From assembly GCF_008195825.1 (NCBI RefSeq), contig NZ_CP043329.1, forward strand, positions 620,001 through 684,000: DNA of 64,000 nucleotides, in the 5' to 3' direction. The notes under the pieces were generated by a model. It ran no database searches, was not told the DNA's origin, and was given only the letters and a program-made list of their open reading frames with translations. The DNA is from Pedobacter aquae. GTDB lineage: Bacteria > Bacteroidota > Bacteroidia > Sphingobacteriales > Sphingobacteriaceae. Shown here piece after piece: positions 1-64,000 of this stretch. A program made the position numbers and the translations under genes. Numbering within the stretch: the stretch's first letter is position 1; each line of letters opens with the position of its first letter.

Positions 1-60
1 GGTTTGGTAAGCTTGCCTTTCGCCGTTTTTTAATTGAAGTATAAGTTGCGCTTCGGTCAA
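1..60 (-). CDS. probable ECF-type RNA polymerase sigma factor, N-terminal fragment
   Basis: The minus strand from about position 60 to the window edge reads TEAQLILQLKNGERQAYQT after a TTG codon. That is typical of the first helix of sigma-70 region 2 in ECF sigma factors (a run like E-x-x-L-I-x-x-L-K-x-G-x-x-x-A-(F/Y)). A stop codon lies a few codons upstream in the same frame, so the gene must start here. It lies about 47 bp downstream of the SCO gene on the same strand. Only about 20 residues are visible, so the family call is tentative and the TTG start is a guess. Confidence 0.45.
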   Translation of the reverse strand, partial: MTEAQLILQLKNGERQAYQT

Positions 61-106
61 TTTAAATGGTCCTTAAATGGGCTTCAAAATGCATAAATTT
101 ATTTAA

Positions 107-766
107 TCATTCTTCTCCTTTTTTAAGGGTCTTTATATCTTTTATTAATTGCGTAATTTCTAATGGAAGCGTACCATTATATATTCCTCTAATCCTTTGT
201 GATGCATCTACCAAAACAAAATGTTCGGTATGTAAAAAGTCCGAGCTGTCTTTAGTAAAACCTAAATCTTCTTCTGCGAAATAAGCTTTCCTTGCTAAAT
301 CATAAATCTCAGCTTTATCACCTGTTAGTAAATGCCAATTTTTACTCGTGATGTTATTTTGGGCTGCATATCTTTTTAATCTCGGAACGCTGTCTATCCA
401 AGGGGTAACGCTATAAGAAAGTATAGCAAAATGTTCATCAGCTTTAAAAGCCTCGTACACTTTGTACATGTTTTTAGTCATCACCGGGCAAATACTACCG
501 CAGCTTGTAAAAATAAAATTGGCTACATGTATCTTCCCTTTAATATTCTCTTCTGTTACTATTTGACGATGTTGGTTGGTAAAACTAAATGCCCCAATTT
601 GATGCGTAATTTTATGCTCAACCTCATCCGGATTTTGTATAAAATGCGGTGTAAAATCTGGCGTATTATAATAGGGGAGCTGTTGCTGGCTTTGTTGCTG
701 GCAAGCGATTATCCCTAAGAAGCTTATCGCAACTATAAAAATTCTAAAAAATACTATCCTTAACAT
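107..766 (-). CDS. SCO1/SenC family copper chaperone-like lipoprotein
   Basis: A 219-residue protein with a lipoprotein signal (hydrophobic residues 4-21, Cys22). A thioredoxin-like SCO domain follows, with the copper-binding pair C89-GSI-C93 and a downstream His (H179 in the LHTEHF segment). Known SCO proteins deliver copper to the CuA site of cytochrome oxidase or act as thiol-disulfide oxidoreductases on the outer face of the cytoplasmic membrane. The start overlaps the end of the upstream MORN-repeat gene by 23 bp, so the two are probably co-translated. No oxidase genes are in view, so the partner is unknown. Confidence 0.88.
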   Translation of the reverse strand: MLRIVFFRIFIVAISFLGIIACQQQSQQQLPYYNTPDFTPHFIQNPDEVEHKITHQIGAFSFTNQHRQIVTEENIKGKIHVANFIFTSCGSICPVMTKNMYKVYEAFKADEHFAILSYSVTPWIDSVPRLKRYAAQNNITSKNWHLLTGDKAEIYDLARKAYFAEEDLGFTKDSSDFLHTEHFVLVDASQRIRGIYNGTLPLEITQLIKDIKTLKKGEE

Positions 767-1307
767 TTACACAATTTTTAGTTCCTAATAAGCCAAATCT
801 TCTTCCGTTGATAATTTGATAATTAGCCTTTATTTTTCCGTTATCGTACCACAGTTGTTGTAAACCTTCTTCGTAGCCTGCTTTATAATTCATAATTCTG
901 ATGAGTCTGCCTTCAGGGTTCCACTCTCTTGATTCCCCTTCATACTCATCATTTTCGAATCTATAAATAGCTTTTTCAGTGCCGTTTTCCCACCATAAAT
1001 GATACTCTCCGATTTTTTTACCAGCTGCAAAAACTCTGCTTTCTTTTAAATTTCCACTCTCGTAAAATTGTTTCCAAACGCCATCTTCTTTGCCATTAAC
1101 AAAGCTTCTGATACTGGCTGTATCTTTACTTTCGGGATAAAAACCTATTACCACACCGCTAAAAATACTATCATTTAACATAGTGATGCCACCTTTGGTA
1201 AAAAGATTGATATCATCTTCATGATAAATTTTTAGCTGAGGGTTTTTACAAGCCATCAGCCAAAGAAAGCATAAAAAACTACTGCGTAACAGTGCCTGCC
1301 GTACCAT
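744..1307 (-). CDS. MORN-repeat (YwqK-like) lipoprotein
   Basis: I chose the ATG at 1307 because it gives a clean lipoprotein signal (MVRQALLRSSFLCFLWLMAC, Cys20). The longer frame from 1409 would run far back into the YHYH gene. The mature protein has several MORN-type repeats of the pattern G-x-W-x-x-(F/W)-Y-x-(S/N)-G-x-(L/K/E) (for example WKQFYESGNLKE, HLWWENGTEKA, QLWYDNGKIKA). Proteins of this type are often filed as YwqK-family antitoxins, but nothing here suggests a toxin partner. It sits between the YHYH gene (29 bp overlap) and the SCO gene (23 bp overlap). Function unknown; an envelope location is likely. Confidence 0.7.
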   Translation of the reverse strand: MVRQALLRSSFLCFLWLMACKNPQLKIYHEDDINLFTKGGITMLNDSIFSGVVIGFYPESKDTASIRSFVNGKEDGVWKQFYESGNLKESRVFAAGKKIGEYHLWWENGTEKAIYRFENDEYEGESREWNPEGRLIRIMNYKAGYEEGLQQLWYDNGKIKANYQIINGRRFGLLGTKNCVNVKDSIF

Positions 1308-2034
1308 AATAGCCACTTCCGTTGATGTAAGGATCTGTACTGGTGATATGATAATGGTAAATTCCGTTTGGATAATCGGCAGTTGCATGCGTATGTCCGT
1401 GGAATTCATCTAAATCTGCATTAACAACCGTTCTGTTATTCTCTAATGGTCCATACACCGGGAAACCATCTAAAAGAAAGCCTAATAGCGTATTTTTGCC
1501 TTTTGCATTAGTTAAATAAGTAGGTTCTACATGGTAATGATAAGCGCCCTGCTGTTGCGGATGCCCGGCATATTGATCAAAACTATTAATCTCGCCAGTT
1601 AAAGGCTGATTATTTGGCCCGGCGTATTGATTATAAATAGGTACTCCGTTTAAAGACACCCCAATGGCACCTAATGCCGTAGCCCGGTGTGTGGTAGCTA
1701 CCTGTGGGTTTAAAGGGATTTTAAAAGTATAATTGAATGAAGCAATCTTGTTTGGATTCTTATTAAAAGCAGCGTTTGTACCATTGTAAGCTTCGTATTT
1801 ACTGCTCCAAGTTGTGTTTTGGTAGTAAGGGCTGTTGTGGTCTGGCAAGCCATTCACTTTTATCACTACAAAGTTGCCTTCCATATAAATGTCTTGTGCA
1901 CCATAAATTTTCTTATAAACATCTGGCAAAGTGGTGGTATTGGTGGTTGGCGTAGCCTCTTCGCTGCTGGTCGAGCTTTTTTTACATGCTAATGAAAGAA
2001 TGATAAAGCAGGAAAATAATAGTTTGGTCTTCAT
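1279..2034 (-). CDS. YHYH domain lipoprotein
   Basis: Starting at the ATG at 2034 gives a lipoprotein signal (MKTKLLFSCFIILSLAC, Cys17) followed by a Ser/Thr-rich linker. The YHYH domain carries two copies of the name-giving motif, at about residues 165-168 (GAYHYHVEP) and 226-229 (GIYHYHITS), with a further His-rich stretch EFHGHTHAT. The motifs suggest metal binding, but no reaction is established for the family. It is the first gene of an overlapping cluster with a MORN lipoprotein and an SCO copper chaperone. A copper-related envelope role is therefore a reasonable inference, not a demonstrated one. Confidence 0.85.
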   Translation of the reverse strand: MKTKLLFSCFIILSLACKKSSTSSEEATPTTNTTTLPDVYKKIYGAQDIYMEGNFVVIKVNGLPDHNSPYYQNTTWSSKYEAYNGTNAAFNKNPNKIASFNYTFKIPLNPQVATTHRATALGAIGVSLNGVPIYNQYAGPNNQPLTGEINSFDQYAGHPQQQGAYHYHVEPTYLTNAKGKNTLLGFLLDGFPVYGPLENNRTVVNADLDEFHGHTHATADYPNGIYHYHITSTDPYINGSGYYGTAGTVTQ

Positions 2035-2128
2035 ATCTTTTTCGTTTTGATATGATTTAGATGCCATCTCTATAAAAATCCTGCGCTATTTTTTGTGTTT
2101 ATTTTTATGATGTTGATTATCAATTATT

Positions 2129-3670
2129 TTAATTTGGGTTTAGCTGCTTTTGTTCTAAAGATGAAAAGTAATTTTCTAAATCCAGAAGCTCATTTTCTTT
2201 CATTACCCGAGGTATTTTTACCTGTCCGCCCATTTTCTTGGTTTCATCGCTCCATAAATAAAAATAGTCTACAGGTACTATGCGGACCTCAATCGCTTTA
2301 AGCGCTTTAGAGCGAGCCACCGTATAGTTTTTATTTAAGTTTTGTAAGCTTTTATCTAAAAAGGCAGCTATAGCTTTTTCATTATCATCTTTATGGCATC
2401 CTAAAATCCATTGATGAATAAAAGCATCATCTTTTTGTACGGCGCCAACAACAAACTCTTTAATTTCTAAATCAAACTCTTGCTCAACCGCGGCAATGGC
2501 TTTATTCATCTGGTGGACAGATAATTGCGAACCTACCACATTTAAAAAATGCTTGGTTCTACCTGTAATTTTTATTTCGGCTTTTTCTTTGTCTGTAATC
2601 ATCACCGTATCGCCAATCATATAACGCCAAGCGCCTGAAACTGTAGAAATCAGCAAAACATATTCTTTATTTTCTTCTGCATGTTCTAAGGTGTAAACAG
2701 GTGCATCTTGTTTTACAGCACCATTTTCATCTAAATATTGTTCTTCAAAAGGTACAAATTCAAAGAAAATACCATTGTTGCAAGTTAAAGCCATTGCTGT
2801 GGTATCAGGTCTTTTTTGCATCGCAATAAAACCTTCAGACGCTAAATAGGTATCGATATAAATTAAAGGATGGGCCAATAATTTCTCCAGACTATTTCTA
2901 TAAGGCTCAAAAGCAACGCCACCAGTAGTGTAAACCATTAAATTAGGCCAAATTTGGTGGATGTTTTGAAGCTGATGTTTTTCTATAATGGCTTTTAGCA
3001 TCAGTTCTATCCAAGCAGGAATACCTGATAGACTGCCGATATCCCAGTTTGGGGCTTCCTCTGCAATTTTTTCTATTCGTAAATCCCAATCTTCTATACT
3101 GGCAATTTCTTGTCCGGGTTTATAATAGCCTTTAAACCATACAGGAAGATTGGCTGCGCTAATACCACTAATTTCGCCCATTAAAAATTCGCCTTGTTTA
3201 ATTAGTTGTGTGCAGCTTCCCAGCATCAAGATTTGTTTTTCAAAAAATGAGGCAGGTAAATCAAAATTTCTCAAACTTAAAACTTGTTGTATGCCTGCTT
3301 TTCTAATGGCTTCTAATAAATCATCCGTTACCGGGATTTGCTTGCTATGACTGGTAGTGCCGCTACTTAAAGCAAAATATTGCTGTGTACCCGGCCAAGT
3401 AATATTTTGATGGCCTTTAGCTAAATAATGCCACCAATCGGTATGTATTTTATCATAATCATGAATGGGTACTTGCGCCTGATAAGCTTGTTCTATAGTA
3501 TCAGCATTTAAAATATCCTCAAAATGATAATGCTTACCAAATGCCGTATGTTTGGCTTGTTCTAGTAGTTTTTTTAAAACTTCTTTTTGTGCCTTTGCAG
3601 GATGTTCATCGGTACTTACCCATCCCGAAAGGGATATAGCTTTCTTTATTAATTCGCCTATAACCGTCAT
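2129..3670 (-). CDS. GH3 auxin-responsive promoter family protein
   Basis: A 513-residue member of the GH3 family of acyl-adenylate-forming enzymes. Visible motifs are the ATP-binding ALSSGTTSHSK near residues 100-110, the YMIGDTV segment and TGRTKHFLNVVGSQLS near the C-terminal lid. Plant GH3 proteins conjugate amino acids to hormones. Bacteroidota homologues are common but their substrates are unknown. The gene stands alone, 51 bp downstream of the BrkB-like gene on the same strand. Length and motif order are normal for the family. Confidence 0.9.
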   Translation of the reverse strand: MTVIGELIKKAISLSGWVSTDEHPAKAQKEVLKKLLEQAKHTAFGKHYHFEDILNADTIEQAYQAQVPIHDYDKIHTDWWHYLAKGHQNITWPGTQQYFALSSGTTSHSKQIPVTDDLLEAIRKAGIQQVLSLRNFDLPASFFEKQILMLGSCTQLIKQGEFLMGEISGISAANLPVWFKGYYKPGQEIASIEDWDLRIEKIAEEAPNWDIGSLSGIPAWIELMLKAIIEKHQLQNIHQIWPNLMVYTTGGVAFEPYRNSLEKLLAHPLIYIDTYLASEGFIAMQKRPDTTAMALTCNNGIFFEFVPFEEQYLDENGAVKQDAPVYTLEHAEENKEYVLLISTVSGAWRYMIGDTVMITDKEKAEIKITGRTKHFLNVVGSQLSVHQMNKAIAAVEQEFDLEIKEFVVGAVQKDDAFIHQWILGCHKDDNEKAIAAFLDKSLQNLNKNYTVARSKALKAIEVRIVPVDYFYLWSDETKKMGGQVKIPRVMKENELLDLENYFSSLEQKQLNPN

Positions 3671-3720
3671 AGTAGATGTAGATGTTTAGACCTAGAAATA
3701 CAATTTTAATACCGTTGTTT

Positions 3721-4638
3721 TTACGGTGCAAGGCCTTTAATTTCTTCTAGTCTAAATTTATAAGCCATACGGGTGGTTTTGATGGGAAGTTTGAGTTCTT
3801 CGCTCATGGTTTGTATAAAGCAAGCGCCATAATAAAAAATAAAAGAGGAGTAAAAAATGTACAGCATAACTAACAAAATAGCGCCAGAAGTGCCATAGAT
3901 TTCATTAATGTTAGAGTTAATAAGGGCTGTTTTCAAGATGATTTTCCCTACCGTGAATAAGATAGCTGTAAAAGTACTGCCCAAAAAACTGATACGCCAA
4001 TACGGTCTGCCATCAGCAATAAACCTAAAAGCAATGCTAAACCAAGTGGTGGCTACGGTTAAAAAAATCAACTCGTTAAGAAAATTTCCTAAAATGGGTA
4101 GGTAGCCAAATTCTTTTTCCAGATAAATTCTTATCCCTTCCAACAGAAATACGATAAATAATAAAAAGCCACCTAAGCTGATTATCCCCAAAGATTTTGC
4201 CCTTTGTCTGATATGAAATTTAAAACCGGGATGTTCTTTCACCCTGATGCTCCATAATTGGTTAATGGTGTTTCTGATGATGACAAATAGCGTAGTAGAT
4301 ACAAACAGCAAAAAAATAAACCCCAAAACGGTGATGTACCAAGTTTCACTCATGGCATAAATATTTCTTAGAATGCTCCTTATTTCGTCTGCGCTAACTG
4401 TCCCCAAGTTTTCAGAGAGTTTTTCTAGGATATTTTGTCCAAATTCTCTTCGGTTAAAAAACATTCCAAACAATTGTAAAAGCACAATAATAATGGCAGG
4501 GAGGGCAAATGTTGCAAAAAAAGCTGTGGAGGCGGCTAAGCGCAAAGGGTCGTTTTTCTTAAAATTCTCAAAAGCAAGCTTGGCAAATAAAGTGAAATGT
4601 TTCAAATGCCTCATAAATCTCTTTCTTTTAGATTCCAT
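3721..4638 (-). CDS. YihY/BrkB-family inner membrane protein
   Basis: A 305-residue protein with about six hydrophobic segments: AFFATFALPAIIIVLLQLF, WYITVLGFIFLLFVSTTLFV, SLGGFLLFIVFLLEGI, LIFLTVATTWFSIAF, FLGSTFTAILFTVG and ILLVMLYIFYSSFIFYYGA. The final segment with its YSSFIFYYGACF signature is characteristic of YihY/BrkB (formerly mis-called ribonuclease BN). Family function is unclear. The N-terminus is basic and cytosolic. It faces away from proB, so the two genes probably share a divergent promoter region. Confidence 0.88.
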   Translation of the reverse strand: MESKRKRFMRHLKHFTLFAKLAFENFKKNDPLRLAASTAFFATFALPAIIIVLLQLFGMFFNRREFGQNILEKLSENLGTVSADEIRSILRNIYAMSETWYITVLGFIFLLFVSTTLFVIIRNTINQLWSIRVKEHPGFKFHIRQRAKSLGIISLGGFLLFIVFLLEGIRIYLEKEFGYLPILGNFLNELIFLTVATTWFSIAFRFIADGRPYWRISFLGSTFTAILFTVGKIILKTALINSNINEIYGTSGAILLVMLYIFYSSFIFYYGACFIQTMSEELKLPIKTTRMAYKFRLEEIKGLAP

Positions 4639-4746
4639 ACGGCTAGTTAAACAAAAATAGAACCACTAAAAAAGCAGCTTTAATTCTAGCTATTTAACCT
4701 AATTCAATTCAAATTTTTATAGTTTTACGCTTCAAATAAAAATAGA

Positions 4747-5781
4747 TTGAAGAAGCCCATAATCGTTATCAAATTTGGTTCGGCATCCATTACCACTAGT
4801 AAAGGAGAGCTTGATGAACTGGTAGTGAGTGAAATAGCTCGTCAGGTTGCGCTATTGCATCAAAATTATAATATTGTTTTAGTTTCTTCTGGTGCTGTGG
4901 CAGCAGGTAAAAAGCATTTACAACAATATGGGGGTACTTTAATAGAGCGTAAAGCGGCAGCAGCAATCGGCAACCCTTTACTGTTGCAAACCTATTCTAA
5001 ATACTTTGCACCTTTTCAATTAGCTATCGCACAAAGCTTGTGCGAGCGTCATCATTTTTCTAACAGAGATCAGTTTTTACAACTTAAAAAAACGTATGAA
5101 GAGCTCTGGAAAAACGGCATCATACCTGTTGCTAATGAAAATGATGTGGTAAGTAACCTCGAACTTAAATTTTCTGATAATGATGAATTGGCAACCTTAA
5201 TAGCCGTTGGTTTTGGTGCCGAGCAGATTTTATACAGCACCTCTGTACCAGGCGTTTTAGATGCTGATGGACAAGTTATCCCAGAAATTAAAGTGATAGA
5301 TAAAGAAGCTTTATCGTTAGCGAAAAAAGAGAAATCTGCCGTGGGTTTAGGTGGGATGACATCTAAATTGAACTTTGCCCGTTTAGCCACACAAATGGGT
5401 ATAAAAGCCGTAATTTTTGGTGTACGCACACAAGATGGCATTTTAAAAGCCGTTAAAGGAGAAACAGGTACGGTTTGTTTGGCGCAACCTTGTAACATTC
5501 CGTCTAGAAATAAATGGTTGGCCAGCGGTAGTTTGGTTACCGGAAAAATTCAGGTTGATGATGGCGCACAAAAAGCCTTAAAAGCAAGACATAGTCTGCT
5601 TGCTGTAGGTGTTAAAAAAATATTAAGAGATTTTGAGGCTGGCGAGGTTTTCGAGATTTTAGACGAGAAAGGCATCGCATTCGCGGTAGCAAAATCTAAA
5701 TTAGATTCAAAAATTTTAAGTTCAGATACCAAAAAGCAAAACTTGGAAATTGCACATGCAGACGACATCGTTTTACTTTAA
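4747..5781 (+). CDS. proB: glutamate 5-kinase
   Basis: A 344-residue enzyme catalysing ATP-dependent phosphorylation of glutamate, the first step of proline synthesis. The amino acid kinase domain begins with IVIKFGSASIT and has the SSGAVAAGK and SDNDELATLIA motifs. A C-terminal PUA domain follows (from about residue 255, NKWLASGSLVTGKI). The only sensible start is the TTG at 4747 (TTG AAG AAG CCC), since no ATG precedes the conserved N-terminus. proA follows after 12 bp, forming the usual proBA pair. Confidence 0.95.
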   Translation: MKKPIIVIKFGSASITTSKGELDELVVSEIARQVALLHQNYNIVLVSSGAVAAGKKHLQQYGGTLIERKAAAAIGNPLLLQTYSKYFAPFQLAIAQSLCERHHFSNRDQFLQLKKTYEELWKNGIIPVANENDVVSNLELKFSDNDELATLIAVGFGAEQILYSTSVPGVLDADGQVIPEIKVIDKEALSLAKKEKSAVGLGGMTSKLNFARLATQMGIKAVIFGVRTQDGILKAVKGETGTVCLAQPCNIPSRNKWLASGSLVTGKIQVDDGAQKALKARHSLLAVGVKKILRDFEAGEVFEILDEKGIAFAVAKSKLDSKILSSDTKKQNLEIAHADDIVLL

Positions 5782-5793
5782 TTTTTAGAAGCA

Positions 5794-7041
5794 ATGGAAA
5801 ATATTCAGGACATATTAAAAGCAGCATCCAAAGCAACAACAGTCATCAGAAACCTTTCTGCCGATAAAAAGCAGGCTGTTTTGCATGATTTAGCTAAAGA
5901 TTTAATCAAACATAGTGATTTAATTATTGCCGAAAACCAGAAGGATTTAGTTAAAATGGATGATACCGACCCTAAAAAGGATAGGTTGCTACTTTCTGCC
6001 GATAGAATTATTGGTTTGGCTAAAAGTGTAAATGAAGTAGCTGTTTTGGAAGATCCAACTGGGCAGCTTTTATCAGAAAAAACATTGCCTAACGGACTTA
6101 AAGTGCAAAAGAAAACGGTTGCCTTGGGTGTTGTGGGGGTAATCTATGAATCAAGACCGAATGTAACCATAGATGTAGCCGCTTTATGTATACGCTCTGG
6201 TAATGTTTGTTTGCTAAGAGGTGGTACCGATGCTTATTTTACCAATATCTGTTTGGTAGATATTATCCGTAATGTTTTAAAGGCACATCAGTTAAACCCT
6301 GATATTGTACAGCTGATGCCAGTAGACCGTAAATATGTGCAAGAATTGCTTACAGCAACTAAATACGTAGATATTATTATCCCTAGAGGCTCGCAACAAC
6401 TCATAGATTTTGTAAGACAAAACGCTAAAGTTCCTGTGATAGAAACTGGTGCTGGTGTTTGCCATACATACGTAGAAAGTACCGCTAATTTAGCTAAGGC
6501 ATCAAAAATCATCACCAACGCTAAAGTGAGCAGGCCATCTGTTTGTAACTCTTTAGACACAGTGGTGGTTGATAGAAGCGTTGCCGCAGATTTATTAAAA
6601 TTGGTTGCCGATGATATGCTGCCTTATGCAGTAGAAATTTTTGCTGATGATTATGCTCATCAAATCTTGGATGATTTAAAATATCCTTTCTTACAAAGAG
6701 CAGAGGCTGAAGATTTCGGTCGCGAGTTTTTATCCCTAAAATGTTCTGTTAAAGTTGTGGATGGGATAGAGGAAGCTTTAGCACACATCAGCGAATTTTC
6801 TTCTAAACATTCTGAGGCCATTATCTCAGAAGACCAAGCATTGATAGAAATATTTATGAATGATGTTGATGCAGCGGCAGTTTATGCCAACGCCTCAACC
6901 CGCTTTACCGATGGTGGCGAGTTTGGTTTAGGTGCAGAAATAGGTATCTCTACCCAAAAATTACATGCTCGTGGTCCTTTTGCATTAGAAAAACTCGTGA
7001 CAGAAAAATGGTATGTAACGGGTAATGGGCAGGTGAGGTAG
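5794..7041 (+). CDS. proA: glutamate-5-semialdehyde dehydrogenase (gamma-glutamyl phosphate reductase)
   Basis: A 415-residue aldehyde-dehydrogenase-fold enzyme. It reduces the gamma-glutamyl phosphate made by ProB to glutamate semialdehyde using NADPH. Motifs include GVIYESRPNVTIDV, the nucleotide-binding stretch LLRGGTDAY and the catalytic Cys251 in SRPSVCNSLDTV. Length is normal and the start is 12 bp after proB, so the pair is almost certainly one transcription unit. No terminator-like hairpin is obvious after it; a degenerate repeat follows instead. Confidence 0.96.
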   Translation: MENIQDILKAASKATTVIRNLSADKKQAVLHDLAKDLIKHSDLIIAENQKDLVKMDDTDPKKDRLLLSADRIIGLAKSVNEVAVLEDPTGQLLSEKTLPNGLKVQKKTVALGVVGVIYESRPNVTIDVAALCIRSGNVCLLRGGTDAYFTNICLVDIIRNVLKAHQLNPDIVQLMPVDRKYVQELLTATKYVDIIIPRGSQQLIDFVRQNAKVPVIETGAGVCHTYVESTANLAKASKIITNAKVSRPSVCNSLDTVVVDRSVAADLLKLVADDMLPYAVEIFADDYAHQILDDLKYPFLQRAEAEDFGREFLSLKCSVKVVDGIEEALAHISEFSSKHSEAIISEDQALIEIFMNDVDAAAVYANASTRFTDGGEFGLGAEIGISTQKLHARGPFALEKLVTEKWYVTGNGQVR

Positions 7042-7045
7042 GTTT

Positions 7046-7155
7046 TATAGTCGGAAGTCCGTAGTCCGCGGTCCGAAGTCTGGGTGCTGAGTTAGAAAGT
7101 TGAGGGGGTGATAGCTGTCCGTGGTCCGCAGTTTTAAGTCTGGGTGGTTAAAGCT
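7046..7155. repeat. degenerate GTCCG-rich intergenic repeat
   Basis: Between proA and the next gene the sequence twice repeats a block of the form AGTCCGTAGTCCGCGGTCCG / TGTCCGTGGTCCGCAG, each followed by AAGTCTGGGTG. It is non-coding and looks like a decayed short dispersed repeat. The whole 7042-7220 gap holds nothing else that I recognise. Confidence 0.5.
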
Positions 7156-7220
7156 GGCGGTTTTTGAAAGAAGAACATTCAGAGGAATAGTTTGTTCATC
7201 GAGTATTAATATTAAAAGAG

Positions 7221-8066
7221 ATGAAACATATACTTATCATATTGGCATTATTTTGTTTTTCTTGTAAGGAGAAAGCGCAAACGCAAGATAAAAAAAGAGA
7301 TCAGTTTGCAACCATCAGTTCTTATTTTTATCAGGATTGGGCCAACCAAAAACATTGGGATGATGGCTTAGCAGAAGTAGCTGTTTATGAAGCAAAACGC
7401 AGCATTTATGGTAAAGTAAGAGATTTTGATTATACCTACATTACCGTATCAGAAGATTTTAATAAAGCTTTTAGGGTTAAAACCGATGATTACCAGCGTA
7501 AAGATCTTTACAAAGTGTTAAAAGTGAATGCTTTTGCTCGTATCCCTACGGATAATTATCCTTATCATTTCTTAACTTCTATGTTTTTCCTCAGAGAAAA
7601 CGCTTTGGTATTGGATAAAATGACTACCAGCTCGCAAGAGTGGTGTGGCAATACTTTTAAAGAGTATCTTCAAGACAGTAAAGGCATCAACTTAAATTAT
7701 CACTCTTATTGGGATAACGAAGGCGATGGAAAAACCCAAATAGCAGCAGGCGTTTTACTAGAAGACCAATTAAATTATGCTTTAAGAGCCTTGAAATTTC
7801 AAGAAGGTTTAACCTTCTCCGCTCCGATTTTAGAAAGTCAGATAAGCAGTAAAGTAGGTAAGCTAAAAGTTTACAACGCCAATTTTAAAATTAGCGATGA
7901 TAAAGCTTCTAACACTTGGAAGGTTGAGCTTACTTTAGAAAGTGGCAAAGTTAATAGCTATTATTTTGCTAAAGCTTATCCTAATGTTCTCATGAAACAA
8001 ACTACTTGGGACGGTAGAAATCTCATTTTAAAAGACCTTTCTAGATATGCGTATTGGCAGCAATAA
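7221..8066 (+). CDS. conserved lipoprotein of unknown function
   Basis: A 281-residue protein with a short lipoprotein signal (MKHILIILALFCFSC, Cys15). The mature part starts near FATISSYFYQDWANQKHWDDG and contains a conserved-looking segment TSSQEWCGNTFKEY. I recognise this as a Bacteroidota lipoprotein family sometimes carrying the name 'septum formation inhibitor Maf'. Nothing in it resembles the Maf nucleotide pyrophosphatase fold, so I do not use that name. It overlaps the following hydrolase gene by 20 bp, so the two are probably co-translated. Confidence 0.6.
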   Translation: MKHILIILALFCFSCKEKAQTQDKKRDQFATISSYFYQDWANQKHWDDGLAEVAVYEAKRSIYGKVRDFDYTYITVSEDFNKAFRVKTDDYQRKDLYKVLKVNAFARIPTDNYPYHFLTSMFFLRENALVLDKMTTSSQEWCGNTFKEYLQDSKGINLNYHSYWDNEGDGKTQIAAGVLLEDQLNYALRALKFQEGLTFSAPILESQISSKVGKLKVYNANFKISDDKASNTWKVELTLESGKVNSYYFAKAYPNVLMKQTTWDGRNLILKDLSRYAYWQQ

Positions 8067-9081
8067 AATACTACTCGTTTTTGCTTTGCTGTTATTCTCT
8101 TGCTCACAGGCCGAGTCTCAGAAGAAAGATGCCGTTTGGGTAAAAGATAAAATCAACGGGATAAGTTTTGTTGCGCCCCCACGTGTGGTTGACGATGCTT
8201 GGTCTAAAGAAATTAAAAATATTCATGCTGGTTGGGTAGCCATAATTCCTTATGCTTTTTCAAATGTAAACGAGCCTGCCGTTATTTACCATCCCGAAAG
8301 GCAGTACTGGGGCGAGTCTTTAGAAGGTGTAAAAGCCACCATTAAACAAGCCCATGCCAATGGATTAAAAGTAATGGTAAAACCACAAGTTTGGCTACAA
8401 AGAGGCACATGGATAGGTAGTTTTGATTTAGCTACCGAAGCCCAATGGCAGCAATGGGAGCAAGATTATGAAAAGTATATCTTAACTTTTGCACAACTAG
8501 CCATGCAAGAGCAAGCCGATATGATTTGTATTGGTACCGAGTATAGAAATGCAGCCATTAAACGCCCAAAATTTTGGTTAAGGCTTATCGCCGATATTAG
8601 AAAAGTATATTCAGGAAAATTAACCTATTGCGCCAATTGGGACGATTACCAGCAAATTACCTTTTGGCAAGATTTAGATTATGTAGGCATCAGCGGTTAT
8701 TTCCCAATCTCAGAAGCGCAAGAACCTAGCGTAAAAGAGCTGGTGAAAGCCTGGAAACCCTACCAGCAACAGCTGGCAAAATTCAGTAAAGAAGTAGCCA
8801 AACCCATCTTGTTTACAGAATATGGTTACCGCAGTATGGAGCAACCCGCATGGAAATCTTGGGAGGCAGAACATCAAAAAAGAAATATCAACCAACAGGC
8901 GCAAGCTAATGCTTACCAAGCACTTTTCTTGAGTTTATGGAAAGAACCTTGGTTTGCAGGAGGCTTCGCATGGAAATGGTATTCCTCTTTCCGAAGAATG
9001 GACCCCATCCAAAACGACGACTGGACTCCACAAAACAAAAAAGCGCAAGCCGTTATAAAAGCTTATTATGAGAAGTATTGA
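8047..9081 (+). CDS. GH113-like glycoside hydrolase lipoprotein
   Basis: A 344-residue protein with a lipoprotein signal (lipobox LLFSC). It has a TIM-barrel hydrolase layout: AIIPYAF near the first strand, LKVMVKPQVWL, then the two likely catalytic glutamates in CIGTEYRNA (acid/base) and LFTEYGYRS (nucleophile). It ends with the aromatic stretch GGFAWKWYSSF. This pattern fits GH113 (beta-mannanase-type) and related GTA TIM-barrel proteins. The substrate is not shown by the sequence. It overlaps the upstream lipoprotein gene by 20 bp; both are probably on the outer surface or in the periplasm. Confidence 0.75.
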   Translation: MRIGSNKILLVFALLLFSCSQAESQKKDAVWVKDKINGISFVAPPRVVDDAWSKEIKNIHAGWVAIIPYAFSNVNEPAVIYHPERQYWGESLEGVKATIKQAHANGLKVMVKPQVWLQRGTWIGSFDLATEAQWQQWEQDYEKYILTFAQLAMQEQADMICIGTEYRNAAIKRPKFWLRLIADIRKVYSGKLTYCANWDDYQQITFWQDLDYVGISGYFPISEAQEPSVKELVKAWKPYQQQLAKFSKEVAKPILFTEYGYRSMEQPAWKSWEAEHQKRNINQQAQANAYQALFLSLWKEPWFAGGFAWKWYSSFRRMDPIQNDDWTPQNKKAQAVIKAYYEKY

Positions 9082-9140
9082 TTGAAGGTATAATAAGACT
9101 ATATGATCTTCAACTTCCGGAAAAGGGATACTTCTACCGT

Positions 9141-10256
9141 TTATCTTACAGAATCATAGATCCCTAAACGAGCAGGTTTTGTTAAAACGATATGCCAAAG
9201 GTGATTTTTTCTAGACCTGAAAGATGCAGCGCTAGCACACAGGAAATAGCGCCACATGCGATAGAAGCGTTCATCGTAACTATCTTTTAAGCTATCCCAG
9301 CTTTCCTCAAACTTCTTAAGCCATTGCATCAAAGTTGGGTCGTAGTATGTGCCGAAGTTATGCCAGTCTTCTAATACAAAAAGACCTTGCCATGCTTTTG
9401 ATAATTGACTTGCAGATGGTAACATTCCATTTGGGAATATATATTTATCAATCCATGGGTCGGTAGTTTTAGCATCATAATTACCCCCAATTGTATGTAT
9501 TAAAAATATACCATCATCTTCAAGATTCTTAGCAGCAACTTCCATATAGGTTCTAAAGTTTCGGTAGCCAACTGCTTCAAGCATAGCAATAGAAACAACC
9601 CTATCAAACTTTTCATTTACTTCTCTATAATCTTGTATTCTAATTTCAACAGGCAAATCTTTATTAATTTCTCTTGCTAAAATTGCCTGTTGTTCTGATA
9701 TGGTAATACCAACAACTGAAACCTCATATTTTTCAGCTACGTATTTTGCAAAACCTCCCCAGCCACAGCCAATCTCTAAAATTCGCATTCCTTTTTCTAA
9801 TTTTAACTTACGGCAAATCAAATCCAGTTTTGCTTCCTGGGCTTCCTCAAGGTTATTTGCATTTTCCCAATAAGCACAAGAATACATCATTCTAGAATCG
9901 AGCATTTTCTCAAAAAGATTATTACCTATATCATAATGTTTATAAGCAACCTCTTTTGCTCTAGTTTTATCCTGCATATTTTTAAACTTTGCGTTTAAAT
10001 AATAAAACAGGGTATTTAAATCTCTAGGTAGTTTTTTATCCAAACGATGGTATAAAACACGGTGCAAAAATTCATCAACAGCTTCACAGTCCCACCAGCC
10101 ATCCATATATGCCTCACCAAAGGCTATAGAGCCACCAGATATAATTCTATTGTATAGATTAGGATTATGAACTTGTATATCCCAAGGCTGTTTTCCATTA
10201 ACTGTAATACCAACTGATGCAAAAGCTTCTATGAAAATCTGACTTAGCGAGATCAT
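9141..10256 (-). CDS. cfa: cyclopropane-fatty-acyl-phospholipid synthase family protein
   Basis: A SAM-dependent methyltransferase that adds a methylene group to unsaturated phospholipid acyl chains. Motif I is ILEIGCGWGGFAKYVAEKY. The family signatures YDIGNNLFEKMLD, MMYSCAYW and LLHTIGG-like (FLIHTIGGNY) are present. The open frame extends back to a TTG at 10283, but that TTG is inside a -7 promoter motif. The ATG at 10256 (MISLSQIFIEAF) is therefore the likely start, giving 371 residues. The gene is monocistronic. Confidence 0.9.
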   Translation of the reverse strand: MISLSQIFIEAFASVGITVNGKQPWDIQVHNPNLYNRIISGGSIAFGEAYMDGWWDCEAVDEFLHRVLYHRLDKKLPRDLNTLFYYLNAKFKNMQDKTRAKEVAYKHYDIGNNLFEKMLDSRMMYSCAYWENANNLEEAQEAKLDLICRKLKLEKGMRILEIGCGWGGFAKYVAEKYEVSVVGITISEQQAILAREINKDLPVEIRIQDYREVNEKFDRVVSIAMLEAVGYRNFRTYMEVAAKNLEDDGIFLIHTIGGNYDAKTTDPWIDKYIFPNGMLPSASQLSKAWQGLFVLEDWHNFGTYYDPTLMQWLKKFEESWDSLKDSYDERFYRMWRYFLCASAASFRSRKNHLWHIVLTKPARLGIYDSVR

Positions 10257-10280
10257 GAGAGATGATTTATGTTTTTTGGT

Positions 10281-10288
10281 CAAATATA
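10281..10288 (-). promoter_or_regulatory. -7 promoter element for cfa
   Basis: On the minus strand this reads TATATTTG, an exact match to the Bacteroidota -7 consensus TAnnTTTG. It lies 25 bp upstream of the ATG at 10256 and overlaps the alternative TTG start, which argues for the ATG. Confidence 0.55.
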
Positions 10289-10680
10289 TATTTTTTTATT
10301 CTTAGGGCTTATTTAATTCTAAATTAATGTAAAATATTTAAGTACCTGTCTAGTGCAAGTTTTTAGAGAGAGGACTATAGAGAGGGACGATTTATGCTTT
10401 TGGGTAATAGATTTTTGAGGGCAAGCTCATTCAAAAGTAATATGATATATTTTTTGTGAATTATTCGAGTATAAAAGACGGGTTTGTGTTTTTATATAAA
10501 TGATTCTGATATGGAAGATTATTTTAATAGATTAGAGCGCTATAAATTTAGGAAGTAAATGTTCTGCAAATTTGCGTCTATCGTGATTTATATTTAGTAA
10601 AATATGCTTTTCAGGATATTAGCTCACAAATTTTGAAATCATAATAAACAGGTTTATTCTAGTACTGTAAAATATAACAC
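10289..10680. other. intergenic region without a recognised feature
   Basis: About 390 bp of AT-rich sequence between the cfa promoter and the octamer repeat tract. I see no convincing reading frame, RNA or hairpin terminator in it. Confidence 0.5.
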
Positions 10681-10903
10681 TACAGCTAACCACCTAACCA
10701 ACTAACAACCTAACCAACTAACCATCTAACCAACTAACAACCCAACCAACTAACCACCTAACAAACTAAAAACCTAACCACCCAACAAACTAACCAACTA
10801 ACCACCTAACCACCCAACCAACTAACCACCTAACAAACTAACCACCTAACAAACTAACCACCTAACAAACTAATCATCTAACAAACTAACCAACTAACCA
10901 ACT
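10681..10903. repeat. octamer tandem repeat tract (AACTAACC / ACCTAACC units)
   Basis: About 220 bp built almost entirely from 8-bp units such as AACTAACC, ACCTAACA and ACCCAACC. The plus strand contains no G at all; the minus strand is made of GG doublets separated by TTA/TTAG. It abuts the stop codon of the aldo/keto reductase gene at 10902-10904, so it would form that gene's 3' untranslated region. Confidence 0.85.
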
Positions 10904-11891
10904 ACAACAAAATCCGCTCTATCCTCGTTAGTTCATCATCACTAAAACTAATATTATCCAAAGCTTTAAGAGAATCTTCTAGCTGCTCGGGTTTACTAGC
11001 ACCTACCAAAACAGAAGTAACACGATGGTCTTTTAGCAACCAAGCAATAGCCATTTGTGCTAAGCTTTGGTTTCTGCTAATAGCAATGTCATTTAAGACT
11101 TTAATTTGGTTCAATCTTTCTTCTGTAATATGTTCTGCTTTTAAGAAACCATGAGATTTTGCAGCCCTAGAATCTTGAGGGATGCCTTTTAAATATTTAT
11201 TAGTTAATAAACCTTGTGCTAGGGGCGAGAAAGGAATACAACCCACACCTTCTTTGCCTAATAAATCTAATAAACCACCCTCAACCCAGCGTTCAAACAT
11301 CGAGTATTTAGGCTGGTGGATGATACATGGAGTGCCTAAATCTTTTAAAATTTGTATGGCTTTGGCACATTCTTCTGGTTTATAATTAGAAAGGCCAACG
11401 TATAAAGCTTTTCCTTGGCGCACTATTAAATCTAAAGCACTCATGGTTTCTTCTAGTGGCGTTTCTGGGTCTGGGCGGTGATGATAAAAAATATCCACAT
11501 AGTCTAATTGCATACGCTTTAAACTTTGGTCTAAACTAGCAACCAGATATTTTTTAGAACCCCAATCGCCATAAGGGCCATCCCACATGGTATAACCAGC
11601 TTTAGAAGAAATAATCAATTCATCGCGGTAGCTGCTAAAATCCTTTTTAAATATATAGCCAAAATTTTCTTCTGTAGAGCCCGGAGGCGGACCGTAGTTA
11701 TTAGCTAAATCAAAATGAGTAATGCCGTTATCAAAAGCAGTTTTAATGATATTTCTACCATTTTCAAAAGTATCTACACCACCGAAATTATGCCACAAGC
11801 CTAATGATAATGCTGAAAGTTTAATGCCACTTTTGCCACATCTGCGGTAAAGCATCTTGTCATATCTGCTTTTTTGAGGAATATAATGCAT
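10902..11891 (-). CDS. aldo/keto reductase (YghZ/GAP reductase-like)
   Basis: A 329-residue NADPH-dependent oxidoreductase of the AKR superfamily. Visible are the FDLANNYGPPPGS segment with the active-site Asp and Tyr, the catalytic Lys in IISSKAGY, and the catalytic His in YVDIFYHHRPDP. The GPPPGSTEENFG loop and length are typical of the L-glyceraldehyde-3-phosphate reductase (YghZ) subgroup. The physiological substrate is not evident. The gene is monocistronic and its 3' end runs directly into the octamer repeat tract. Confidence 0.9.
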   Translation of the reverse strand: MHYIPQKSRYDKMLYRRCGKSGIKLSALSLGLWHNFGGVDTFENGRNIIKTAFDNGITHFDLANNYGPPPGSTEENFGYIFKKDFSSYRDELIISSKAGYTMWDGPYGDWGSKKYLVASLDQSLKRMQLDYVDIFYHHRPDPETPLEETMSALDLIVRQGKALYVGLSNYKPEECAKAIQILKDLGTPCIIHQPKYSMFERWVEGGLLDLLGKEGVGCIPFSPLAQGLLTNKYLKGIPQDSRAAKSHGFLKAEHITEERLNQIKVLNDIAISRNQSLAQMAIAWLLKDHRVTSVLVGASKPEQLEDSLKALDNISFSDDELTRIERILL

Positions 11892-11994
11892 ATTTTAGAT
11901 TTTAGAAAGCCAAAATAGTAAATTAATAACATCTTAAAGGCTCAAAAAATAAATAACTGGCAGCATCATAATTAAATCATAATTTTATACAGAT

Positions 11995-12024
11995 TTGTGT
12001 TTTTAGCTGCTAACATTAACTTTG
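11995..12024 (+). promoter_or_regulatory. promoter of trxB
   Basis: TTG at 11995-11997, a 19-bp spacer, then TAACTTTG at 12017-12024. This matches the Bacteroidota TTG-N(17-23)-TAnnTTTG promoter pattern and lies 22 bp before the trxB ATG. Confidence 0.65.
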
Positions 12025-12046
12025 CATCTCAATCACAAATAAAACA

Positions 12047-12997
12047 ATGACAGAAGAATTAGAACACGTACAGTGCTTAATTATAGGATCTGGTCCTGCA
12101 GGCTATACTGCTGCTATTTATGCTGCTAGGGCTGATTTAAAACCGGTAATGATTACGGGTATGCAAATGGGCGGACAGCTTACGCAAACCACTGATGTTG
12201 AGAATTTTCCAGGTTACCCTGGAGGTGTGATGGGCCCAGAAATGATGGAAGATTTTAGAAAACAGGCAGAGCGTTTTGGTACAGATATCCGTTTTGGTTA
12301 CGTATCATCAGTAGATTTTACAGGTCCTCTTCATAAAGTTGTGGTAGATGATACTAAAACGATTTTAGCTGAAACAGTAATTGTTTCTACAGGCGCATCG
12401 GCAAAATGGTTAGGTTTAGAATCTGAGCAAAAATATAATGGTTTTGGTGTTTCTGCTTGTGCTGTTTGCGATGGATTTTTCTTCAAAAACCAAGATGTAG
12501 CTATTGTTGGGGCAGGAGATACGGCAGCAGAAGAAGCTACTTATCTGGCTAAATTATGTAATAAAGTTTACATGATTGTTCGTCGTGATGAGTTTAGAGC
12601 ATCAAAAGCGATGGAAAAACGCGTGTTAAATACCGCAAACATCGAGATTTTATACAACTCAGAAACCCAAGAGATATTAGGCGATGGCAAAAATGTTACG
12701 GGCGTTAGGGTTATCAATAACAAAACACAAGAAACTAAAGATTTAAATGTTACGGGTTTCTTCGTAGCTATCGGGCATAAGCCAAATACTGATATTTTTA
12801 AAGGCTGGATAGATATGGATGAAACAGGTTATATCATCACGAAGCCAGACAGTACAGCTACTAATATCCCTGGAGTTTTTGTTTCTGGCGATGCACAAGA
12901 TAAAATTTACCGTCAGGCAGTAACCGCAGCAGGTTCTGGCTGTATGGCAGCTTTAGAGGCAGAACGTTATTTAGCTGCTTTAGAAGACGCAGAGTAA
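12047..12997 (+). CDS. trxB: thioredoxin-disulfide reductase
   Basis: A 316-residue FAD enzyme that reduces thioredoxin with NADPH in the cytosol. The N-terminal FAD motif is GSGPAGYTAAIYAARA, the redox-active pair is C138-AV-C141 followed by DGFF, the NADPH motif is GAGDTAAEEA, and the C-terminal FAD segment is GVFVSGDAQD. All key residues are present and the length is standard. It has its own promoter and a strong terminator. Confidence 0.96.
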   Translation: MTEELEHVQCLIIGSGPAGYTAAIYAARADLKPVMITGMQMGGQLTQTTDVENFPGYPGGVMGPEMMEDFRKQAERFGTDIRFGYVSSVDFTGPLHKVVVDDTKTILAETVIVSTGASAKWLGLESEQKYNGFGVSACAVCDGFFFKNQDVAIVGAGDTAAEEATYLAKLCNKVYMIVRRDEFRASKAMEKRVLNTANIEILYNSETQEILGDGKNVTGVRVINNKTQETKDLNVTGFFVAIGHKPNTDIFKGWIDMDETGYIITKPDSTATNIPGVFVSGDAQDKIYRQAVTAAGSGCMAALEAERYLAALEDAE

Positions 12998-13020
12998 TCG
13001 TTTTTAAATAACAATAATAT

Positions 13021-13060
13021 AAAAAAGCTCAACTATCATTTAGATGGTTGAGCTTTTTTG
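13021..13060. terminator. bidirectional rho-independent terminator
   Basis: AAAAAAGCTCAAC and GTTGAGCTTTTTT flank a short loop, so the hairpin has a T tract on both strands. It lies between convergent trxB and the FMN-binding protein gene and can serve both. Confidence 0.85.
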
Positions 13061-13091
13061 TTGGTAGAAGTAGCTATAAAATAAAATTTAG

Positions 13092-13700
13092 CTAGGGTTG
13101 ATTATTCATGTATTCTGCTATTAATTTTTCATGAGTTTGATGGCTATCAGAAAGCGTATTTATAATATTTTGTTTTTCAATATCGCTTCTATTTTGGCTT
13201 AATTTCTTTTTTCCTTGTAAGTCTAAAACCTCTATTTCGAATGCTACAATACCATTTATAAGTTTGTTTTTATATTCTTTAGGTAGATTATCCCACTGTT
13301 TCTTATAATCAGCCTCATAAAAATTTATAGTTTTTTCAAGAACCTGATAGGCTAAAGATTCATCAGTTAAGATTTTACCAAAACCATAGGCATGAACTGA
13401 GATATAATTCCATGTAGGAACATTTAGTTCTTTTTCATAATTTTTGGGTGATATGTAGGCATGTGGTTCAGAAAATATGATTAAGTTTTTGTTATTTTCT
13501 ATGCTCTGCCACTGCTGGTTAACTTTAGCAAAATGAGATGTTATCATGATTTTGCCATTTCTTAGCTCTGTAATAAAAGGTAAATGTGTGGCAACTGGTT
13601 CGTTGTTAATAGTTGTAATGATAGAACCAAAGCTGAATTTTTGCATAAACTGTATGCTTTCAGCTTGATCATCCATTAAATTAATTTTTGATACATACAT
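13092..13700 (-). CDS. PaiB-type FMN-binding negative transcriptional regulator family protein
   Basis: A 202-residue protein starting MYVSKINLMDD with a split-barrel flavin-binding fold. Conserved family stretches are ATHLPF, the FAKVNQQW and FSEPHAYISPKNY segments and VPTWNYISVHAYG. These are typical of the PaiB / FMN-binding negative regulator family, of which the Bacillus member affects sporulation and protease genes. Regulation by DNA binding is not shown by the sequence. It starts 28 bp downstream of the UbiD-family gene on the same strand and may be co-transcribed with it. Confidence 0.85.
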   Translation of the reverse strand: MYVSKINLMDDQAESIQFMQKFSFGSIITTINNEPVATHLPFITELRNGKIMITSHFAKVNQQWQSIENNKNLIIFSEPHAYISPKNYEKELNVPTWNYISVHAYGFGKILTDESLAYQVLEKTINFYEADYKKQWDNLPKEYKNKLINGIVAFEIEVLDLQGKKKLSQNRSDIEKQNIINTLSDSHQTHEKLIAEYMNNQP

Positions 13701-13727
13701 GAGGGTAGATTCATTTTAAATACTAAA

Positions 13728-15566
13728 TTAACTTATTCCATACAAACTACCACCTTTATCCCATAACCTATCAATTTTCTTTTCAACTTCTGGGTTTTGA
13801 ATTAGTGGGGGAGCGTGATGAGGTTTTATTCTGGCATCAATCACAATTGGGCCTTTACAAGCCCAATGTTTATGTTCTATATAGCTATTGATACCGTAAA
13901 TATCATGCGAAGGATTACTTCTGGTAAAACTCACCCAAACAAAATTATTAGGAGTTTTAGCCGTAAACTCAGCATCATCACATAAAATAATAAGACCTAA
14001 ACCTCCTAAATCCTGTGTTTTTAAATAATCGTTTAGGATTTGAGTTTCTTCCTCGGCTTTCTTATAATCTGTAAAAGCAGGTGCTTGTATGGCTATTATA
14101 CCCGGCATCACCATTTTAAATGCTGAATATAGATTTGGGACACTAAAACTTGCAGGAACTTCATTCCATAAAGTACGTTTTACCTCTCCGGCAATGGCAA
14201 TGGCAACTTTAGAGCCTGCGTTAATATCGGTTCCGCTGTAATCTAAAGTATCAATAGTGGTTTTGGTGTAGAAATGTAAATCGCGGGTAAAATCTATTCT
14301 TTCCAAAACATGCTGCATAAAGGCAGGAATATCATGGATATCCAGCTCAGGATTATCTTCCTTAGCACAAATAAATAAGTATTTAGCTAAGCTGAGTTGA
14401 TTTTTACCTAAAACATGGTTAGCAATGGTTAATATTTCCTGGGGTTTACGCTCTTTTAAATACGGAGTGTAGCGTTCGCTTCCTAAGGCAAAAAGTAAAG
14501 GGTGAACGCCTGCTGCATCTACAGCATTTACAGCATGTAAGCCCGGCACTTCCTGCGGTATGGCAGCTCCAGTAATTTCATGAATAAGCGCACCAAAGCT
14601 GGTATCTTCTTGTGGCGGTCTGCCTACAACAGTAAAACTCCAAATAGCATCTTTTTTATGGTAAACCTGATGCACTTTCATTAAAGGGAAAGGATGTGTT
14701 AAACTGTAATAGCCTAAATGGTCGCCAAAAGGTCCTTCAGGTTTGTTTTCTTGCGGATAAACAGTCCCAGTAATCACAAAATCAGCATCGGCAGAAATAC
14801 AAAAACCTTCTTCATCATAAAAATATCTAAACCTACGATTGCCCAAAGCACCAGCAAAAGTCATTTCAGATAAGCCTTCTGGTAAAGGCATAACTGCAGC
14901 TAAAGGATGCGATGGTGGGCCGCCAACAAAAATGCTTACTTTTAAAGGTTTTCCTAAAGCATTTGCCTTGGTTTGGTGTACACCGATACCTCGGTGTAAT
15001 TGGTAATGTAAGCCAATTTCCTTATCGGTGATGTATTCGTTTCCACTGAGTTGTATACGATACATCCCCAAGTTAGCATTCATGATACCTGGTTTTGCAA
15101 TGTCTTCGGTATAAACCTGAGGCATAGTCACAAAAGGGCCGCCATCCATTGGCCAATTTACAATAGGTGGGATATCAGAAATTTTTGCTCTACCATAATT
15201 TATAGGACTATTTCTGCTGGTTTTCATAGGTAAGGCAGAAAGCGCTGTTAAAGAAACATCCAAATATTTAAAAGGCGCTTTTAAAGCTCTCATGGGGTCT
15301 CCTTTTAAATCTACCAACACTTTAAGTTTCTCTAAGGTATCTCTAAACATAAACTTGCTACGCTCTAGCGTACCAAAAAGATTAGATACGGCAGGAAACT
15401 TACTACCTTTAATATTTTCGAAATACAATGCTGGTCCCTGCTGTTCGTAAACACGATGATGAATAGCCGCAGCTTCTAAATAAGGGTCTACTTCCTCCTT
15501 AATCCTAACCAAATGTCCGTTACGTTCTAAATCGTTAACGCAGTCTCTTAAACTATGATATCCCAT
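13728..15566 (-). CDS. UbiD family decarboxylase (menaquinone biosynthesis-type)
   Basis: About 612 residues from the ATG at 15566 (MGYHSLRDCVNDL). The first codon of the longer frame, at 15575, is a TTG. UbiD-fold motifs include the central GPFGDHLGYYS and PVVGRPPQEDTSFG-like (TVVGRPPQEDTSFG) segments and the acidic QEVPGLHAV region. UbiD enzymes remove aromatic carboxylates using prenylated FMN, and in Bacteroidota this class is usually assigned to menaquinone synthesis. No ubiX or men genes are nearby, so the pathway is an inference from homology. Confidence 0.88.
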   Translation of the reverse strand: MGYHSLRDCVNDLERNGHLVRIKEEVDPYLEAAAIHHRVYEQQGPALYFENIKGSKFPAVSNLFGTLERSKFMFRDTLEKLKVLVDLKGDPMRALKAPFKYLDVSLTALSALPMKTSRNSPINYGRAKISDIPPIVNWPMDGGPFVTMPQVYTEDIAKPGIMNANLGMYRIQLSGNEYITDKEIGLHYQLHRGIGVHQTKANALGKPLKVSIFVGGPPSHPLAAVMPLPEGLSEMTFAGALGNRRFRYFYDEEGFCISADADFVITGTVYPQENKPEGPFGDHLGYYSLTHPFPLMKVHQVYHKKDAIWSFTVVGRPPQEDTSFGALIHEITGAAIPQEVPGLHAVNAVDAAGVHPLLFALGSERYTPYLKERKPQEILTIANHVLGKNQLSLAKYLFICAKEDNPELDIHDIPAFMQHVLERIDFTRDLHFYTKTTIDTLDYSGTDINAGSKVAIAIAGEVKRTLWNEVPASFSVPNLYSAFKMVMPGIIAIQAPAFTDYKKAEEETQILNDYLKTQDLGGLGLIILCDDAEFTAKTPNNFVWVSFTRSNPSHDIYGINSYIEHKHWACKGPIVIDARIKPHHAPPLIQNPEVEKKIDRLWDKGGSLYGIS

Positions 15567-15728
15567 GATAGACAAATATCATGATAATGAATTTTGTTTT
15601 CAGGAAAAGATTAAATTTTTGGAAATAAGTAGAAAGACCTTGTAATGCGGATATCTAGGAGCTACCTTTAATATTAAAACCAAATCTTGACGGAGAAAGA
15701 AGCCGCTATCTGGCTAGAGTATCTCTAC

Positions 15729-15866
15729 TTAAAAGAAGAAAGGCAAATCCTTGAAAAAGGAAATTCTTTGCTTTAGCATATACTTTCTATAGATAAAAGT
15801 GCTTAAAACAGCGATATTATACAAGGCAAATATAGAGAGTAGGATAAGGGTAGCTGTATCTTTCAT
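15729..15866 (-). CDS. possible small single-pass membrane protein
   Basis: A 45-codon frame starting ATG at 15866, with one hydrophobic segment (TLILLSIFALYNIAVLSTFI) followed by a basic tail (YRKYMLKQR). It lies between the TonB receptor's terminator and the UbiD gene on the same strand, within an otherwise empty gap of about 390 bp. The signature of one helix plus positive charges is protein-like, but there is no visible promoter or homology. Treat it as tentative. Confidence 0.3.
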   Translation of the reverse strand: MKDTATLILLSIFALYNIAVLSTFIYRKYMLKQRISFFKDLPFFF

Positions 15867-15900
15867 ACCTTAAATATAGTTTAATCTGTTAGTGAAAACA

Positions 15901-15928
15901 AAAAAAGCCTCAGGAAATTTCCCGAGGC
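15901..15928 (-). terminator. terminator of the TonB-dependent receptor gene
   Basis: Hairpin GCCTC-A-GGAAA / TTTCC-C-GAGGC at 15907-15928. On the minus strand it is followed by six T residues (AAAAAA at 15901-15906 on the plus strand). It lies 30 bp after the receptor stop codon. Confidence 0.85.
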
Positions 15929-15957
15929 CTCAAACTATAATTTAAAAAGGGTATTGA

Positions 15958-18384
15958 TTAAAATTTCACACCTAAAGAAAGGTAAGCAATACGACCATCA
16001 GCAGGCATTAGACCCGGACCTGGATAACCTCCAGCTCTACGGGTAAAATAACGCTCATCTGTTAAGTTATTAACACCCGCTTTAATATTGTAGTGTTTTA
16101 AGAATTTATAACTTGCTGATAAATCTTGTACGCTGTAAGCCGGAATTAAACCTGTTGTAGCAGCAGCATTTGGTGTTTCTGTATTAGAAGCATCGGCGTA
16201 AGCCTTACCAATTTGACTTAACTGCCATGTCATAGAGAAACCTTTTAAGCTGTAAGTAGCACCAAAACGATTGATGCTTCTTGGCGCATTTTCCACTCTT
16301 TTTCCTGCTAAGTTACTTTCAACAATTTGTCCGTTGCTTACAGATGTAGTTTTGAAATCTTGGTAAGTAGCATCAATATGAGCTAATGAAGCAAATAAGC
16401 TTACGTAACCTACTTTAGAGCGTTTGAAAATTGCTGTAACTGGGTCTACTTCTACATAGGCTTCAAAACCTTTACTTACTGATCTACCTAAATTTGTGCG
16501 GAATTGGAAGGTTTGTGAAGTAGGATCATTAGGGTTGATTCTTTGTGCGATAGTTCCAATACGGTCATCATAACTTAAATGGAAATAGTCAATATCAAAA
16601 TTTAAGAAATTACTTACCTGACCACGGTATCCAAAATCAAAATTATAACCTCTTGAGTCTTGTAAATTAGGGTCAATAACATCCGTAGTAGCTGGCGGAG
16701 TTAAATCAGAAATTAATACCGGACGATAAGCTTGTGAGATGTTTGAATAGAATTTAGTTGTTGGTGTAATTTTATACTCAGCACCTGCGCCAAAAAGTAA
16801 GAAGTTACGTTTACGGGTAATAGGAGCTAAGTTAGATGTTGCATTAAACTTTCCTTCCATAGTTGAACTGATGTTTTCTAAACGTACACCACCTGTTACT
16901 AGAAATTTATCAGTAATATGGAAAATATTTTCTACAAAGGCTGCTGAGTTTACGTTGGCAAAATCAAGATCACGTGGGTAAACGCCACTAGATAAGTTAA
17001 AATCCATCTCGGTACCGTTGGTTCCAACACCTTGTTGCTTACGGTCTATATGGCCATTAAAATATCTTACACCTGCCGCTAAAGTATTGTTTAAGCCTAA
17101 AGCGCTATATTCTGTTAATAAACGTAACTCAGAACCGTAAGTAGTATAATAATCGCGGTCTACTTGTCTGTTACCTAAATTATCAGGCGTTGTAATAGCA
17201 TTGACAAAACCAACACTATTTCTTTCAGCAATGGTACCAAAAGCTTTCCAGCTAAGTTTAGTTTTTTCGTTAAAGATGTATTCGGCATTAAGCGTTGGTA
17301 TTAACCAAGGAGTACTAAACCAGTTTCTACTTCTACTACTTTGGCGAGCATCTTGACTAAACTGTACATCAGTTAAACCACCAGGTTGCTGGCTCTCAGT
17401 AGTCATATAAGTAACCTCTGTTCCTATTTTAAACTTTTTAGAAACCGCATAGCTTAATTCAAAATGCGCATGGTCTGTATCAAAATATCCATTATCTCTC
17501 CATCCATCGCCTCTACGTTTTTGATAATAAGCTGTGTAACTTAAACGTCCCACAGTACCACCTATATAATTAAAAGTACTTAATAAGCCATTACTACCAA
17601 CGGTGTTTTGAGATTCAAACGTTAAGCGGGTAGAGATATCCGGCTTACGCACCACGAAATTCATTAAACCACCAAACTGAGGACCATACTGTAATGATGA
17701 AGCACCACGAATAATCTCGATACGGTCTACAACTTCCATTGGTGGCGTGTAGTAAGCTTCAGGATAACCCATTGGATCTGGAGTAACATCGTAGCCATCC
17801 ATTCTGACGTTAAATTCCCAAGAACGGTTAGGATTTAAACCACGTGAAGCAACTCCTAATTGTATACCAGAGCCATCATTTTCCCAAATTGAAATACCAG
17901 GTGTACGACCAAAAATTTGGCGACTGTTGTTCATAGCCAAGTTAGCATTGATATTATCTAACTTGATTAATTCGTTTTTCTTAGCCGCATTGATTCTGAA
18001 GTCAGTAACATCAGGAAGAGTTTCATTACCTTTTATACCTCTTCTTGTAGATACTGCAACTTCGTTTAAAGAGATGCCATCATCTTCAAGTTTAAAATCA
18101 ACAGAAACACTTTGATTGTCTGATAAACTAACCTGAGAAGTTTTGCTTTTTAGGCCAACAAAACTTACTACGATAGTGTAATCGCCTTTTTCAAGGCCTT
18201 TGATAACATACTCACCTTTATTATTGGTTTGTGCAGCTCTTACCGTTCCTTTAAGAGTTATGGTAGCTCCAACTACTGCTTGCTCATTACGGTCTGTAAC
18301 TTTACCGCTTAAAGAAGCTTTTTGTGCAAATACTATACTTGATAAGGAAACCAAGGCTAGTAATAAAGTAATACGCAATTTCAT
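15958..18384 (-). CDS. TonB-dependent receptor (FecA-like) with carboxypeptidase-like N-terminal domain
   Basis: An 808-residue outer membrane protein. It has a signal peptide (residues 1-20, ending FAQ), a CarbopepD_reg-type beta-sandwich (about 22-105), a plug domain (IFGRTPGISIWENDGSG ... IEIIRGASSLQYGPQFGGLMNFV), a 22-strand-type barrel and a final strand ending YLSLGVKF. The plug sequence and lack of a SusD partner suggest siderophore or ferric citrate uptake rather than glycan import. No sigma/anti-sigma pair sits next to it. It has its own promoter and terminator. Confidence 0.92.
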   Translation of the reverse strand: MKLRITLLLALVSLSSIVFAQKASLSGKVTDRNEQAVVGATITLKGTVRAAQTNNKGEYVIKGLEKGDYTIVVSFVGLKSKTSQVSLSDNQSVSVDFKLEDDGISLNEVAVSTRRGIKGNETLPDVTDFRINAAKKNELIKLDNINANLAMNNSRQIFGRTPGISIWENDGSGIQLGVASRGLNPNRSWEFNVRMDGYDVTPDPMGYPEAYYTPPMEVVDRIEIIRGASSLQYGPQFGGLMNFVVRKPDISTRLTFESQNTVGSNGLLSTFNYIGGTVGRLSYTAYYQKRRGDGWRDNGYFDTDHAHFELSYAVSKKFKIGTEVTYMTTESQQPGGLTDVQFSQDARQSSRSRNWFSTPWLIPTLNAEYIFNEKTKLSWKAFGTIAERNSVGFVNAITTPDNLGNRQVDRDYYTTYGSELRLLTEYSALGLNNTLAAGVRYFNGHIDRKQQGVGTNGTEMDFNLSSGVYPRDLDFANVNSAAFVENIFHITDKFLVTGGVRLENISSTMEGKFNATSNLAPITRKRNFLLFGAGAEYKITPTTKFYSNISQAYRPVLISDLTPPATTDVIDPNLQDSRGYNFDFGYRGQVSNFLNFDIDYFHLSYDDRIGTIAQRINPNDPTSQTFQFRTNLGRSVSKGFEAYVEVDPVTAIFKRSKVGYVSLFASLAHIDATYQDFKTTSVSNGQIVESNLAGKRVENAPRSINRFGATYSLKGFSMTWQLSQIGKAYADASNTETPNAAATTGLIPAYSVQDLSASYKFLKHYNIKAGVNNLTDERYFTRRAGGYPGPGLMPADGRIAYLSLGVKF

Positions 18385-18431
18385 ATACGCTTTATTAAAT
18401 TAGTAAATTAGATTAATTATAAATAACGAGG

Positions 18432-18463
18432 CAAACGTATAGATTATTTAGATTAAATCCAAA
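18432..18463 (-). promoter_or_regulatory. promoter of the TonB-dependent receptor gene
   Basis: On the minus strand TTTG (18463-18460), a 20-bp spacer, then TACGTTTG (18439-18432). This is a full match to the Bacteroidota -33/-7 pattern. It leaves a 5' leader of about 45 nt before the ATG at 18384. Confidence 0.65.
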
Positions 18464-18562
18464 TAAAAAAGATTAGAAATTAATTTTTTTTGGAGGATTA
18501 ATTTCTAAGCTTAAAACATCTTTATAGCACTTTAAATGATGTTTAAGATGAGTTTTATCATA

Positions 18563-18617
18563 AAAAAAAGCAGAGTACCAGACTATCGGGAGATAGTAAC
18601 ACAGTCTCTGCTTTTTT
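18563..18617 (-). terminator. terminator of the S9 peptidase gene
   Basis: A long imperfect hairpin with outer arms AAAAAAGCAGAG / CTCTGCTTTTTT and an inner ACTAT / ATAGT pairing, with A/T runs on both sides. It lies 14 bp beyond the stop codon of the S9 peptidase gene. Confidence 0.75.
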
Positions 18618-18630
18618 AAAATTGTTTCAG

Positions 18631-21447
18631 TTATTTAACCAGTTCTAAGCCAAAATTTCTGCCTTTTTGTACGGCAGGTACACCTTTTACCATCCAAACT
18701 GGGGCTGGGGCGTCTTTTAAATAATGATCAAAAAATTGTAATTCTCTTATGGAGATGTCTTTACGATTTTCTCTTTTAATAAGATTATGTGCTTCGCCAT
18801 TGTATTGTAGCATCCACACTGGTTTGCCCAATCTTCTTAAGGCAGTAAACATTTCAATACCTTGATACCAAGGCACTGCACCATCAGCATCATTAGCCAT
18901 AATAACTACCGGAGTTTCTACTTTTGGTAATTGAAACAGTGGTGAGTTTTTGATGTATAATTCTGGCTTCTCCCATAAAGTACTACCAATCCTGCTTTGG
19001 GTATGCTCATACTGAAATTGTCTGCTCATACCAGATTCCCAACGTATGCCTCCATAAGCCGATGTCATATTTACAACAGGTGCACCAGACCAAGCCGCAG
19101 CATACATATTGTTATGTGTGATAAGGTAAGCTACTTGATAACCTCCCCAACTTTGCCCTTGTATACCTATTTTAGAGCCATTTACCCAACTGTTCTTTTT
19201 TAAATGTTCTACCCCAGAGTTGATAAATTCCACAGCAGATGGGCCTGGTTCACCAATGGTATAACTGATGTCTGGTGCGAAAACCAAATAACCATTACTG
19301 GCAAACATGGCAATATCTAAACGAGATGGAGTAGGTGCCGGGGCTTGGTAACGGTATAAGCCATCAGACAATTTTTCATAAAAATAAACCACCATTGGAT
19401 ATTTTTTTGTTGGATCAAAGTTTTCTGGTTTGTATAAAATACCTGTTGAGGTATAGCCTTTTGGTGTTTTCCAACTCACCAATTCAGAGCTAAACCAATT
19501 ATATTCTTTTTGTTGAGGATTGATATTACTCAGTTGCACTTCTTTTCTAAAATCGGTGCTGCTATATAAATCTGCTGGTTTAGCAACGTTAGATTTGGTA
19601 TAGATATAAACCTCAGCATCTTTAGCTTTGATAGCTTCAGAATATCCCATAGGTACGAATGGCAACTGAGTAGGATTTTTTAAACTAGCAATGTTCTTTT
19701 TATAGTATGCCCATTGTTTGCTGATGGTATTTTGGGCCATTAACCATAAATCTTCTTTAGCACCAATAAAGTATTGTTTATCAACTGGGATGTTGTATCT
19801 GATAGTTGTTTTGTTTAAGCGACCTATATTGGTGAAATTTTGGCTTTCTGCAGTTATAGGATTGATTTTCCAAATATCATAACGGTCGTAAATTAAAACA
19901 GCTTCATCATTTTCTGTCCAAGCGGCTATACCATATGGTTGCGGGTCATCTGGCGAATCATTTTCTTCATCACTAAATGAAACTGCTATTCTACCAGTGA
20001 GATTTACCGTTTTGCGGGTAGCTGTAGCAAATGAGAACCAATTTTTTCGCTCATAATCATACCATATAACGTATTTGCCTGCTGGCGATAGTTGAAACCT
20101 TCCTTTAGCTGCCTTAGAATTAATAGGAATGCGCTCTTCGGTTATGGTAGATATTAAATAAGCGTGTTTTAACGTATTACCTTTCCACTGCATAGATACT
20201 CTTTTACCTGTATCTGTTACAGCTAATATATATGCTGCATGGTTAAGCTGCGCTACATAAGAATCAGAAAGGTATTCATCTTCTAGCTGAATAAATTTTT
20301 TATCTTTTTGCTGAGGATAAATAACCGCTAAAAAATTTTGTTGTAAATCTCTTCGCAGATTTTTAAGCTGCATAGGCTGCAAATAATCATCTTGGTAATG
20401 CCATATGTCTAATTTAGCCGTTTCAAAATCAACCTGTGTGGTATCTTGTGGGATAGGATTTGGTGCAGTACCAAAATAAAGTTTAGCTCCATTTTTATCA
20501 AAACGTAATCTAGAAAAGCCACTTGGCGACCAGTTTTCTTTCAATTGCTTATCATTATTAGCGATAAGAACCTGTGCCGTATCATTTACAAAATCATAAT
20601 AGTACAAACTAAAAGGTTTTGATAAAGCTTTTTCAGGGTATTTTTCTGCAACAAAAGCAAATTGTTTAGCTTGCTCATCAAAAACTAGACTTTTATAAGT
20701 TCCTTTTCCAGAGCTAATCAATTTTGATGTTCCAGCCAAAACATCATACATATACAATCCGGATTTTACTTGTTTATTGTTCTTAGGAGCAGCTATTACA
20801 TAAGCTATTTGTGTACCTTCTTTACTTATCTCATAATCCGTAACATGTTCAATTTCTTTGATACTACCATTTTTGAATTGAACAATTTTAAGAACAGCAC
20901 CTGCTTTTTTACTTTCTAAAAGTTGGTCGCTTATTTTCTTAACTGTATCTGCAGCTGGTTTTTTTAAGGTGTCTTTTAGGGGAGTTTTAGTTGCTAAAAA
21001 TGCTAAGAAAGCACCTTTTTCTGCCAGTTTAAATGATTTCGCATCCGGATATTTTTGAAGTTTACCTGTTTCTAAAGCAAGAATACCAATAGAATCTTTT
21101 GGCATTTCTTCTGGTTTTTTCTTCTTGATTTTTGCCTCTCTGGTATCTTTATACCAAGGTTTTATAGTGAAAATGGCGTATTTAGAATCAGAAGTGAATA
21201 AGGCAGAGTCACCACGACTTACACTTTGCAATAGCTTATTATTTACCGTTTTGATGTATAATTTAGCATCTCCCTGTTGCGGTTTTACTTGGTAAAGCAC
21301 ATACTTTCCATTATTACTTATTTTTGGGCTTGCTACACTTTGCCATTCGTCATAGACAGTATGGTCTAGCGGTTTTTTTGAACTTTGCTGTGCAAAGCCA
21401 ATTTGATAAAGCAATAAGCTGAAGATTAGGAGTATAAATTTCTGCAT
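18631..21447 (-). CDS. S9 family prolyl oligopeptidase-type peptidase, secreted
   Basis: A 938-residue protein with a signal peptide (MQKFILLIFSLLLYQIGFAQ). A long N-terminal beta-propeller-like region follows, then a C-terminal alpha/beta hydrolase domain. The catalytic Ser is in GQSWGGYQVAYL, the Asp in MANDADGAVPWYQG and the His in NGEAHNLIKR. It probably acts as a serine aminopeptidase or dipeptidyl peptidase in the periplasm. The gene is monocistronic, with a good -7 element upstream and a terminator downstream. Length fits the large Bacteroidota S9 subfamily. Confidence 0.92.
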   Translation of the reverse strand: MQKFILLIFSLLLYQIGFAQQSSKKPLDHTVYDEWQSVASPKISNNGKYVLYQVKPQQGDAKLYIKTVNNKLLQSVSRGDSALFTSDSKYAIFTIKPWYKDTREAKIKKKKPEEMPKDSIGILALETGKLQKYPDAKSFKLAEKGAFLAFLATKTPLKDTLKKPAADTVKKISDQLLESKKAGAVLKIVQFKNGSIKEIEHVTDYEISKEGTQIAYVIAAPKNNKQVKSGLYMYDVLAGTSKLISSGKGTYKSLVFDEQAKQFAFVAEKYPEKALSKPFSLYYYDFVNDTAQVLIANNDKQLKENWSPSGFSRLRFDKNGAKLYFGTAPNPIPQDTTQVDFETAKLDIWHYQDDYLQPMQLKNLRRDLQQNFLAVIYPQQKDKKFIQLEDEYLSDSYVAQLNHAAYILAVTDTGKRVSMQWKGNTLKHAYLISTITEERIPINSKAAKGRFQLSPAGKYVIWYDYERKNWFSFATATRKTVNLTGRIAVSFSDEENDSPDDPQPYGIAAWTENDEAVLIYDRYDIWKINPITAESQNFTNIGRLNKTTIRYNIPVDKQYFIGAKEDLWLMAQNTISKQWAYYKKNIASLKNPTQLPFVPMGYSEAIKAKDAEVYIYTKSNVAKPADLYSSTDFRKEVQLSNINPQQKEYNWFSSELVSWKTPKGYTSTGILYKPENFDPTKKYPMVVYFYEKLSDGLYRYQAPAPTPSRLDIAMFASNGYLVFAPDISYTIGEPGPSAVEFINSGVEHLKKNSWVNGSKIGIQGQSWGGYQVAYLITHNNMYAAAWSGAPVVNMTSAYGGIRWESGMSRQFQYEHTQSRIGSTLWEKPELYIKNSPLFQLPKVETPVVIMANDADGAVPWYQGIEMFTALRRLGKPVWMLQYNGEAHNLIKRENRKDISIRELQFFDHYLKDAPAPVWMVKGVPAVQKGRNFGLELVK

Positions 21448-21464
21448 GATACATTCGTTTTAAC

Positions 21465-21472
21465 CAAATGTA
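21465..21472 (-). promoter_or_regulatory. -7 promoter element for the S9 peptidase gene
   Basis: The minus strand reads TACATTTG, matching TAnnTTTG, 17 bp upstream of the ATG. Confidence 0.5.
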
Positions 21473-21545
21473 ACGAATAAGGTAGGTGGACATCTCTAAG
21501 AAACAGAAAAATTACTTAAGCTGAGGGAGGAGCTTTAGAAGACAT

Positions 21546-21579
21546 AAAAAAAGCCATCACAATAATTGCGATGGCTTTT
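21546..21579 (-). terminator. terminator of the first cold-shock gene
   Basis: Hairpin AAAAGCCATC / GATGGCTTTT with an inner CAAT/ATTG pairing and A/T tails on both strands, about 40 bp after the stop codon. Confidence 0.8.
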
Positions 21580-21618
21580 GTAATGACTTTAAATGTTTAA
21601 TTATATAAAAAGCTGCAA

Positions 21619-21810
21619 TTAAGCAAGTCTTACATTAGCAGCATTTAATCCTTTTTTACCATTTTGAAGGTCGAAAGTTACTTCGTCATTTTCTCTGATA
21701 TCATCTACCAGACCCGAAACGTGTACAAAATACTCATTGTTTGTTCCGTCTTCTTTAATAAAACCAAAACCTTTGGTAGAATTAAAGAACTTTACTGTTC
21801 CATTATTCAT
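21619..21810 (-). CDS. cold-shock protein (CspA family)
   Basis: A 63-residue single cold-shock domain with RNP1 KGFGFIKEDG and RNP2-like EYFVHVSGL. It would act as a cytosolic nucleic acid chaperone. It is nearly identical to the product of the next gene upstream (differences only at a few positions such as NN/SK, D/E, N/D and A/V), so the pair arose by tandem duplication. Each copy has its own promoter and terminator. Confidence 0.93.
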   Translation of the reverse strand: MNNGTVKFFNSTKGFGFIKEDGTNNEYFVHVSGLVDDIRENDEVTFDLQNGKKGLNAANVRLA

Positions 21811-21830
21811 GTTATAATTTTTAATTGAGG

Positions 21831-21838
21831 CAAATATA
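21831..21838 (-). promoter_or_regulatory. -7 promoter element for the first cold-shock gene
   Basis: The minus strand reads TATATTTG, an exact TAnnTTTG match, 20 bp upstream of the ATG. Confidence 0.5.
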
Positions 21839-21949
21839 ATAAAAATAAAAATGTAAAACTAATTTTTAATAAAATTAATAATTGGTTAAAATTAAAAGCT
21901 ATATATTATTTATTTAACTCTGTAGGGATAATGGGGGAGTTGATTAAAC

Positions 21950-21983
21950 AAAAAAGCCCTTGTTTCTATGAAACAAGGGCTTT
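21950..21983 (-). terminator. terminator of the second cold-shock gene
   Basis: Perfect 14-bp stem AAAGCCCTTGTTTC / GAAACAAGGGCTTT around a TAT loop, with A/T runs on both sides. Confidence 0.88.
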
Positions 21984-22021
21984 GATGACTTTAAATGTGA
22001 TCTATATTAAGAGACCTGCAA

Positions 22022-22213
22022 TTAAGCAAGTTTAACATTCACTGCATTTAATCCTTTTTTTCCGTCCTGTAGGTCGAAAGTAACTTCGTCATTTTCTCTG
22101 ATTTCGTCAACCAGACCTGAAACGTGTACAAAGTATTCTTTGCTCGTTCCATCTTCTTTAATAAAACCAAATCCTTTGGTTGAGTTAAAGAACTTTACTG
22201 TTCCATTGTTCAT
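22022..22213 (-). CDS. cold-shock protein (CspA family), second copy
   Basis: A 63-residue cold-shock domain with KGFGFIKEDG and EYFVHVSGL motifs, a close paralogue of the neighbouring gene at 21619-21810. It is separately transcribed: a TACATTTG element lies upstream and a strong hairpin downstream. The redundancy may allow different growth-phase or temperature control, but the sequence does not show which copy is cold-inducible. Confidence 0.93.
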   Translation of the reverse strand: MNNGTVKFFNSTKGFGFIKEDGTSKEYFVHVSGLVDEIRENDEVTFDLQDGKKGLNAVNVKLA

Positions 22214-22234
22214 TGTAATTGTTATTAATTATAT

Positions 22235-22242
22235 CAAATGTA
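22235..22242 (-). promoter_or_regulatory. -7 promoter element for the second cold-shock gene
   Basis: The minus strand reads TACATTTG, matching TAnnTTTG, 21 bp upstream of the ATG. Confidence 0.5.
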
Positions 22243-22297
22243 TATATAATAATTTAGAATTACTATTGTTTTAAATTTTCTCTAAAAATATGACAAT

Positions 22298-22328
22298 AAA
22301 AAAGCCATGAAGGCTATTTATGGCTTTA
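22298..22328 (-). terminator. terminator of the DUF3276 gene
   Basis: Short hairpin GCCAT / ATGGC with an extra AGCC-type inner pairing. It is preceded by A residues on the plus strand (Ts on the transcribed strand) and lies 20 bp after the stop. Confidence 0.6.
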
Positions 22329-22347
22329 TATCGTTTAAAGGCAATAA

Positions 22348-22674
22348 TTAAATCTCGAAAGAGAAATCGTCATCTACCTTTTGTGGTGCCCCATCAGGGT
22401 TATATTCGTATCTTTTTTCTACAACTTCTTGGTGTGATTTTATATAATCTACCGTTTCTGCAAGACCTTCAGCAAATTTCTCAAAATCTTCTTTGTAAAG
22501 GAAAATCTTATGTTTTACAAATACACCGTCTTCTAGTCTTTTTTTGCTTTCGGTTACAGTAATGTAATAATCATTTGATCTTGTTGATTTTACATCAAAA
22601 AAATAAGTTCTTTTTCCTGCTCTTACTTTTTTAGAAAAAACCTCTTCTCTCTCTTTGTTTTCGTAATCTCCCAT
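22348..22674 (-). CDS. DUF3276 (PUR-alpha-like) nucleic acid-binding protein
   Basis: A protein of about 108 residues from the second ATG (MGDYENKEREEVFSKKVRAG). The core RAGKRTYFFDVKSTRSNDYYITVTESKK is typical of the bacterial PUR domain found across Bacteroidota. PUR proteins bind single-stranded DNA and RNA; the specific cellular role of the bacterial family is not settled. The gene is monocistronic with its own terminator and lies beside the two cold-shock genes. The ATG four codons further upstream cannot be excluded. Confidence 0.88.
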   Translation of the reverse strand: MGDYENKEREEVFSKKVRAGKRTYFFDVKSTRSNDYYITVTESKKRLEDGVFVKHKIFLYKEDFEKFAEGLAETVDYIKSHQEVVEKRYEYNPDGAPQKVDDDFSFEI

Positions 22675-22764
22675 TGCTGTTGTCAAGTTTTTAGTTTTGA
22701 TTGGTTAAATAAAGAAAGAAAAAACTAAAGTTCCAAATAATTGTTAAAGCAAATTCATTAAAAA

Positions 22765-24555
22765 TCAACTAATCTGCTCTTCTTCTAGCAATTGCTTCTC
22801 ATATAAATCATAATACAAGCCTCTTTTAGCCAATAAACTTTCATGATTTCCAATTTCAGCAATTTCCCCTTGCTCTAAAACGATAATTTTATCAGCATTT
22901 TTTATGGTAGATACCCTATGCGCAATGATGACACTGGTTTTATGACGCATAATTTTCCCTAAATTATTTAAAATGGTTTCTTCTGTTTTGGTATCAACAG
23001 CAGATAAGCTATCATCAAAAATGAGTATTTGTGGAGCGTTGATGATGGCTCTGGCGATAGAAACACGTTGTTTTTGTCCGCCCGATAAGGTAATGCCTCT
23101 TTCTCCAATAAAAGTTTCAAATTGCTGGTCAAACTCCATAATGTTATGGTAAACAGCAGCATCTTTAGCTGCTTGTTCTACTTTAGGCATATCCATCTTA
23201 TCTAAACTGAAAGCAATATTGCGGGCAATCGTATCAGAAAATAAGAAAACCTCTTGCGGTACAAAACCAATCTGACTGCGGTAGTTTTCTAAATTTAATT
23301 GATGAATAGGAGCGCCATCAATTAAAATTTCTCCTTTATCAATATCATACATCCTTAATAAAAGATTAGCCAGTGTAGATTTTCCAGAGCCTGTTTTACC
23401 AATAACAGCTAGTATTTCTCCAGATTTTACATCAAAGCTTACATTTTTTAAGGCTTCAATACCCGTATCCGGATAGGTGAAATTAACATTCTGGAATTGT
23501 ATATCTCCGCTAATGGTCTTGGTTATGGCTTGCGGATGCGTAGCAATGTCTGGTTTTATGCTTAAAAAATTATTGATTCTTTTTTGTGATGCTGCAGCCC
23601 TCTGGATTAAAGAAGTTACCCATCCTAAAGACATCACCGGAAAGGTTAACTGGTTTACATAAATGATAAATTCAGCAATATTACCAGCTGTAATTTTTCC
23701 TTGCATAACCTCAATACCTCCCATATAAACGGTTATGATGGTACTTAAGCCAATCATCAATAACATAAAAGGATAAAATAAAGCTTGTACTTTAACTAGG
23801 GATAATGATTCTGATTTATAACCTTCGCTTTCTTTTGCAAAACCTGCTCTTATTTGTTCTTCTCTGCCATAAGATTTAATTACCCTAATGCCTGCAAAAG
23901 ATTCTTGTACGTAAGAAGATAAATCGCTTAAGCGTTCCTGTATTTTCTCGCTTTTTAAGTTGATGATGCTGTTTACGTAATAAATAGCAATGGCTAATAT
24001 AGGTAGAGGAGCTAAACAATATAGGGCTAGTTTTAGGTTAACACCTACCATAGTTATAATAATAAGTGCAAACAGTACAATGGTATTAATGGCATACATG
24101 ATAGCCGGACCAACATACATTCTTACCCTACTCACATCTTCAGTAACACGGTTCATTAAATCTCCGGTGTTGTTTTTTCTGAAGAAAGCCATATCCAACT
24201 TCTGATATTGGTTATAGATGTCGTTTTTTAAATCGTACTCTATATGCCTAGAGGTAAGGATAATAGTTTGCCTCATGAAAAAGAGGAAAATACCACGAGT
24301 TAAAGCCATTAACAACACGAGCAAACCAAAAAATAACAGGCTGGTGCCAAATAAATCGTAAATAATTTCTTGCCTGTTGAAGCCAGAGAATAACCTGTAT
24401 AAAGCTATATTTTCATTCACCAAGTCTAATGCCAAGCGAATAATTTGAGCAGGTACAACAGCAAAAAAGTTAGAGATGATAACGAATAGGATACCTGGTA
24501 TAAGTTTCCAGCGGTACTTAAAGAAAAATTTATTGAGATAAGCTAATTCTTTCAT
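22765..24555 (-). CDS. ABC transporter, fused permease and ATP-binding protein (MsbA-like)
   Basis: An exporter half-transporter of about 596 residues that works as a dimer. The N-terminal part has six membrane helices. The C-terminal nucleotide-binding domain has Walker A GKTGSGKST, the signature LSGGQKQR, Walker B ILIFDDSLSAVD and the H-loop IIAHRVST. The substrate (lipid, drug or peptide) cannot be read from the sequence. I start at the ATG at 24555 (MKELAYLN) because the more upstream TTG/ATG codons lie in or next to a -7 motif. An IS4 element sits just upstream. Confidence 0.9.
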   Translation of the reverse strand: MKELAYLNKFFFKYRWKLIPGILFVIISNFFAVVPAQIIRLALDLVNENIALYRLFSGFNRQEIIYDLFGTSLLFFGLLVLLMALTRGIFLFFMRQTIILTSRHIEYDLKNDIYNQYQKLDMAFFRKNNTGDLMNRVTEDVSRVRMYVGPAIMYAINTIVLFALIIITMVGVNLKLALYCLAPLPILAIAIYYVNSIINLKSEKIQERLSDLSSYVQESFAGIRVIKSYGREEQIRAGFAKESEGYKSESLSLVKVQALFYPFMLLMIGLSTIITVYMGGIEVMQGKITAGNIAEFIIYVNQLTFPVMSLGWVTSLIQRAAASQKRINNFLSIKPDIATHPQAITKTISGDIQFQNVNFTYPDTGIEALKNVSFDVKSGEILAVIGKTGSGKSTLANLLLRMYDIDKGEILIDGAPIHQLNLENYRSQIGFVPQEVFLFSDTIARNIAFSLDKMDMPKVEQAAKDAAVYHNIMEFDQQFETFIGERGITLSGGQKQRVSIARAIINAPQILIFDDSLSAVDTKTEETILNNLGKIMRHKTSVIIAHRVSTIKNADKIIVLEQGEIAEIGNHESLLAKRGLYYDLYEKQLLEEEQIS

Positions 24556-24564
24556 GGATTTCAT

Positions 24565-24572
24565 CAAAGTTA
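24565..24572 (-). promoter_or_regulatory. -7 promoter element for the ABC transporter gene
   Basis: The minus strand reads TAACTTTG, an exact TAnnTTTG match, 9 bp upstream of the ATG at 24555. The left end of the IS4 element begins 42 bp further upstream. Confidence 0.5.
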
Positions 24573-24605
24573 CAGCATTATTTTGTTTATCACATTTAGT
24601 TTTTA

Positions 24606-24614
24606 AAACAAGAT
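24606..24614. repeat. target site duplication, left copy, of the IS4-family element
   Basis: AAACAAGAT immediately outside the left inverted repeat. The identical 9 bp occur at 25952-25960 outside the right inverted repeat. Confidence 0.9.
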
Positions 24615-25951
24615 CAATACTGTCCTAAACGTTTATGAAAACATCAAAAGTAACGCAATAGCTTAAAATTTATGAGATAAAAATAGATTTCAGAAAAGAA
24701 CCCCTTGAATAACTTGTTTATCTTTTAGCTCATCGGGTTCTTCAAAAGGCCTATCGAGCCAATTCTGTAGATTTATTTTCACAAATATGTTAAGTCTGAT
24801 AAATGCGATAAGGTTGGAGAGCTGCCATCCATATTTAGCCATTGCTTTAAGTGCTTTAAGGATGAGGATGGTAATTAGCGCTGTCCATATCTGTATCATC
24901 ACGGCATTTTCTGTGGTTCCGATAAATGATTTGATATGCAGGTTCTGTTTGATCTCTCTAAAAAAGATTTCAATCTGCCATCTGCTTTTATAAAGCTCAC
25001 TGATGGTGTTTGCTGTCCAATACATTTGATTGGTAATAATTTCTATAGTTTGTTCATTTTTATCATCCCAAACAGCCACTCTTCTTAAGTTTTTGGGATA
25101 GCTGTCCTTTGATTTTGCGGTTTTAAGCTCAATAATCTCGTCAATCAGGATATTCTTATGCCTGTTCTCCGGCAATATATTTTCCTTAACTGTAGTATAT
25201 TGGAGGTTTTCTTTATGTCTGATCACAAAAAATACGCCGTTGCTGTCCCAAACATTCAGCAGGGCAAAGTCATTATAGAATCGGTCTGCAACAATAACAC
25301 TTCCTTTGTGTAAAGGCACATCATAAGCTCCTTTGTTATCCGCAGTTTTGCCGTTGGTAATATTGACATATGCTGGTAGATTGCCATCATAATCAAGCAG
25401 AGTATGCAGTTTAACCGCTCCTTTAGCTGTTTTGTACCTGGCCCAATCAAATAGAGAAAGACACAGACTGATAGTAGTGGAGTCTAACAGGAAGATTTTG
25501 GACTTAATCCTGAACTTTATTTGTTTAAAGCCTGCCTGCTGTCCCAAACTTTCTAACAGTATGAAATAATAGGACTTGAAGATGTTATAGTCCCTGTGCT
25601 TGTTCTGATAGCTTACACTAGATTTAGATGGAGCTTTTTGAATACCTAAATGATTGAGGTTGCCAGTAGCTGAACGAAGACCGTTACTAATATCACGTAC
25701 CGATTGGCTTTTGGCAAACTGGCAGAACAACATCGATACTAGATGTGTCCAGCTTGTATAACCTTTATTATGTTTGTCGCTCTGAGATGTAGATACCAGT
25801 TTGTTGAACTTTGAACGCTCAAGTTTTGATATGATTTGGGAGAATAGTGTTACATTTACCATTGAGAAAGGGTTTGTTTTTGTGCAACCTCAAAGGTAAC
25901 GATGAGTTAAAACTTTCCTTTCTCCTTTTTTATTCGTTTAGGACGCTATTG
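24615..25951 (-). mobile_element. complete IS4-family insertion sequence (1337 bp)
   Basis: Terminal inverted repeats of 17 bp: CAATACTGTCCTAAACG at the left and, reverse-complemented, CAATAGCGTCCTAAACG at the right (15 of 17 match). They enclose one transposase gene on the minus strand. The element is bounded by a perfect 9-bp target duplication, AAACAAGAT. Intact ends, duplication and transposase indicate a recent simple insertion. It sits between the divergent promoters of the ABC transporter and the amino acid dehydrogenase genes without cutting either -7 element. Confidence 0.93.
24690..25862 (-). CDS. IS4 family transposase
   Basis: A 390-residue DDE transposase. The catalytic triad is visible as Asp in FLLDSTTIS, Asp in VIVADRFYND and Glu in the IS4-type signature Y-x2-R-W-x-I-E-x-F-F-R-E-I-K (LYKSRWQIEIFFREIKQNL). 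The N-terminal region (FNKLVSTSQSDKHNKGYTSW) is the usual DUF4372-like DNA-binding part. Length is complete and there is no frameshift. It is the only gene in the element. Confidence 0.93.
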   Translation of the reverse strand: MVNVTLFSQIISKLERSKFNKLVSTSQSDKHNKGYTSWTHLVSMLFCQFAKSQSVRDISNGLRSATGNLNHLGIQKAPSKSSVSYQNKHRDYNIFKSYYFILLESLGQQAGFKQIKFRIKSKIFLLDSTTISLCLSLFDWARYKTAKGAVKLHTLLDYDGNLPAYVNITNGKTADNKGAYDVPLHKGSVIVADRFYNDFALLNVWDSNGVFFVIRHKENLQYTTVKENILPENRHKNILIDEIIELKTAKSKDSYPKNLRRVAVWDDKNEQTIEIITNQMYWTANTISELYKSRWQIEIFFREIKQNLHIKSFIGTTENAVMIQIWTALITILILKALKAMAKYGWQLSNLIAFIRLNIFVKINLQNWLDRPFEEPDELKDKQVIQGVLF

Positions 25952-25960
25952 AAACAAGAT
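25952..25960. repeat. target site duplication, right copy, of the IS4-family element
   Basis: AAACAAGAT, identical to 24606-24614, directly outside the right inverted repeat. Confidence 0.9.
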
Positions 25961-26031
25961 ATAAAAATGGCTATCCATTAAAATTGTTACGCTCTTGGCT
26001 GTTACTGTATATGAAATTCAAAAAAAACAGC

Positions 26032-26039
26032 TACTTTTG
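26032..26039 (+). promoter_or_regulatory. -7 promoter element for the amino acid dehydrogenase gene
   Basis: TACTTTTG fits TAnnTTTG and lies 33 bp before the ATG at 26073. It falls inside the longer open frame that begins with TTG at 25995, which argues against that upstream start. Confidence 0.5.
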
Positions 26040-26072
26040 TCAAAGATCTTCGGGTTCAATTATATTGATTTT

Positions 26073-27161
26073 ATGTCGTCTGTACGTTTAGAAGAAAGTT
26101 CCGTATTTAGCCAATTAGGCTTATTAAATCACCAGCAAGTTGTATTTTGTAACGATGAAGAAACTGGTTTAAAAGCTATTATCGCTATACATAATACTGT
26201 TTTGGGGCCTGCCCTTGGAGGTACCAGAATGTGGGATTACGCTACAGAGGCTGAAGCTTTAAATGACGTTTTGCGTTTATCGCAAGCCATGACTTATAAA
26301 GCAGCCATTACCGGTTTAAACTTAGGAGGTGGTAAAGCGGTAATTATTGGCGATAGCAGAAAAGACAAAAACGAAGTGATGATGCGCAGATTTGGACGTT
26401 TCATCCAAAACTTAAACGGTGCTTTTATTACCACACAAGATGTAGGAACCAGTCCTAAAGATATGGAGTACATCCGTATGGAAACTAAATATGTAACCGG
26501 TATACCTGAAGTAATGGGTGGAAACGGAGATTTATCTCCTGTTACAGCAAAAGGTGTTTTCATGGGAATAAAAGCCTGTGTTAAAGAAATGTTTGGGACA
26601 GATTCTTTAGCAGGAAGAACCGTTGCCGTACAAGGAACGGGGCATGTAGGCGAAAACTTGGTAAGTCTTTTAAGGGCAGAAAATGCTAAAGTTTATGTAA
26701 GTGATATAAATGAAGAGCGATTGATAAAAGTAGCTCGTCAATACGGTGCAGAAGCAGTAAACAACAGTCGTTTATTTGATATAGATTTCGATATTTATGC
26801 TCCTTGTGCTTTAGGTTCTACCGTAAATTCAGAAACCATAGCTAAAATGAAATGTGCTATTATAGCAGGTTCTGCCAATAACCAATTGGCAGATGAAAAA
26901 GCTGATGGACAACTACTTTTAGAAAAAGGCATTTTATATGCACCAGATTACTTAATTAATGCTGGAGGTTTAATTAACTGCTACTCTGAATTAGAAGGTT
27001 ACTCTAGAAAAAGAACCATGCAACTTGCAGAAAACATTTATGAGGCAACCAGAGAAGTGTTAAAAAAATCAAAAGAAGAAGAAATTCCAACTTACTTAGC
27101 TGCTAATAAAATAGCAGAGAAGAGAATTGCAGATATTAGAAAAATAAAATCATCAAATTAA
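26073..27161 (+). CDS. Glu/Leu/Phe/Val dehydrogenase (leucine/valine dehydrogenase type)
   Basis: A 362-residue NAD-dependent amino acid dehydrogenase that reversibly deaminates branched-chain amino acids. The substrate-binding glycine-rich segment is GPALGGTRMW, the catalytic Lys lies in LNLGGGKAVIIGD and the Rossmann motif is VAVQGTGHVGENL. I start at the ATG at 26073 (MSSVRLEESS), which fits family length and the upstream -7 element. The IS4 element ends 122 bp upstream and leaves this promoter intact. Leucine versus valine or phenylalanine preference is not decided by the sequence. Confidence 0.9.
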   Translation: MSSVRLEESSVFSQLGLLNHQQVVFCNDEETGLKAIIAIHNTVLGPALGGTRMWDYATEAEALNDVLRLSQAMTYKAAITGLNLGGGKAVIIGDSRKDKNEVMMRRFGRFIQNLNGAFITTQDVGTSPKDMEYIRMETKYVTGIPEVMGGNGDLSPVTAKGVFMGIKACVKEMFGTDSLAGRTVAVQGTGHVGENLVSLLRAENAKVYVSDINEERLIKVARQYGAEAVNNSRLFDIDFDIYAPCALGSTVNSETIAKMKCAIIAGSANNQLADEKADGQLLLEKGILYAPDYLINAGGLINCYSELEGYSRKRTMQLAENIYEATREVLKKSKEEEIPTYLAANKIAEKRIADIRKIKSSN

Positions 27162-27212
27162 TTATACCCAAACAAAAATTAGGTTTTTTAAAACCAAATC
27201 GTTCTTTAAAAT

Positions 27213-28154
27213 ATGTTAAATAGAAGGCATTTAAGAGTAAAAGTAATGCAAACGTTGTATGCATTTCAACAAACCGAGTCTACAGATTACAGGCTGCAAG
27301 AGAAAAATCTGCTAGCAAGTGTAGATAAAGTATATGAAATGTATATCAGCTTATTAGCTTTAATTAATGATGTTGTACAATATGCAGATATTGATGCCAT
27401 AGAAAGGTCTAACAAGCATTTGCCTTCAGAAGAGGATTTAAATCCGAATCTTAAAATATTAAATAATTTATTTATAAAACTTTTGCTAGACTGTGAAGAT
27501 TATCAGCAGGCTATAAAAAAGTATAGAACTTCTTGGGATTTTGATCCAGAACTTGCCCGTTCTTTATTTGCATCTTTAAAGGCTTCTACAGAATATCAGG
27601 AATACATCAAAGCTGAAGGCCAAGATTTACATACTGATAAAGATATCATCAAATTTATTTTCAAGAAAATCATCTTAAAATCTTCTTTAGCACAATCTGC
27701 TTTAGAAGAAAAACATATCAATTGGCAGGTAGACCAAGATGTTTTACAGGCCATGATTGCTAAAACCTTAAAGAATTTCTCTTCTTTAGAGGGAGACCAT
27801 AAATTAGCGCAAATAAGCTCTAATTGGGCAGAAGATAAAGAGTTTATCATAGATTTATTTCATAAAACTGTGGCTAACGAAGCGTCTTTTCAAGAGCTTA
27901 TTGCAGGTAAAACAAAGAATTGGGAAGCAGATAGAATTGCCATGATGGATGTCATCATCATGAAAATGGCTATCGCAGAAATGATTTACTTTTCTAGTAT
28001 CCCGGTTAAGGTTACCATTAATGAATATCTTGAAATAGCAAAAGAATTTAGTACACCTAAGAGTAATTCATTCATAAATGGTATTTTAGACAAAATATTT
28101 GAGGAATTAAGCTCACAAAACAAAATAAGAAAATACGGAAGAGGTTTAAATTAA
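27213..28154 (+). CDS. nusB: transcription antitermination factor NusB
   Basis: A 313-residue protein whose first residues (NRRHLRVKVMQTLYAFQQTES) and C-terminal half (DRIAMMDVIIMKMAIAEMIYF ... VTINEYLEIAKEFSTPKSNSFINGILDKI) are typical NusB. About 160 residues are inserted between them, the extended form usual in Bacteroidota; E. coli NusB is about 139 residues. It binds boxA RNA in rRNA operons together with NusE. It is the first gene of a tight unit with the DUF1573 lipoprotein (8-bp gap) and yajC. Confidence 0.93.
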   Translation: MLNRRHLRVKVMQTLYAFQQTESTDYRLQEKNLLASVDKVYEMYISLLALINDVVQYADIDAIERSNKHLPSEEDLNPNLKILNNLFIKLLLDCEDYQQAIKKYRTSWDFDPELARSLFASLKASTEYQEYIKAEGQDLHTDKDIIKFIFKKIILKSSLAQSALEEKHINWQVDQDVLQAMIAKTLKNFSSLEGDHKLAQISSNWAEDKEFIIDLFHKTVANEASFQELIAGKTKNWEADRIAMMDVIIMKMAIAEMIYFSSIPVKVTINEYLEIAKEFSTPKSNSFINGILDKIFEELSSQNKIRKYGRGLN

Positions 28155-28162
28155 GAAGCGAT

Positions 28163-28594
28163 ATGAAAAAATGTTTTTTAGTACTAGGTGTTGCTATTTT
28201 TCTTTTTACAGGATGTAGCAATAATGGTTCAACAAAAAGTGATACTAACAGTGCTGATACTACCAGCGCATCTACTAAAGGTGCGGCAGCTATTACTTTT
28301 AAAGAAGGAACTTATGATTTTGGTAAGATAAAAGATGGCGAGAAGGTATCTCACGACTTTGTTTTTGAAAATACAGGAGAAGCACCTTTGATTATCTTAA
28401 ATGCAACAGCAACTTGTGGTTGTACAGTTCCAGAATGGCCAAAAGAACCAATTGCAGTTGGCGGTACTGCAAAAATTACCGTAGTTTTTGATAGCGCAGG
28501 TAAAGTTGGCTTACAAGATAAAGTGGTAACTATTTTGGCTAATACCGTTCCAAACACCACACAAATACACTTAATAGGAGAAGTAACTCAATAA
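28163..28594 (+). CDS. DUF1573 domain lipoprotein
   Basis: A 143-residue protein with a lipoprotein signal (lipobox LFTGC, Cys18), a Ser/Thr-rich linker and an immunoglobulin-like DUF1573 domain. The domain begins ITFKEGTYDFGKIKDGEKVSHDF and contains the characteristic ATCGCTVPEWP stretch. The family is very common in Bacteroidota, envelope-associated and of unknown function. It lies between nusB and yajC with gaps of 8 and 5 bp, so it is part of that operon. Confidence 0.92.
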   Translation: MKKCFLVLGVAIFLFTGCSNNGSTKSDTNSADTTSASTKGAAAITFKEGTYDFGKIKDGEKVSHDFVFENTGEAPLIILNATATCGCTVPEWPKEPIAVGGTAKITVVFDSAGKVGLQDKVVTILANTVPNTTQIHLIGEVTQ

Positions 28595-28599
28595 ATTAA

Positions 28600-28908
28600 A
28601 TGATAGATATGTTAAATTTTGTTTTATTACAAGCAGGCAGCGGAGTAATGCAATTCCTTCCAATGCTATTAATCGTTGTGGTTTTCTATTTTTTCATGAT
28701 TAGACCACAAATGAAAAAAGCTAAAGACCATAAAAAGTTTGTTGCTGAATTAAAAAAAGGAGATAAAGTAATTACCACTGCCGGTATACACGGTAGAATT
28801 GTTGATTTAAATGAAACCACTATAGTTGTAGAAACAGAAGGTGGTGGTAAAATCAGATTTGAAAAAGCGGCAGTTTCTTTAGAATCTTCTAAAAGCTTAA
28901 ATAGCTAA
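28600..28908 (+). CDS. yajC: preprotein translocase subunit YajC
   Basis: A 102-residue protein with one membrane helix (MQFLPMLLIVVVFYFFMI) followed by the family signature RPQMKKAKDHKKFVAELKKGDKVITTAGIHG (quoted in part) and a small cytosolic beta domain. YajC associates with SecDF, whose gene is elsewhere in this window (50024-52981). It is the last gene of the nusB operon and is followed by a strong terminator. The ATG at 28600 is used; a second ATG nine bases on is also possible. Confidence 0.94.
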   Translation: MIDMLNFVLLQAGSGVMQFLPMLLIVVVFYFFMIRPQMKKAKDHKKFVAELKKGDKVITTAGIHGRIVDLNETTIVVETEGGGKIRFEKAAVSLESSKSLNS

Positions 28909-28927
28909 TTAAAAAAGTAAATTAAAG

Positions 28928-28961
28928 ATGCCGTTTTGATATATTCGAAACGGCATTTTTG
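28928..28961 (+). terminator. terminator of the nusB-DUF1573-yajC operon
   Basis: Perfect 9-bp stem ATGCCGTTT / AAACGGCAT followed by TTTTT, 20 bp after the yajC stop. Confidence 0.88.
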
Positions 28962-28995
28962 TTGTAAATAAACAAATAGCCTTAATTTTTAATCT

Positions 28996-29943
28996 ATGTC
29001 AATCATCCGGTTATCTGCAGCAGAGCGTAAAAAAATAAGTATCTTTTTTACTTGTTTGCTTTTAGCTGTTACCGCCTGGATGTTTTACTCCCTATCTCTT
29101 AAATATGATTATCAGCTTAAAACGTTGGTAACATTTAAAAATTTACCTCAATACAAAGCTTTTTACCCTTTACAGTCTGATACGGTTATGCTAAACGTAC
29201 AAGGTACAGGCTGGCAGCTTTTATTTAATAGAATAGGAGTAGGTTCTAAAGAGATAAAAGTAGATTTAGCTTCCTTAGAAAAGCAGCATTTTGTAACTTT
29301 TACCGAGCAATTGCCAACCATCAATAAACAGTTTTCATCTTTACAAAAAATCATCAGCGTACAGCCAGATACTCTTTTCTTTGATTTTACAACTCGGAAA
29401 GTTAAGCGTGTACCTGTGAAGTTTATTGCTGATGTTAATTATAAAAAGCAATTTGGGCAATCAAAAGATACCAAATTAAAGCCTGCTTATGTTACCATAA
29501 CTGGTCCTCAAGAGCAATTGCAGCGCATTAGTTATTGGGAAACAGATACTTTCAGGAAGAAAAATGTAGACGCTTCTTTATCCTCAAAGGTATATTTACA
29601 AGAGCCTTCAGAACCTAATATCAGCTTATTTCCACTATCGGTAGAAATGCAGCTGCCTGTAGAAGAATTTACAGAAAAAGTGATCACTATTCCAGTTAGG
29701 GTTATCAATAACCCAGATTACCAGCAGGTTAAAATCATCCCTGAAAAGGTTAGCCTTACGGTGATGGTTGCGCTTTCTTATTATGCCGATATTACTGAAG
29801 AAGACTTTACTGTAACGGCTGATTTAAGTTTATGGAGAAGATCTGGTGCTAACAAGCTTCCGGTTGTCATCAGAAATAAAAATGCTTATGTTAAGATAAG
29901 TCAGGTAATTCCTCAGCAGGTAGATTTTATGATTCTTAAATAA
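28996..29943 (+). CDS. YbbR-domain (CdaR-like) membrane-anchored protein
   Basis: A 315-residue protein with one N-terminal membrane helix (IFFTCLLLAVTAWMFYSLSL) and an extracytoplasmic part containing YbbR-like repeats, including the segment PAYVTITGPQEQLQRI. CdaR proteins of Firmicutes regulate the c-di-AMP cyclase CdaA, but no cyclase gene is adjacent here, so that role is only a possibility. It overlaps the start of coaE by one base (TAATG junction), indicating translational coupling. Confidence 0.82.
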   Translation: MSIIRLSAAERKKISIFFTCLLLAVTAWMFYSLSLKYDYQLKTLVTFKNLPQYKAFYPLQSDTVMLNVQGTGWQLLFNRIGVGSKEIKVDLASLEKQHFVTFTEQLPTINKQFSSLQKIISVQPDTLFFDFTTRKVKRVPVKFIADVNYKKQFGQSKDTKLKPAYVTITGPQEQLQRISYWETDTFRKKNVDASLSSKVYLQEPSEPNISLFPLSVEMQLPVEEFTEKVITIPVRVINNPDYQQVKIIPEKVSLTVMVALSYYADITEEDFTVTADLSLWRRSGANKLPVVIRNKNAYVKISQVIPQQVDFMILK

Positions 29944-30539
29944 TGATGAAAGTAGGAATTACAGGCGGTATTGGTAGTGGCAAAACCACAGTATGTAAGT
30001 TTTTTGAGCTTCTTGGCATTCCTGTTTTTTATGCTGATACAGCAGGGAAAGAATTGATGTTAAGTGATTTAGACGTAAAAAAAGCTGTCGTTAATTTATT
30101 TGGAGAGGCTGCTTATTTCCCAGATGCTAGCTTAAATAGGAAATATATAGCTGATATTGTTTTCAAGGATAGTCAAAAATTAGATGCTTTAAATGCTATT
30201 ATTCATCCCGCTGTTAAAAATGCCTTTTTACTTTGGAGCGAGGAACAAAAAGCGCCTTACGTTTTAAAAGAAGCAGCTTTACTTTTTGAAAGTAAATCTT
30301 ATTTAGATAATGATTATAATATTTTAGTTTCTTCGCCAGTAGCGTTACGGATTCAAAGGGTAATGGCAAGAGACCAAACCAGCAGAGAAAAAGTTTTAGA
30401 ACGTATAGAAAAGCAGCTTCCAGAAGAAGAAAAAGAAAAACTTGCTGATTTTTTTATCCTCAATAATGAGGAATTACACCTCATACCACAGGTCTTAAAA
30501 TTACATCAGCAATTGATGCTTTTAGCTCAACAGAAATGA
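29943..30539 (+). CDS. coaE: dephospho-CoA kinase
   Basis: A 198-residue P-loop kinase that phosphorylates the 3'-hydroxyl of dephospho-CoA, the last step of coenzyme A synthesis. The P-loop is GITGGIGSGKTTVCKFF, and the family motifs FYADTAGKELM, NAIIHPAVKNAF and KEAALLFESKSY are present. Length is normal. It is coupled to both neighbours: a 1-base overlap upstream and a 4-base overlap with the exonuclease-like gene downstream. Confidence 0.95.
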   Translation: MMKVGITGGIGSGKTTVCKFFELLGIPVFYADTAGKELMLSDLDVKKAVVNLFGEAAYFPDASLNRKYIADIVFKDSQKLDALNAIIHPAVKNAFLLWSEEQKAPYVLKEAALLFESKSYLDNDYNILVSSPVALRIQRVMARDQTSREKVLERIEKQLPEEEKEKLADFFILNNEELHLIPQVLKLHQQLMLLAQQK

Positions 30540-31474
30540 TTATAGATGATTTTTTAGTCCTTAAACCAGAAGGAATATATTGCCGATACGCTGATTTTTA
30601 TTTAGATCCACAATTACCAGTACAGCATGCCGTAATTTCTCATGCACACGGAGACCATGCAAAGGCTAACAACCACAGCGTTTATTGTACCGCATTTACC
30701 AGAAAGTTAATGGAGCTTCGTTATAAAAAACAAGCCGCTAAAGATTTTATCCTTATCCATTATCATCAAGAGTTTTTTATTAAGGATGTGAAGCTAACTT
30801 TTTATCCGGCTGGGCATATTTTAGGTTCTGCCATGATAAAGATGGAATATCAAGGCTGCTCTTATTTATATACTGGTGATTATAAGTTACAAGAAGACGC
30901 TACCTGCGAGCCAGCCGAATTGGTTAAAGCCGATGTTCTGATTACCGAAACTACCTTTGCAAATCCAGAAATACAACATCCAAACGTAGAGGATGAGATA
31001 AAAAAGTTAAATAAAATAGAACAAAATATTATTCTTGGAGTGTACGGTTTAGGTAAAGCACAAAGGATTACAAGTTTAATAAACCAGTTTTGTCCACAAA
31101 AAGAAGTTCATCTTCATTATGCTATTTATCCAATACATCAGCTTTATGAAACTTTTGGGTACCAATTAGGTAAATATCAATTATATAATAGAAAAAGTTT
31201 AAAACAAAATCAGTTACATCAAGTATATTTAGTGCCACCATTAACTTTTAATAGTTATACAAGAGCTAAAGGAGTAGCTAGGGTATTTGCCTCGGGATGG
31301 AAATATTTACAAAAAGGTAATGATGCTGCTTTATATATTTCTGACCATGTAGATTGGAACGATATTTTGTATACCATAAAAGAGGTTAAACCTAAAGAAA
31401 TTTGGACTTTACATGGTGATGGTATGGCACTTAAACAATATTTTAAAAAGGATTTAGTAGTTAAGTTGCTTTAA
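30536..31474 (+). CDS. MBL-fold hydrolase, DNA ligase-associated exonuclease-like
   Basis: A 312-residue metallo-beta-lactamase fold protein of the CPSF/SNM1-like branch. The metal motif is SHAHGDHAK, with GHILGSAM, the Asp in YTGDYKL and the late His residues in SDHVDW and LHGDG. The N-terminal EGIYCRYADFYLDPQ resembles the exonuclease that usually accompanies ATP-dependent DNA ligase in bacterial repair operons. No ligase or helicase gene is present here. It instead sits in the YbbR-coaE-DUF5522-MarR string, overlapping coaE by 4 bp. Confidence 0.8.
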   Translation: MIIDDFLVLKPEGIYCRYADFYLDPQLPVQHAVISHAHGDHAKANNHSVYCTAFTRKLMELRYKKQAAKDFILIHYHQEFFIKDVKLTFYPAGHILGSAMIKMEYQGCSYLYTGDYKLQEDATCEPAELVKADVLITETTFANPEIQHPNVEDEIKKLNKIEQNIILGVYGLGKAQRITSLINQFCPQKEVHLHYAIYPIHQLYETFGYQLGKYQLYNRKSLKQNQLHQVYLVPPLTFNSYTRAKGVARVFASGWKYLQKGNDAALYISDHVDWNDILYTIKEVKPKEIWTLHGDGMALKQYFKKDLVVKLL

Positions 31475-31632
31475 TGTTGGTAGAAAATATTGATTATTAT
31501 ATTAACGAAGATGGTAATTTTGTATTTACAGAAGCTTACCATTTAAAGCGTGGCTATTGCTGTAAAAACGGATGTAAACATTGCCCTTGGTCTTATAAAA
31601 AAGAAAAGCCTGATAAAAATATAAAGAAGTAA
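31474..31632 (+). CDS. DUF5522 small Cys-rich protein
   Basis: A 52-residue frame starting at an ATG that overlaps the preceding stop (TAATG). The sequence includes EDGNFVFTEAYHLKRGYCC followed by KNGCKHCPWSYKK. That gives Cys29, Cys30, Cys34 and Cys37 in a CC-x3-C-x2-CPW pattern, the hallmark of the DUF5522 family. It probably binds zinc or an iron-sulfur cluster; the function is unknown. It is coupled to the exonuclease-like gene and 13 bp upstream of the MarR gene. Confidence 0.82.
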   Translation: MLVENIDYYINEDGNFVFTEAYHLKRGYCCKNGCKHCPWSYKKEKPDKNIKK

Positions 31633-31645
31633 ACTTGCTTAAATT

Positions 31646-32095
31646 ATGGAATTAGAAAAAGAGATATTTAGCAAAGGTTTTGATAGTTTTTACAATAAAG
31701 CTATCGTGAATATTCTTTACACACATGGTTGGTTAAGCAATCATTTAAAAAGCGAATTAGATAAATCTAATATTACTCCGCAACAGTATAATGTTCTTAG
31801 AATTTTAAGGGGACAACTTCCTAATCCGGCCACTATAAACTTATTAAAAGAACGTATGTTAGATAAAATGTCTGACGCCTCTCGTATAGTTGATCGTTTG
31901 GTTCAGAAAGAACTGGTTAAACGCTCTATCAATAAAAAAGATAGGAGAGCGGTTGATATCATCATTACTGATAAAGGGCTGAAATTGCTAGAAAGTATCC
32001 CTATGGAAGCACATGTTATCAATATTTTGAAAAACAATCTTTCAGAGGAAGAAGCAAAACAATTGAGCGATTTATTAGATAAATTTAGAGGTTAA
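31646..32095 (+). CDS. MarR family transcriptional regulator
   Basis: A 149-residue winged-helix regulator. The DNA-binding part comprises ITPQQYNVLRILRGQ, LLKERMLDKMSDASRIVDRLVQKELVKR and the wing NKKDRRAVDIIITDKGLKLL. Long N- and C-terminal helices for dimerisation are present. It is the last gene of the YbbR-coaE unit and ends one base before the convergent ZIP transporter gene. Its ligand and target genes are not evident; autoregulation is a guess. Confidence 0.9.
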   Translation: MELEKEIFSKGFDSFYNKAIVNILYTHGWLSNHLKSELDKSNITPQQYNVLRILRGQLPNPATINLLKERMLDKMSDASRIVDRLVQKELVKRSINKKDRRAVDIIITDKGLKLLESIPMEAHVINILKNNLSEEEAKQLSDLLDKFRG

Positions 32096-32096
32096 T

Positions 32097-32801
32097 TTAG
32101 TGTAAAAGGTAACCTACTAAAGCTAATAACAATCCTAAAGACACGGCTAAAGTCTTTTTTAAAGTAAAACGATGATCTACCGTAGATTCAAATAATATGG
32201 TGGTAGAGATGTGTAAAAATATACCAATTACAATACCCATAATAGAAGAATAATACTCGCCCAATAAAGCCCCATTTTTAAGAGAAAAGCTAAATAAATA
32301 GCCAAAAGGCGACATTAAGGCGAAAACAATCAATAAAATAGAGGTTGTTTTCTTGCTGATGTGGTTGCTTAATAAAACACTTCCTAGTGCAAAAGCGGCC
32401 GGTATATGGTGAATTGCAATTCCTAAAACCAATTCTTGATTATGAGCCGCTGCAATAGGCATTCCTTCTAAAAAAGCATGCAAACTTAAACTCAGCATAA
32501 TTCCCCAAGGAAAGCTTTTCTGATGGCTGTGTTTATGGATATGGCCATGCTCAATACCATCAGAAAATTGCTCTAATAGTATTTGTAAGATAAAACCTCC
32601 TAAAATAAATAGGCCAACTTCATGGTTATTCCCTTGGTAAACATCAGGTAAAAGGTGTAAAACGGTTATGGCAAACAAATAAGCACCACTAAAAGCTAAA
32701 ATAAGTTTAAGCCTTTGCGGATGATCTTTTTTAACAAAAAATACAGAAAAACCGCCTATGATTGCTCCGGTTGTAAGGATAAAGAGGATTAAATAATTCA
32801 T
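32097..32801 (-). CDS. ZIP family metal transporter
   Basis: A 234-residue membrane protein with about eight hydrophobic segments and a His-rich cytosolic loop (EHGHIHKHSHQK) between helices 3 and 4. The metal-site helices are SLHAFLEGMPIA and GIAIHHIPAAFALGSVLL, the latter carrying the H-x-x-P-x-(A/G) ZIP signature. It likely imports zinc or another divalent metal. It overlaps the PAP2 gene by 4 bp and is the last gene of a three-gene operon. Confidence 0.9.
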   Translation of the reverse strand: MNYLILFILTTGAIIGGFSVFFVKKDHPQRLKLILAFSGAYLFAITVLHLLPDVYQGNNHEVGLFILGGFILQILLEQFSDGIEHGHIHKHSHQKSFPWGIMLSLSLHAFLEGMPIAAAHNQELVLGIAIHHIPAAFALGSVLLSNHISKKTTSILLIVFALMSPFGYLFSFSLKNGALLGEYYSSIMGIVIGIFLHISTTILFESTVDHRFTLKKTLAVSLGLLLALVGYLLH

Positions 32802-33370
32802 GATTGCGTAGAAAGAGCAAAATATTTTTGATATAATTTAGCTATACCAAAGCCAATAAAAGAACCTAATAAAGCACCAACAGTAATATCTACAGGGAAA
32901 TGTACCCCAACATAAACTTGGGCAATAGCTATAGAAGCTGCCCAAATAACACCTGTTATTAAAGTGTTTTTCCAGCGTTTTCTAAATATGGTGATAAGAA
33001 ATACAGCTATTGCGAAATGGTCGGTAGCATGAGTGGAAGGGAAGCTTAAACCAGAACCACAAGGAACCCTACTGATTACCTGTTCTTTAAGCGCTGTATT
33101 ATTGCAAGGCCTTACTCTTTTAAAGGCAGGTTTTAAGATACTGGCACTTCCAAAATCTGCTATAGAAACGCTAATAGCTAAAAAAATAACCAGATATAAA
33201 CCTTTTATTTTATACCATTTGATAGCGAAAAATATAATAGCTAAATAAAGCGGAATCCAAGTGTATTTATTACGCAAGATAGGCATCAGGAAATCAAAAA
33301 CTGGATTACTTAAGCCCTTATTGATAGCGAAAAATAGCTGATGGTCTAGTTGTATAAGCTGTTCTATCAT
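32798..33370 (-). CDS. PAP2-family phosphatase
   Basis: A 190-residue membrane phosphatase with the three PAP2 motifs: K-x6-RP in KPAFKRVRPC, PSTH in SFPSTHATDHFA, and the His-containing GVHFPVDITVG. Likely substrates are undecaprenyl pyrophosphate or phosphatidate-type lipid phosphates on the periplasmic side. It overlaps both neighbours by 4 bp, so it is translated together with the methyltransferase and the ZIP transporter. Membrane helices surround each motif as expected. Confidence 0.92.
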   Translation of the reverse strand: MIEQLIQLDHQLFFAINKGLSNPVFDFLMPILRNKYTWIPLYLAIIFFAIKWYKIKGLYLVIFLAISVSIADFGSASILKPAFKRVRPCNNTALKEQVISRVPCGSGLSFPSTHATDHFAIAVFLITIFRKRWKNTLITGVIWAASIAIAQVYVGVHFPVDITVGALLGSFIGFGIAKLYQKYFALSTQS

Positions 33371-34107
33371 ATTTTTTTACAAACAAAAATAAGTCTATCA
33401 GATTGATTGATATCAAACTCATTTAATTGATAATCGCCAAAGGTATGAGATATTTCTAAGCCAGCTAGTTTAAACATCCTTTCAAAATCTGCTAGTTTAA
33501 AATCTCTTACTTCTTCTTTAAAAGAATAATGTTTAGCATGATGTTCAAAATCTATAGTTTTGATAATCTTACCCTCTTTAACCATTCTGCTGATATGAAA
33601 TTCTATACCATCTACATCTTTTATTTCTCTTAAAACCAGTTTATTGATGATTTTCTGACTATTCATATAATCAAAAACTAGTTTGCCATCCGCTTTAAGC
33701 GATTTACGGAAACTTTTAAGCGCATTGATATGCTCTTTTTCTGTCTCAAAATACCCAAAGCTGGTAAACAGGTTAAAGGCAAAATCAAAATAATTGATGT
33801 AAAATAGGTGGCGCATATCATGCACTAAAAAGTGCAAGCGGCTATTTTCAAAAGAGTGTGCGTATTTTATATTGGCAATAGAAAGGTCTATTCCGCTAAC
33901 GTCAAATCCTTTTTTATTGAGGTAAATGGCATGTCGGCCTCTGCCACAAGCAATGTCTAGCATTCTTGATTCTTTGGCAGGCTTTAGCAAAGTACAAAGG
34001 TTATCAATAAAAAGTTCTGCCTCTTCATCGTCTCTTTGTTTGTAAAGAATATGATAGAAAGGCGAGTTAAACCAATTCTGAAACCACTTTTTCGGCATAA
34101 ATAACAA
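33367..34107 (-). CDS. class I SAM-dependent methyltransferase
   Basis: A 246-residue methyltransferase with motif I MLDIACGRGRHAIYLNKKG, the acidic residue in VSGIDLSIANI and a later FTSFGYFE segment (motif IV region). No substrate-specific domain is visible. It is first in an overlapping operon with a PAP2 phosphatase and a ZIP transporter, a combination that suggests no single pathway. It is divergent from the phosphohexomutase gene. Confidence 0.88.
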   Translation of the reverse strand: MLFMPKKWFQNWFNSPFYHILYKQRDDEEAELFIDNLCTLLKPAKESRMLDIACGRGRHAIYLNKKGFDVSGIDLSIANIKYAHSFENSRLHFLVHDMRHLFYINYFDFAFNLFTSFGYFETEKEHINALKSFRKSLKADGKLVFDYMNSQKIINKLVLREIKDVDGIEFHISRMVKEGKIIKTIDFEHHAKHYSFKEEVRDFKLADFERMFKLAGLEISHTFGDYQLNEFDINQSDRLIFVCKKI

Positions 34108-34189
34108 TATTTTAAGAGTTGCAAATATAGCTAATTAAGCTTTCAATTTGTTTTTATCCCCAATATTAAGAATTGCAAATGCTTATGTT

Positions 34190-34197
34190 TATTTTTG
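34190..34197 (+). promoter_or_regulatory. -7 promoter element for the phosphohexomutase gene
   Basis: TATTTTTG matches TAnnTTTG and lies 16 bp before the GTG start at 34214, inside the longer open frame that begins upstream. It therefore supports the GTG start. Confidence 0.5.
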
Positions 34198-34213
34198 CCC
34201 AAAATATACGATC

Positions 34214-35596
34214 GTGACTTTAATAAAATCAATCTCAGGAATAAGAGGTACTATAGGTGGTAAAGCAGGAGACGCTTTAACCCCATTTGATGTTGTGAAA
34301 TTTACTGCCGCTTTTGGTAGCTGGGTAATACAACAAGGTGGCAATAAGAAGATTGTAGTGGGAAGAGACGCTCGTATTTCGGGAGAAATGGTGAGAAACT
34401 TGGTTGTAGGTACTTTACAAGGTTTAGGTATTGATGTTGTTGATTTAGGTTTATCTACCACACCTACAGTAGAAATTGCTGTACCCGATGAACAAGCCGG
34501 TGGAGGTATTATCTTAACTGCTAGCCACAACCCAAAACAGTGGAACGCTTTAAAATTATTAAATCATAAAGGCGAATTTATCAATGATGATGAAGGTAAA
34601 AAGGTTTTAGAAATTGCAGAAAGCGATGCTTTAACTTTTGCTGATGTGAATGATTTAGGTACTGTTAAATTTGATGATTCTTATCTTCAAAAACATATCG
34701 ATAAAATTTTAGCATTGCCTTTGGTTGATGTTGAAGCTATTAAAAAAGCTAATTTTAAAATAGCTGTAGATGCTGTAAACTCTAGCGGAGGTATTTATGT
34801 ACCCGCTTTATTAAGAGCTTTAGGCGTGGAAACAGTTTATGAACTCTATTGTACACCTGATGGGCATTTTCCTCATAATCCAGAGCCATTACCAGAAAAC
34901 TTAACCGAAATTTCTAAAGTAGTGGTACAAAACAGAGCAGATTTAGGCATTGTTGTAGACCCTGATGTTGATAGACTTTGTTTTGTTTGTGAAGATGGTT
35001 CTATGTTTGGCGAGGAATATACTTTGGTAGCTGTTGCTGATTATATCTTAAAACATAATCCAGGTAATACGGTTTCTAATTTGTCTTCTACCAGAGCGCT
35101 AAAAGACGTTACGGAAGCTGCCGGTGGTATTTACAAAGCTTCTGCGGTAGGTGAAGTAAATGTTGTTAACCTGATGAAAGCAGAAAACGCTGTAATTGGT
35201 GGTGAAGGAAATGGTGGAATTATATATCCAGAATTACATTACGGAAGAGATGCTTTAGTTGGAATTGCTTTGTTTTTAACGCATTTAGCTAAATATGGTA
35301 AGTCTATTTCTTTGTTAAGGAAAAGCTATCCATCTTACTTTATTTCAAAAAATAAAATCACGCTTACACCAGAAATGGATATCGATAACTTGTTAAAGCA
35401 AGTTGAAGAAAAATATAAAAACCAGCCTTATTCTACTATAGATGGTTTAAAAATAGAATTTGATAAACAATGGGTACACCTACGCAGGTCTAATACAGAG
35501 CCTATCATCAGGATTTATTCTGAAGGAGATTCTGAAACTGTTGCAGATAACCTAGCTAATAAGATTATTGCAGATATTAAGGAGATATTGAAATAA
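34214..35596 (+). CDS. glmM: phosphoglucosamine mutase / phosphohexomutase
   Basis: About 460 residues from the GTG at 34214 (read as MTLIKSISGIRGTIGGKAGD). The catalytic phosphoserine is in LTASHNPKQWN, the metal loop is DPDVDRLCF, the sugar-binding loop is GEGNGG and the phosphate-binding loop is RRSNTEPIIRIY. In Bacteroidota this class is annotated as GlmM (GlcN-6-P to GlcN-1-P for peptidoglycan and LPS). A phosphomannomutase role cannot be excluded. The last codons (GATATTGAAATAA) merge into the 49-bp tandem repeat that follows. Confidence 0.88.
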   Translation: MTLIKSISGIRGTIGGKAGDALTPFDVVKFTAAFGSWVIQQGGNKKIVVGRDARISGEMVRNLVVGTLQGLGIDVVDLGLSTTPTVEIAVPDEQAGGGIILTASHNPKQWNALKLLNHKGEFINDDEGKKVLEIAESDALTFADVNDLGTVKFDDSYLQKHIDKILALPLVDVEAIKKANFKIAVDAVNSSGGIYVPALLRALGVETVYELYCTPDGHFPHNPEPLPENLTEISKVVVQNRADLGIVVDPDVDRLCFVCEDGSMFGEEYTLVAVADYILKHNPGNTVSNLSSTRALKDVTEAAGGIYKASAVGEVNVVNLMKAENAVIGGEGNGGIIYPELHYGRDALVGIALFLTHLAKYGKSISLLRKSYPSYFISKNKITLTPEMDIDNLLKQVEEKYKNQPYSTIDGLKIEFDKQWVHLRRSNTEPIIRIYSEGDSETVADNLANKIIADIKEILK

Positions 35597-35760
35597 TATT
35601 GATTGATTTTTGAATGATAGAATGATAGATTAGATATTGAAGTAATATTGATTGATTTTTGAATGATAGAATGATAGATTAGATATTGAAGTAATATTGA
35701 TTGATTTTTGAATGATAGAATGATAGATTAGATATTGAAGTAATATTGATTCATTTTTTA
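35585..35760. repeat. 49-bp tandem repeat, three full copies plus a degenerate one
   Basis: The unit starts at 35594, 35643, 35692 and, degenerated, at 35741. It includes ATTGATTGATTTTTGAATGA, then TAGAATGATAGATTAGATATT and GAAG. The end of each unit (AGATATTGAAGTAATATTG) nearly copies the end of the glmM coding region (AGATATTGAAATAATATTG). The ATTGATTGATTTTTGA core recurs around 55348-55900, and near-inverse forms occur at 36207-36300. Confidence 0.9.
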
Positions 35761-35810
35761 ACAATAGAATAACTGATTTTGTATAGTGATTAACTGATTA
35801 GAATTAATAA

Positions 35811-36206
35811 ATGGAAAGAATAAGTAAATCTGAATTTGCAGATGTTTTTAAGTCTAGAACCAAGCAATTCGTAATAGACAATATTGCACTTTTCAGGTTG
35901 CTTCCTAAAACAGAAGAAGCTAAAATAATAGGTAAGCAGTTATTAAGGTCTTCATCTTCAGTTGGTGCAAATTATAAAGCAGCTTGTAGAGCAAGGTCAA
36001 AAGCAGAATTTTATTCTAAATTATCAATTGTAGTAGAAGAGGCTGATGAAAGTGCATTTTGGTTAGAAGTTTTGGTTGAAAGTCAAATTTTAAAAATTTT
36101 ACACGTAGAACGACTTTTAAAGGAAGCAAATGAAATCTTAAAAGTAGTTGCTTCAGCAAGAAAAACAGTATCAGTAAATAATAAGAAATTATTTATCATT
36201 CAATAA
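35811..36206 (+). CDS. four helix bundle protein (23S rRNA intervening-sequence protein family)
   Basis: A 131-residue all-helical protein with the family signatures FRLLPKTEEAKIIGKQLLRS, SSSVGANYKAACRARSKAEF and LSIVVEEADESAFWLEVL. Relatives occur as the ORF inside 23S rRNA intervening sequences and as free-standing genes; the related Avd protein works with diversity-generating retroelements. No rRNA or reverse transcriptase is nearby. The gene is bracketed by ATTGATTGATTTTTGA-type repeats on the left and their near-inverse on the right, which suggests it may move or spread as a unit. Confidence 0.88.
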   Translation: MERISKSEFADVFKSRTKQFVIDNIALFRLLPKTEEAKIIGKQLLRSSSSVGANYKAACRARSKAEFYSKLSIVVEEADESAFWLEVLVESQILKILHVERLLKEANEILKVVASARKTVSVNNKKLFIIQ

Positions 36207-36301
36207 ATATTCATTCAATCAAAAATCACTCAATCATTCAATAAATATTCACTCAATCAAAAATCACTCAATCAATAAATAAGTAATCACTCAATAAAAA
36301 A
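36207..36301. repeat. TTCATTCAATCAAAAATCACTCAATC repeats downstream of the four-helix-bundle gene
   Basis: Two copies of AATATTCA(T/C)TCAATCAAAAATCACTCAATCA, the second ending in a shorter ATCACTCAAT remnant. They are close to the inverse of the TGATTGATTTTTGAATGA core on the other side of the gene. Confidence 0.75.
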
Positions 36302-37435
36302 ATGACCTGTGTATATTTAGATAATGCTGCAACTACGCCGCTTGATAAGGAGGTGATGAAGGCTATGGTAGAAGTGATGGAGCAAAGTTATGGCAACCCG
36401 TCTTCTATACATGCGCATGGTAGGGAGGTAAGAACTATTGTGGAGAAGGCAAGGAAAAACGTTGCCAACTTGCTTCATACAGCCCCGGCAAATATATTTT
36501 TTACTTCCGGAGGTACAGAGGCAGATAATACAGCTATACGTTCTGCTATCCAAGATTTAGGAATTACTCACGCCATCACTTCAAAAATAGAGCATCATGC
36601 TGTTGGGCATACTTTAGAAATGCTCGAGAAAACAGGTAAAATAACCCTTAGCTATGTGGATATTGATAGCAAGGGAAATATAGATTTTACCCATTTAGAG
36701 GAGTTATTAAGCAAAGCTGATAGATCTTTAGTGTCTTTAATGCATGCTAATAATGAGATTGCCACCATTACCGATATTGAAAGCGTAGGAGAACTTTGCG
36801 AGCAATATGGCGCTATTTTTCATTGTGATACAGTGCAAACCATGGGGCATTACCCTTTTGATGTAAGTAAGCTAAAGGCACATTTTGTTGTCTGTTCTGC
36901 CCATAAGTTACACGGCCCCAAAGGTGTAGGTTTTTTATATGTTCATCCATCTATCAAAATAAACCCTATGATTTATGGTGGTTCGCAAGAGCGTAATATG
37001 CGTGGCGGAACAGAAAATGTTTATGGCATAGCAGGTTTGTCTAAAGCGCTTTCTATCGCTCATGAGCATATGCAAGATCATCGAGAGCATATACAATCGC
37101 TCAAAACATATATGATGGAACAGTTAAAAGCAGCTATCCCAAATATCCATTTTAATGGAGAAACAGCTGCTGATAAAAGTTTATATACCGTTTTAAGTGT
37201 TTGTTTTCCGGAGATGGATATGGCAGATATGCTCTTATTTAATTTAGATATCAATGGTATTTCTGCATCGGGTGGTAGTGCATGTTCATCAGGAACGGAT
37301 ATTGGCTCGCATGTGCTTACAGCTATTGGTGCAGATGCTAACCGACCATCAGTAAGGTTCTCCTTTTCTAAACTTAATACCAAAGAAGAGATTGATTATG
37401 TGGTAGAAAAGGTTAAAGAAGTATATAAACTGTAA
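36302..37435 (+). CDS. cysteine desulfurase (NifS/IscS family)
   Basis: A 377-residue PLP enzyme that takes sulfur from cysteine for Fe-S clusters and tRNA thiolation. The PLP Lys is in CSAHKLHGPKGVGF, the cofactor His in SKIEHHAV, and the active-site Cys in SASGGSACSSGTD. The start MTCVYLDNAATTPLD is typical. No iscU, suf or mnmA gene is adjacent, so the sulfur acceptor is unknown. Confidence 0.93.
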   Translation: MTCVYLDNAATTPLDKEVMKAMVEVMEQSYGNPSSIHAHGREVRTIVEKARKNVANLLHTAPANIFFTSGGTEADNTAIRSAIQDLGITHAITSKIEHHAVGHTLEMLEKTGKITLSYVDIDSKGNIDFTHLEELLSKADRSLVSLMHANNEIATITDIESVGELCEQYGAIFHCDTVQTMGHYPFDVSKLKAHFVVCSAHKLHGPKGVGFLYVHPSIKINPMIYGGSQERNMRGGTENVYGIAGLSKALSIAHEHMQDHREHIQSLKTYMMEQLKAAIPNIHFNGETAADKSLYTVLSVCFPEMDMADMLLFNLDINGISASGGSACSSGTDIGSHVLTAIGADANRPSVRFSFSKLNTKEEIDYVVEKVKEVYKL

Positions 37436-37498
37436 GTCTACTGGCAAGCTATTTGTTTTAAACATCATGCATAAATCTTTTATTTAAAACATGATGTT

Positions 37499-37708
37499 AT
37501 GGAAAGTAAAGTAGAAAAGCTAAACGAGCTTAAAGAAAAAGAGCTAAAGCTAAAAGAAGAGTTGTTAAGAGAAGGGCATGAGGGTATAAAAGATAATAAT
37601 CCAGACCCTGTTATAGATGCTAAAGATACTTTTACAGTATCGCCAGCAAATAAATCAAGAGCGCATAAAGGACATATTGGGCCTGATAAAGAACCCGGAA
37701 CGTTTTAA
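37499..37708 (+). CDS. small hypothetical charged protein
   Basis: A 69-residue protein. Its first half is a strongly charged helix (KVEKLNELKEKELKLKEELL) and its second half is Pro/Lys/His-rich and probably disordered (FTVSPANKSRAHKGHIGPDKEPGTF). It has no signal or membrane segment. The frame is supported by its own position 63 bp after the desulfurase and a terminator directly behind it. I do not recognise the family. Confidence 0.6.
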   Translation: MESKVEKLNELKEKELKLKEELLREGHEGIKDNNPDPVIDAKDTFTVSPANKSRAHKGHIGPDKEPGTF

Positions 37709-37714
37709 AATAAA

Positions 37715-37746
37715 GGAGAGTCTGCCAAAAGCAGGCTCTTTTTTTT
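37715..37746 (+). terminator. terminator after the small charged protein gene
   Basis: Hairpin AGAG-T-CTGC / GCAG-G-CTCT around CAAAA, followed by a run of eight T residues. Confidence 0.85.
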
Positions 37747-37796
37747 AGAACATTTTATCTTGCTTAACTGTAGTATGCTTGTAAACTATTAAACGT

Positions 37797-38696
37797 ATGA
37801 AAAGAAGAGGTTTTATTAAAAGCGCTGCTTTGGCAGTTGCAGCTTCTCAAATACCAGGAAAATCCTGGGCTTCTTGGTTCGGTATGGCTGATTATCAAAT
37901 CAGGATGTTGAGCGATAACTTAGGCATTTTTACAGAGCAAGGGGGCACTATTGCATTTTTAAAATCCAAGAGTGGAATAGCAGTGGTCGACTCTCAGTTT
38001 CCAAATCCGGCCCAACATTTAATTGATGAGTTGAGGAAAAGATATGATGAAACTCCTTTTCAATTATTGATTAATACACACCATCATGCCGACCATAGCA
38101 GCGGTAATATCGCTTTTAAAGGATTAGTGAAACATGTGGTGGCACATGAAAACTCTGCTAAAAACCAAATTAGAGTATCAGAAGAAGCCAAAAAAGTAGG
38201 TAAAGAAAGCGTGATTTTAGCTCCGGATAAAACTTTTCAAACCACGTGGAATTATAAATTAGATAAGGAAAATATCAAGCTCCATTATTTTGGAGCTGGG
38301 CATACCAATGGAGATTCATTTGTGCATTTTGAAAATCAAAACACAGTGCATACCGGAGATTTAGTTTTTAATAGAAGATTTCCTTATATCGATAAAACAG
38401 CAGGAGCAGATATCCAAAATTGGATTAAGGTTTTGGATAAAGCGATGGATACCTTTGATTCAAAAACGCAATATATTTTTGGTCATGCTTTAGACCCACA
38501 AAAGATTATTGGAACACAAGAAGATATTAAAGCCTATCAGAATTATTTAGAAAAGCTTTTAGAATATGTTTCTAAAGAGAAAAAAGCAGGTAAAAGCTTA
38601 GCCGAAATCTCAAAAGTTAAAGTTATACCGGGGGCAGAAGAGTGGCAAGGGCAGGGCATAGAAAGAGGTATAAGTGCAGCTTACCAAGAGTTATAA
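37797..38696 (+). CDS. MBL-fold metallo-hydrolase with Tat-type signal
   Basis: A 299-residue protein. The N-terminus MKRRGFIKSAALAVAAS has twin arginines followed by G-F-I-K, consistent with Tat export. The metallo-beta-lactamase motif is INTHHHADHSSGN (H-x-H-x-D-H), with later metal ligands in GAGHTNGDSFVHF and IFGHALDP. The substrate is unknown; the layout resembles cyclase- and glyoxalase-like MBL proteins rather than a proven beta-lactamase. It is monocistronic with a bidirectional terminator. Confidence 0.87.
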   Translation: MKRRGFIKSAALAVAASQIPGKSWASWFGMADYQIRMLSDNLGIFTEQGGTIAFLKSKSGIAVVDSQFPNPAQHLIDELRKRYDETPFQLLINTHHHADHSSGNIAFKGLVKHVVAHENSAKNQIRVSEEAKKVGKESVILAPDKTFQTTWNYKLDKENIKLHYFGAGHTNGDSFVHFENQNTVHTGDLVFNRRFPYIDKTAGADIQNWIKVLDKAMDTFDSKTQYIFGHALDPQKIIGTQEDIKAYQNYLEKLLEYVSKEKKAGKSLAEISKVKVIPGAEEWQGQGIERGISAAYQEL

Positions 38697-38698
38697 AA

Positions 38699-38731
38699 CA
38701 AAAAGAGCCGATTTAAAATCGGCTCTTTTTG
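38699..38731. terminator. bidirectional terminator between the MBL gene and accD
   Basis: AAAAAGAGCCGATTT / AAATCGGCTCTTTTT hairpin with A and T tails on both sides, between two convergent genes. Confidence 0.88.
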
Positions 38732-38732
38732 T

Positions 38733-39578
38733 TTAGTTATTCATGATTCTGATGAAAGTAGAGAGCTTATTTTTGATTTCTCTTCTATCCACAATAAAAT
38801 CAAGGAAACCATGCTCTAAAACAAATTCAGATGTTTGGAAACCTTTTGGTAAGTCTTTTTTGATAGTTTCTTTGATAACCCTTGGGCCTGCAAAGCCAAT
38901 TAAAGCGCCTGGTTCTGCAATATTAATATCGCCAAGCATCGCATAAGAAGCAGTAACACCACCTGTTGTAGGGTCTGTTAATAAAGAAATATAAGGGATT
39001 TTTGCTTTGCTTAATAAAGCTAGTTTTGCTGATGTTTTAGCCATTTGCATTAAAGAGAATGCAGCTTCCATCATCCTTGCTCCGCCAGATTTAGAAATCA
39101 TCAGGAAAGGGATTTTGTGCTCGATACAATAATCTATAGATCTTGCAATTTTTTCTCCTACTACAGAACCCATAGAGCCTCCAATAAAGCTGAAATCCAT
39201 ACAAGCAATCACTAAATCTTGTCCGTCTATTTTACCATGGGCAGCTCTTATTGCGTCTTTTAATCCTGTTTTCTTATAACTTTCAACTAATCTATTTTTA
39301 TATGATTTCGTATCTGTAAAATTAAGCGGATCGCCAGAGGTTAAATTACCAAATAGCTCTGCGAAAGCATTATCATCAAAGAAAATTTCAAAATACTCTT
39401 TAGAACCTACTCTTAAATGATAATCGCAATACTGACAAACGTATTTATGCTCAACCTGTTCAGAGTAATGGAGTGCTTTTTTACAATTAGGACACTTGTT
39501 CCATACGCCGTCTGGTGCTTCTTTTTTATCCTCTGTTGAGGTAAATATTCCTTTTGTACTTCTTTTAAACCAAGCCAT
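38733..39578 (-). CDS. accD: acetyl-CoA carboxylase carboxyltransferase subunit beta
   Basis: About 281 residues from the ATG at 39578 ([20 protein letters not shown]), the family's usual start. The longer frame starts with a TTG. The N-terminal zinc ribbon is [13 protein letters not shown] followed by YVCQYC, and the crotonase-like carboxyltransferase core includes [20 protein letters not shown] and [16 protein letters not shown]. It forms the carboxyltransferase with AccA for fatty acid synthesis; accA is not in this window. Confidence 0.95.
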
Positions 39579-39709
39579 TCTTTTAAAAAAGTGAGAATGC
39601 AAATAAACAAAAAATTGATGAATACTTAACCCTTAATGTTTTTTAGTAGGTGTAGAATTTACAAAAGGCTTATTTTCAATAACTATTCAGCCGGTTTAAT
39701 AAATTTTTT

Positions 39710-39717
39710 TAACTTCG
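39710..39717 (+). promoter_or_regulatory. probable -7 promoter element for fbaA
   Basis: TAACTTCG differs from TAnnTTTG at one position and lies 24 bp before the fbaA ATG. Confidence 0.35.
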
Positions 39718-39741
39718 AGTCTTAGAAAAATTGAAATAGAA

Positions 39742-40820
39742 ATGAGTTTAAAAGATTTTAAAGGGGTAATTACCGGAGAGCAAGTTCAAGAATTATTTGA
39801 AGCCGCAAAAAAACATCAGTTTGCTTTACCTGCCGTTAATGTAATTGGTACCAATTCTATTAACGCTGTAATGGAAACAGCTAAAGCTGTTAATTCGCCA
39901 GTTATTGTGCAACTATCTAACGGAGGGGCGCAATTTTATGCAGGTAAATCTCTTGATAATGATAAATTACAAGCATGCATTTTAGGTGGTGTTTCTGCTG
40001 CACAGCATGTGCATTTATTGGCAGAACATTACGGTGTTGCCGTTATTTTGCATACAGACCATTGCGCTAAGAAATTATTGCCTTGGTTAGATGGATTGTT
40101 AGATGCTGGAGAGAAATTTTACGCACAGCATGGCAAACCATTATTTTCTTCGCACATGATAGATTTATCTGAAGAGTCTATTGAAGAGAATATTGAAATT
40201 TGCAAAACCTATTTAGAGCGTATGAGCAAAATGGGTATGACTTTAGAAATAGAGTTAGGTGTAACAGGTGGTGAAGAAGATGGTGTTGATAATTCTGATG
40301 TTGATTCATCAAAACTATATACCCAACCAGAAGAAGTTTCTTATGCTTATGAAGAATTAAGTAAAATAAGTCACAGATTTACTGTTGCAGCAGCTTTTGG
40401 TAACGTACATGGTGTTTACAAGCCAGGAAACGTAAAACTACAGCCTGTAATTTTACACAACTCACAAGAGTATGTAAAACAGAAATTTAGCTTAGCTGCT
40501 GAGAAACCTATCAACTTTGTATTCCATGGTGGTTCTGGTTCTTCACAAGAAGAAATTAGAGAAGCTATTTCTTATGGAGCTATTAAAATGAATATCGATA
40601 CAGATATGCAATGGGCATTCTGGGAAGGTATTTTAAACTACTATAAAGGAAAAGAAGGTTATTTACAAGGCCAAATTGGTAACCCTGAAGGTGATGATTC
40701 TCCAAACAAAAATATTACGACCCAAGAGTTTGGTTAAGAAAAGGTGAAGATCAATTTGTGAAGCGCTTAACCGCAGCATTTGAAGATTTAAATTGCATAG
40801 ATGCAAATTCAAAACTTTAA
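39742..40820 (+). CDS. fbaA: class II fructose-bisphosphate aldolase, reading frame broken by a one-base deletion near the 3' end
   Basis: Zinc-dependent aldolase of glycolysis and gluconeogenesis. Conserved segments include HTDHCAKKLLPW (zinc ligand), the VHGVYKPGNVKL region and FHGGSGSSQEEI. The open frame from ATG 39742 stops at 40737 after 331 codons, with an unnatural tail NITTQEFG. Adding one A to the run at 40708-40712 restores KKYYDPRVWLRKGEDQFVKR and carries the frame to TAA at 40818-40820. That gives 359 residues, the usual class IIA length. The gene is expected to be important, so a homopolymer sequencing error is as likely as a true mutation. Confidence 0.9.
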
Positions 40821-40840
40821 TAAAAATAATTGAGAGGAGA

Positions 40841-40867
40841 GGGTAGGAGAAATTCTACCCTTTTTTA
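40841..40867 (+). terminator. terminator of fbaA
   Basis: GGGTAG / CTACCC stem followed by TTTTTT, about 20 bp after the restored fbaA stop at 40820. Confidence 0.75.
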
Positions 40868-40903
40868 TTTGGTAAAAATGCCAAAATAAAATAAGTTTAA
40901 GGT

Positions 40904-41323
40904 ATGATAGAAGTTAAAAAGGTAATAGCGCAAGAAGAGCTTGAAAAGGTTTTTGCTATCAGAAAAGAAGTTTTTGTGGTAGAACAAAATTGTCCGCCAG
41001 AGCTAGAATGGGAAAATGAAGATATCTCTCATCATTTTTTAGCTTTATTAAATGCAGAGCCAGCAGGCGCTTGCAGATGGCGCAAAACAGATAAAGGTTA
41101 TAAGCTAGAGCGTTTTGCTGTATTAAAATCTTGTAGAGGTAAAGGAGTAGCGCAGGCTATGCTTAAAACAGTTTTGGCAGATTTACCCAAAGATGCTGAG
41201 TATGTTTATTTACATGCACAAATAACCGCTATGGGTTTATATCAGAAATTTAACTTTCAAGCGGTAGGCGATATTTTTGAAGAAGCTGGTATACAGCATT
41301 ATAAAATGGTTTTAAATAAATAA
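40904..41323 (+). CDS. GNAT family N-acetyltransferase (ElaA-like)
   Basis: A 139-residue acetyltransferase. The N-terminal FAIRKEVFVVEQNCPPELEWE is characteristic of the ElaA/GNAT branch. The acetyl-CoA loop is LKSCRGKGVAQAML (the Q/R-x-x-G-x-G/A pattern) and the C-terminal motif is ALYQKF-like (AMGLYQKFNFQAVG). The substrate is unknown. Its stop overlaps the start of the SGNH hydrolase gene (TAATG), so they are coupled. Confidence 0.88.
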   Translation: MIEVKKVIAQEELEKVFAIRKEVFVVEQNCPPELEWENEDISHHFLALLNAEPAGACRWRKTDKGYKLERFAVLKSCRGKGVAQAMLKTVLADLPKDAEYVYLHAQITAMGLYQKFNFQAVGDIFEEAGIQHYKMVLNK

Positions 41324-42075
41324 TGATAAACCTCATGATAAAAAGAAGAGCATTTTTAAAAGGCACCTCTATGGCAGGTGTTTTAGCTTTAAGCATACCT
41401 GAAATTGTACAGGCTGCTATGCCTAAAGCAGCAGGCATAAAACTCCAAAAAGGTGATGTTATCCTTTTTCAAGGAGATTCTATTACAGATGCTGGAAGAA
41501 AAAAAGATGATTTAAATTTTAACACCCCTAATAGCTTAGGTGGAGGTTATGCCGTACAAGCAGCAGCAGAAATGCTTCTAAAACATCCTGATAAAGAGCT
41601 TAAGATTTATAATAAAGGCATTAGTGGAAACAAAGTTTACCAATTGGCAGAAAGATGGGAAAAAGATTGCTTAGAGCTGAAGCCTCAGGTTTTAAGTATT
41701 TTAATTGGTGTTAATGATTATTGGCATAAACACAATGGTAAATATGATGGTACTATAGAAACCTATAAGAAAGACTTTAGGGCTTTATTGACTAAAACCA
41801 AAGCTAGTTTGCCCAACATTAAGTTTATTATAGGCGAACCTTTTGCTGTTAAAGGTATTAAAGCTGTTGATGAATCTTGGTATCCGGCTTTTGATGAATA
41901 TAGAAAAGCAGCTAAAGAAATAGCAGACGAGTTTCAAGCGGTATTTATTCCTTATCAAAAGGTTTTTGATGAAGCGCAGAAATCTGCTCCGGGTGTTTAC
42001 TGGACTTATGATGGTGTGCATCCTTCTTTGGCTGGTGCAAAACTCATGGCTGAAGCTTGGCTAAAAGCCATATAA
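41323..42075 (+). CDS. SGNH/GDSL hydrolase with Tat-type signal
   Basis: A 250-residue esterase/acetylxylan-esterase-like protein. The N-terminus MIKRRAFLKGTSMAGVLAL carries a twin-arginine motif (RRAFLK), indicating Tat export. Block I is LFQGDSITDAGR (nucleophile Ser), the Gly block is NKGISGNKV, the Asn block IGVNDYW and block V DGVHPSLAG with the Asp-His pair. The specific substrate is unknown, although many relatives de-acetylate sugars. Either the ATG at 41323 or the one at 41335 may be used. Confidence 0.88.
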   Translation: MINLMIKRRAFLKGTSMAGVLALSIPEIVQAAMPKAAGIKLQKGDVILFQGDSITDAGRKKDDLNFNTPNSLGGGYAVQAAAEMLLKHPDKELKIYNKGISGNKVYQLAERWEKDCLELKPQVLSILIGVNDYWHKHNGKYDGTIETYKKDFRALLTKTKASLPNIKFIIGEPFAVKGIKAVDESWYPAFDEYRKAAKEIADEFQAVFIPYQKVFDEAQKSAPGVYWTYDGVHPSLAGAKLMAEAWLKAI

Positions 42076-42082
42076 TTTCTCG

Positions 42083-42118
42083 CCTCAGATGAAAATTGCT
42101 CATCTGAGGGGAATTTTT
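42083..42118 (+). terminator. probable terminator after the SGNH hydrolase gene
   Basis: Perfect 10-bp stem CCTCAGATGA / TCATCTGAGG with a 7-nt loop, followed by GGAATTTTT. The T tract is displaced by a few bases. Confidence 0.65.
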
Positions 42119-42236
42119 AAAAACGTTTAAGTTTCCATTAGGTACAATTCATCCAATAAAATGGCTGCTTCAGTAGGTTAAGCAAATCTAATTTTCGTCT
42201 TTAAAGTTATTTGAACATAACATAAAACGAAAAATT

Positions 42237-43193
42237 ATGAGAAGCACAGCAACAAAAAAATGGATGAAATTAGGCATCATCACAAGCCTAATTCTAGTAA
42301 CAGTTTCTTTTACAGGATGTAAAAAAGACGATGAACCAGTACAACCACAAAACAACATTGTACAGTTGGTGGTAAACAACCCAGAGTTTAGTTTCTTAGA
42401 AGCTGCAGTAATTAAAGCAGATTTAGTAGGTGCATTAAGCGGTGCAGGCCCACTTACTGTATTTGCGCCAACCAACCAAGCTTTTATAGCAGCAGGTTTT
42501 GCAAATGAAGCGGCAGTTTCTGCTTTGTCAAAAGAGACTTTAGTTTCTATTTTAACTTATCATGTGGTTGGTAGCCGCATCCTATCGTCTCAGATTCAAA
42601 CAGCATCTAATACACCGGTACAAACTTTAGCACAAACAAATATATTTGTAACTAAAGACCAAAGAGGTGTTTTTGTAAATGGTGCTCAAGTAACACAAGC
42701 AGATGTACAAGCTTCAAATGGCGTTATCCATGTAATTAACAAAGTTTTAATGCCAGCCGTTGGTAATATTGTACAAGCAGCACAAGGTAATGCTAATTTA
42801 AGTTATTTGGTTGCAGCAGTATTAAGAGCTAGCGAGGGCACTACCAATGTAGCTGCAGCATTATCTGCCGCGGGTCCTTTAACTGTATTTGCCCCAACCA
42901 ACCAAGCTTTTATCAATGCAGGTTTTGCAACTACAGCAGCTATTCAAGCGGCTAGTCCGGCAACTTTAACCAGTATTTTAACTTACCATGTTATCAGTGC
43001 CAGAGTTTTATCATCAGATTTAACAGAAGGCGCAACACCAGCTACACTAAATGGCGGTACAGTTACCATAACTTTATCAGGTGGAGCTAAAGTTAGAGGT
43101 AGAGCTAATACTTCCGCATCTAACATCATAGCTGCAGATGTTATTACAACCAATGGTGTGGTACATGTCATAGATCAAGTACTGTTACCATAA
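42237..43193 (+). CDS. fasciclin (FAS1) domain lipoprotein with two FAS1 repeats
   Basis: A 318-residue protein with a lipoprotein signal (lipobox VSFTGC) followed by two FAS1 domains, about residues 40-175 and 178-318. Each has the FAS1 boxes GPLTVFAPTNQAF and NGV(I/V)HVI(N/D)(K/Q)VL. The two domains are strongly similar (SILTYHVVGSRILSS and SILTYHVISARVLSS), so they arose by internal duplication. FAS1 proteins act in surface adhesion. The gene is monocistronic. Confidence 0.93.
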   Translation: MRSTATKKWMKLGIITSLILVTVSFTGCKKDDEPVQPQNNIVQLVVNNPEFSFLEAAVIKADLVGALSGAGPLTVFAPTNQAFIAAGFANEAAVSALSKETLVSILTYHVVGSRILSSQIQTASNTPVQTLAQTNIFVTKDQRGVFVNGAQVTQADVQASNGVIHVINKVLMPAVGNIVQAAQGNANLSYLVAAVLRASEGTTNVAAALSAAGPLTVFAPTNQAFINAGFATTAAIQAASPATLTSILTYHVISARVLSSDLTEGATPATLNGGTVTITLSGGAKVRGRANTSASNIIAADVITTNGVVHVIDQVLLP

Positions 43194-43243
43194 ATAAATT
43201 AATCAATAAAAATTCATAGTATTGATGTAAGAAATTTTCTAAT

Positions 43244-44289
43244 ATGTTTGGTTTAAAATATAGGTATATAATCATCGTAGCTTTAGGGATTTATTCTTAC
43301 ATCAATACCTATTTTACAGACTTTTTCAATCATTATCAAGTTAAGGCTTCATCAGAAGCCTTAATACTTTCTTTTATACTTATTGTATTTTTTGTTTGGG
43401 ATTAAGTAGGCTGGCAGAGCAAGTTTTAAGACGCTATTACAGAACGCCATCGGCTGTTAAATTTTTGGCTCTTTTATTCCTAAGCAGTTTACCACTTACT
43501 TTTATTGCCGCCATTGTAGTTATTGCTATAGCTGGTATTTGGTATTCGGGTTATCAGCTTTCAGAAATCCAAACAGAGATTAAACTAACCTTTTTACTAG
43601 CTTTCAGAATCAATTTATTCTTACACTGTATCAACTCCATCGTATATTTCTTTAAGCAATTAAGAGAAAAACAATTAGAAGCAGAGGAGTTAAAAAGAGC
43701 ACAAATTCAGGCTCAGCTACAGCAAATTAAAACCCAAATTAATCCTCATTTTTTATTCAACAATCTTAATGTATTGGCCTCTCTTATCATGAATAAAAGC
43801 GAAGAAGCCAATCAGTTTATAGAGAGTTTTTCTGAAGTTTACCGTTATATCTTAAAAAATCAAGAACAAGAGTTGGTTAGCTTAAAGGACGAACTTAAAG
43901 TGATGGATTTGTACATCTTCTTATTAAAAAAGCGCTTTGCAGAAGCTATTAAGTTTAATATTTCTTTTGATGAGCACCACCTAGAAAACACTTTTATTGT
44001 ACCAGCAACCCTTCAAATTTTAATAGAAAACGCTATCAAACATAATATTGCATCTTCATCAAAACCACTTTCAATAGATATTGTTATAAACAGTAATACT
44101 TTGATGGTGCGAAACAATCATCAGCCTAAGCAAACACTAGAAAAATCTAGTCAGATAGGTTTAAAAAGCATCAATCAACAGTATAAAATAATCTGTGGAA
44201 AAGAAATTACCGTGAAAAACCAAGATGATTATTTTGAAATAACTTTACCTGTTTTAAAAGTAGAAAACTATGAAGTTTTTAATCATTGA
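43244..44289 (+). CDS. LytS-type sensor histidine kinase, reading frame broken by a one-base deletion near codon 52
   Basis: Membrane histidine kinase with the His_kinase motif QINPHFLFNNLNVL and an ATP-binding segment ILIENAIKHN. The frame from ATG 43244 encodes two membrane helices (YIIIVALGIYSYINTYF, LILSFILIVFFVW) and stops at TAA 43403-43405. The adjoining frame continues at once with LSRLAEQVLRRYYRTPSAV, two more helices and the kinase domain. Inserting one base at about 43401 joins them into one protein of about 348 residues with four helices, normal for the family. It overlaps the LytTR regulator gene by 20 bp. Confidence 0.82.
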
Positions 44290-45016
44290 AGATGAGCCAC
44301 TTGCAGCAGAAAGATTAGGTCATTTAATACTTCAACATTATCCTCAAACAGAAAAAACCGAAACTTGTGATAGTGTAGAAAGTGCAGTTTTATGGCTTAG
44401 AAGCAACCCTATGCCTAATTGTATTTTTATGGATATTCAATTATCTGATGGTTTAAGTTTTAGCATTAGCCACGATGTTGAAATTACCTGCCCTGTGATA
44501 TTTACAACAGCTTATGAAAACTATGCTTTAAAAGCTTTTGAACTATTTAGTATAGACTATTTATTAAAACCAGTAACTCTTAAAAGCCTTAAGCAAGCGC
44601 TTACTAAGCTAGAAACCTATACAAACGCTACCCTAACTGCGCAACAAAATTTATTAGATATTCCAGCATCAAAGTATAAAAACCGCTTTCTAATTAAGAT
44701 TGGTAATAAAATGTTTTTTGTTGATGTAAGCGATGTAGCCTATTTTCTGTCTGATGATAAATCAGTTTACCTTTATACTACAGATGGAAAAGCTTTCCCG
44801 ATAGATTATACTTTAGATAGCTTGATGGAGCACTTAAACGAAAAGGAGTTTTTTAGACTTAATAGGCAGGTTATTGCCAGAATTGATGCTATTAAGGATA
44901 TTAAATTGTATACCAATAGACGATTAAAACTTAGCCTAAACAGCGGTAATGCAGTAAATGATTTTATAGTGAGTAGAGAAAGAGTGGCTGCATTTAAAAC
45001 CTGGGCAGGAAACTAA
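44270..45016 (+). CDS. LytTR family response regulator
   Basis: A 248-residue two-domain regulator. The receiver domain begins MKFLIIEDEPLAAERL, with the phosphorylated Asp in CIFMDIQLSDG and the conserved Lys in LLKPVTLKSL. A C-terminal LytTR DNA-binding domain follows (from about residue 140, NRFLIKIGNKMFFVDVSD ... FFRLNRQVIARIDAI). It forms a two-component pair with the overlapping LytS-type kinase gene. Targets are unknown; the outer membrane protein gene 21 bp downstream is a plausible member of the same operon. Confidence 0.92.
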   Translation: MKFLIIEDEPLAAERLGHLILQHYPQTEKTETCDSVESAVLWLRSNPMPNCIFMDIQLSDGLSFSISHDVEITCPVIFTTAYENYALKAFELFSIDYLLKPVTLKSLKQALTKLETYTNATLTAQQNLLDIPASKYKNRFLIKIGNKMFFVDVSDVAYFLSDDKSVYLYTTDGKAFPIDYTLDSLMEHLNEKEFFRLNRQVIARIDAIKDIKLYTNRRLKLSLNSGNAVNDFIVSRERVAAFKTWAGN

Positions 45017-45037
45017 TTATTTACCCTTATTTTTATC

Positions 45038-45745
45038 ATGAAGATTCAACTACTCGCTATCATTTTTATTGTTTTATTTGGCTTACAAAGCTTTGCTCAA
45101 AAAAAAGAAGATGTTATTTATTTGCTTAACGGATGGGTTATTCGAGGTAAAATCATTAATAAAGAACAGGATAAAATAAGTATACAATCTGTAGATAGGA
45201 ATTTATACGTATTTAAATCCAATGAAATTAAAGAAATTAGAGAAGAGGAAATTCCTCCAGTTTTTAATATCAAGCAAAAAGGATTTGGACATTTTACCGA
45301 GCTTGGTCCGCTAGCTTCACAAAATACCGGCGAACTTAATGTGAATACCTCTGCATTTTCTTTTCAGACTATTAATGGCTATAAGTTTAATCAGTTTTTA
45401 TTTGCAGGTGTTGGTGCCGGGATAGATTTATATGCGACACAAACTTTTTTCCCGGTGATAGGTACCTTACGTGGAGATTTTAGAGCAGGTAAGCAATTTG
45501 TACCCTTTTACTTTACTGATTTTGGTTACGGCTTTAACGGAACTAAAAATACCATAACCGGTATTTCTTATGAAGGTGGGACTGTTTTTGCAGCAGGTCT
45601 TGGATTAAAAATTGGCTTAAGTAATAATGCTGGCGTGATGATTAGTATTGGCTACCGCGATCAACGCTATGGTACCGTTCAACAAAATATCAATCTTCAA
45701 AATAATTATCAAAGAATAGCTTTAAGGGCTGGTTTTTATTTGTAG
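45038..45745 (+). CDS. secreted outer-membrane beta-barrel-like protein of unknown function
   Basis: A 235-residue protein with a signal peptide (MKIQLLAIIFIVLFGLQSFAQ). A short domain with LLNGWVIRGKIINKEQDKI follows, resembling a small beta-barrel 'GWVIRG' module. The C-terminal part has alternating hydrophobic strands and ends RIALRAGFYL, an outer-membrane-type terminal strand. I do not recognise a named family. The 21-bp spacing behind the LytTR regulator suggests co-transcription with the two-component system. Confidence 0.6.
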   Translation: MKIQLLAIIFIVLFGLQSFAQKKEDVIYLLNGWVIRGKIINKEQDKISIQSVDRNLYVFKSNEIKEIREEEIPPVFNIKQKGFGHFTELGPLASQNTGELNVNTSAFSFQTINGYKFNQFLFAGVGAGIDLYATQTFFPVIGTLRGDFRAGKQFVPFYFTDFGYGFNGTKNTITGISYEGGTVFAAGLGLKIGLSNNAGVMISIGYRDQRYGTVQQNINLQNNYQRIALRAGFYL

Positions 45746-45799
45746 GGGGTGTGTTAGTGGCCTAAAAGAATACTCCTTAATATTAAACGTTAATTTTAA

Positions 45800-45807
45800 T
45801 ACTTTTG
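45800..45807 (+). promoter_or_regulatory. -7 promoter element for the pseudouridine synthase gene
   Basis: TACTTTTG fits TAnnTTTG, 19 bp before the ATG at 45827. Confidence 0.45.
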
Positions 45808-45826
45808 CTCTTCAGATTTTAGGATA

Positions 45827-46648
45827 ATGAGTAACGCAAACGATTTACGTTTAAATAAAGCTATCAGCGATACAGGTTTTTGCTCTAGGCGAGAGGCCGA
45901 TAGGCTAATAGAAGAGGGTAGGGTAACGATAAACGGTAAAACTGGTGTTTTAGGAGATCGTGTAAATCATGAAGATGATGTAAGGGTAGATGGTAGAAGG
46001 ATAAAGTTTAAAAGTCCTGAGCAAGATATATATATCGCTTTTAATAAACCCCGAGGCATTACTTGTACCACAGAAAGAAATGTAGAAGGCAATATCATTG
46101 ATTATATCAACCATCCTAAAAGAATTTTTCCTGTCGGGAGGTTAGATAAACCCTCTGAAGGTTTGATTTTCTTAACCAGCGATGGGAATATTGTGAACAA
46201 GATTTTAAGAGCTGGTAATAACCACGAAAAAGAATATGTGGTTACAGTGAATAAGCCTATCACGACAGATTTTTTACGAAAAATGGCTGCCGGAGTACCT
46301 GTTTTGGGTACCATCACCAATAAATGTGTGATTAAAAAGGAGAGCGATTTTATCTTCAAAATTGTGTTGACACAAGGTTTAAATAGGCAAATTAGAAGGA
46401 TGTGTGAGTATTTGGACTATGAAGTTACCCGTTTAAAGCGTGTCAGGATTATGAATGTTTCTTTACAGAATATCCCTTTAGGTAAATGGCGTAATTTAAC
46501 CAAAGAAGAATTGGCAGAGATCATGCAGATGGTGGCCCAATCTAGTAAAACAGAAGAGGCCTCAGTCATGAGCAAGCCTAAACAAAGCTATAAGCAATTT
46601 AAAAGCAAGGGGAACTATCCTCAAAAACGTGATAAACCGAAGTCTTAA
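45827..46648 (+). CDS. rluF: 23S rRNA pseudouridine synthase, RluF-like
   Basis: A 273-residue enzyme with an N-terminal S4 RNA-binding domain ([21 protein letters not shown]). The catalytic core has Asp in [15 protein letters not shown] and the later [16 protein letters not shown] motif. These features place it in the RsuA/RluB/E/F group. The GITCTT and NRQIRRMCE details fit RluF (23S U2604), but specificity within the group is inferred. A basic tail (about residues 245-273) is rich in Lys and Gln. It is monocistronic. Confidence 0.87.
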
Positions 46649-46675
46649 TTAAAGTATCGAGAAGATAGAAAAATC

Positions 46676-46705
46676 AAAAGCCCCGCAAATGCATGCAGGG
46701 CTTTT
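46676..46705 (+). terminator. terminator of the pseudouridine synthase gene
   Basis: AAAAGCCC / GGGCTTTT stem around a 14-nt loop, with a weak T tail, 28 bp after the stop. Confidence 0.7.
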
Positions 46706-46769
46706 CTTATTTTTCTGTAGTTGTAATGATTCTTGACAGTGCTTAAAGGTAATCATTTAATATGAAATT

Positions 46770-48065
46770 TTAAATAGCCTCTGCTTCTTCTTTCATTAAA
46801 TCTCTATCAAACTTCCTGATAATCAAACGTGTCCCTCTGTCGTAACTGAAATAGTTTACAATCCAATTCATCAGGGTAACCATTTTATTTCTAAAACCTA
46901 CCAGGAAAAGGAGGTGAATAAACATCCAGGTTAACCAAGCAAAAAAGCCTTGGAACTTCCAGTATTTTAAATCTACTACGGCTTTATTTCTACCAATGGT
47001 AGCCATAGCACCTTTGTCATAATAATCAAAAGCTTGGGTAGGTTGGTTATTGATGATTCTAACTAAGTTTTTAGCCAATTGCTGCCCTTGCTGTATAGCT
47101 ACCTGAGCCACACCGGGGTGACCATATGGATATTCAGGACTTTCTATAGCAGCTAAATCTCCAATAGCGAAGATATTGTTGTAGCCAACAATCAAATTAT
47201 CGGGCTGTGTTTTAATACGGCCACCTCTAACAATTTGTGCTTTATCCAATCCCGGAATGGTAGCACCTTTAACACCAGCGCTCCAGATAACTGCTTTGGT
47301 AGGTAAAATTTCACCATCTTTTAAAACTACTCTATCGCCATCATAAGCAGCAACTAGTTTTTGAAGCATCACGGTAACGCCCATATTTTCTAAAAACTCT
47401 TGTGCTTTGTAAGAAGCTTGTTCAGAAAAAGGTGTTAAAACACGTTCAGAATTCTCTATCAAGAAAATACGCATCCTTTGTATATCCAGTTCTGGATAAT
47501 CAGCCGGAAGTACGTGGTTTTTAAGTTCAGCTAGTGCACCTGCAGTTTCTACGCCTGTAGGGCCGCCACCTACTACTACAAAATTTAGAAGCGCATCTCT
47601 CCTGATGGGGTCTTCCTCAATAAGTGCTTCCTCTAAGTTCTGTAGAATTAAAGAACGTAAGTTTAAAGCTTCGGGAACGGTTTTCATCGGCATGGCATAA
47701 TGCTCTATCTCTTTCTGCCCGAAAAAGTTAGTCTCAGACCCCGTTGCTAAAACCAAGTAATCATAATCAAAATCACCAATACTGGTACTAATGGTATTAT
47801 TTTCTGTATGGATAGCTGTAACATTTGCCACCCTAAAGGCTAAGTTTTTTTGTTCGCGAAATACTTTACGGATAGGGAAAGCAATAGAATCTGGCTCTAA
47901 ACCACCTGTAGCAACCTGATAGAGTAAAGGTTGGAAGGTATGGTAGTTATGCCTATCTAGCATCAAGATGTTTACTTCTGCATGTCTGAGCTTTTTAGCC
48001 AGTTGGATACCTCCAAATCCACCACCAATGATGATGACTTTTGGGAATTTTTTATCGCTTTTCAT
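46770..48065 (-). CDS. type II NADH dehydrogenase-like FAD oxidoreductase
   Basis: A 431-residue flavoprotein resembling NDH-2. The FAD motif is KVIIIGGGFGGIQLAKKL, the NADH motif is FVVVGGGPTGVETAGALAEL, and the C-terminal part has a hydrophobic membrane-attachment region (FFAWLTWMFIHLLFLVGFRNK). NDH-2 passes electrons from NADH to menaquinone without pumping protons. It is the last gene of a minus-strand operon behind a MarR regulator, a ferredoxin reductase-like protein and a 2Fe-2S ferredoxin, with only 10 bp to the ferredoxin gene. Confidence 0.88.
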   Translation of the reverse strand: MKSDKKFPKVIIIGGGFGGIQLAKKLRHAEVNILMLDRHNYHTFQPLLYQVATGGLEPDSIAFPIRKVFREQKNLAFRVANVTAIHTENNTISTSIGDFDYDYLVLATGSETNFFGQKEIEHYAMPMKTVPEALNLRSLILQNLEEALIEEDPIRRDALLNFVVVGGGPTGVETAGALAELKNHVLPADYPELDIQRMRIFLIENSERVLTPFSEQASYKAQEFLENMGVTVMLQKLVAAYDGDRVVLKDGEILPTKAVIWSAGVKGATIPGLDKAQIVRGGRIKTQPDNLIVGYNNIFAIGDLAAIESPEYPYGHPGVAQVAIQQGQQLAKNLVRIINNQPTQAFDYYDKGAMATIGRNKAVVDLKYWKFQGFFAWLTWMFIHLLFLVGFRNKMVTLMNWIVNYFSYDRGTRLIIRKFDRDLMKEEAEAI

Positions 48066-48075
48066 ATCGTGATTA

Positions 48076-48396
48076 TTAAGCTTCTTCGCCTCTAATTTTT
48101 ACTTTGATGCCATTCAATTGTTCATTAACCTTCAACTGACATGCCAATCTGCTATCAGTACCTGCATCTGGGAGGGTGTCTAGCATATCTAGTTCGGCAT
48201 CTTGGGCATCTGTCAATTGTTCTAAGCCTTCTAAAACCTGTACATGGCAAGTGGCGCATAAGGCCATGCCTCCGCAAGTGGCTAATATATTATATTCAGA
48301 AGCTTTTAAAACTTCCATTAAGTTGAGGTTAATATCCGTAGGAATTTCAATCTCTTGCTCTGTATCGTCTCTATCTACAACTGTTAGCTTTATCAT
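48076..48396 (-). CDS. 2Fe-2S ferredoxin
   Basis: A 106-residue ferredoxin of the adrenodoxin-like type. Cluster ligands are in ATCGGMALCATCHVQVLEG (C-x5-C-x2-C), with the fourth Cys in SRLACQLKV. It ends 2 bp after, and starts just downstream of, the ferredoxin-NADP reductase-like gene. Electrons could therefore flow NADPH to reductase to ferredoxin. The final acceptor is unknown; the neighbouring NDH-2-like gene may take part. Confidence 0.92.
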   Translation of the reverse strand: MIKLTVVDRDDTEQEIEIPTDINLNLMEVLKASEYNILATCGGMALCATCHVQVLEGLEQLTDAQDAELDMLDTLPDAGTDSRLACQLKVNEQLNGIKVKIRGEEA

Positions 48397-48398
48397 AT

Positions 48399-49412
48399 TT
48401 AAAAAGTATTTACACCATAAACGGTAGTATATTTAAAAGATAATTTTTGATCGGGATAAACATATTTAAAAGCGCTCTGGCACATTAAAGCTGCCTCATG
48501 GAAACCACTTAAAATGAGTTTTAGTTTACCCGGATAGGTGTTGATATCGCCAATGGCATAAATTCTTTCTACGTTGGTAGAATAGTCTTCTGTATTTACT
48601 GCAATAGCCGATTTTTCAATATTTAAACCCCATTCACCAATCGGGCCAAGTTTTGGGCTTAAGCCAAATAAGGGGATGAGATAATCTGCATCCAATATTT
48701 TTTCTTCTTTAGTTTTGCTAAGCAGATGCACTTTTTCTAAATGCGTATCGCCATTAATTTTGTTAAGGTGAGCAGAAAGAACCAGGTTGATTTTTCCCAT
48801 TTCGGCAAGCTTAAATACTTTTTCTGCCGAGTCTGGTGCACCTCTAAAAGTATCACCACGGTGTACTAAAGTAACTTCTTGTGCAATATTAGCCAGAAAA
48901 ATAGTCCAGTCTAAAGCAGAGTCGCCGCCACCAGCTAGTACCACTTTTCTATCACGATAAAGCTCTGGATCTTTCACCATATAGCTTACACCTTTACCTT
49001 CAAACAATTGAAGATTTTCTATATCTGGTTTACGAGGTTCAAAACAACCTAAGCCGCCCGCAATAACCACTACTTTACAGTGGATACTTGTCTTATCACT
49101 GGTCATCACCTGGTAGCTGCCGTCTTCTTGCTTAGTTAAGCGTTCAACTCTTTCTCCTAAGGTAAAGCCCGGGTCAAATGGTTTAATCTGTTCCATCAAA
49201 TTATCTACTAGCTCCTGAGCTTTAATTTCTGGATAACCCGGGATATCGTAAATAGGTTTTTGAGGATATATTTCTGATAACTGTCCGCCTACTTGTGGTA
49301 AAACATCAACCAAGTGGCAACGCATTTTAAGTAAACCTGCTTCAAAAACGGCAAATAAGCCAACCGGACCTGCGCCTATAATGCAAATGTCTGTACTAAT
49401 TTGTGTGTTCAT
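48399..49412 (-). CDS. ferredoxin-NADP reductase-like (thioredoxin reductase fold) flavoprotein
   Basis: A 337-residue FAD/NAD(P) protein. The FAD motif is DICIIGAGPVGLFAVFEAG, the NAD(P) motif is VVLAGGGDSALDW and the C-terminal segment is RIYAIGDINTYPG. There is no C-x-x-C redox pair at the thioredoxin reductase position. It therefore fits the TrxR-like ferredoxin-NADP(+) oxidoreductases found in Bacillus and Bacteroidota. Its start overlaps the MarR gene by 4 bp and the ferredoxin gene follows 2 bp later. Confidence 0.88.
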   Translation of the reverse strand: MNTQISTDICIIGAGPVGLFAVFEAGLLKMRCHLVDVLPQVGGQLSEIYPQKPIYDIPGYPEIKAQELVDNLMEQIKPFDPGFTLGERVERLTKQEDGSYQVMTSDKTSIHCKVVVIAGGLGCFEPRKPDIENLQLFEGKGVSYMVKDPELYRDRKVVLAGGGDSALDWTIFLANIAQEVTLVHRGDTFRGAPDSAEKVFKLAEMGKINLVLSAHLNKINGDTHLEKVHLLSKTKEEKILDADYLIPLFGLSPKLGPIGEWGLNIEKSAIAVNTEDYSTNVERIYAIGDINTYPGKLKLILSGFHEAALMCQSAFKYVYPDQKLSFKYTTVYGVNTF

Positions 49413-49843
49413 ATTTCTAGAGATTGATAGATGGTATTTAAAATTCTTTTTAAGTCTTCGTAATCTTTTTCGGTGAGGTTCTCCCAGGCTTTCATTCTTA
49501 TTTCCGCAACTTTAGGAGCCCATTCTTCCATTTTTTGTTTTCCTTTTTCTGTAAGATGTATTGTAAAACAACGTCTATCGCTGGCTAATTGTCTTCGTTC
49601 AATCAATTCTTTTTTACACAGTAAATCAATAATACGGGTTAGGGTAGGATGGTCTTTCCCAATCTGCTCGGCCAACTCGCTTTGGTTTTGGTCATTTTCT
49701 TCATTTAATGATTTTAAAACCAGCCATTGGTCTACCGTAATATCAAAGCTTTCTTCTTTAAACCTTTTTTGTGCGAACTGTTTAATTCTTCTATTCGTAC
49801 GGTCTAAGAGGTAAGAGTAGGTATTAAAAGATTCTTTTGTCAT
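49409..49843 (-). CDS. MarR family transcriptional regulator
   Basis: A 144-residue winged-helix regulator. The recognition part is LAEQIGKDHPTLTRIIDLLCKKELIERRQLAS, and the wing DRRCFTIHLTEKG is clear. It is the first gene of an overlapping operon with three redox proteins. That arrangement suggests it controls its own operon, perhaps in response to redox-active or phenolic compounds; the ligand is not visible from sequence. Confidence 0.9.
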   Translation of the reverse strand: MTKESFNTYSYLLDRTNRRIKQFAQKRFKEESFDITVDQWLVLKSLNEENDQNQSELAEQIGKDHPTLTRIIDLLCKKELIERRQLASDRRCFTIHLTEKGKQKMEEWAPKVAEIRMKAWENLTEKDYEDLKRILNTIYQSLEI

Positions 49844-49968
49844 AACAATAATTAGTACAACAAATATATAGGAATTATTTTAAACTATACTATTTTAGTA
49901 GAGATTAATAGGCTAAATGATTTTGGATAGACAATTATTAGAGGCTGGGGGGGAGCTAATAGCTCAAC

Positions 49969-50002
49969 AAAAAAGGCTTTCCGATTTAAATGGAAAGCCT
50001 TT
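49969..50002 (-). terminator. terminator of secDF
   Basis: AAAAAAGGCTTTCC / GGAAAGCCTTTT hairpin with T residues on the minus-strand side, 22 bp after the secDF stop. Confidence 0.85.
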
Positions 50003-50023
50003 TCATATGGGTTTAAAAGAAGA

Positions 50024-52981
50024 TTATTTCTTTTCTTCTCCTTTATTTCTCATAAACTCAACAACTACTGGTGTTGCCACAAATAATGAAGAGTAAGTAC
50101 CTACAATTACACCAATTAACATAGCGAAAGAGAAGCCTCTTAAAATCTCGCCACCAAAGATGAATAGGATAATCAATACAAATATGGTAGACAGACCCGT
50201 AACAACCGTTCTACTTAATGTGCTATTAAGGGCGTTGTTAATGATGGTTCCCATGGTTTCGTTTTTGTTTCTATTATCGTTTAAGTACTCTCTTACCCTA
50301 TCGAAGATAACAACCGTATCGTTGATAGAATAACCCATTACAGTTAAAATAGCCGCGATAAATGATTGATCGATATCTAAAGAGAATGGTACAAAACCGT
50401 TTAGTAAGGAGAAGAAAGCTAATACTATTAAAACGTCATGCGCTAAGGCAATAATAGAAGCTATACCAAATTCTATTTTTCTAAAACGGATGAAGATATA
50501 AATGAAGATAGCGAAAATAGATAATAATACAGCGTAAATAGCGGATGTTTTAATGTCATTAGCTACTGTTGGTCCTACTTTCTGAGCATCCTTAATTTCG
50601 TAAGGAGCGTTTAACTTTTTAAGACCTTCATTAAGTTTATTCTCAACAATTTTTTCCGTATCGGCACCTTCATCAGTAATAAGATAATCTGTAGTTACTC
50701 TTACACCATTACCATAGCTTTTCACCTCTGGAGCATCGTTTTCAAATGCATCGGTTAAAACGTTTCTTACCTCTAAAGTGCTTATCTCTTTTTGGAATTC
50801 GATTACATAAGTTCTACCACCTTGGAAATCTACACCTAAACTGAAACCTCTAGTGAAGATAGAAATGATACCCGCAATAATGATGATAGAAGAGATGATA
50901 TAGAATTTCTTACGTTCTTTTACGAAATCAAAAGTAGAGCCTTTGAATAATTTTTTGGTGAAAGAAGTAGAGAAAGGTACGTTCTGGCCTTTATCAACTT
51001 TTTGGTCTAATACCAATCTACTGATAAATATAGCTGTAAATAAAGAACAGATAATACCAATTACTAAAGTAGTTGCGAAACCTAAAATTGGTCCAGAACC
51101 CATCACCATTAAAATAACACCTGTTATTAAGGTTGTGATGTTAGAGTCTAAGATAGCCGAGTAAGAGTTAGAGAAACCATCGGCAACAGCCAATCTTAAA
51201 GATTTTCCAGATTCTAACTCTTCTTTAATTCTTTCATAAATCAATACGTTAGCATCTACCGCCATACCTATGGTAAGTACCAAACCTGCAATACCAGGTA
51301 AAGTCCATACAGCACCTAAAGATGCCATTACACCAATTAAGAAGAATAAGTTAGCTAGTAGGGCAAGATTTGCAATCCAACCTGCTCTGTTATAATAGAA
51401 CAGCATGAATAACAATACCACTAATAAACCTGCTACAGAAGAAGCTAAACCTTTATCAATAGACTCTTTACCTAGGGTAGGACCTACAACGTATTCTCCA
51501 ACAATTTTAGCAGGAGCAGGTAATTTACCAGCTTTTAATACGTTAGCTAAATCTTTTGTTTCTTCTGGTGTAAAGTTTCCTGATATAGAAGAGATACCAT
51601 TAGGGATTTCTCCTGATACTCTTGGAGCGGTATAAACCATGCCATCTAAAACAATAGCAATAGATTTATTATCCTCTTCGCTTTGTGCAGAACCTGCAGC
51701 AGCAGCTGTAATTCTTTTCCACTCACGAGCACCTTCTGAGTTCATTACCATCACTACCTCAGGATTTCCTTTTTGGTCGAAATCGTCACGAGCGTTAGAG
51801 ATAACGTCACCTTCTAAAGCTGGTTCTCCGTTTAAGCCGGTAGCTTTAATGGCATATAATTCAAAAACCTTATCAGTTTCTGAGATAGCTTTTACACCCC
51901 ACATTAACTTTACGTTAGGCGGGATAACAGCTTTAATATCTTGCTCAGCAAAAATAGCGTTGATTTTAGCTGTATCTCTTTGGTTGGCATAACCTACTAC
52001 AGCACCTGGTCTTAAACCTTGTTGGCCGTTAGCACCTTGGAAAGTTGCTGGAGCCAATAAAGCAAATAAAGGGTTAGACTTAGCTAATGCAGCACTTGCC
52101 GCAGCAGAGTCTTTTGCTACCGTATCTTTTTTAGCACTTAATAAAGCAGGTTTGTCACCAGCTTTTGCAAGGCTATCAGCACTTTTTATAGCTGGTTTTG
52201 CTTCCTCTTTAGGTTGTTTAGCAGCTAAAATATTGTTGATATTTTGAATAAGAGGGAAAATCTCTTGGTTTTCAAAAGTTTCGTAGAACTCTAATTTAGC
52301 AGAACCTTGTAATAGTTTACGAACACGTTCTTTATCTGTTACACCAGGTAGCTCAACCAAAATTCTGTTAGAACCTTCTTGTAATTGGATATTGGGTTGT
52401 GTTACGCCAAATTTATCTATACGAGTTCTTAAGATGTTGAAAGATCTTTCAACCGCAGAGTTTGCTTGTTTATCTAAGAAAGTTTTTACTTGAGCGTTGG
52501 TAGCATCTAACTTGAGCTCGGCAGCATTTTCTTTTGTCGAATAAAAAGTTGCTAGCTTACCACTAGGGCTTAATTTTTCATACTCTTGTACGAAAAGCGT
52601 TACTAAACTTTCCTGACTTGTTTTTAATCTGTTTTGAGCATTTTTTAATGCCTGATTGAAATTGGCGTCATCCGGATTGTTGGCTAAACTTCTAATCAAT
52701 GCAGATAAATCTATCTCCATGGTTACGTTCATACCACCTTTTAAGTCTAAACCTAACTGTATTTCTCTTTCTTTTACATACTGGTAAGTATGACCAAGTA
52801 GAGGGTAAACAGGTTGTGAAGACATAGAATCTAAATAGATTCTTTCTTTTTCAGGATCGCCTTTTGCATACTCTTTAGCATCACTTTCTACCTTGTTGGC
52901 AAAAAATGTAAAAGAAAGGGCATACAAACTCAGTAATGTTAAAATAACTGCTGCAAACTTAATTACTCCTTTGTTTTGCAT
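50024..52981 (-). CDS. secDF: fused protein translocase subunit SecDF
   Basis: A 985-residue fusion of SecD and SecF, the usual form in Bacteroidota, using the proton motive force to aid Sec export. SecD part: helix 1, a large periplasmic region with LGLDLKGGMNVTMEI, IRILVELPGV-like (NRILVELPGVTD) and GLVLTIGMAVDANVLIYERIKEE. SecF part: SLGVDFQGGRTYVIEF and MGYSINDTVVIFDRVREYL. The periplasmic region has a low-complexity Lys/Ala insert (about residues 265-300). YajC is encoded at 28.6 kb. Confidence 0.96.
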   Translation of the reverse strand: MQNKGVIKFAAVILTLLSLYALSFTFFANKVESDAKEYAKGDPEKERIYLDSMSSQPVYPLLGHTYQYVKEREIQLGLDLKGGMNVTMEIDLSALIRSLANNPDDANFNQALKNAQNRLKTSQESLVTLFVQEYEKLSPSGKLATFYSTKENAAELKLDATNAQVKTFLDKQANSAVERSFNILRTRIDKFGVTQPNIQLQEGSNRILVELPGVTDKERVRKLLQGSAKLEFYETFENQEIFPLIQNINNILAAKQPKEEAKPAIKSADSLAKAGDKPALLSAKKDTVAKDSAAASAALAKSNPLFALLAPATFQGANGQQGLRPGAVVGYANQRDTAKINAIFAEQDIKAVIPPNVKLMWGVKAISETDKVFELYAIKATGLNGEPALEGDVISNARDDFDQKGNPEVVMVMNSEGAREWKRITAAAAGSAQSEEDNKSIAIVLDGMVYTAPRVSGEIPNGISSISGNFTPEETKDLANVLKAGKLPAPAKIVGEYVVGPTLGKESIDKGLASSVAGLLVVLLFMLFYYNRAGWIANLALLANLFFLIGVMASLGAVWTLPGIAGLVLTIGMAVDANVLIYERIKEELESGKSLRLAVADGFSNSYSAILDSNITTLITGVILMVMGSGPILGFATTLVIGIICSLFTAIFISRLVLDQKVDKGQNVPFSTSFTKKLFKGSTFDFVKERKKFYIISSIIIIAGIISIFTRGFSLGVDFQGGRTYVIEFQKEISTLEVRNVLTDAFENDAPEVKSYGNGVRVTTDYLITDEGADTEKIVENKLNEGLKKLNAPYEIKDAQKVGPTVANDIKTSAIYAVLLSIFAIFIYIFIRFRKIEFGIASIIALAHDVLIVLAFFSLLNGFVPFSLDIDQSFIAAILTVMGYSINDTVVIFDRVREYLNDNRNKNETMGTIINNALNSTLSRTVVTGLSTIFVLIILFIFGGEILRGFSFAMLIGVIVGTYSSLFVATPVVVEFMRNKGEEKK

Positions 52982-53026
52982 TTTGTTTTTAATTGATTAT
53001 TAGTACTTCTCTTCTATATAAGACGG

Positions 53027-53034
53027 CAAAGCTA
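53027..53034 (-). promoter_or_regulatory. -7 promoter element for secDF
   Basis: The minus strand reads TAGCTTTG, an exact TAnnTTTG match, 45 bp upstream of the ATG. Confidence 0.5.
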
Positions 53035-53085
53035 ATTAAATTTTTAAATTATAAAATTTCTAAAATTAATTTATTCATATATGTA

Positions 53086-53598
53086 TCAAGGCTTTTGCAG
53101 TATCAAGAAAGAATAATCATAAGCATGCTTCTCATCCTTACTAAAATCCTCTCTGCTTAGGATGTTCCAATCTTCTAATTTTAAGTCGGTTAGATAAGTG
53201 TCTGCCTCAAAAACATGATGTACCAGCGTTAAATAAATCTTATGAGCCAGGCCTAAAGATTGTTTGTAAATTTCTGCTCCGCCGATGATAAAAACTTCAT
53301 TTTCGTTTTTAGTTTGTATTAAAGCTTCGGCAAGGCTGCTGTACAGCTCGGCACCATCAATTTGTAAATCTTTTTGGCGGGTAATGATGATATTTCTTCT
53401 ATTAGGCAAAGGTTTACCTATAGAATCGTATGTTTTACGTCCCATAATAATGCTATGGCCAGATGTTGTTTTTTTAAAAAACTTCAAGTCGTTGGGTAAG
53501 TGCCATAGCAATTGGTTGTCTTTACCAATGGCATTATGTTGGTCTACCGCAACAATTAAAGATATATTTTGAGCTTCTTGAGCCTCTTGGTTTTGCAT
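53086..53598 (-). CDS. folA: dihydrofolate reductase
   Basis: A 170-residue enzyme that reduces dihydrofolate to tetrahydrofolate with NADPH. Motifs are ISLIVAVDQHNAIGKDNQLL with WHLPNDLKFFKKTT, the NADPH-binding IIMGRKTYDSIG and FIIGGAEIYKQSL. It starts 40 bp after thyA on the same strand, the classic thyA-folA pair that recycles the dihydrofolate made by thymidylate synthase. Confidence 0.96.
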   Translation of the reverse strand: MQNQEAQEAQNISLIVAVDQHNAIGKDNQLLWHLPNDLKFFKKTTSGHSIIMGRKTYDSIGKPLPNRRNIIITRQKDLQIDGAELYSSLAEALIQTKNENEVFIIGGAEIYKQSLGLAHKIYLTLVHHVFEADTYLTDLKLEDWNILSREDFSKDEKHAYDYSFLILQKP

Positions 53599-53638
53599 AT
53601 TTTCTATTGAACGCTTTAATCTATGGTATGGATGAACT

Positions 53639-54433
53639 TTATACGGCTACTTCTGCTTTAATATGCGGATGCGGGTCGTAATTTAATAAAGTGAAATCAT
53701 CGTATTTAAAACCAAAAATATCTTTCACCTCTGGGTTAATTTGCATGGTGGGTAAAGGTCTTGTCTCTCTACTCAATTGTAATTTGGTTTGCTCAAGATG
53801 GTTATTGTATAGGTGAGCATCGCCAAGGGTATGTACAAAATCGCCAGGTTTTAAATCGCAAACTTGTGCCACCATCATGGTAAGTAGGGCATAAGAAGCA
53901 ATATTAAAAGGCACACCCAAGAAAATATCGGCACTACGTTGGTACAGTTGGCAGCTTAGTTTACCATCGGCAACGTAAAATTGAAAAAAGCTATGGCAAG
54001 GTGGCAAGGCCATGTTTTCTATTTCGGCAACATTCCAAGCAGAAACAATAATTCTTCTAGAATCGGGGTTGTTTTTAATTTGGTTGATGATTTGCGAAAT
54101 CTGGTCGATATGCCTACCATCTGGTGTAGGCCAAGAACGCCATTGCGAACCGTAAACCGGACCTAAATTTCCATTTTCATCGGCCCATTCGTCCCAAATT
54201 CTTACCCCATTATCTTTTAAGTATTTGATATTGGTATCGCCACTTAAAAACCAAATCAACTCGTGGATGATAGATTTAAGATGCAGTTTTTTGGTGGTTA
54301 CCATAGGGAAACCTTCTTCAAGGTTAAAACGCATTTGATAACCAAAAACACTGATGGTGCCGGTACCCGTTCTATCATGTTTTTGTGTGCCATTTTCTAA
54401 AACATGGCGCATTAAATCTAAATATTGTTTCAT
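53639..54433 (-). CDS. thyA: thymidylate synthase
   Basis: A 264-residue enzyme converting dUMP to dTMP with methylene-tetrahydrofolate. The catalytic Cys is in [14 protein letters not shown] and the other invariant stretches are [36 protein letters not shown] and [10 protein letters not shown]. Length equals the E. coli enzyme (264). It is the first gene of the thyA-folA unit and is divergent from ispE. Confidence 0.97.
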
Positions 54434-54467
54434 TTGGAATATACTGAACCTACAAATTAAAATAATC

Positions 54468-54475
54468 TATATTTG
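54468..54475 (+). promoter_or_regulatory. -7 promoter element for ispE
   Basis: TATATTTG, an exact TAnnTTTG match, 40 bp before the ATG at 54516. Confidence 0.5.
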
Positions 54476-54515
54476 CTATCCTATTAATGTGCAAAACTCT
54501 TAATTGTTAATATCC

Positions 54516-55319
54516 ATGATAGCTTTCCCAAATGCTAAAATAAACATTGGTTTAAATATCATCAGTCGTAGAAATGACGGTTATCATAACCTAGAAACTA
54601 TTTTTTACCCTGTACAAATTAAGGATGCTTTGGAAGTTGTGGAAGCTAGCGACATGAGTTTTGAATCATCGGGAATAGAAATTCCGGGACATGCCAATGA
54701 AAACCTTTGTTTAAAAGCTTATGATTTATTAAGGAAAGATTTTGATTTACCCAATATCAGCATTCATTTACATAAGCAAATTCCTATAGGTGCAGGTTTA
54801 GGCGGAGGCTCGGCAGATGCCGCTTTTTTCTTGAAATTGATAAACGAGAAATTTGGCTTAGGCTTAAGCCTAGAGCAGCTGCAAGGCTACTGCCGTAAGT
54901 TGGGTGCAGATTGTGCTTTTTTTATAGAAAATAAACCACTTTTTGCACATGGAAAAGGAGATTATTTTGAGCCTATAGCCTTAGATTTATCGGCCTATTA
55001 TATGGTTTTGGTGATGCCACCTGTACATGTTTCTACTGGCGAAGCTTACCGAGGCGTAAAACCACAAGCGCCTGCTATTTCTTTAAAAGACCTTGTACAA
55101 TTACCTATTGGAGCTTGGCAGGGTAAAGTTAAAAACGATTTTGAAGGGCATATTTTACAAGCCCATCCTGCTATAAGAGGCGCAAAAGCTGCTTTACTAG
55201 AAGCAGGTGCTTTGTTTGCTTTGATGAGTGGGAGCGGGGCTTCTGTGTATGGTATCTTTAAAGCAGAACCAGATTTGAGTGCTTTGGCTAAGGATTGTGT
55301 TATTTTTAAGGGGATTTGA
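54516..55319 (+). CDS. ispE: 4-diphosphocytidyl-2-C-methyl-D-erythritol kinase
   Basis: About 267 residues from the ATG at 54516 (MIAFPNAKINIGLNI); the longer frame starts with TTG. It is a GHMP kinase with the ATP-binding motif PIGAGLGGGSADAAFFL and the C-terminal ALMSGSGASVYGIF. It phosphorylates CDP-methylerythritol in the MEP pathway to isoprenoids. It is the last ordinary housekeeping gene before the repeat-rich accessory region. Confidence 0.95.
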   Translation: MIAFPNAKINIGLNIISRRNDGYHNLETIFYPVQIKDALEVVEASDMSFESSGIEIPGHANENLCLKAYDLLRKDFDLPNISIHLHKQIPIGAGLGGGSADAAFFLKLINEKFGLGLSLEQLQGYCRKLGADCAFFIENKPLFAHGKGDYFEPIALDLSAYYMVLVMPPVHVSTGEAYRGVKPQAPAISLKDLVQLPIGAWQGKVKNDFEGHILQAHPAIRGAKAALLEAGALFALMSGSGASVYGIFKAEPDLSALAKDCVIFKGI

Positions 55320-55965
55320 GGCGTATCGGTTGCAGGTTGTGAGTATTATTGATTGATTTTTGATGGATTGAATGATTGATTAAGCTTTCCTAGATTTTTT
55401 AATTTTGAATTTTTCCTTTTGAATTTTTCATTCAGTTGGCTGTTGACAGTTTTGAGTTTCCAGTTCTGGGTGGTGACTTTTCTTTAATTTTTAATTTTTC
55501 CTTTTGAATTTTTCATTCAGTTGCCAGTTGTGAGTTTCTTGTTTCCAATGTTATTGATTGATTTTTGATGGATTGAATGATTGATTAAGCTTTCCTAGAT
55601 TTTTTAATTTTTAATTTTTCCTTTTGAATTTTTCATTCAGTTGCCAGTTGTGAGTTTCTTGTTTCCAATGTTATTGATTGATTTTTGATGGATTGAATGA
55701 TTGATTAAGCTTTCCTAGATTTTTTAATTTTTAATTTTTCCTTTTTCATTCAGTAGCCAGTTGTGAGTTTCCTGTTTCCAGTTCTGGGTGGTGACTTTTC
55801 TTTTTTTTAATTTTGAATTTTTCCTTTTGAATTTTTCATTCAGTTGCCAGTTGTGAGTTTCCTGTTTCCAATGTTATTGATTGATTTTTGATGGATTGAA
55901 TGAGTGATTAAGCTTTCCTAGATTTTTGAATTTTTAATTTTTCCTTTTGAATTATATTTAACCAC
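55320..55965. repeat. compound tandem/dispersed repeat block after ispE
   Basis: Four copies of a segment starting ATTGATTGATTTTTGATGGA begin at 55348, 55553, 55673 and 55876. They alternate with stretches such as TTTTTCCTTTTGAATTTTTC and CAGTTGCCAGTTGTGAGTTT. Copies 2 and 3 are exactly 120 bp apart; the others are separated by about 205 bp and include an extra TTCTGGGTGGTGACTTTTCT piece. The core is related to the repeats around the four-helix-bundle gene at 35.6-36.3 kb. No gene is visible here. Confidence 0.85.
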
Positions 55966-56048
55966 CAAGTTCGCAGAGGACACAAAGCTGGGCAGAGACT
56001 TATAATATTCATATGATGATTTAAAGCTTTCGGCCTTCAGCTTTACAC

Positions 56049-56116
56049 CTTCTCCCTACCATGTTCGAGACTTGTTCGGGAAATAGCCCCATTTTTCCGA
56101 AGGTGTCTGGGAGAAG
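56049..56116. repeat. imperfect palindrome with nested stems
   Basis: Outer arms CTTCTCCC / GGGAGAAG (perfect 8 bp) enclose inner arms TTCGGGAAA / TTTCCGAA. It resembles a short palindromic dispersed element. The remaining 55966-56386 stretch between the repeats and the recombinase holds nothing else I recognise. Confidence 0.55.
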
Positions 56117-56386
56117 CTTAAAAGAAGCCTCGAAGGAAGTATGGAGAAAACGTGGATAAAAGGTGGAGTATAGGTGGGCTATACGTGGACTTAAGTTAAT
56201 GAATTTTCTTATTGATGTGGTTTGTTGTAATAGAGGTTAAACAAACTTAAGCAATGAAGCGTAAATTTCAAACAAAATTTATATTTAATAAGAAAATCTT
56301 TCTGAGTATTTTTAAAGCATACTTCTTTTTTGATTTTAAACGAATATTTACTTATTTAGAGTTAAATAATATTTTCCTTCTACCTC

Positions 56387-57433
56387 ATGAATTGGAAAGC
56401 AGAAATAAAAACTCATAAAGGGCAAAAAAGAGTAGTTGTTTATTTTGATTATAACTCTTCAGCAATTGAAAGGTTAAAACAACTCGAAGATGCAAAATGG
56501 AGCAAGACTTTAAATGCCTGGCATTTACCAGCCACACAAGGAAATAGGATAAGGTTTAATTTAGAGTCTGATAGCAGTAGTATTATACCAAAAGAAGAAG
56601 CTATTATTCAGATAGAAGAATTTAGAAAATATTTAAAAACCAAACGTTATAGTTTAAATACGATTAAAACATATACTGAAGCTTTAAAATCTTTTTTAAT
56701 ATTTTATCGTGATAAGATGGTAGCTGAAATTGACAATAAAGATGTTATTAACTATCATCAGAACTATATTCTTAAAAATAATTTATCTAGCTCTTATCAA
56801 AACCAAATCATTAATGCCATTAAGCTATATTTTAAAACCTTAAAAAATACCAATATAGTTGTTGATAAAATTTACAGACCAAAAAAAGAGAGGCTACTAC
56901 CTAATGTTTTAAGTAAGGAAGAAGTTAAGCTCATTTTAGATGCTCACGCCAATATTAAACATAAGACAATGTTATGTTTAATTTATAGTTGTGGTCTTAG
57001 ACGGAGTGAACTCTTGAATTTAAAACCTAAGGACATAGATTCTAAAAGGAATTTGGTTATTATAAGACAGGCTAAAGGCAAAAAAGATAGAATTGCACCT
57101 TTATCTAAAGCTATACTTGGTTTATTAAGAAACTATTATAAACTTTATTCGCCAAAGGAGTGGTTGTTTGAAGGCCAGTACGCGGGTACACCTTATGATG
57201 AAAGAAGCTTAGGTAATGTTTTGAAACTTGCTTTAAAAAAAGCAAAAATATATAAACCAGTTACTTTACATTGGTTAAGACATAGTTATGCTACTCATTT
57301 ATTAGAAAGCGGAACAGATTTACGCTACATACAGGAAATTTTAGGTCACAATAGTAGTCGTACCACAGAGATTTATACCCATGTGAGTACTAAAAGTTTA
57401 CAGAATGTTAAAAGCCCTTTTGATGATTTATAG
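56387..57433 (+). CDS. tyrosine recombinase heading an integron-like cassette array
   Basis: A 348-residue site-specific recombinase with the full catalytic set: Arg205 (CGLRRSELL), Lys230 (QAKGKKDR), His295-x-x-Arg298 (HWLRHSYATHLLESG), His321 (LGHNSSRTTEIY) and Tyr330. A SAM-like core-binding domain spans about 72-155. Residues 1-55 form an extra N-terminal module (VVVYFDYNSSAIERLKQLED, W38, NAWHLP) that resembles HARP-like DNA-binding repeats. The extra helix of classical integron integrases between the Lys and His boxes is not apparent. The gene points toward the cassettes, which begin 90 bp after its stop. Confidence 0.88.
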   Translation: MNWKAEIKTHKGQKRVVVYFDYNSSAIERLKQLEDAKWSKTLNAWHLPATQGNRIRFNLESDSSSIIPKEEAIIQIEEFRKYLKTKRYSLNTIKTYTEALKSFLIFYRDKMVAEIDNKDVINYHQNYILKNNLSSSYQNQIINAIKLYFKTLKNTNIVVDKIYRPKKERLLPNVLSKEEVKLILDAHANIKHKTMLCLIYSCGLRRSELLNLKPKDIDSKRNLVIIRQAKGKKDRIAPLSKAILGLLRNYYKLYSPKEWLFEGQYAGTPYDERSLGNVLKLALKKAKIYKPVTLHWLRHSYATHLLESGTDLRYIQEILGHNSSRTTEIYTHVSTKSLQNVKSPFDDL

Positions 57434-57460
57434 TATTTTTAGAAAAATAAGTAATAATCC

Positions 57461-57504
57461 AAGTTGCACAAATACCACCGTATTATGTTGTATTTGTGCA
57501 ACTT
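57461..57504. repeat. perfect 15-bp inverted repeat between the recombinase and the first cassette
   Basis: AAGTTGCACAAATAC (57461-57475) and GTATTTGTGCAACTT (57490-57504) flank a 14-nt loop. It lies 28 bp after the recombinase stop and 18 bp before the first cassette core site. It has no T tract typical of a terminator, so it may be part of the attachment (attI-like) site, although a terminator cannot be ruled out. Confidence 0.85.
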
Positions 57505-57522
57505 TATGAGACATATATACAA

Positions 57523-58456
57523 GTTACCGCCAATTGTAAAACGACCGACACTACTATGAAATGTAAGCATTGCGACAGCAGGAACGGAAAAATTAATTCT
57601 ACTTATAAATTCTACGACATTTTTGAATGCCATGATTGCCAAAGATGGACAAGGCAAATGATTGACGATTGTTGTAGAAGTCCTGATGAACAATATGTTT
57701 TTGGACTTCAAAACGGAGTTGTATTTACTGTTTACGTACAATGCTTGAATTGTTTTGGTTGTAAGAATCGAACAAAAGGACTTTCTCCAAAAACCTATTC
57801 TGATAAAGTAAGAAAAGAAAGCATCTTTCGTGAGACCGAATTCAAAAATTGGATTAAAGCCAAACAAGATGAATCTCAAGAAATTTATGAAATTGAAAAG
57901 CATTTGAATTATCTTAAGACCAACGACTATTTTTATAGAACTCATCTACAATCAGAATACTGGAAAACGATAAGGCTAAAGGCATTAGAAAGAGATAACA
58001 AAATTTGCCAATCCTGTAAACTGGAACAAGCCACAGAGGTTCACCATTTGACCTATAAAAATTTAGGAAACGAGTCTTTAGACGAATTAATATCATACTG
58101 TAGAGCTTGCCACGAAAAAGTTCACGAAAAGACAAATTTGGATTAAAAACATTTTTAGTCTTTAATTCAATAGTTTTTTTATCAGTTATTTTAAGCTTAT
58201 AAATAATATCATAAACCGACGATGTTTGTAATTCTAAATTTAAGTCATCAACCATTTTATCAAGTTTCATGGCGTACAATTCTTTTTCTATATTTTTCAT
58301 TATATTTAATTTAATGAAAGAAAAACAACTGGCGGTAACAACAAATTTGTGTTATAACGGCCGAAGTGCTTTTACTTCCTGTTATCTAATTAATTTACTT
58401 TTTTGCGGGTTGAAAAGCTATTGCTATAAAGCCATTACAACCCAAATTCGCAACCG
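57523..58456 (+). mobile_element. integron-like gene cassette 1 (HNH protein)
   Basis: Proposed cassette from the core site GTTACCGCC (57523-57531, cut after G) to the next core G at 58456. Its 3' end carries the inverse core GGCGGTAAC at 58330-58338, a perfect 9-base complement of its own start. Over 14 bases, GTTACCGCCAATTG pairs with CAACTGGCGGTAAC at 13 positions. One gene, in the same orientation as the recombinase, fills it. The boundaries are inferred from this complementarity. Confidence 0.7.
57556..58146 (+). CDS. HNH endonuclease-like protein with N-terminal zinc ribbons
   Basis: A 196-residue protein from ATG 57556; the longer frame from 57496 would read through the inverted repeat and core site and is rejected. 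N-terminal Cys pairs at 3/6, 25/28, 39/40 and 63/66/69 suggest zinc ribbons. The C-terminal HNH domain has C151-x2-C154, the HH pair at 163-164 (TEVHHLTYKNLG) and C182-x2-C185-H186 with H190. The layout is that of a nuclease with a DNA- or RNA-binding front end. The start codon lies 32 bp inside cassette 1. Role unknown; phage defence or a mobile nuclease are possibilities. Confidence 0.72.
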   Translation: MKCKHCDSRNGKINSTYKFYDIFECHDCQRWTRQMIDDCCRSPDEQYVFGLQNGVVFTVYVQCLNCFGCKNRTKGLSPKTYSDKVRKESIFRETEFKNWIKAKQDESQEIYEIEKHLNYLKTNDYFYRTHLQSEYWKTIRLKALERDNKICQSCKLEQATEVHHLTYKNLGNESLDELISYCRACHEKVHEKTNLD

Positions 58457-58464
58457 TTACAGGC
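58330..58464. repeat. attC-like recombination site 1 (135 bp)
   Basis: R'' GGCGGTAAC (58330-58338), 2-nt spacer, L'' CAAATTTGTG (58341-58350), central part, L' CCCAAATTCG (58441-58450), 5-nt spacer, R' GTTACAGGC (58456-58464). R''/R' pair at 7 of 9 positions and L''/L' at 8 of 10. The centre holds two further hairpins: ATAAC..GAAGT / ACTTC..GTTAT and GGGTTG / CAACCC. Only the invariant AAC/GTT triplets match the classical attC consensus RYYYAAC/GTTRRRY. Confidence 0.75.
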
Positions 58465-60848
58465 AAGCTTAAAAAAAACAGACGCAAAAAATGACAATAG
58501 ACGAATTGACTTCAAAAAATATAAAAACCTTAGCCGACTTTGAATTATTATCAAATCGTGGTAGACAAGAGGGTTTATTCTTTGTGCCTGACACTATATC
58601 AAATATAGTTGCGGACTTAGCAAATATTTCAAATCCAAAGAATGCTATTGTACTTAATTCAAACTATGGCGAAATTTCCTCAAAACTTTCTGAAATTGAA
58701 AGTCTTGTAAGTATTGACATAAATGAAAACAACATTGAACTTTCTAAATATCTGAACCCAAAACTAACATTTATAAATTCAGACCCTTTAAGTTATTCTC
58801 TATCTGACAAGTTTGATTTTGTTGTTACTTTTCCACCACTTGGACAAAGACTTGAATTTAACGGGAGACGAACTTCAAGCGAAATATTATATATTGAAAA
58901 AGCACTTGATATGCTAAATGAAAATGGCGAAGCCATTTTCATTTTATCAAGCAATTTCTTGACAGCACCAGTTTACGCTGAACAAAGAAATTTAATTCTA
59001 AATAATTTTGGATTAAGCAAAATCATATCATTGCCACAAGGAACAATTAGAAACACCGGAATTGAACTTTCTATTTTAGTAGTAAGCAAAGCCAATGTTT
59101 TAAAAACAGATTATTATGCTGTCAATCAAGGGTTTAATTTGAAAAAGGCAAAACCAACTTTTTCGGTTTCCAAAGAAGAATTAATCGAAAGATGGGATTT
59201 GAATTTTCATAATCCCCAAAATCAAAAGTACCAAGAACAATTAAACGAAAACGAAACCCAAAAAATTGGAGATTTAGTTGAAATTTGCCTTGGAATCCCT
59301 TTTAACCAAGAAGAAAGGAAACCAAAAGGAACCTATAAAATTCTTTCTCCAAGAAATATTTTGAACGGTTTTCTTGAAGAAACAACAAGTGATAATTTTA
59401 TCGAAAAAGATAATTTCAATACAAGGGAACAAAAAGCTATACTACGAAAAGGAGATATACTTTTTCCTCGATTCAACAGAGAAAAAGTTACGATATATGT
59501 TCACAATTTAGATGATAATAAATTTATTGCCAATCAACATATTGTTATACTTCGTGGTAAAAATGCTGAATATGTTGCAACTTACCTTAACACAGATAGC
59601 GGTTTAAGTTTGTTTAATCAACAAATTAAAAGACACGCAAGAGGTGGAGCACTTCCAACAATATCAATACAAGACCTAACAAATATTCAAATACCTATTC
59701 TTCCAATAGCAGATTTAGAATATGCTTCAAAAAGCAAACTTGAAAAATTATCGTATCAACAACTTCTTGATATAAAAGAGAAATACGATCTATTAAAAAC
59801 CAAGTATTCTAATCTTAAAAATGAAAAAACAGTTAGTCCACACGAGGAACAATTACAAAGTTTGCAAAATACTTTACAGCAAGTTTTATCAAATCAACAA
59901 GAACACACTCGCAAGCTTACTATTATTGAAAGTAAAATTGATGATATTAAAACTGTAATTCTCAATTTGTCAGTTGATTTTAAAGAAATACAAAATTTAC
60001 CACGTGAAATTGAGGATAAAATTTCACGATTAAACCAAAAATTGGAAGAACAAATTTCCAATCTACATTTTGAACAAAAACAAATTGACTCCTATATCAA
60101 AGAAATTAAAAATTGGTTTGACTATTATGACTTGTTAGAATCAAAAAGTCAAAAATATTTACCTGAGGCTGAATATATCTTCGACCAAATTTCAAAACTT
60201 GACAATCCAGACTACTCACCTTTCATTCTTCAATATTGTAGAGCATTGGAAAACGAATTATTAAGTAAAATATTTAGAGCGTATGTTCAATCGTTGATTA
60301 ATAGAAATATTGATTTTGAAAAACAATTTGCTTGGGATTTAGGGAAAAAAGATTCAGGCAAACCAAATGATGAAAATACTTTTAGGTTATCGAAACATAT
60401 TCAAAAGTGCCTTACTAAAAATAATGAAGAATGGTTTTTTGAATTAGGCTCAATGGAAGTAAATCTTAGATATTTAACAGGTAGGACAATTGAAAAAAGC
60501 CCACTATTGCAAGATTTAAAAGAGTTTGTTTTAGACCGTTTTGAAAAGGAATTATTAAATATTGAATATCTTGATGAAATAAAAACAATAATCAGGGACT
60601 ATCGAAATCAATCGGCACACCCAAATTTAATGGACACTGAAAAAGCAACGACATTTCACAAACAAATGAAAGAATGTTTAATCAATTTAATGGAAAACTA
60701 CAAGACGAAATAAAAAGCCAGCCTGTAACAGGGGTTTTGCAAAAAAGCGGGTTCAGTGCTAAATTGAACATTTGGAATTCTAATGAACTTTTGTGCTAAA
60801 CTGAACATTTGAGCTTCTAATTCCGCTTCTTCGCAAAGCCCCAAAACG
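58456..60848 (+). mobile_element. integron-like gene cassette 2 (methylase/TRD/HEPN fusion)
   Basis: Proposed cassette from core site GTTACAGGC (58456-58464) to the core G at 60848. Its inverse core GCCTGTAAC at 60721-60729 is the perfect complement of its own first nine bases, and complementarity continues to GCTT / AAGC beyond a 2-base mismatch. The single gene occupies almost the whole length: the ATG is 35 bp after the core and the stop is 7 bp before the inverse core. Confidence 0.72.
58491..60713 (+). CDS. degenerate N6-adenine methylase / type I specificity domain / coiled coil / HEPN-like fusion protein
   Basis: A 740-residue protein. Residues 20-200 follow the HsdM-type methylase fold, but motif I is degraded (LNSNYGE instead of DPxxGxG) and motif IV reads TFPPLG instead of NPPF/Y. 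Residues 255-410 resemble an HsdS target recognition domain (KIGDLVEICLGIPF, RKGDILFPRFN, LPTISIQDLTNIQIPILP). Residues 415-540 are coiled coil. Residues 570-735 are helical and contain R705-N-Q-S-A-H710, the R-x4-H motif of HEPN ribonucleases. This suggests a sensor-effector defence protein rather than a working methylase; function is inferred only. It is the sole gene of cassette 2. Confidence 0.72.
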   Translation: MTIDELTSKNIKTLADFELLSNRGRQEGLFFVPDTISNIVADLANISNPKNAIVLNSNYGEISSKLSEIESLVSIDINENNIELSKYLNPKLTFINSDPLSYSLSDKFDFVVTFPPLGQRLEFNGRRTSSEILYIEKALDMLNENGEAIFILSSNFLTAPVYAEQRNLILNNFGLSKIISLPQGTIRNTGIELSILVVSKANVLKTDYYAVNQGFNLKKAKPTFSVSKEELIERWDLNFHNPQNQKYQEQLNENETQKIGDLVEICLGIPFNQEERKPKGTYKILSPRNILNGFLEETTSDNFIEKDNFNTREQKAILRKGDILFPRFNREKVTIYVHNLDDNKFIANQHIVILRGKNAEYVATYLNTDSGLSLFNQQIKRHARGGALPTISIQDLTNIQIPILPIADLEYASKSKLEKLSYQQLLDIKEKYDLLKTKYSNLKNEKTVSPHEEQLQSLQNTLQQVLSNQQEHTRKLTIIESKIDDIKTVILNLSVDFKEIQNLPREIEDKISRLNQKLEEQISNLHFEQKQIDSYIKEIKNWFDYYDLLESKSQKYLPEAEYIFDQISKLDNPDYSPFILQYCRALENELLSKIFRAYVQSLINRNIDFEKQFAWDLGKKDSGKPNDENTFRLSKHIQKCLTKNNEEWFFELGSMEVNLRYLTGRTIEKSPLLQDLKEFVLDRFEKELLNIEYLDEIKTIIRDYRNQSAHPNLMDTEKATTFHKQMKECLINLMENYKTK

Positions 60849-60856
60849 TTAGCGGC
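60721..60856. repeat. attC-like recombination site 2 (136 bp)
   Basis: R'' GCCTGTAAC (60721-60729), 1-nt spacer, L'' GGGGTTTTGC (60731-60740), then AAGCGG (60745-60750). On the other side are CCGCTT (60823-60828), L' GCAAAGCCCC (60833-60842), a 5-nt spacer and R' GTTAGCGGC (60848-60856). L''/L' match at 9 of 10 positions and R''/R' at 7 of 9. An inner GTTCAGT / ACTGAAC pairing (60751-60757, 60800-60806) is perfect. The size and the short/5-nt spacer asymmetry equal those of site 1. Confidence 0.75.
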
Positions 60857-61180
60857 AAGCATAGACCTACACCAAACAGACACAGAAACAATATAAACAT
60901 CATACTTTTGACAAATGAAATTCACGATATTATCAGCAGTTTTAATTCTTGCAACAGGACAGGTTTCAGGACAAACAGACCTTGCCTTTAATTTTACCAA
61001 AAAACCAAGTGGACAATTTTCAAGTTTAACAACCAAATCACTTGACGACATAACTTCAACAAAAGAAGTTCTTGTTAGACCATTCATTACAGACGATGCA
61101 AGAGTAGTTGGAGAACGACTTGCCCAACTTGAAACTTGGGTACGGTTTGACAAAGAAGCAGGACAACATTGGATATTAGG
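60848..61180 (+). mobile_element. integron-like gene cassette 3, left part, interrupted by IS21
   Basis: Starts at core site GTTAGCGGCAA, which shares the GTTAnnGnCAA pattern with the two preceding core sites. It runs into the left end of an IS21-family element at 61181. The 3' inverse core expected for this cassette is not visible in the window. Confidence 0.5.
60915..61180 (+). pseudogene. secreted protein gene truncated by IS21 insertion
   Basis: ATG at 60915 gives a signal peptide (MKFTILSAVLILATGQVSG) and about 70 further residues ending ETWVRFDKEAGQHWILGG. The frame then continues into IS21 end sequence to a stop at 61220. The segment RPFITDDARVVGERLAQLET looks like the N-terminus of an outer-membrane beta-barrel protein, but I cannot name the family. 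The ATG is 67 bp inside cassette 3. The sequence beyond the IS does not clearly continue this protein. Confidence 0.5.
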
Positions 61181-61279
61181 TGGAGATTCCGATGAAGTTG
61201 ACCACCCTATTCCGATTTAACTTGACCAGTCATTCCGTTAGAAACTGACCAGTGTATTCCGCTGGAAACTGACCAGGTA
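61181..61279. repeat. left multiple terminal repeats of the IS21 element
   Basis: Four copies of ATTCCG followed at about 10-14 bp by TGACCA, at roughly 61186, 61210, 61231 and 61255. They are the expected IstA binding sites. Confidence 0.75.
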
Positions 61280-61337
61280 AGGACGTTGAAAGATGCTGTA
61301 AGATCAAGCCTATTTTTGGGGGATTAACATCTCAGAA

Positions 61338-62888
61338 ATGGCAAATACGACAATCAGCATGAATAAGATAAGACAAATCCTCAGGATGTCCCATCAGGGG
61401 CGCAGCATCATGTCCATTACGGTACAGAGCGGTTGTTCCCGTAATACGGTAAGGAAATACATTTCTGCCTTCAATCAGGGAGGCTTTAGCTTTGATGAGG
61501 TAAACGCCCTTAATGACAAAGAACTGGAAGACCTTTTTGGAAAGAGCAGGGAGCAGCCCCCTAGTTCTCGTATGCAAGCCCTTCAACGATGTTTCCCTGC
61601 TATGGACAAAGAACTCAAGCGTACAGGGGTAAACCGGCAAATGTTATGGGAGGCTTACCTGAAAGAATTCCCCCAAGGCTACCGTTACAGCCAGTTCTGT
61701 CTCTATTATAAGCAATGGAAGTCTCGTGTGAACCCGGTAATGCATATGGACCATAAGGCAGGCGATATGCTGTATGTTGATTTTGCCGGCCAGAAGCTGA
61801 GTTATGTAAATGAGGAAACCGGCGAAGTGATCCTAGTAGAGGTATTCGTCGCTATCCTTGGCGCCAGCCAGCTCACTTATGTAGAGGCGGTAGCAACCCA
61901 GCAGAAAGAGGACTTCATCATGGCCTGTGACCATGCCTTCCATTATATCGGAGGGGTGCCGGGAGCTATTGTGCCGGACAACCTGAAAGCGGCAGTGACC
62001 AAGAGCAGCCGTTATGAACCTCTGCTGAACGAGGCCTTTTCAGATTTTGCCGACCATTATGGCACCACAATATTGCCTGCCAGAGCCTATAAACCCCGCG
62101 ATAAGGCTTTGGTAGAAGGAGCCGTCAAGATCATCTATTCCCGTGTCTATGCTCCTTTGAGGAAGATGGTTTTCCACTCCATCGAATCCTTGAATGCCGC
62201 AATAAAGATAAGCCTGGAAGAACATAACAACCAATTATTGAAAGGTCGTAACTACAGCCGGCGCCTACAGTTTGAAGAGATAGAACGGGGAGCCCTTTCT
62301 ACCCTCCCTCTGATTCCCTACGAACTCAAAAAACAATGTTACGCTACGGTAATGAAGAACGGCCACGTCTGCCTAGGCATAGACAAACATTATTATAGTG
62401 TGCCATACCGCTTTATCGGGAAGAAGATAAAGCTGTTATATTCCAGATCCACAGTAGAGGCTTTCTTCCATTACGAGCGTATAGCGATACATAAACGTAT
62501 CAAAAGCCCGTACAATTATAGCACCGACAAGGACCACATGGCCACCTCGCACAGGTTTGTGGCAGAATGGACACCGGAGAAGTTTCTGGGCTGGGCCTCC
62601 TCCATCCATGAGGATGTAAGGCTATATATCCTAAAAATACTGGAACGTAAACAACATCCCGAACAAGCTTATAAATCCTGTGTAGGAATACTCAGCTTTT
62701 CCAGAAAAGTAGGGAACGAGCGGCTTCAGATGGCCTGCAGAAGGGCGTTGGGCTATGGAATATACAACTATAAGACCATACAATCTATACTAGAAAACAA
62801 GATGGACAGCTATCAGGATAATCTTTTTGCGGATGAACTGCCCATGCCCAGCCATGAAAATATTAGGGGAGAAGATTATTATCAATAA
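61338..62888 (+). CDS. istA: IS21 family transposase IstA
   Basis: A 516-residue DDE transposase. It has an N-terminal helix-turn-helix (SIMSITVQSGCSRNTVRKYI) and a catalytic core with Asp in LYVDFAGQKL, Asp in GAIVPDNLKAAV and Glu in RDKALVEGAVKI. The C-terminal Mu-type beta-barrel region contains DKHYYSVPYRFIGKKIKLLY. Length and domain order are complete. It is followed by istB after 11 bp. Confidence 0.95.
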   Translation: MANTTISMNKIRQILRMSHQGRSIMSITVQSGCSRNTVRKYISAFNQGGFSFDEVNALNDKELEDLFGKSREQPPSSRMQALQRCFPAMDKELKRTGVNRQMLWEAYLKEFPQGYRYSQFCLYYKQWKSRVNPVMHMDHKAGDMLYVDFAGQKLSYVNEETGEVILVEVFVAILGASQLTYVEAVATQQKEDFIMACDHAFHYIGGVPGAIVPDNLKAAVTKSSRYEPLLNEAFSDFADHYGTTILPARAYKPRDKALVEGAVKIIYSRVYAPLRKMVFHSIESLNAAIKISLEEHNNQLLKGRNYSRRLQFEEIERGALSTLPLIPYELKKQCYATVMKNGHVCLGIDKHYYSVPYRFIGKKIKLLYSRSTVEAFFHYERIAIHKRIKSPYNYSTDKDHMATSHRFVAEWTPEKFLGWASSIHEDVRLYILKILERKQHPEQAYKSCVGILSFSRKVGNERLQMACRRALGYGIYNYKTIQSILENKMDSYQDNLFADELPMPSHENIRGEDYYQ

Positions 62889-62899
62889 ACAAATAATAT

Positions 62900-63649
62900 A
62901 TGAACACCAACACTTTAGAAAAAATGAGGTCGATGAAATTCTTCGGCATGTTCCACGCTTTCAAAAGCAGCCTGGAGAGCGGGCAGACTGATGGTTATAC
63001 TGGCGATGAGTTATTGGCCCACCTATTGGAAGCCGAATGGGATTACCGGCAGAACAGACGTATAGAACGACAGTTATTGTATGCCCGCTTCCGCTATAAA
63101 GCAACCATAGAGGAGATAAAGCACTATATAGAGCGAAATATCGACAGGAACCAGCTGATGCGCCTTGCCGAATGTAGCTTTATCGACCGCAATGAAAACC
63201 TGCTGATTACCGGAAGCACCGGTATCGGAAAGAGCTATGTGGCCTCAGCCATTGGACACCAGGCCTGCTTTTCAGGCTATAGAGTACTTTATGCAAGCAC
63301 TCCTAAATTATTCGCTAAATTGAAGATGGCCAAGGCTGATGGATCCTATAGTAAGGAAATCCTTAAAATAGAAAGGCAACAGTTACTGATACTCGATGAC
63401 TTTGGTATCCAGCCCTTTGATGCCCAAAACCGGGCAGCACTGATGGAAATCATTGAGGACAGGCATGGGAAATCCTCTATGATCATCACTTCCCAGCTTC
63501 CTGTCGGCAAATGGCATGAACTTATCGGTGAGAAAACCATTGCCGATGCAATCCTGGATCGTATCGTACATGATGCGCATAGAATGGAGCTACAGGGGGA
63601 ATCGATGAGAAAAAAAAGAAATCAGGAACCACTAAAAAATCACTCATAA
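62900..63649 (+). CDS. istB: IS21-like element helper ATPase IstB
   Basis: A 249-residue AAA+ ATPase of the DnaC/IstB type. Walker A is TGSTGIGKSYVASAIGHQA, Walker B is LLILDDFGIQPFD and the sensor motif is SSMIITSQLPVGKWHE. It forms the oligomer that activates IstA at the target DNA. It is intact, so the element may still be able to move. Confidence 0.96.
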   Translation: MNTNTLEKMRSMKFFGMFHAFKSSLESGQTDGYTGDELLAHLLEAEWDYRQNRRIERQLLYARFRYKATIEEIKHYIERNIDRNQLMRLAECSFIDRNENLLITGSTGIGKSYVASAIGHQACFSGYRVLYASTPKLFAKLKMAKADGSYSKEILKIERQQLLILDDFGIQPFDAQNRAALMEIIEDRHGKSSMIITSQLPVGKWHELIGEKTIADAILDRIVHDAHRMELQGESMRKKRNQEPLKNHS

Positions 63650-63719
63650 ATCTTTAAAATAATTATTACTTTTATCGAAGATCATAAGGCATCTTTCAAC
63701 CCTCTTCGCCAGCTTAATC

Positions 63720-63769
63720 ACTGGTCAGTTTGCCACGGAATTACATGGTCATTTTCATCGGAATATACA
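63720..63769. repeat. right terminal repeats of the IS21 element
   Basis: Two inverted copies of the left-end unit: TGGTCAGTTTGCCACGGAAT and TGGTCATTTTCATCGGAAT, ending in ATACA at the element border. Confidence 0.75.
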
Positions 63770-64000
63770 ACGACCCGAGAGTTAGTAATTTCTTCCATTA
63801 TTTTTCACATAATTTCGAGAAACTCGGATTGAAAAAACTTATCACGACTTGTTATAAAAATCAAGAACGTGATTTATTCAGCCAACATAATTCTGAAAAT
63901 GCAATTTATCTCGAATACAACGGAGATAAAAATGGAAATTTCGTTCCCGACATTAACGAAATTGGTATAAAACCACTAAAAGGCGATGGCGATTTTCGCA
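63745..64000 (+). CDS. unidentified partial reading frame beyond the IS21 element
   Basis: An open frame runs from an ATG inside the IS21 right end (63745) to the window edge without a stop. Outside the IS (from about 63770) it reads NDPRVSNFFHYFSHNFEKLG and later FVPDINEIGIKPLKGDGDF. Its AT content and Lys/Asn-rich composition match the cassette genes. It could be the 3' part of the gene broken at 61180, or a different gene brought next to the IS by a deletion. I do not recognise the family. Confidence 0.4.
   Translation, partial: MVIFIGIYNDPRVSNFFHYFSHNFEKLGLKKLITTCYKNQERDLFSQHNSENAIYLEYNGDKNGNFVPDINEIGIKPLKGDGDFR

Follow-up and report, generated by a model that had tools for sequence, protein, structure and literature searches.

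The locus that begins with a tyrosine recombinase gene in the window (the whole stretch of DNA analysed, 64,000 nucleotides of Pedobacter aquae, contig NZ_CP043329.1, positions 620,001 to 684,000) very probably represents a divergent form of chromosomal integron, one widespread in Bacteroidota, with the tyrosine recombinase as its integrase. In the proposed mechanism, circular cassettes would be inserted by the integrase between G and TT at an attI site behind its own gene, and excision and shuffling would proceed through the pairing of folded, single-stranded attC-like hairpins. In the circular cassette, the two ends would add an outer stem to the hairpin, which would consist of GTT plus six pairs, a fixed mispair at position 8 and about four more pairs.

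Recombinase gene and layout of the locus

The open reading frame and the residues quoted in the preliminary description were present in the sequence. The features of the locus are given below (window positions, strand, feature, and evidence in brackets; R1 is a covariance model built from 49 sites).

56387-57433, + strand: tyrosine recombinase, proposed integron integrase, 348 aa (ORF; Pfam; AlphaFold model, pLDDT 87.6)
56387-56560, + strand: HARP-like N-terminal module, residues 1-58 (profile match to SMARCAL1 HARP 4o66; predicted fold)
56615-56851, + strand: core-binding domain, residues 77-155 (Pfam Phage_int_SAM_4, E 1.3e-14)
56906-57391, + strand: catalytic domain, residues 174-335, without the IntI-specific insertion (Pfam Phage_integrase; alignments)
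57461-57504, no strand assigned: hairpin with 18-bp arms between the integrase gene and the insertion point, part of attI or a terminator (inverted repeat; fold)
57511-57526, + strand: attI-like site ACATATATACAAG^TTA, putative crossover 57523/57524 (end rule 6/6 plus 4/4; similar motif in close relatives)
57524-58456, + strand: cassette 1, 933 nt, with an HNH-like ORF at 57556-58146 (ends by rule; HNH E 4.7e-4, just below cut-off)
58332-58460, + strand: attC-like site 1 (R1, 82.1 bits, E 4.2e-14; member of R1's own alignment)
58457-60848, + strand: cassette 2, 2392 nt, with a methylase/specificity-like ORF at 58491-60713 (ends 6/6; family matches)
60722-60852, + strand: attC-like site 2 (R1, 129.9 bits, E 2.1e-23; member of R1's own alignment)
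60849-61180, + strand: cassette 3, first 332 nt, broken by an IS21-like element (100% identity over 332 nt)
61181-63769: IS21-like element with ORFs at 61338-62888 and 62900-63649 and imperfect terminal inverted repeats

No Pfam domain was assigned to residues 1-75 of the recombinase, and no match at E<=10 was obtained when its first 78 residues were scanned alone against Pfam. The catalytic part matched XerA and archaeal Xer proteins (NF040815, 4a8e, 5hxy) best, but the protein differed from XerA in its extra N-terminal module and cassette array, and its 218 bits stayed below the curated XerA cut-off of 220; among five proteins scanned, this cut-off was passed only by the relative L031 (241.4 bits). 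The NCBI family name for such proteins is 'site-specific tyrosine recombinase/integron integrase'. The integron integrase model TIGR02249 matched the window recombinase in two stretches, at 200.0 bits against a cut-off of 265, and residues 250-274 aligned to residues 180-246 of IntI4 with 42 residues fewer, which supports the absence of the IntI insertion implied by the preliminary description. This insertion is treated as defining for IntI in the literature excerpts used here (collectively PMC9024848, PMC8618304, PMC9668308, PMC8138268, PMC4035279, PMC8946536 and PMC8352920, also the sources of the statements ascribed to excerpts below). AT-rich direct repeats of about 120 nt were observed at 55329-55990, directly before the integrase gene.

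attC-like sites, cassette ends and cassette mobility

The hairpin sites (TAAC...GTTA, about 131 nt) were imperfect palindromes on the recombinase strand. In an nhmmer search of recombinase loci, 72 of 74 matches to the repeat lay on the recombinase strand and downstream of the gene. R1 gave 70 matches in 80 loci, 64 of them downstream on the same strand, six upstream on the opposite strand (L062, L064 and L065, from Psychroserpens, Chryseobacterium and Epilithonimonas) and none otherwise. In the P. aquae genome, 35 sites were found by R1, 34 of them at E<=4e-5. On the + strand, 12 sites made up the array that follows the integrase gene (678,332 to 705,752), and further sites lay at 855-878 kb (eight), at 999-1016 kb (seven) and near 1.13 Mb (two); five strong sites were located on the - strand between 1.32 and 2.64 Mb.

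The stem of the sites covaried. A total of 226 cells were changed on both sides versus 72.4 in shuffles, and 94.2% of the stem cells were paired versus 63.0% in shuffles and at most 42.1% when slid, while further pair types were not special in this test, being reached by 55 of 500 shuffles. Cells changed on one side only were rare (10 in the table), a pattern suggestive of selection for pairing of DNA rather than RNA. An array of foldable attC-like sites beside the enzyme is supported by the co-oriented downstream sites and the covarying stem. The sites may fold as single strands, with one strand chosen for recombination, and the recombinase at the head of the array is the presumed actor.

For circular cassettes inserting at G^TT, the sequence that follows GTT in one site and the sequence that precedes AAC in the next would come from one cassette and should be complementary, and the two sides of the same site need not be. 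Across the relatives and the window, 29 consecutive pairs averaged 4.86 of 6, versus 2.40 for the two sides of the same site (62 sites) and 2.47 in shuffles (maximum of 2000: 3.24); five duplicates (L001, L085, L086, L089 and L090) and six matches without a recognisable core were left out. In the P. aquae genome, 20 of 23 consecutive pairs were complementary at 6/6 and the remaining three at 4, 4 and 1. When this genome was joined with other loci, 49 of 74 consecutive pairs reached 6/6, and 25 fell short, some of them because an intervening site had been missed. Within the 49 full pairs, position 7 agreed in 31, position 8 in none, positions 9-12 in 42-48 and position 13 in none; position 8 at the cassette start was A in all 49 and always mispaired. 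This outer stem with its fixed mispair looks like an extended binding arm.

Some of the loci shown here had also served to derive R1 and the position-8 rule. Applied without R1 to 109 loci, duplicates included, the end rule found 72 cassettes downstream on the same strand, nine upstream on the opposite strand, and one and none in the other two arrangements, where shuffled sequence gave about 1.2 per side. The rule had been learned from such loci; its controls are the bias in strand and the shuffled sequence. Cassette starts were complementary to their own ends, which points to a crossover at G^TT, as in integrons. R1 found little beside the recombinases of Pontibacter and Rufibacter; the end rule found cassettes in L040, L059, L061 and L066 and none in L047, L048 and L052. 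In the Rufibacter loci L059 and L061, the cassettes were observed to be only about 55-57 nt apart, with a short site type outside the R1 model. Among HARP-carrying loci whose downstream sequence measured 1 kb or more (44; 20 loci with less were left out), 14 gave no site by R1 or by the end rule. This speaks against the integron reading, as do the NCBI cut-offs that the recombinase did not reach, the missing IntI insertion, the pairs short of 6/6 and the genomes with sites or a recombinase but not both.

A first cassette starting at 6/6 was found in 13 of the 16 loci examined for attI (18 were chosen, and L096 and L104 were left out), the exceptions being L017, L041 and L168. In the window and seven close relatives, this start lay 90-97 nt past the stop codon (179 nt in L169), behind CATATATAnAAG or a near-match; the motif varied in L171 and L166, and a hairpin-like stretch preceded the start in close relatives. 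In five more distant HARP-type loci (L170, L037, L030, L112 and L107), the start was 67-580 nt away and other sequence stood before it. From these comparisons, attI is placed beside the integrase gene, with insertion at G^TT.

The cassettes were also recovered as copies elsewhere. Two intact 1044-nt cassettes, 100% identical, stood in tandem at genome positions 691640 and 692684 (691640-693727), which suggests a recent duplication. Their first 332 nt equalled cassette 3 of the window, and the sequence from 63770 on was not the remainder of that cassette. A 98% copy of the last 1000 nt of the 1044-nt cassette was present in another cluster, a 1436-nt cassette recurred over its full length at 93.7% in another species (L167), and a 3695-nt cassette had a full-length counterpart at 86% in Pedobacter puniceum (L035), standing there as the first cassette behind the integrase. 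As read from these copies, cassettes move as whole units with base-exact ends. Frequently several genes were carried by one cassette, and the cargo included restriction-modification genes, mercury transport, carbonic anhydrase, superoxide dismutase and a histidine kinase; in a subset of cassette proteins picked by size, PADLOC matched eight of 20 and Pfam six of 10.

Ordinary intergenic palindromes, such as terminators, REP-like repeats or MITEs lying near an unrelated recombinase, would likewise be palindromic, intergenic and scattered over several places of the genome, and the Rfam scan of the array, which gave no match, also leaves room for them. Such palindromes do not account for the bias of strand and side relative to the recombinase, for the ends that match within one cassette around a fixed mispair, for whole-cassette copies with exact ends, or for the co-occurrence of sites with the recombinase, and this explanation is considered extremely improbable beside that of an integron.

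The N-terminal module

The module, about 60 residues long, was found in 89 of the 104 recombinases of the tree (once in 65, twice in 21 and three times in three). The five duplicates named above, rows shorter than 240 aa and rows aligning over fewer than 200 residues were left out of this tree, and L028 was counted as HARP-less because its frame is broken. At E<0.1, two or three copies were detected in 24 of 84 module-carrying proteins. Three N-terminal copies at this threshold were observed in the recombinases of L060, L037, L045, L078, L112 and L071, and later copies appeared more HARP-like than first copies. The consensus in the genome relatives was roughly I-x-x-x-F-x-Y/x-x-x-x-L-x-x-x-x-K, then K-W-S-x-T-x-K-x-W-x-x-P, and W38 was conserved in at least 90% of 69 aligned relatives; by this alignment, the conservation of the module exceeds chance.

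The relation to HARP was examined by sequence profile. The Pfam HARP model (PF07443) matched six of 54 first copies (best E 0.0014) and seven of 23 second or third copies (best E 3.1e-5), and DUF5710 matched 17 of 54 (best 6e-4) and one of 23. The highest HARP score among the 77 copies was 23.9 bits, so that none passed the gathering cut-off of 25, and the window's own copy matched neither Pfam HARP nor DUF5710. When 61 genomes were searched with Pfam HARP, weak scattered matches were obtained in 37 and none of the 61 gave one above the cut-off; the recombinase ORFs of G004 and G046 were among the weak matches, with two stretches each. A profile of the 54 first copies, searched against PDB sequences, ranked 4o66, the HARP domain of SMARCAL1, first at E 0.0089, and a profile of 63 first, second and third copies ranked it first among 177,635 PDB sequences at E 1.3e-5, with the runner-up at 0.055. 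The HARP structure was reported by Mason et al. 2014.

For fold comparison, the module was folded alone, because the fold search with the whole recombinase covered residues 69-348 only. AlphaFold predicted a beta-beta-alpha-beta-beta-alpha order for residues 1 to about 56, with a mean pLDDT per ten-residue block of 93-94 in the first five blocks and 87 in the sixth. Foldseek, run against 350,542 chains, ranked 4o66_A and 4o66_C first and second at E 0.84 and 1.1, which is not significant. In VIA, the module model gave no Z of 5 or more; the best were aIF1 (Z 4.3) and the XPB N-terminal region (3.3-3.4), and 4o66 was absent from the list.

The preliminary description had read a HARP-type pattern in residues 1-55 and had named a profile search as the check. 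The profile search came out in favour of HARP kinship, and the conserved module stands, while recognition at the level of the Pfam cut-off was reached by no copy. A different small DNA-binding fold of the beta-alpha-beta type, whether DUF5710-like or that of an arm-binding domain, would agree with the larger number of first copies matched by DUF5710, with the scores below the HARP cut-off and with the indifferent Foldseek and VIA results. The first rank of 4o66 in the PDB, the preference of later copies for HARP over DUF5710 and the tandem copies, which vertebrate HARP proteins have according to the literature excerpts, make such a fold rather unlikely. HARP and DUF5710 could themselves be kin. 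By sequence profile the module is HARP-like, and 'HARP-like' is a fair name for it. Like SMARCAL1 HARP (PF07443, 4o66), it occurred in tandem copies, N-terminal beside another DNA enzyme; unlike it, it was fused to a tyrosine recombinase rather than to an SNF2 ATPase, scored below the Pfam cut-off and gave a weak fold match.

The module had also been proposed to replace the IntI insertion in reading folded cassette ends, and this part was not supported. Six HARP-less recombinases (L158-L163), also without the IntI insertion as read from their sequences, adjoined the same family of sites, divergently and with the same end architecture; by the end rule, 10 of 18 pairs in their arrays reached 5/6 or better, and their attI-like motif was different from that of the HARP type. 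As the C-terminus of L160 is broken and L160-L163 are near copies, they represent about three lineages. In the HARP-less genomes G017, G064, G083, G108 and G142, no further recombinase match was found at E<=1e-40, so that an integrase acting in trans is not evident. These arrays indicate that HARP is not essential for living with such sites. On the tree, carriers and non-carriers of the module required five changes. The outer stem was considered as the partner of HARP and rejected, since HARP-less arrays have it too. The preliminary description had named, as a refuting case, recombinases that share the module but work exclusively on double-stranded sites; no such recombinase was seen, yet there are the 14 site-free HARP loci mentioned above.

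Near-identical HARP-less recombinases and attI-like stretches were observed in four different genomes (L161, L162, L163 and L160), as if this platform had itself spread recently. At L168:8868-10954, a HARP-type and a HARP-less recombinase were adjacent on one strand, with a site further along.

According to the literature excerpts, the human HARP protein binds forks, bubbles and single-strand/double-strand junctions, and annealing activity can be transferred by transplanting HARP domains. The module would most probably bind where the folded site has its base, at the fork or single-strand/double-strand junction, or aid the annealing of the site's arms. It may instead, within the same integron, serve the choice of attI or contacts between proteins rather than the folded attC. 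That close HARP-type relatives share CATATATAnAAG and HARP-less ones use another motif, both with the same attC-like family, speaks for this second role, which we regard as a serious though less favoured possibility; the other sequence before the start in the five distant HARP-type loci speaks against it, and the structure-specific DNA binding described for human HARP suits a folded site. Our likeliest guess is that the module acts at the base of the folded site, with attI choice as the rival.

Distribution and comparison with known integrons

R1 sites were detected in 93 of 151 genomes of the Sphingobacteriaceae sample and in 125 of 247 sampled Bacteroidota genomes. Within the family, sites were present in 56 of 56 recombinase-positive genomes (E<=1e-40, HARP-less included) versus 37 of 95 others, and within the phylum in 74 of 83 (E<=1e-60) versus 51 of 164 others (Fisher p 1e-16 and 3e-19, respectively, for genomes that are not independent). 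A recombinase without sites was found in nine genomes of the phylum sample, and sites without a detected recombinase in 37 genomes of the family and 51 of the phylum. Of 379 plasmid records that gave any match, two from Chryseobacterium encoded a 61%-identical integrase whose N-terminus was complete. One of these two plasmids had four R1 sites (E<1e-9), and on the other neither R1 nor the end rule found any. Relatives were also observed in bins of Neomarinimicrobiota, Sericytochromatia and Latescibacterota or in an unnamed bin (L030, L031, L032, L036 and L081), some with sites or cassettes, which means either misbinned contigs or a range that extends past Bacteroidota.

GC skew, sampled in 20 stretches of 6 kb each, was predominantly positive between 0.3 and 1.28 Mb and predominantly negative between 1.36 and 3.1 Mb; it was noisy, with the opposite sign at 1.20 and 2.10 Mb, and tracked gene direction. 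The dnaA gene at position 412 was rejected as a mark of the origin, since the skew turns near 1.3 and 3.2 Mb. The sites lay on the + strand below the turn and on the - strand above it, which gives them one shared orientation to replication, and, provided that the skew has been interpreted correctly, the leading-strand template would carry the bottom strand. A bias of gene direction could yield the same picture. Most sedentary chromosomal integrons are reported with the same orientation to replication in the excerpted part of a review.

The locus resembles the IntI integrons, such as the sedentary ones of Vibrio, in the integrase gene beside attI, the co-oriented cassettes with palindromic sites and the G^TT crossover. 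It differs from them in an integrase with HARP-like repeats and without the IntI insertion, in a gene and array that run in the same direction in most loci seen, in the several genes often carried per cassette, and in an outer stem that spans about 12 positions and contains a fixed mispair. The ends of classical attC sites match over about 7. Clusters of sites without an integrase and the orientation to replication are further likenesses to sedentary chromosomal integrons as the literature excerpts describe them. With the phage and ICE tyrosine recombinases that carry an arm-binding domain, as far as the excerpts present them, the enzyme shares a DNA-binding-like N-terminal addition before the core-binding domain; in contrast to these, its nearest catalytic kin are XerA and IntI and its sites are cassette hairpins.

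According to the excerpts, complete integrons are almost absent from Bacteroidetes in the large IntegronFinder 2.0 survey, which reports a single one, in Salinibacter. A review nevertheless counts Bacteroidota as one of the integron-bearing phyla, and another study has 11 taxon-specific attC models, none of them for Bacteroidetes. No description of this integron system was found in the open-licence PMC literature (preprints were outside this scope), and one may be in print elsewhere. We put forward only tentatively the combined view that about half of the sampled Bacteroidota genomes carry sites of an unrecognised integron type, that its integrases read the folded single-stranded ends with HARP-like repeats and the extended, mispair-marked outer stem in place of the IntI insertion, and that this would be the first HARP-like domain known in a site-specific recombinase.

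If the integron reading is right, a major phylum would possess a system for exchanging cassettes that is widespread and yet prone to be overlooked by searches based on IntI. Its cargo would include restriction-modification genes, metal transport and other functions, and it would be present also on a Chryseobacterium plasmid. Integron behaviour would be separated from the IntI insertion, which is regarded as essential to it, and it would become testable whether a recombinase can make use of a fork-binding-like module.
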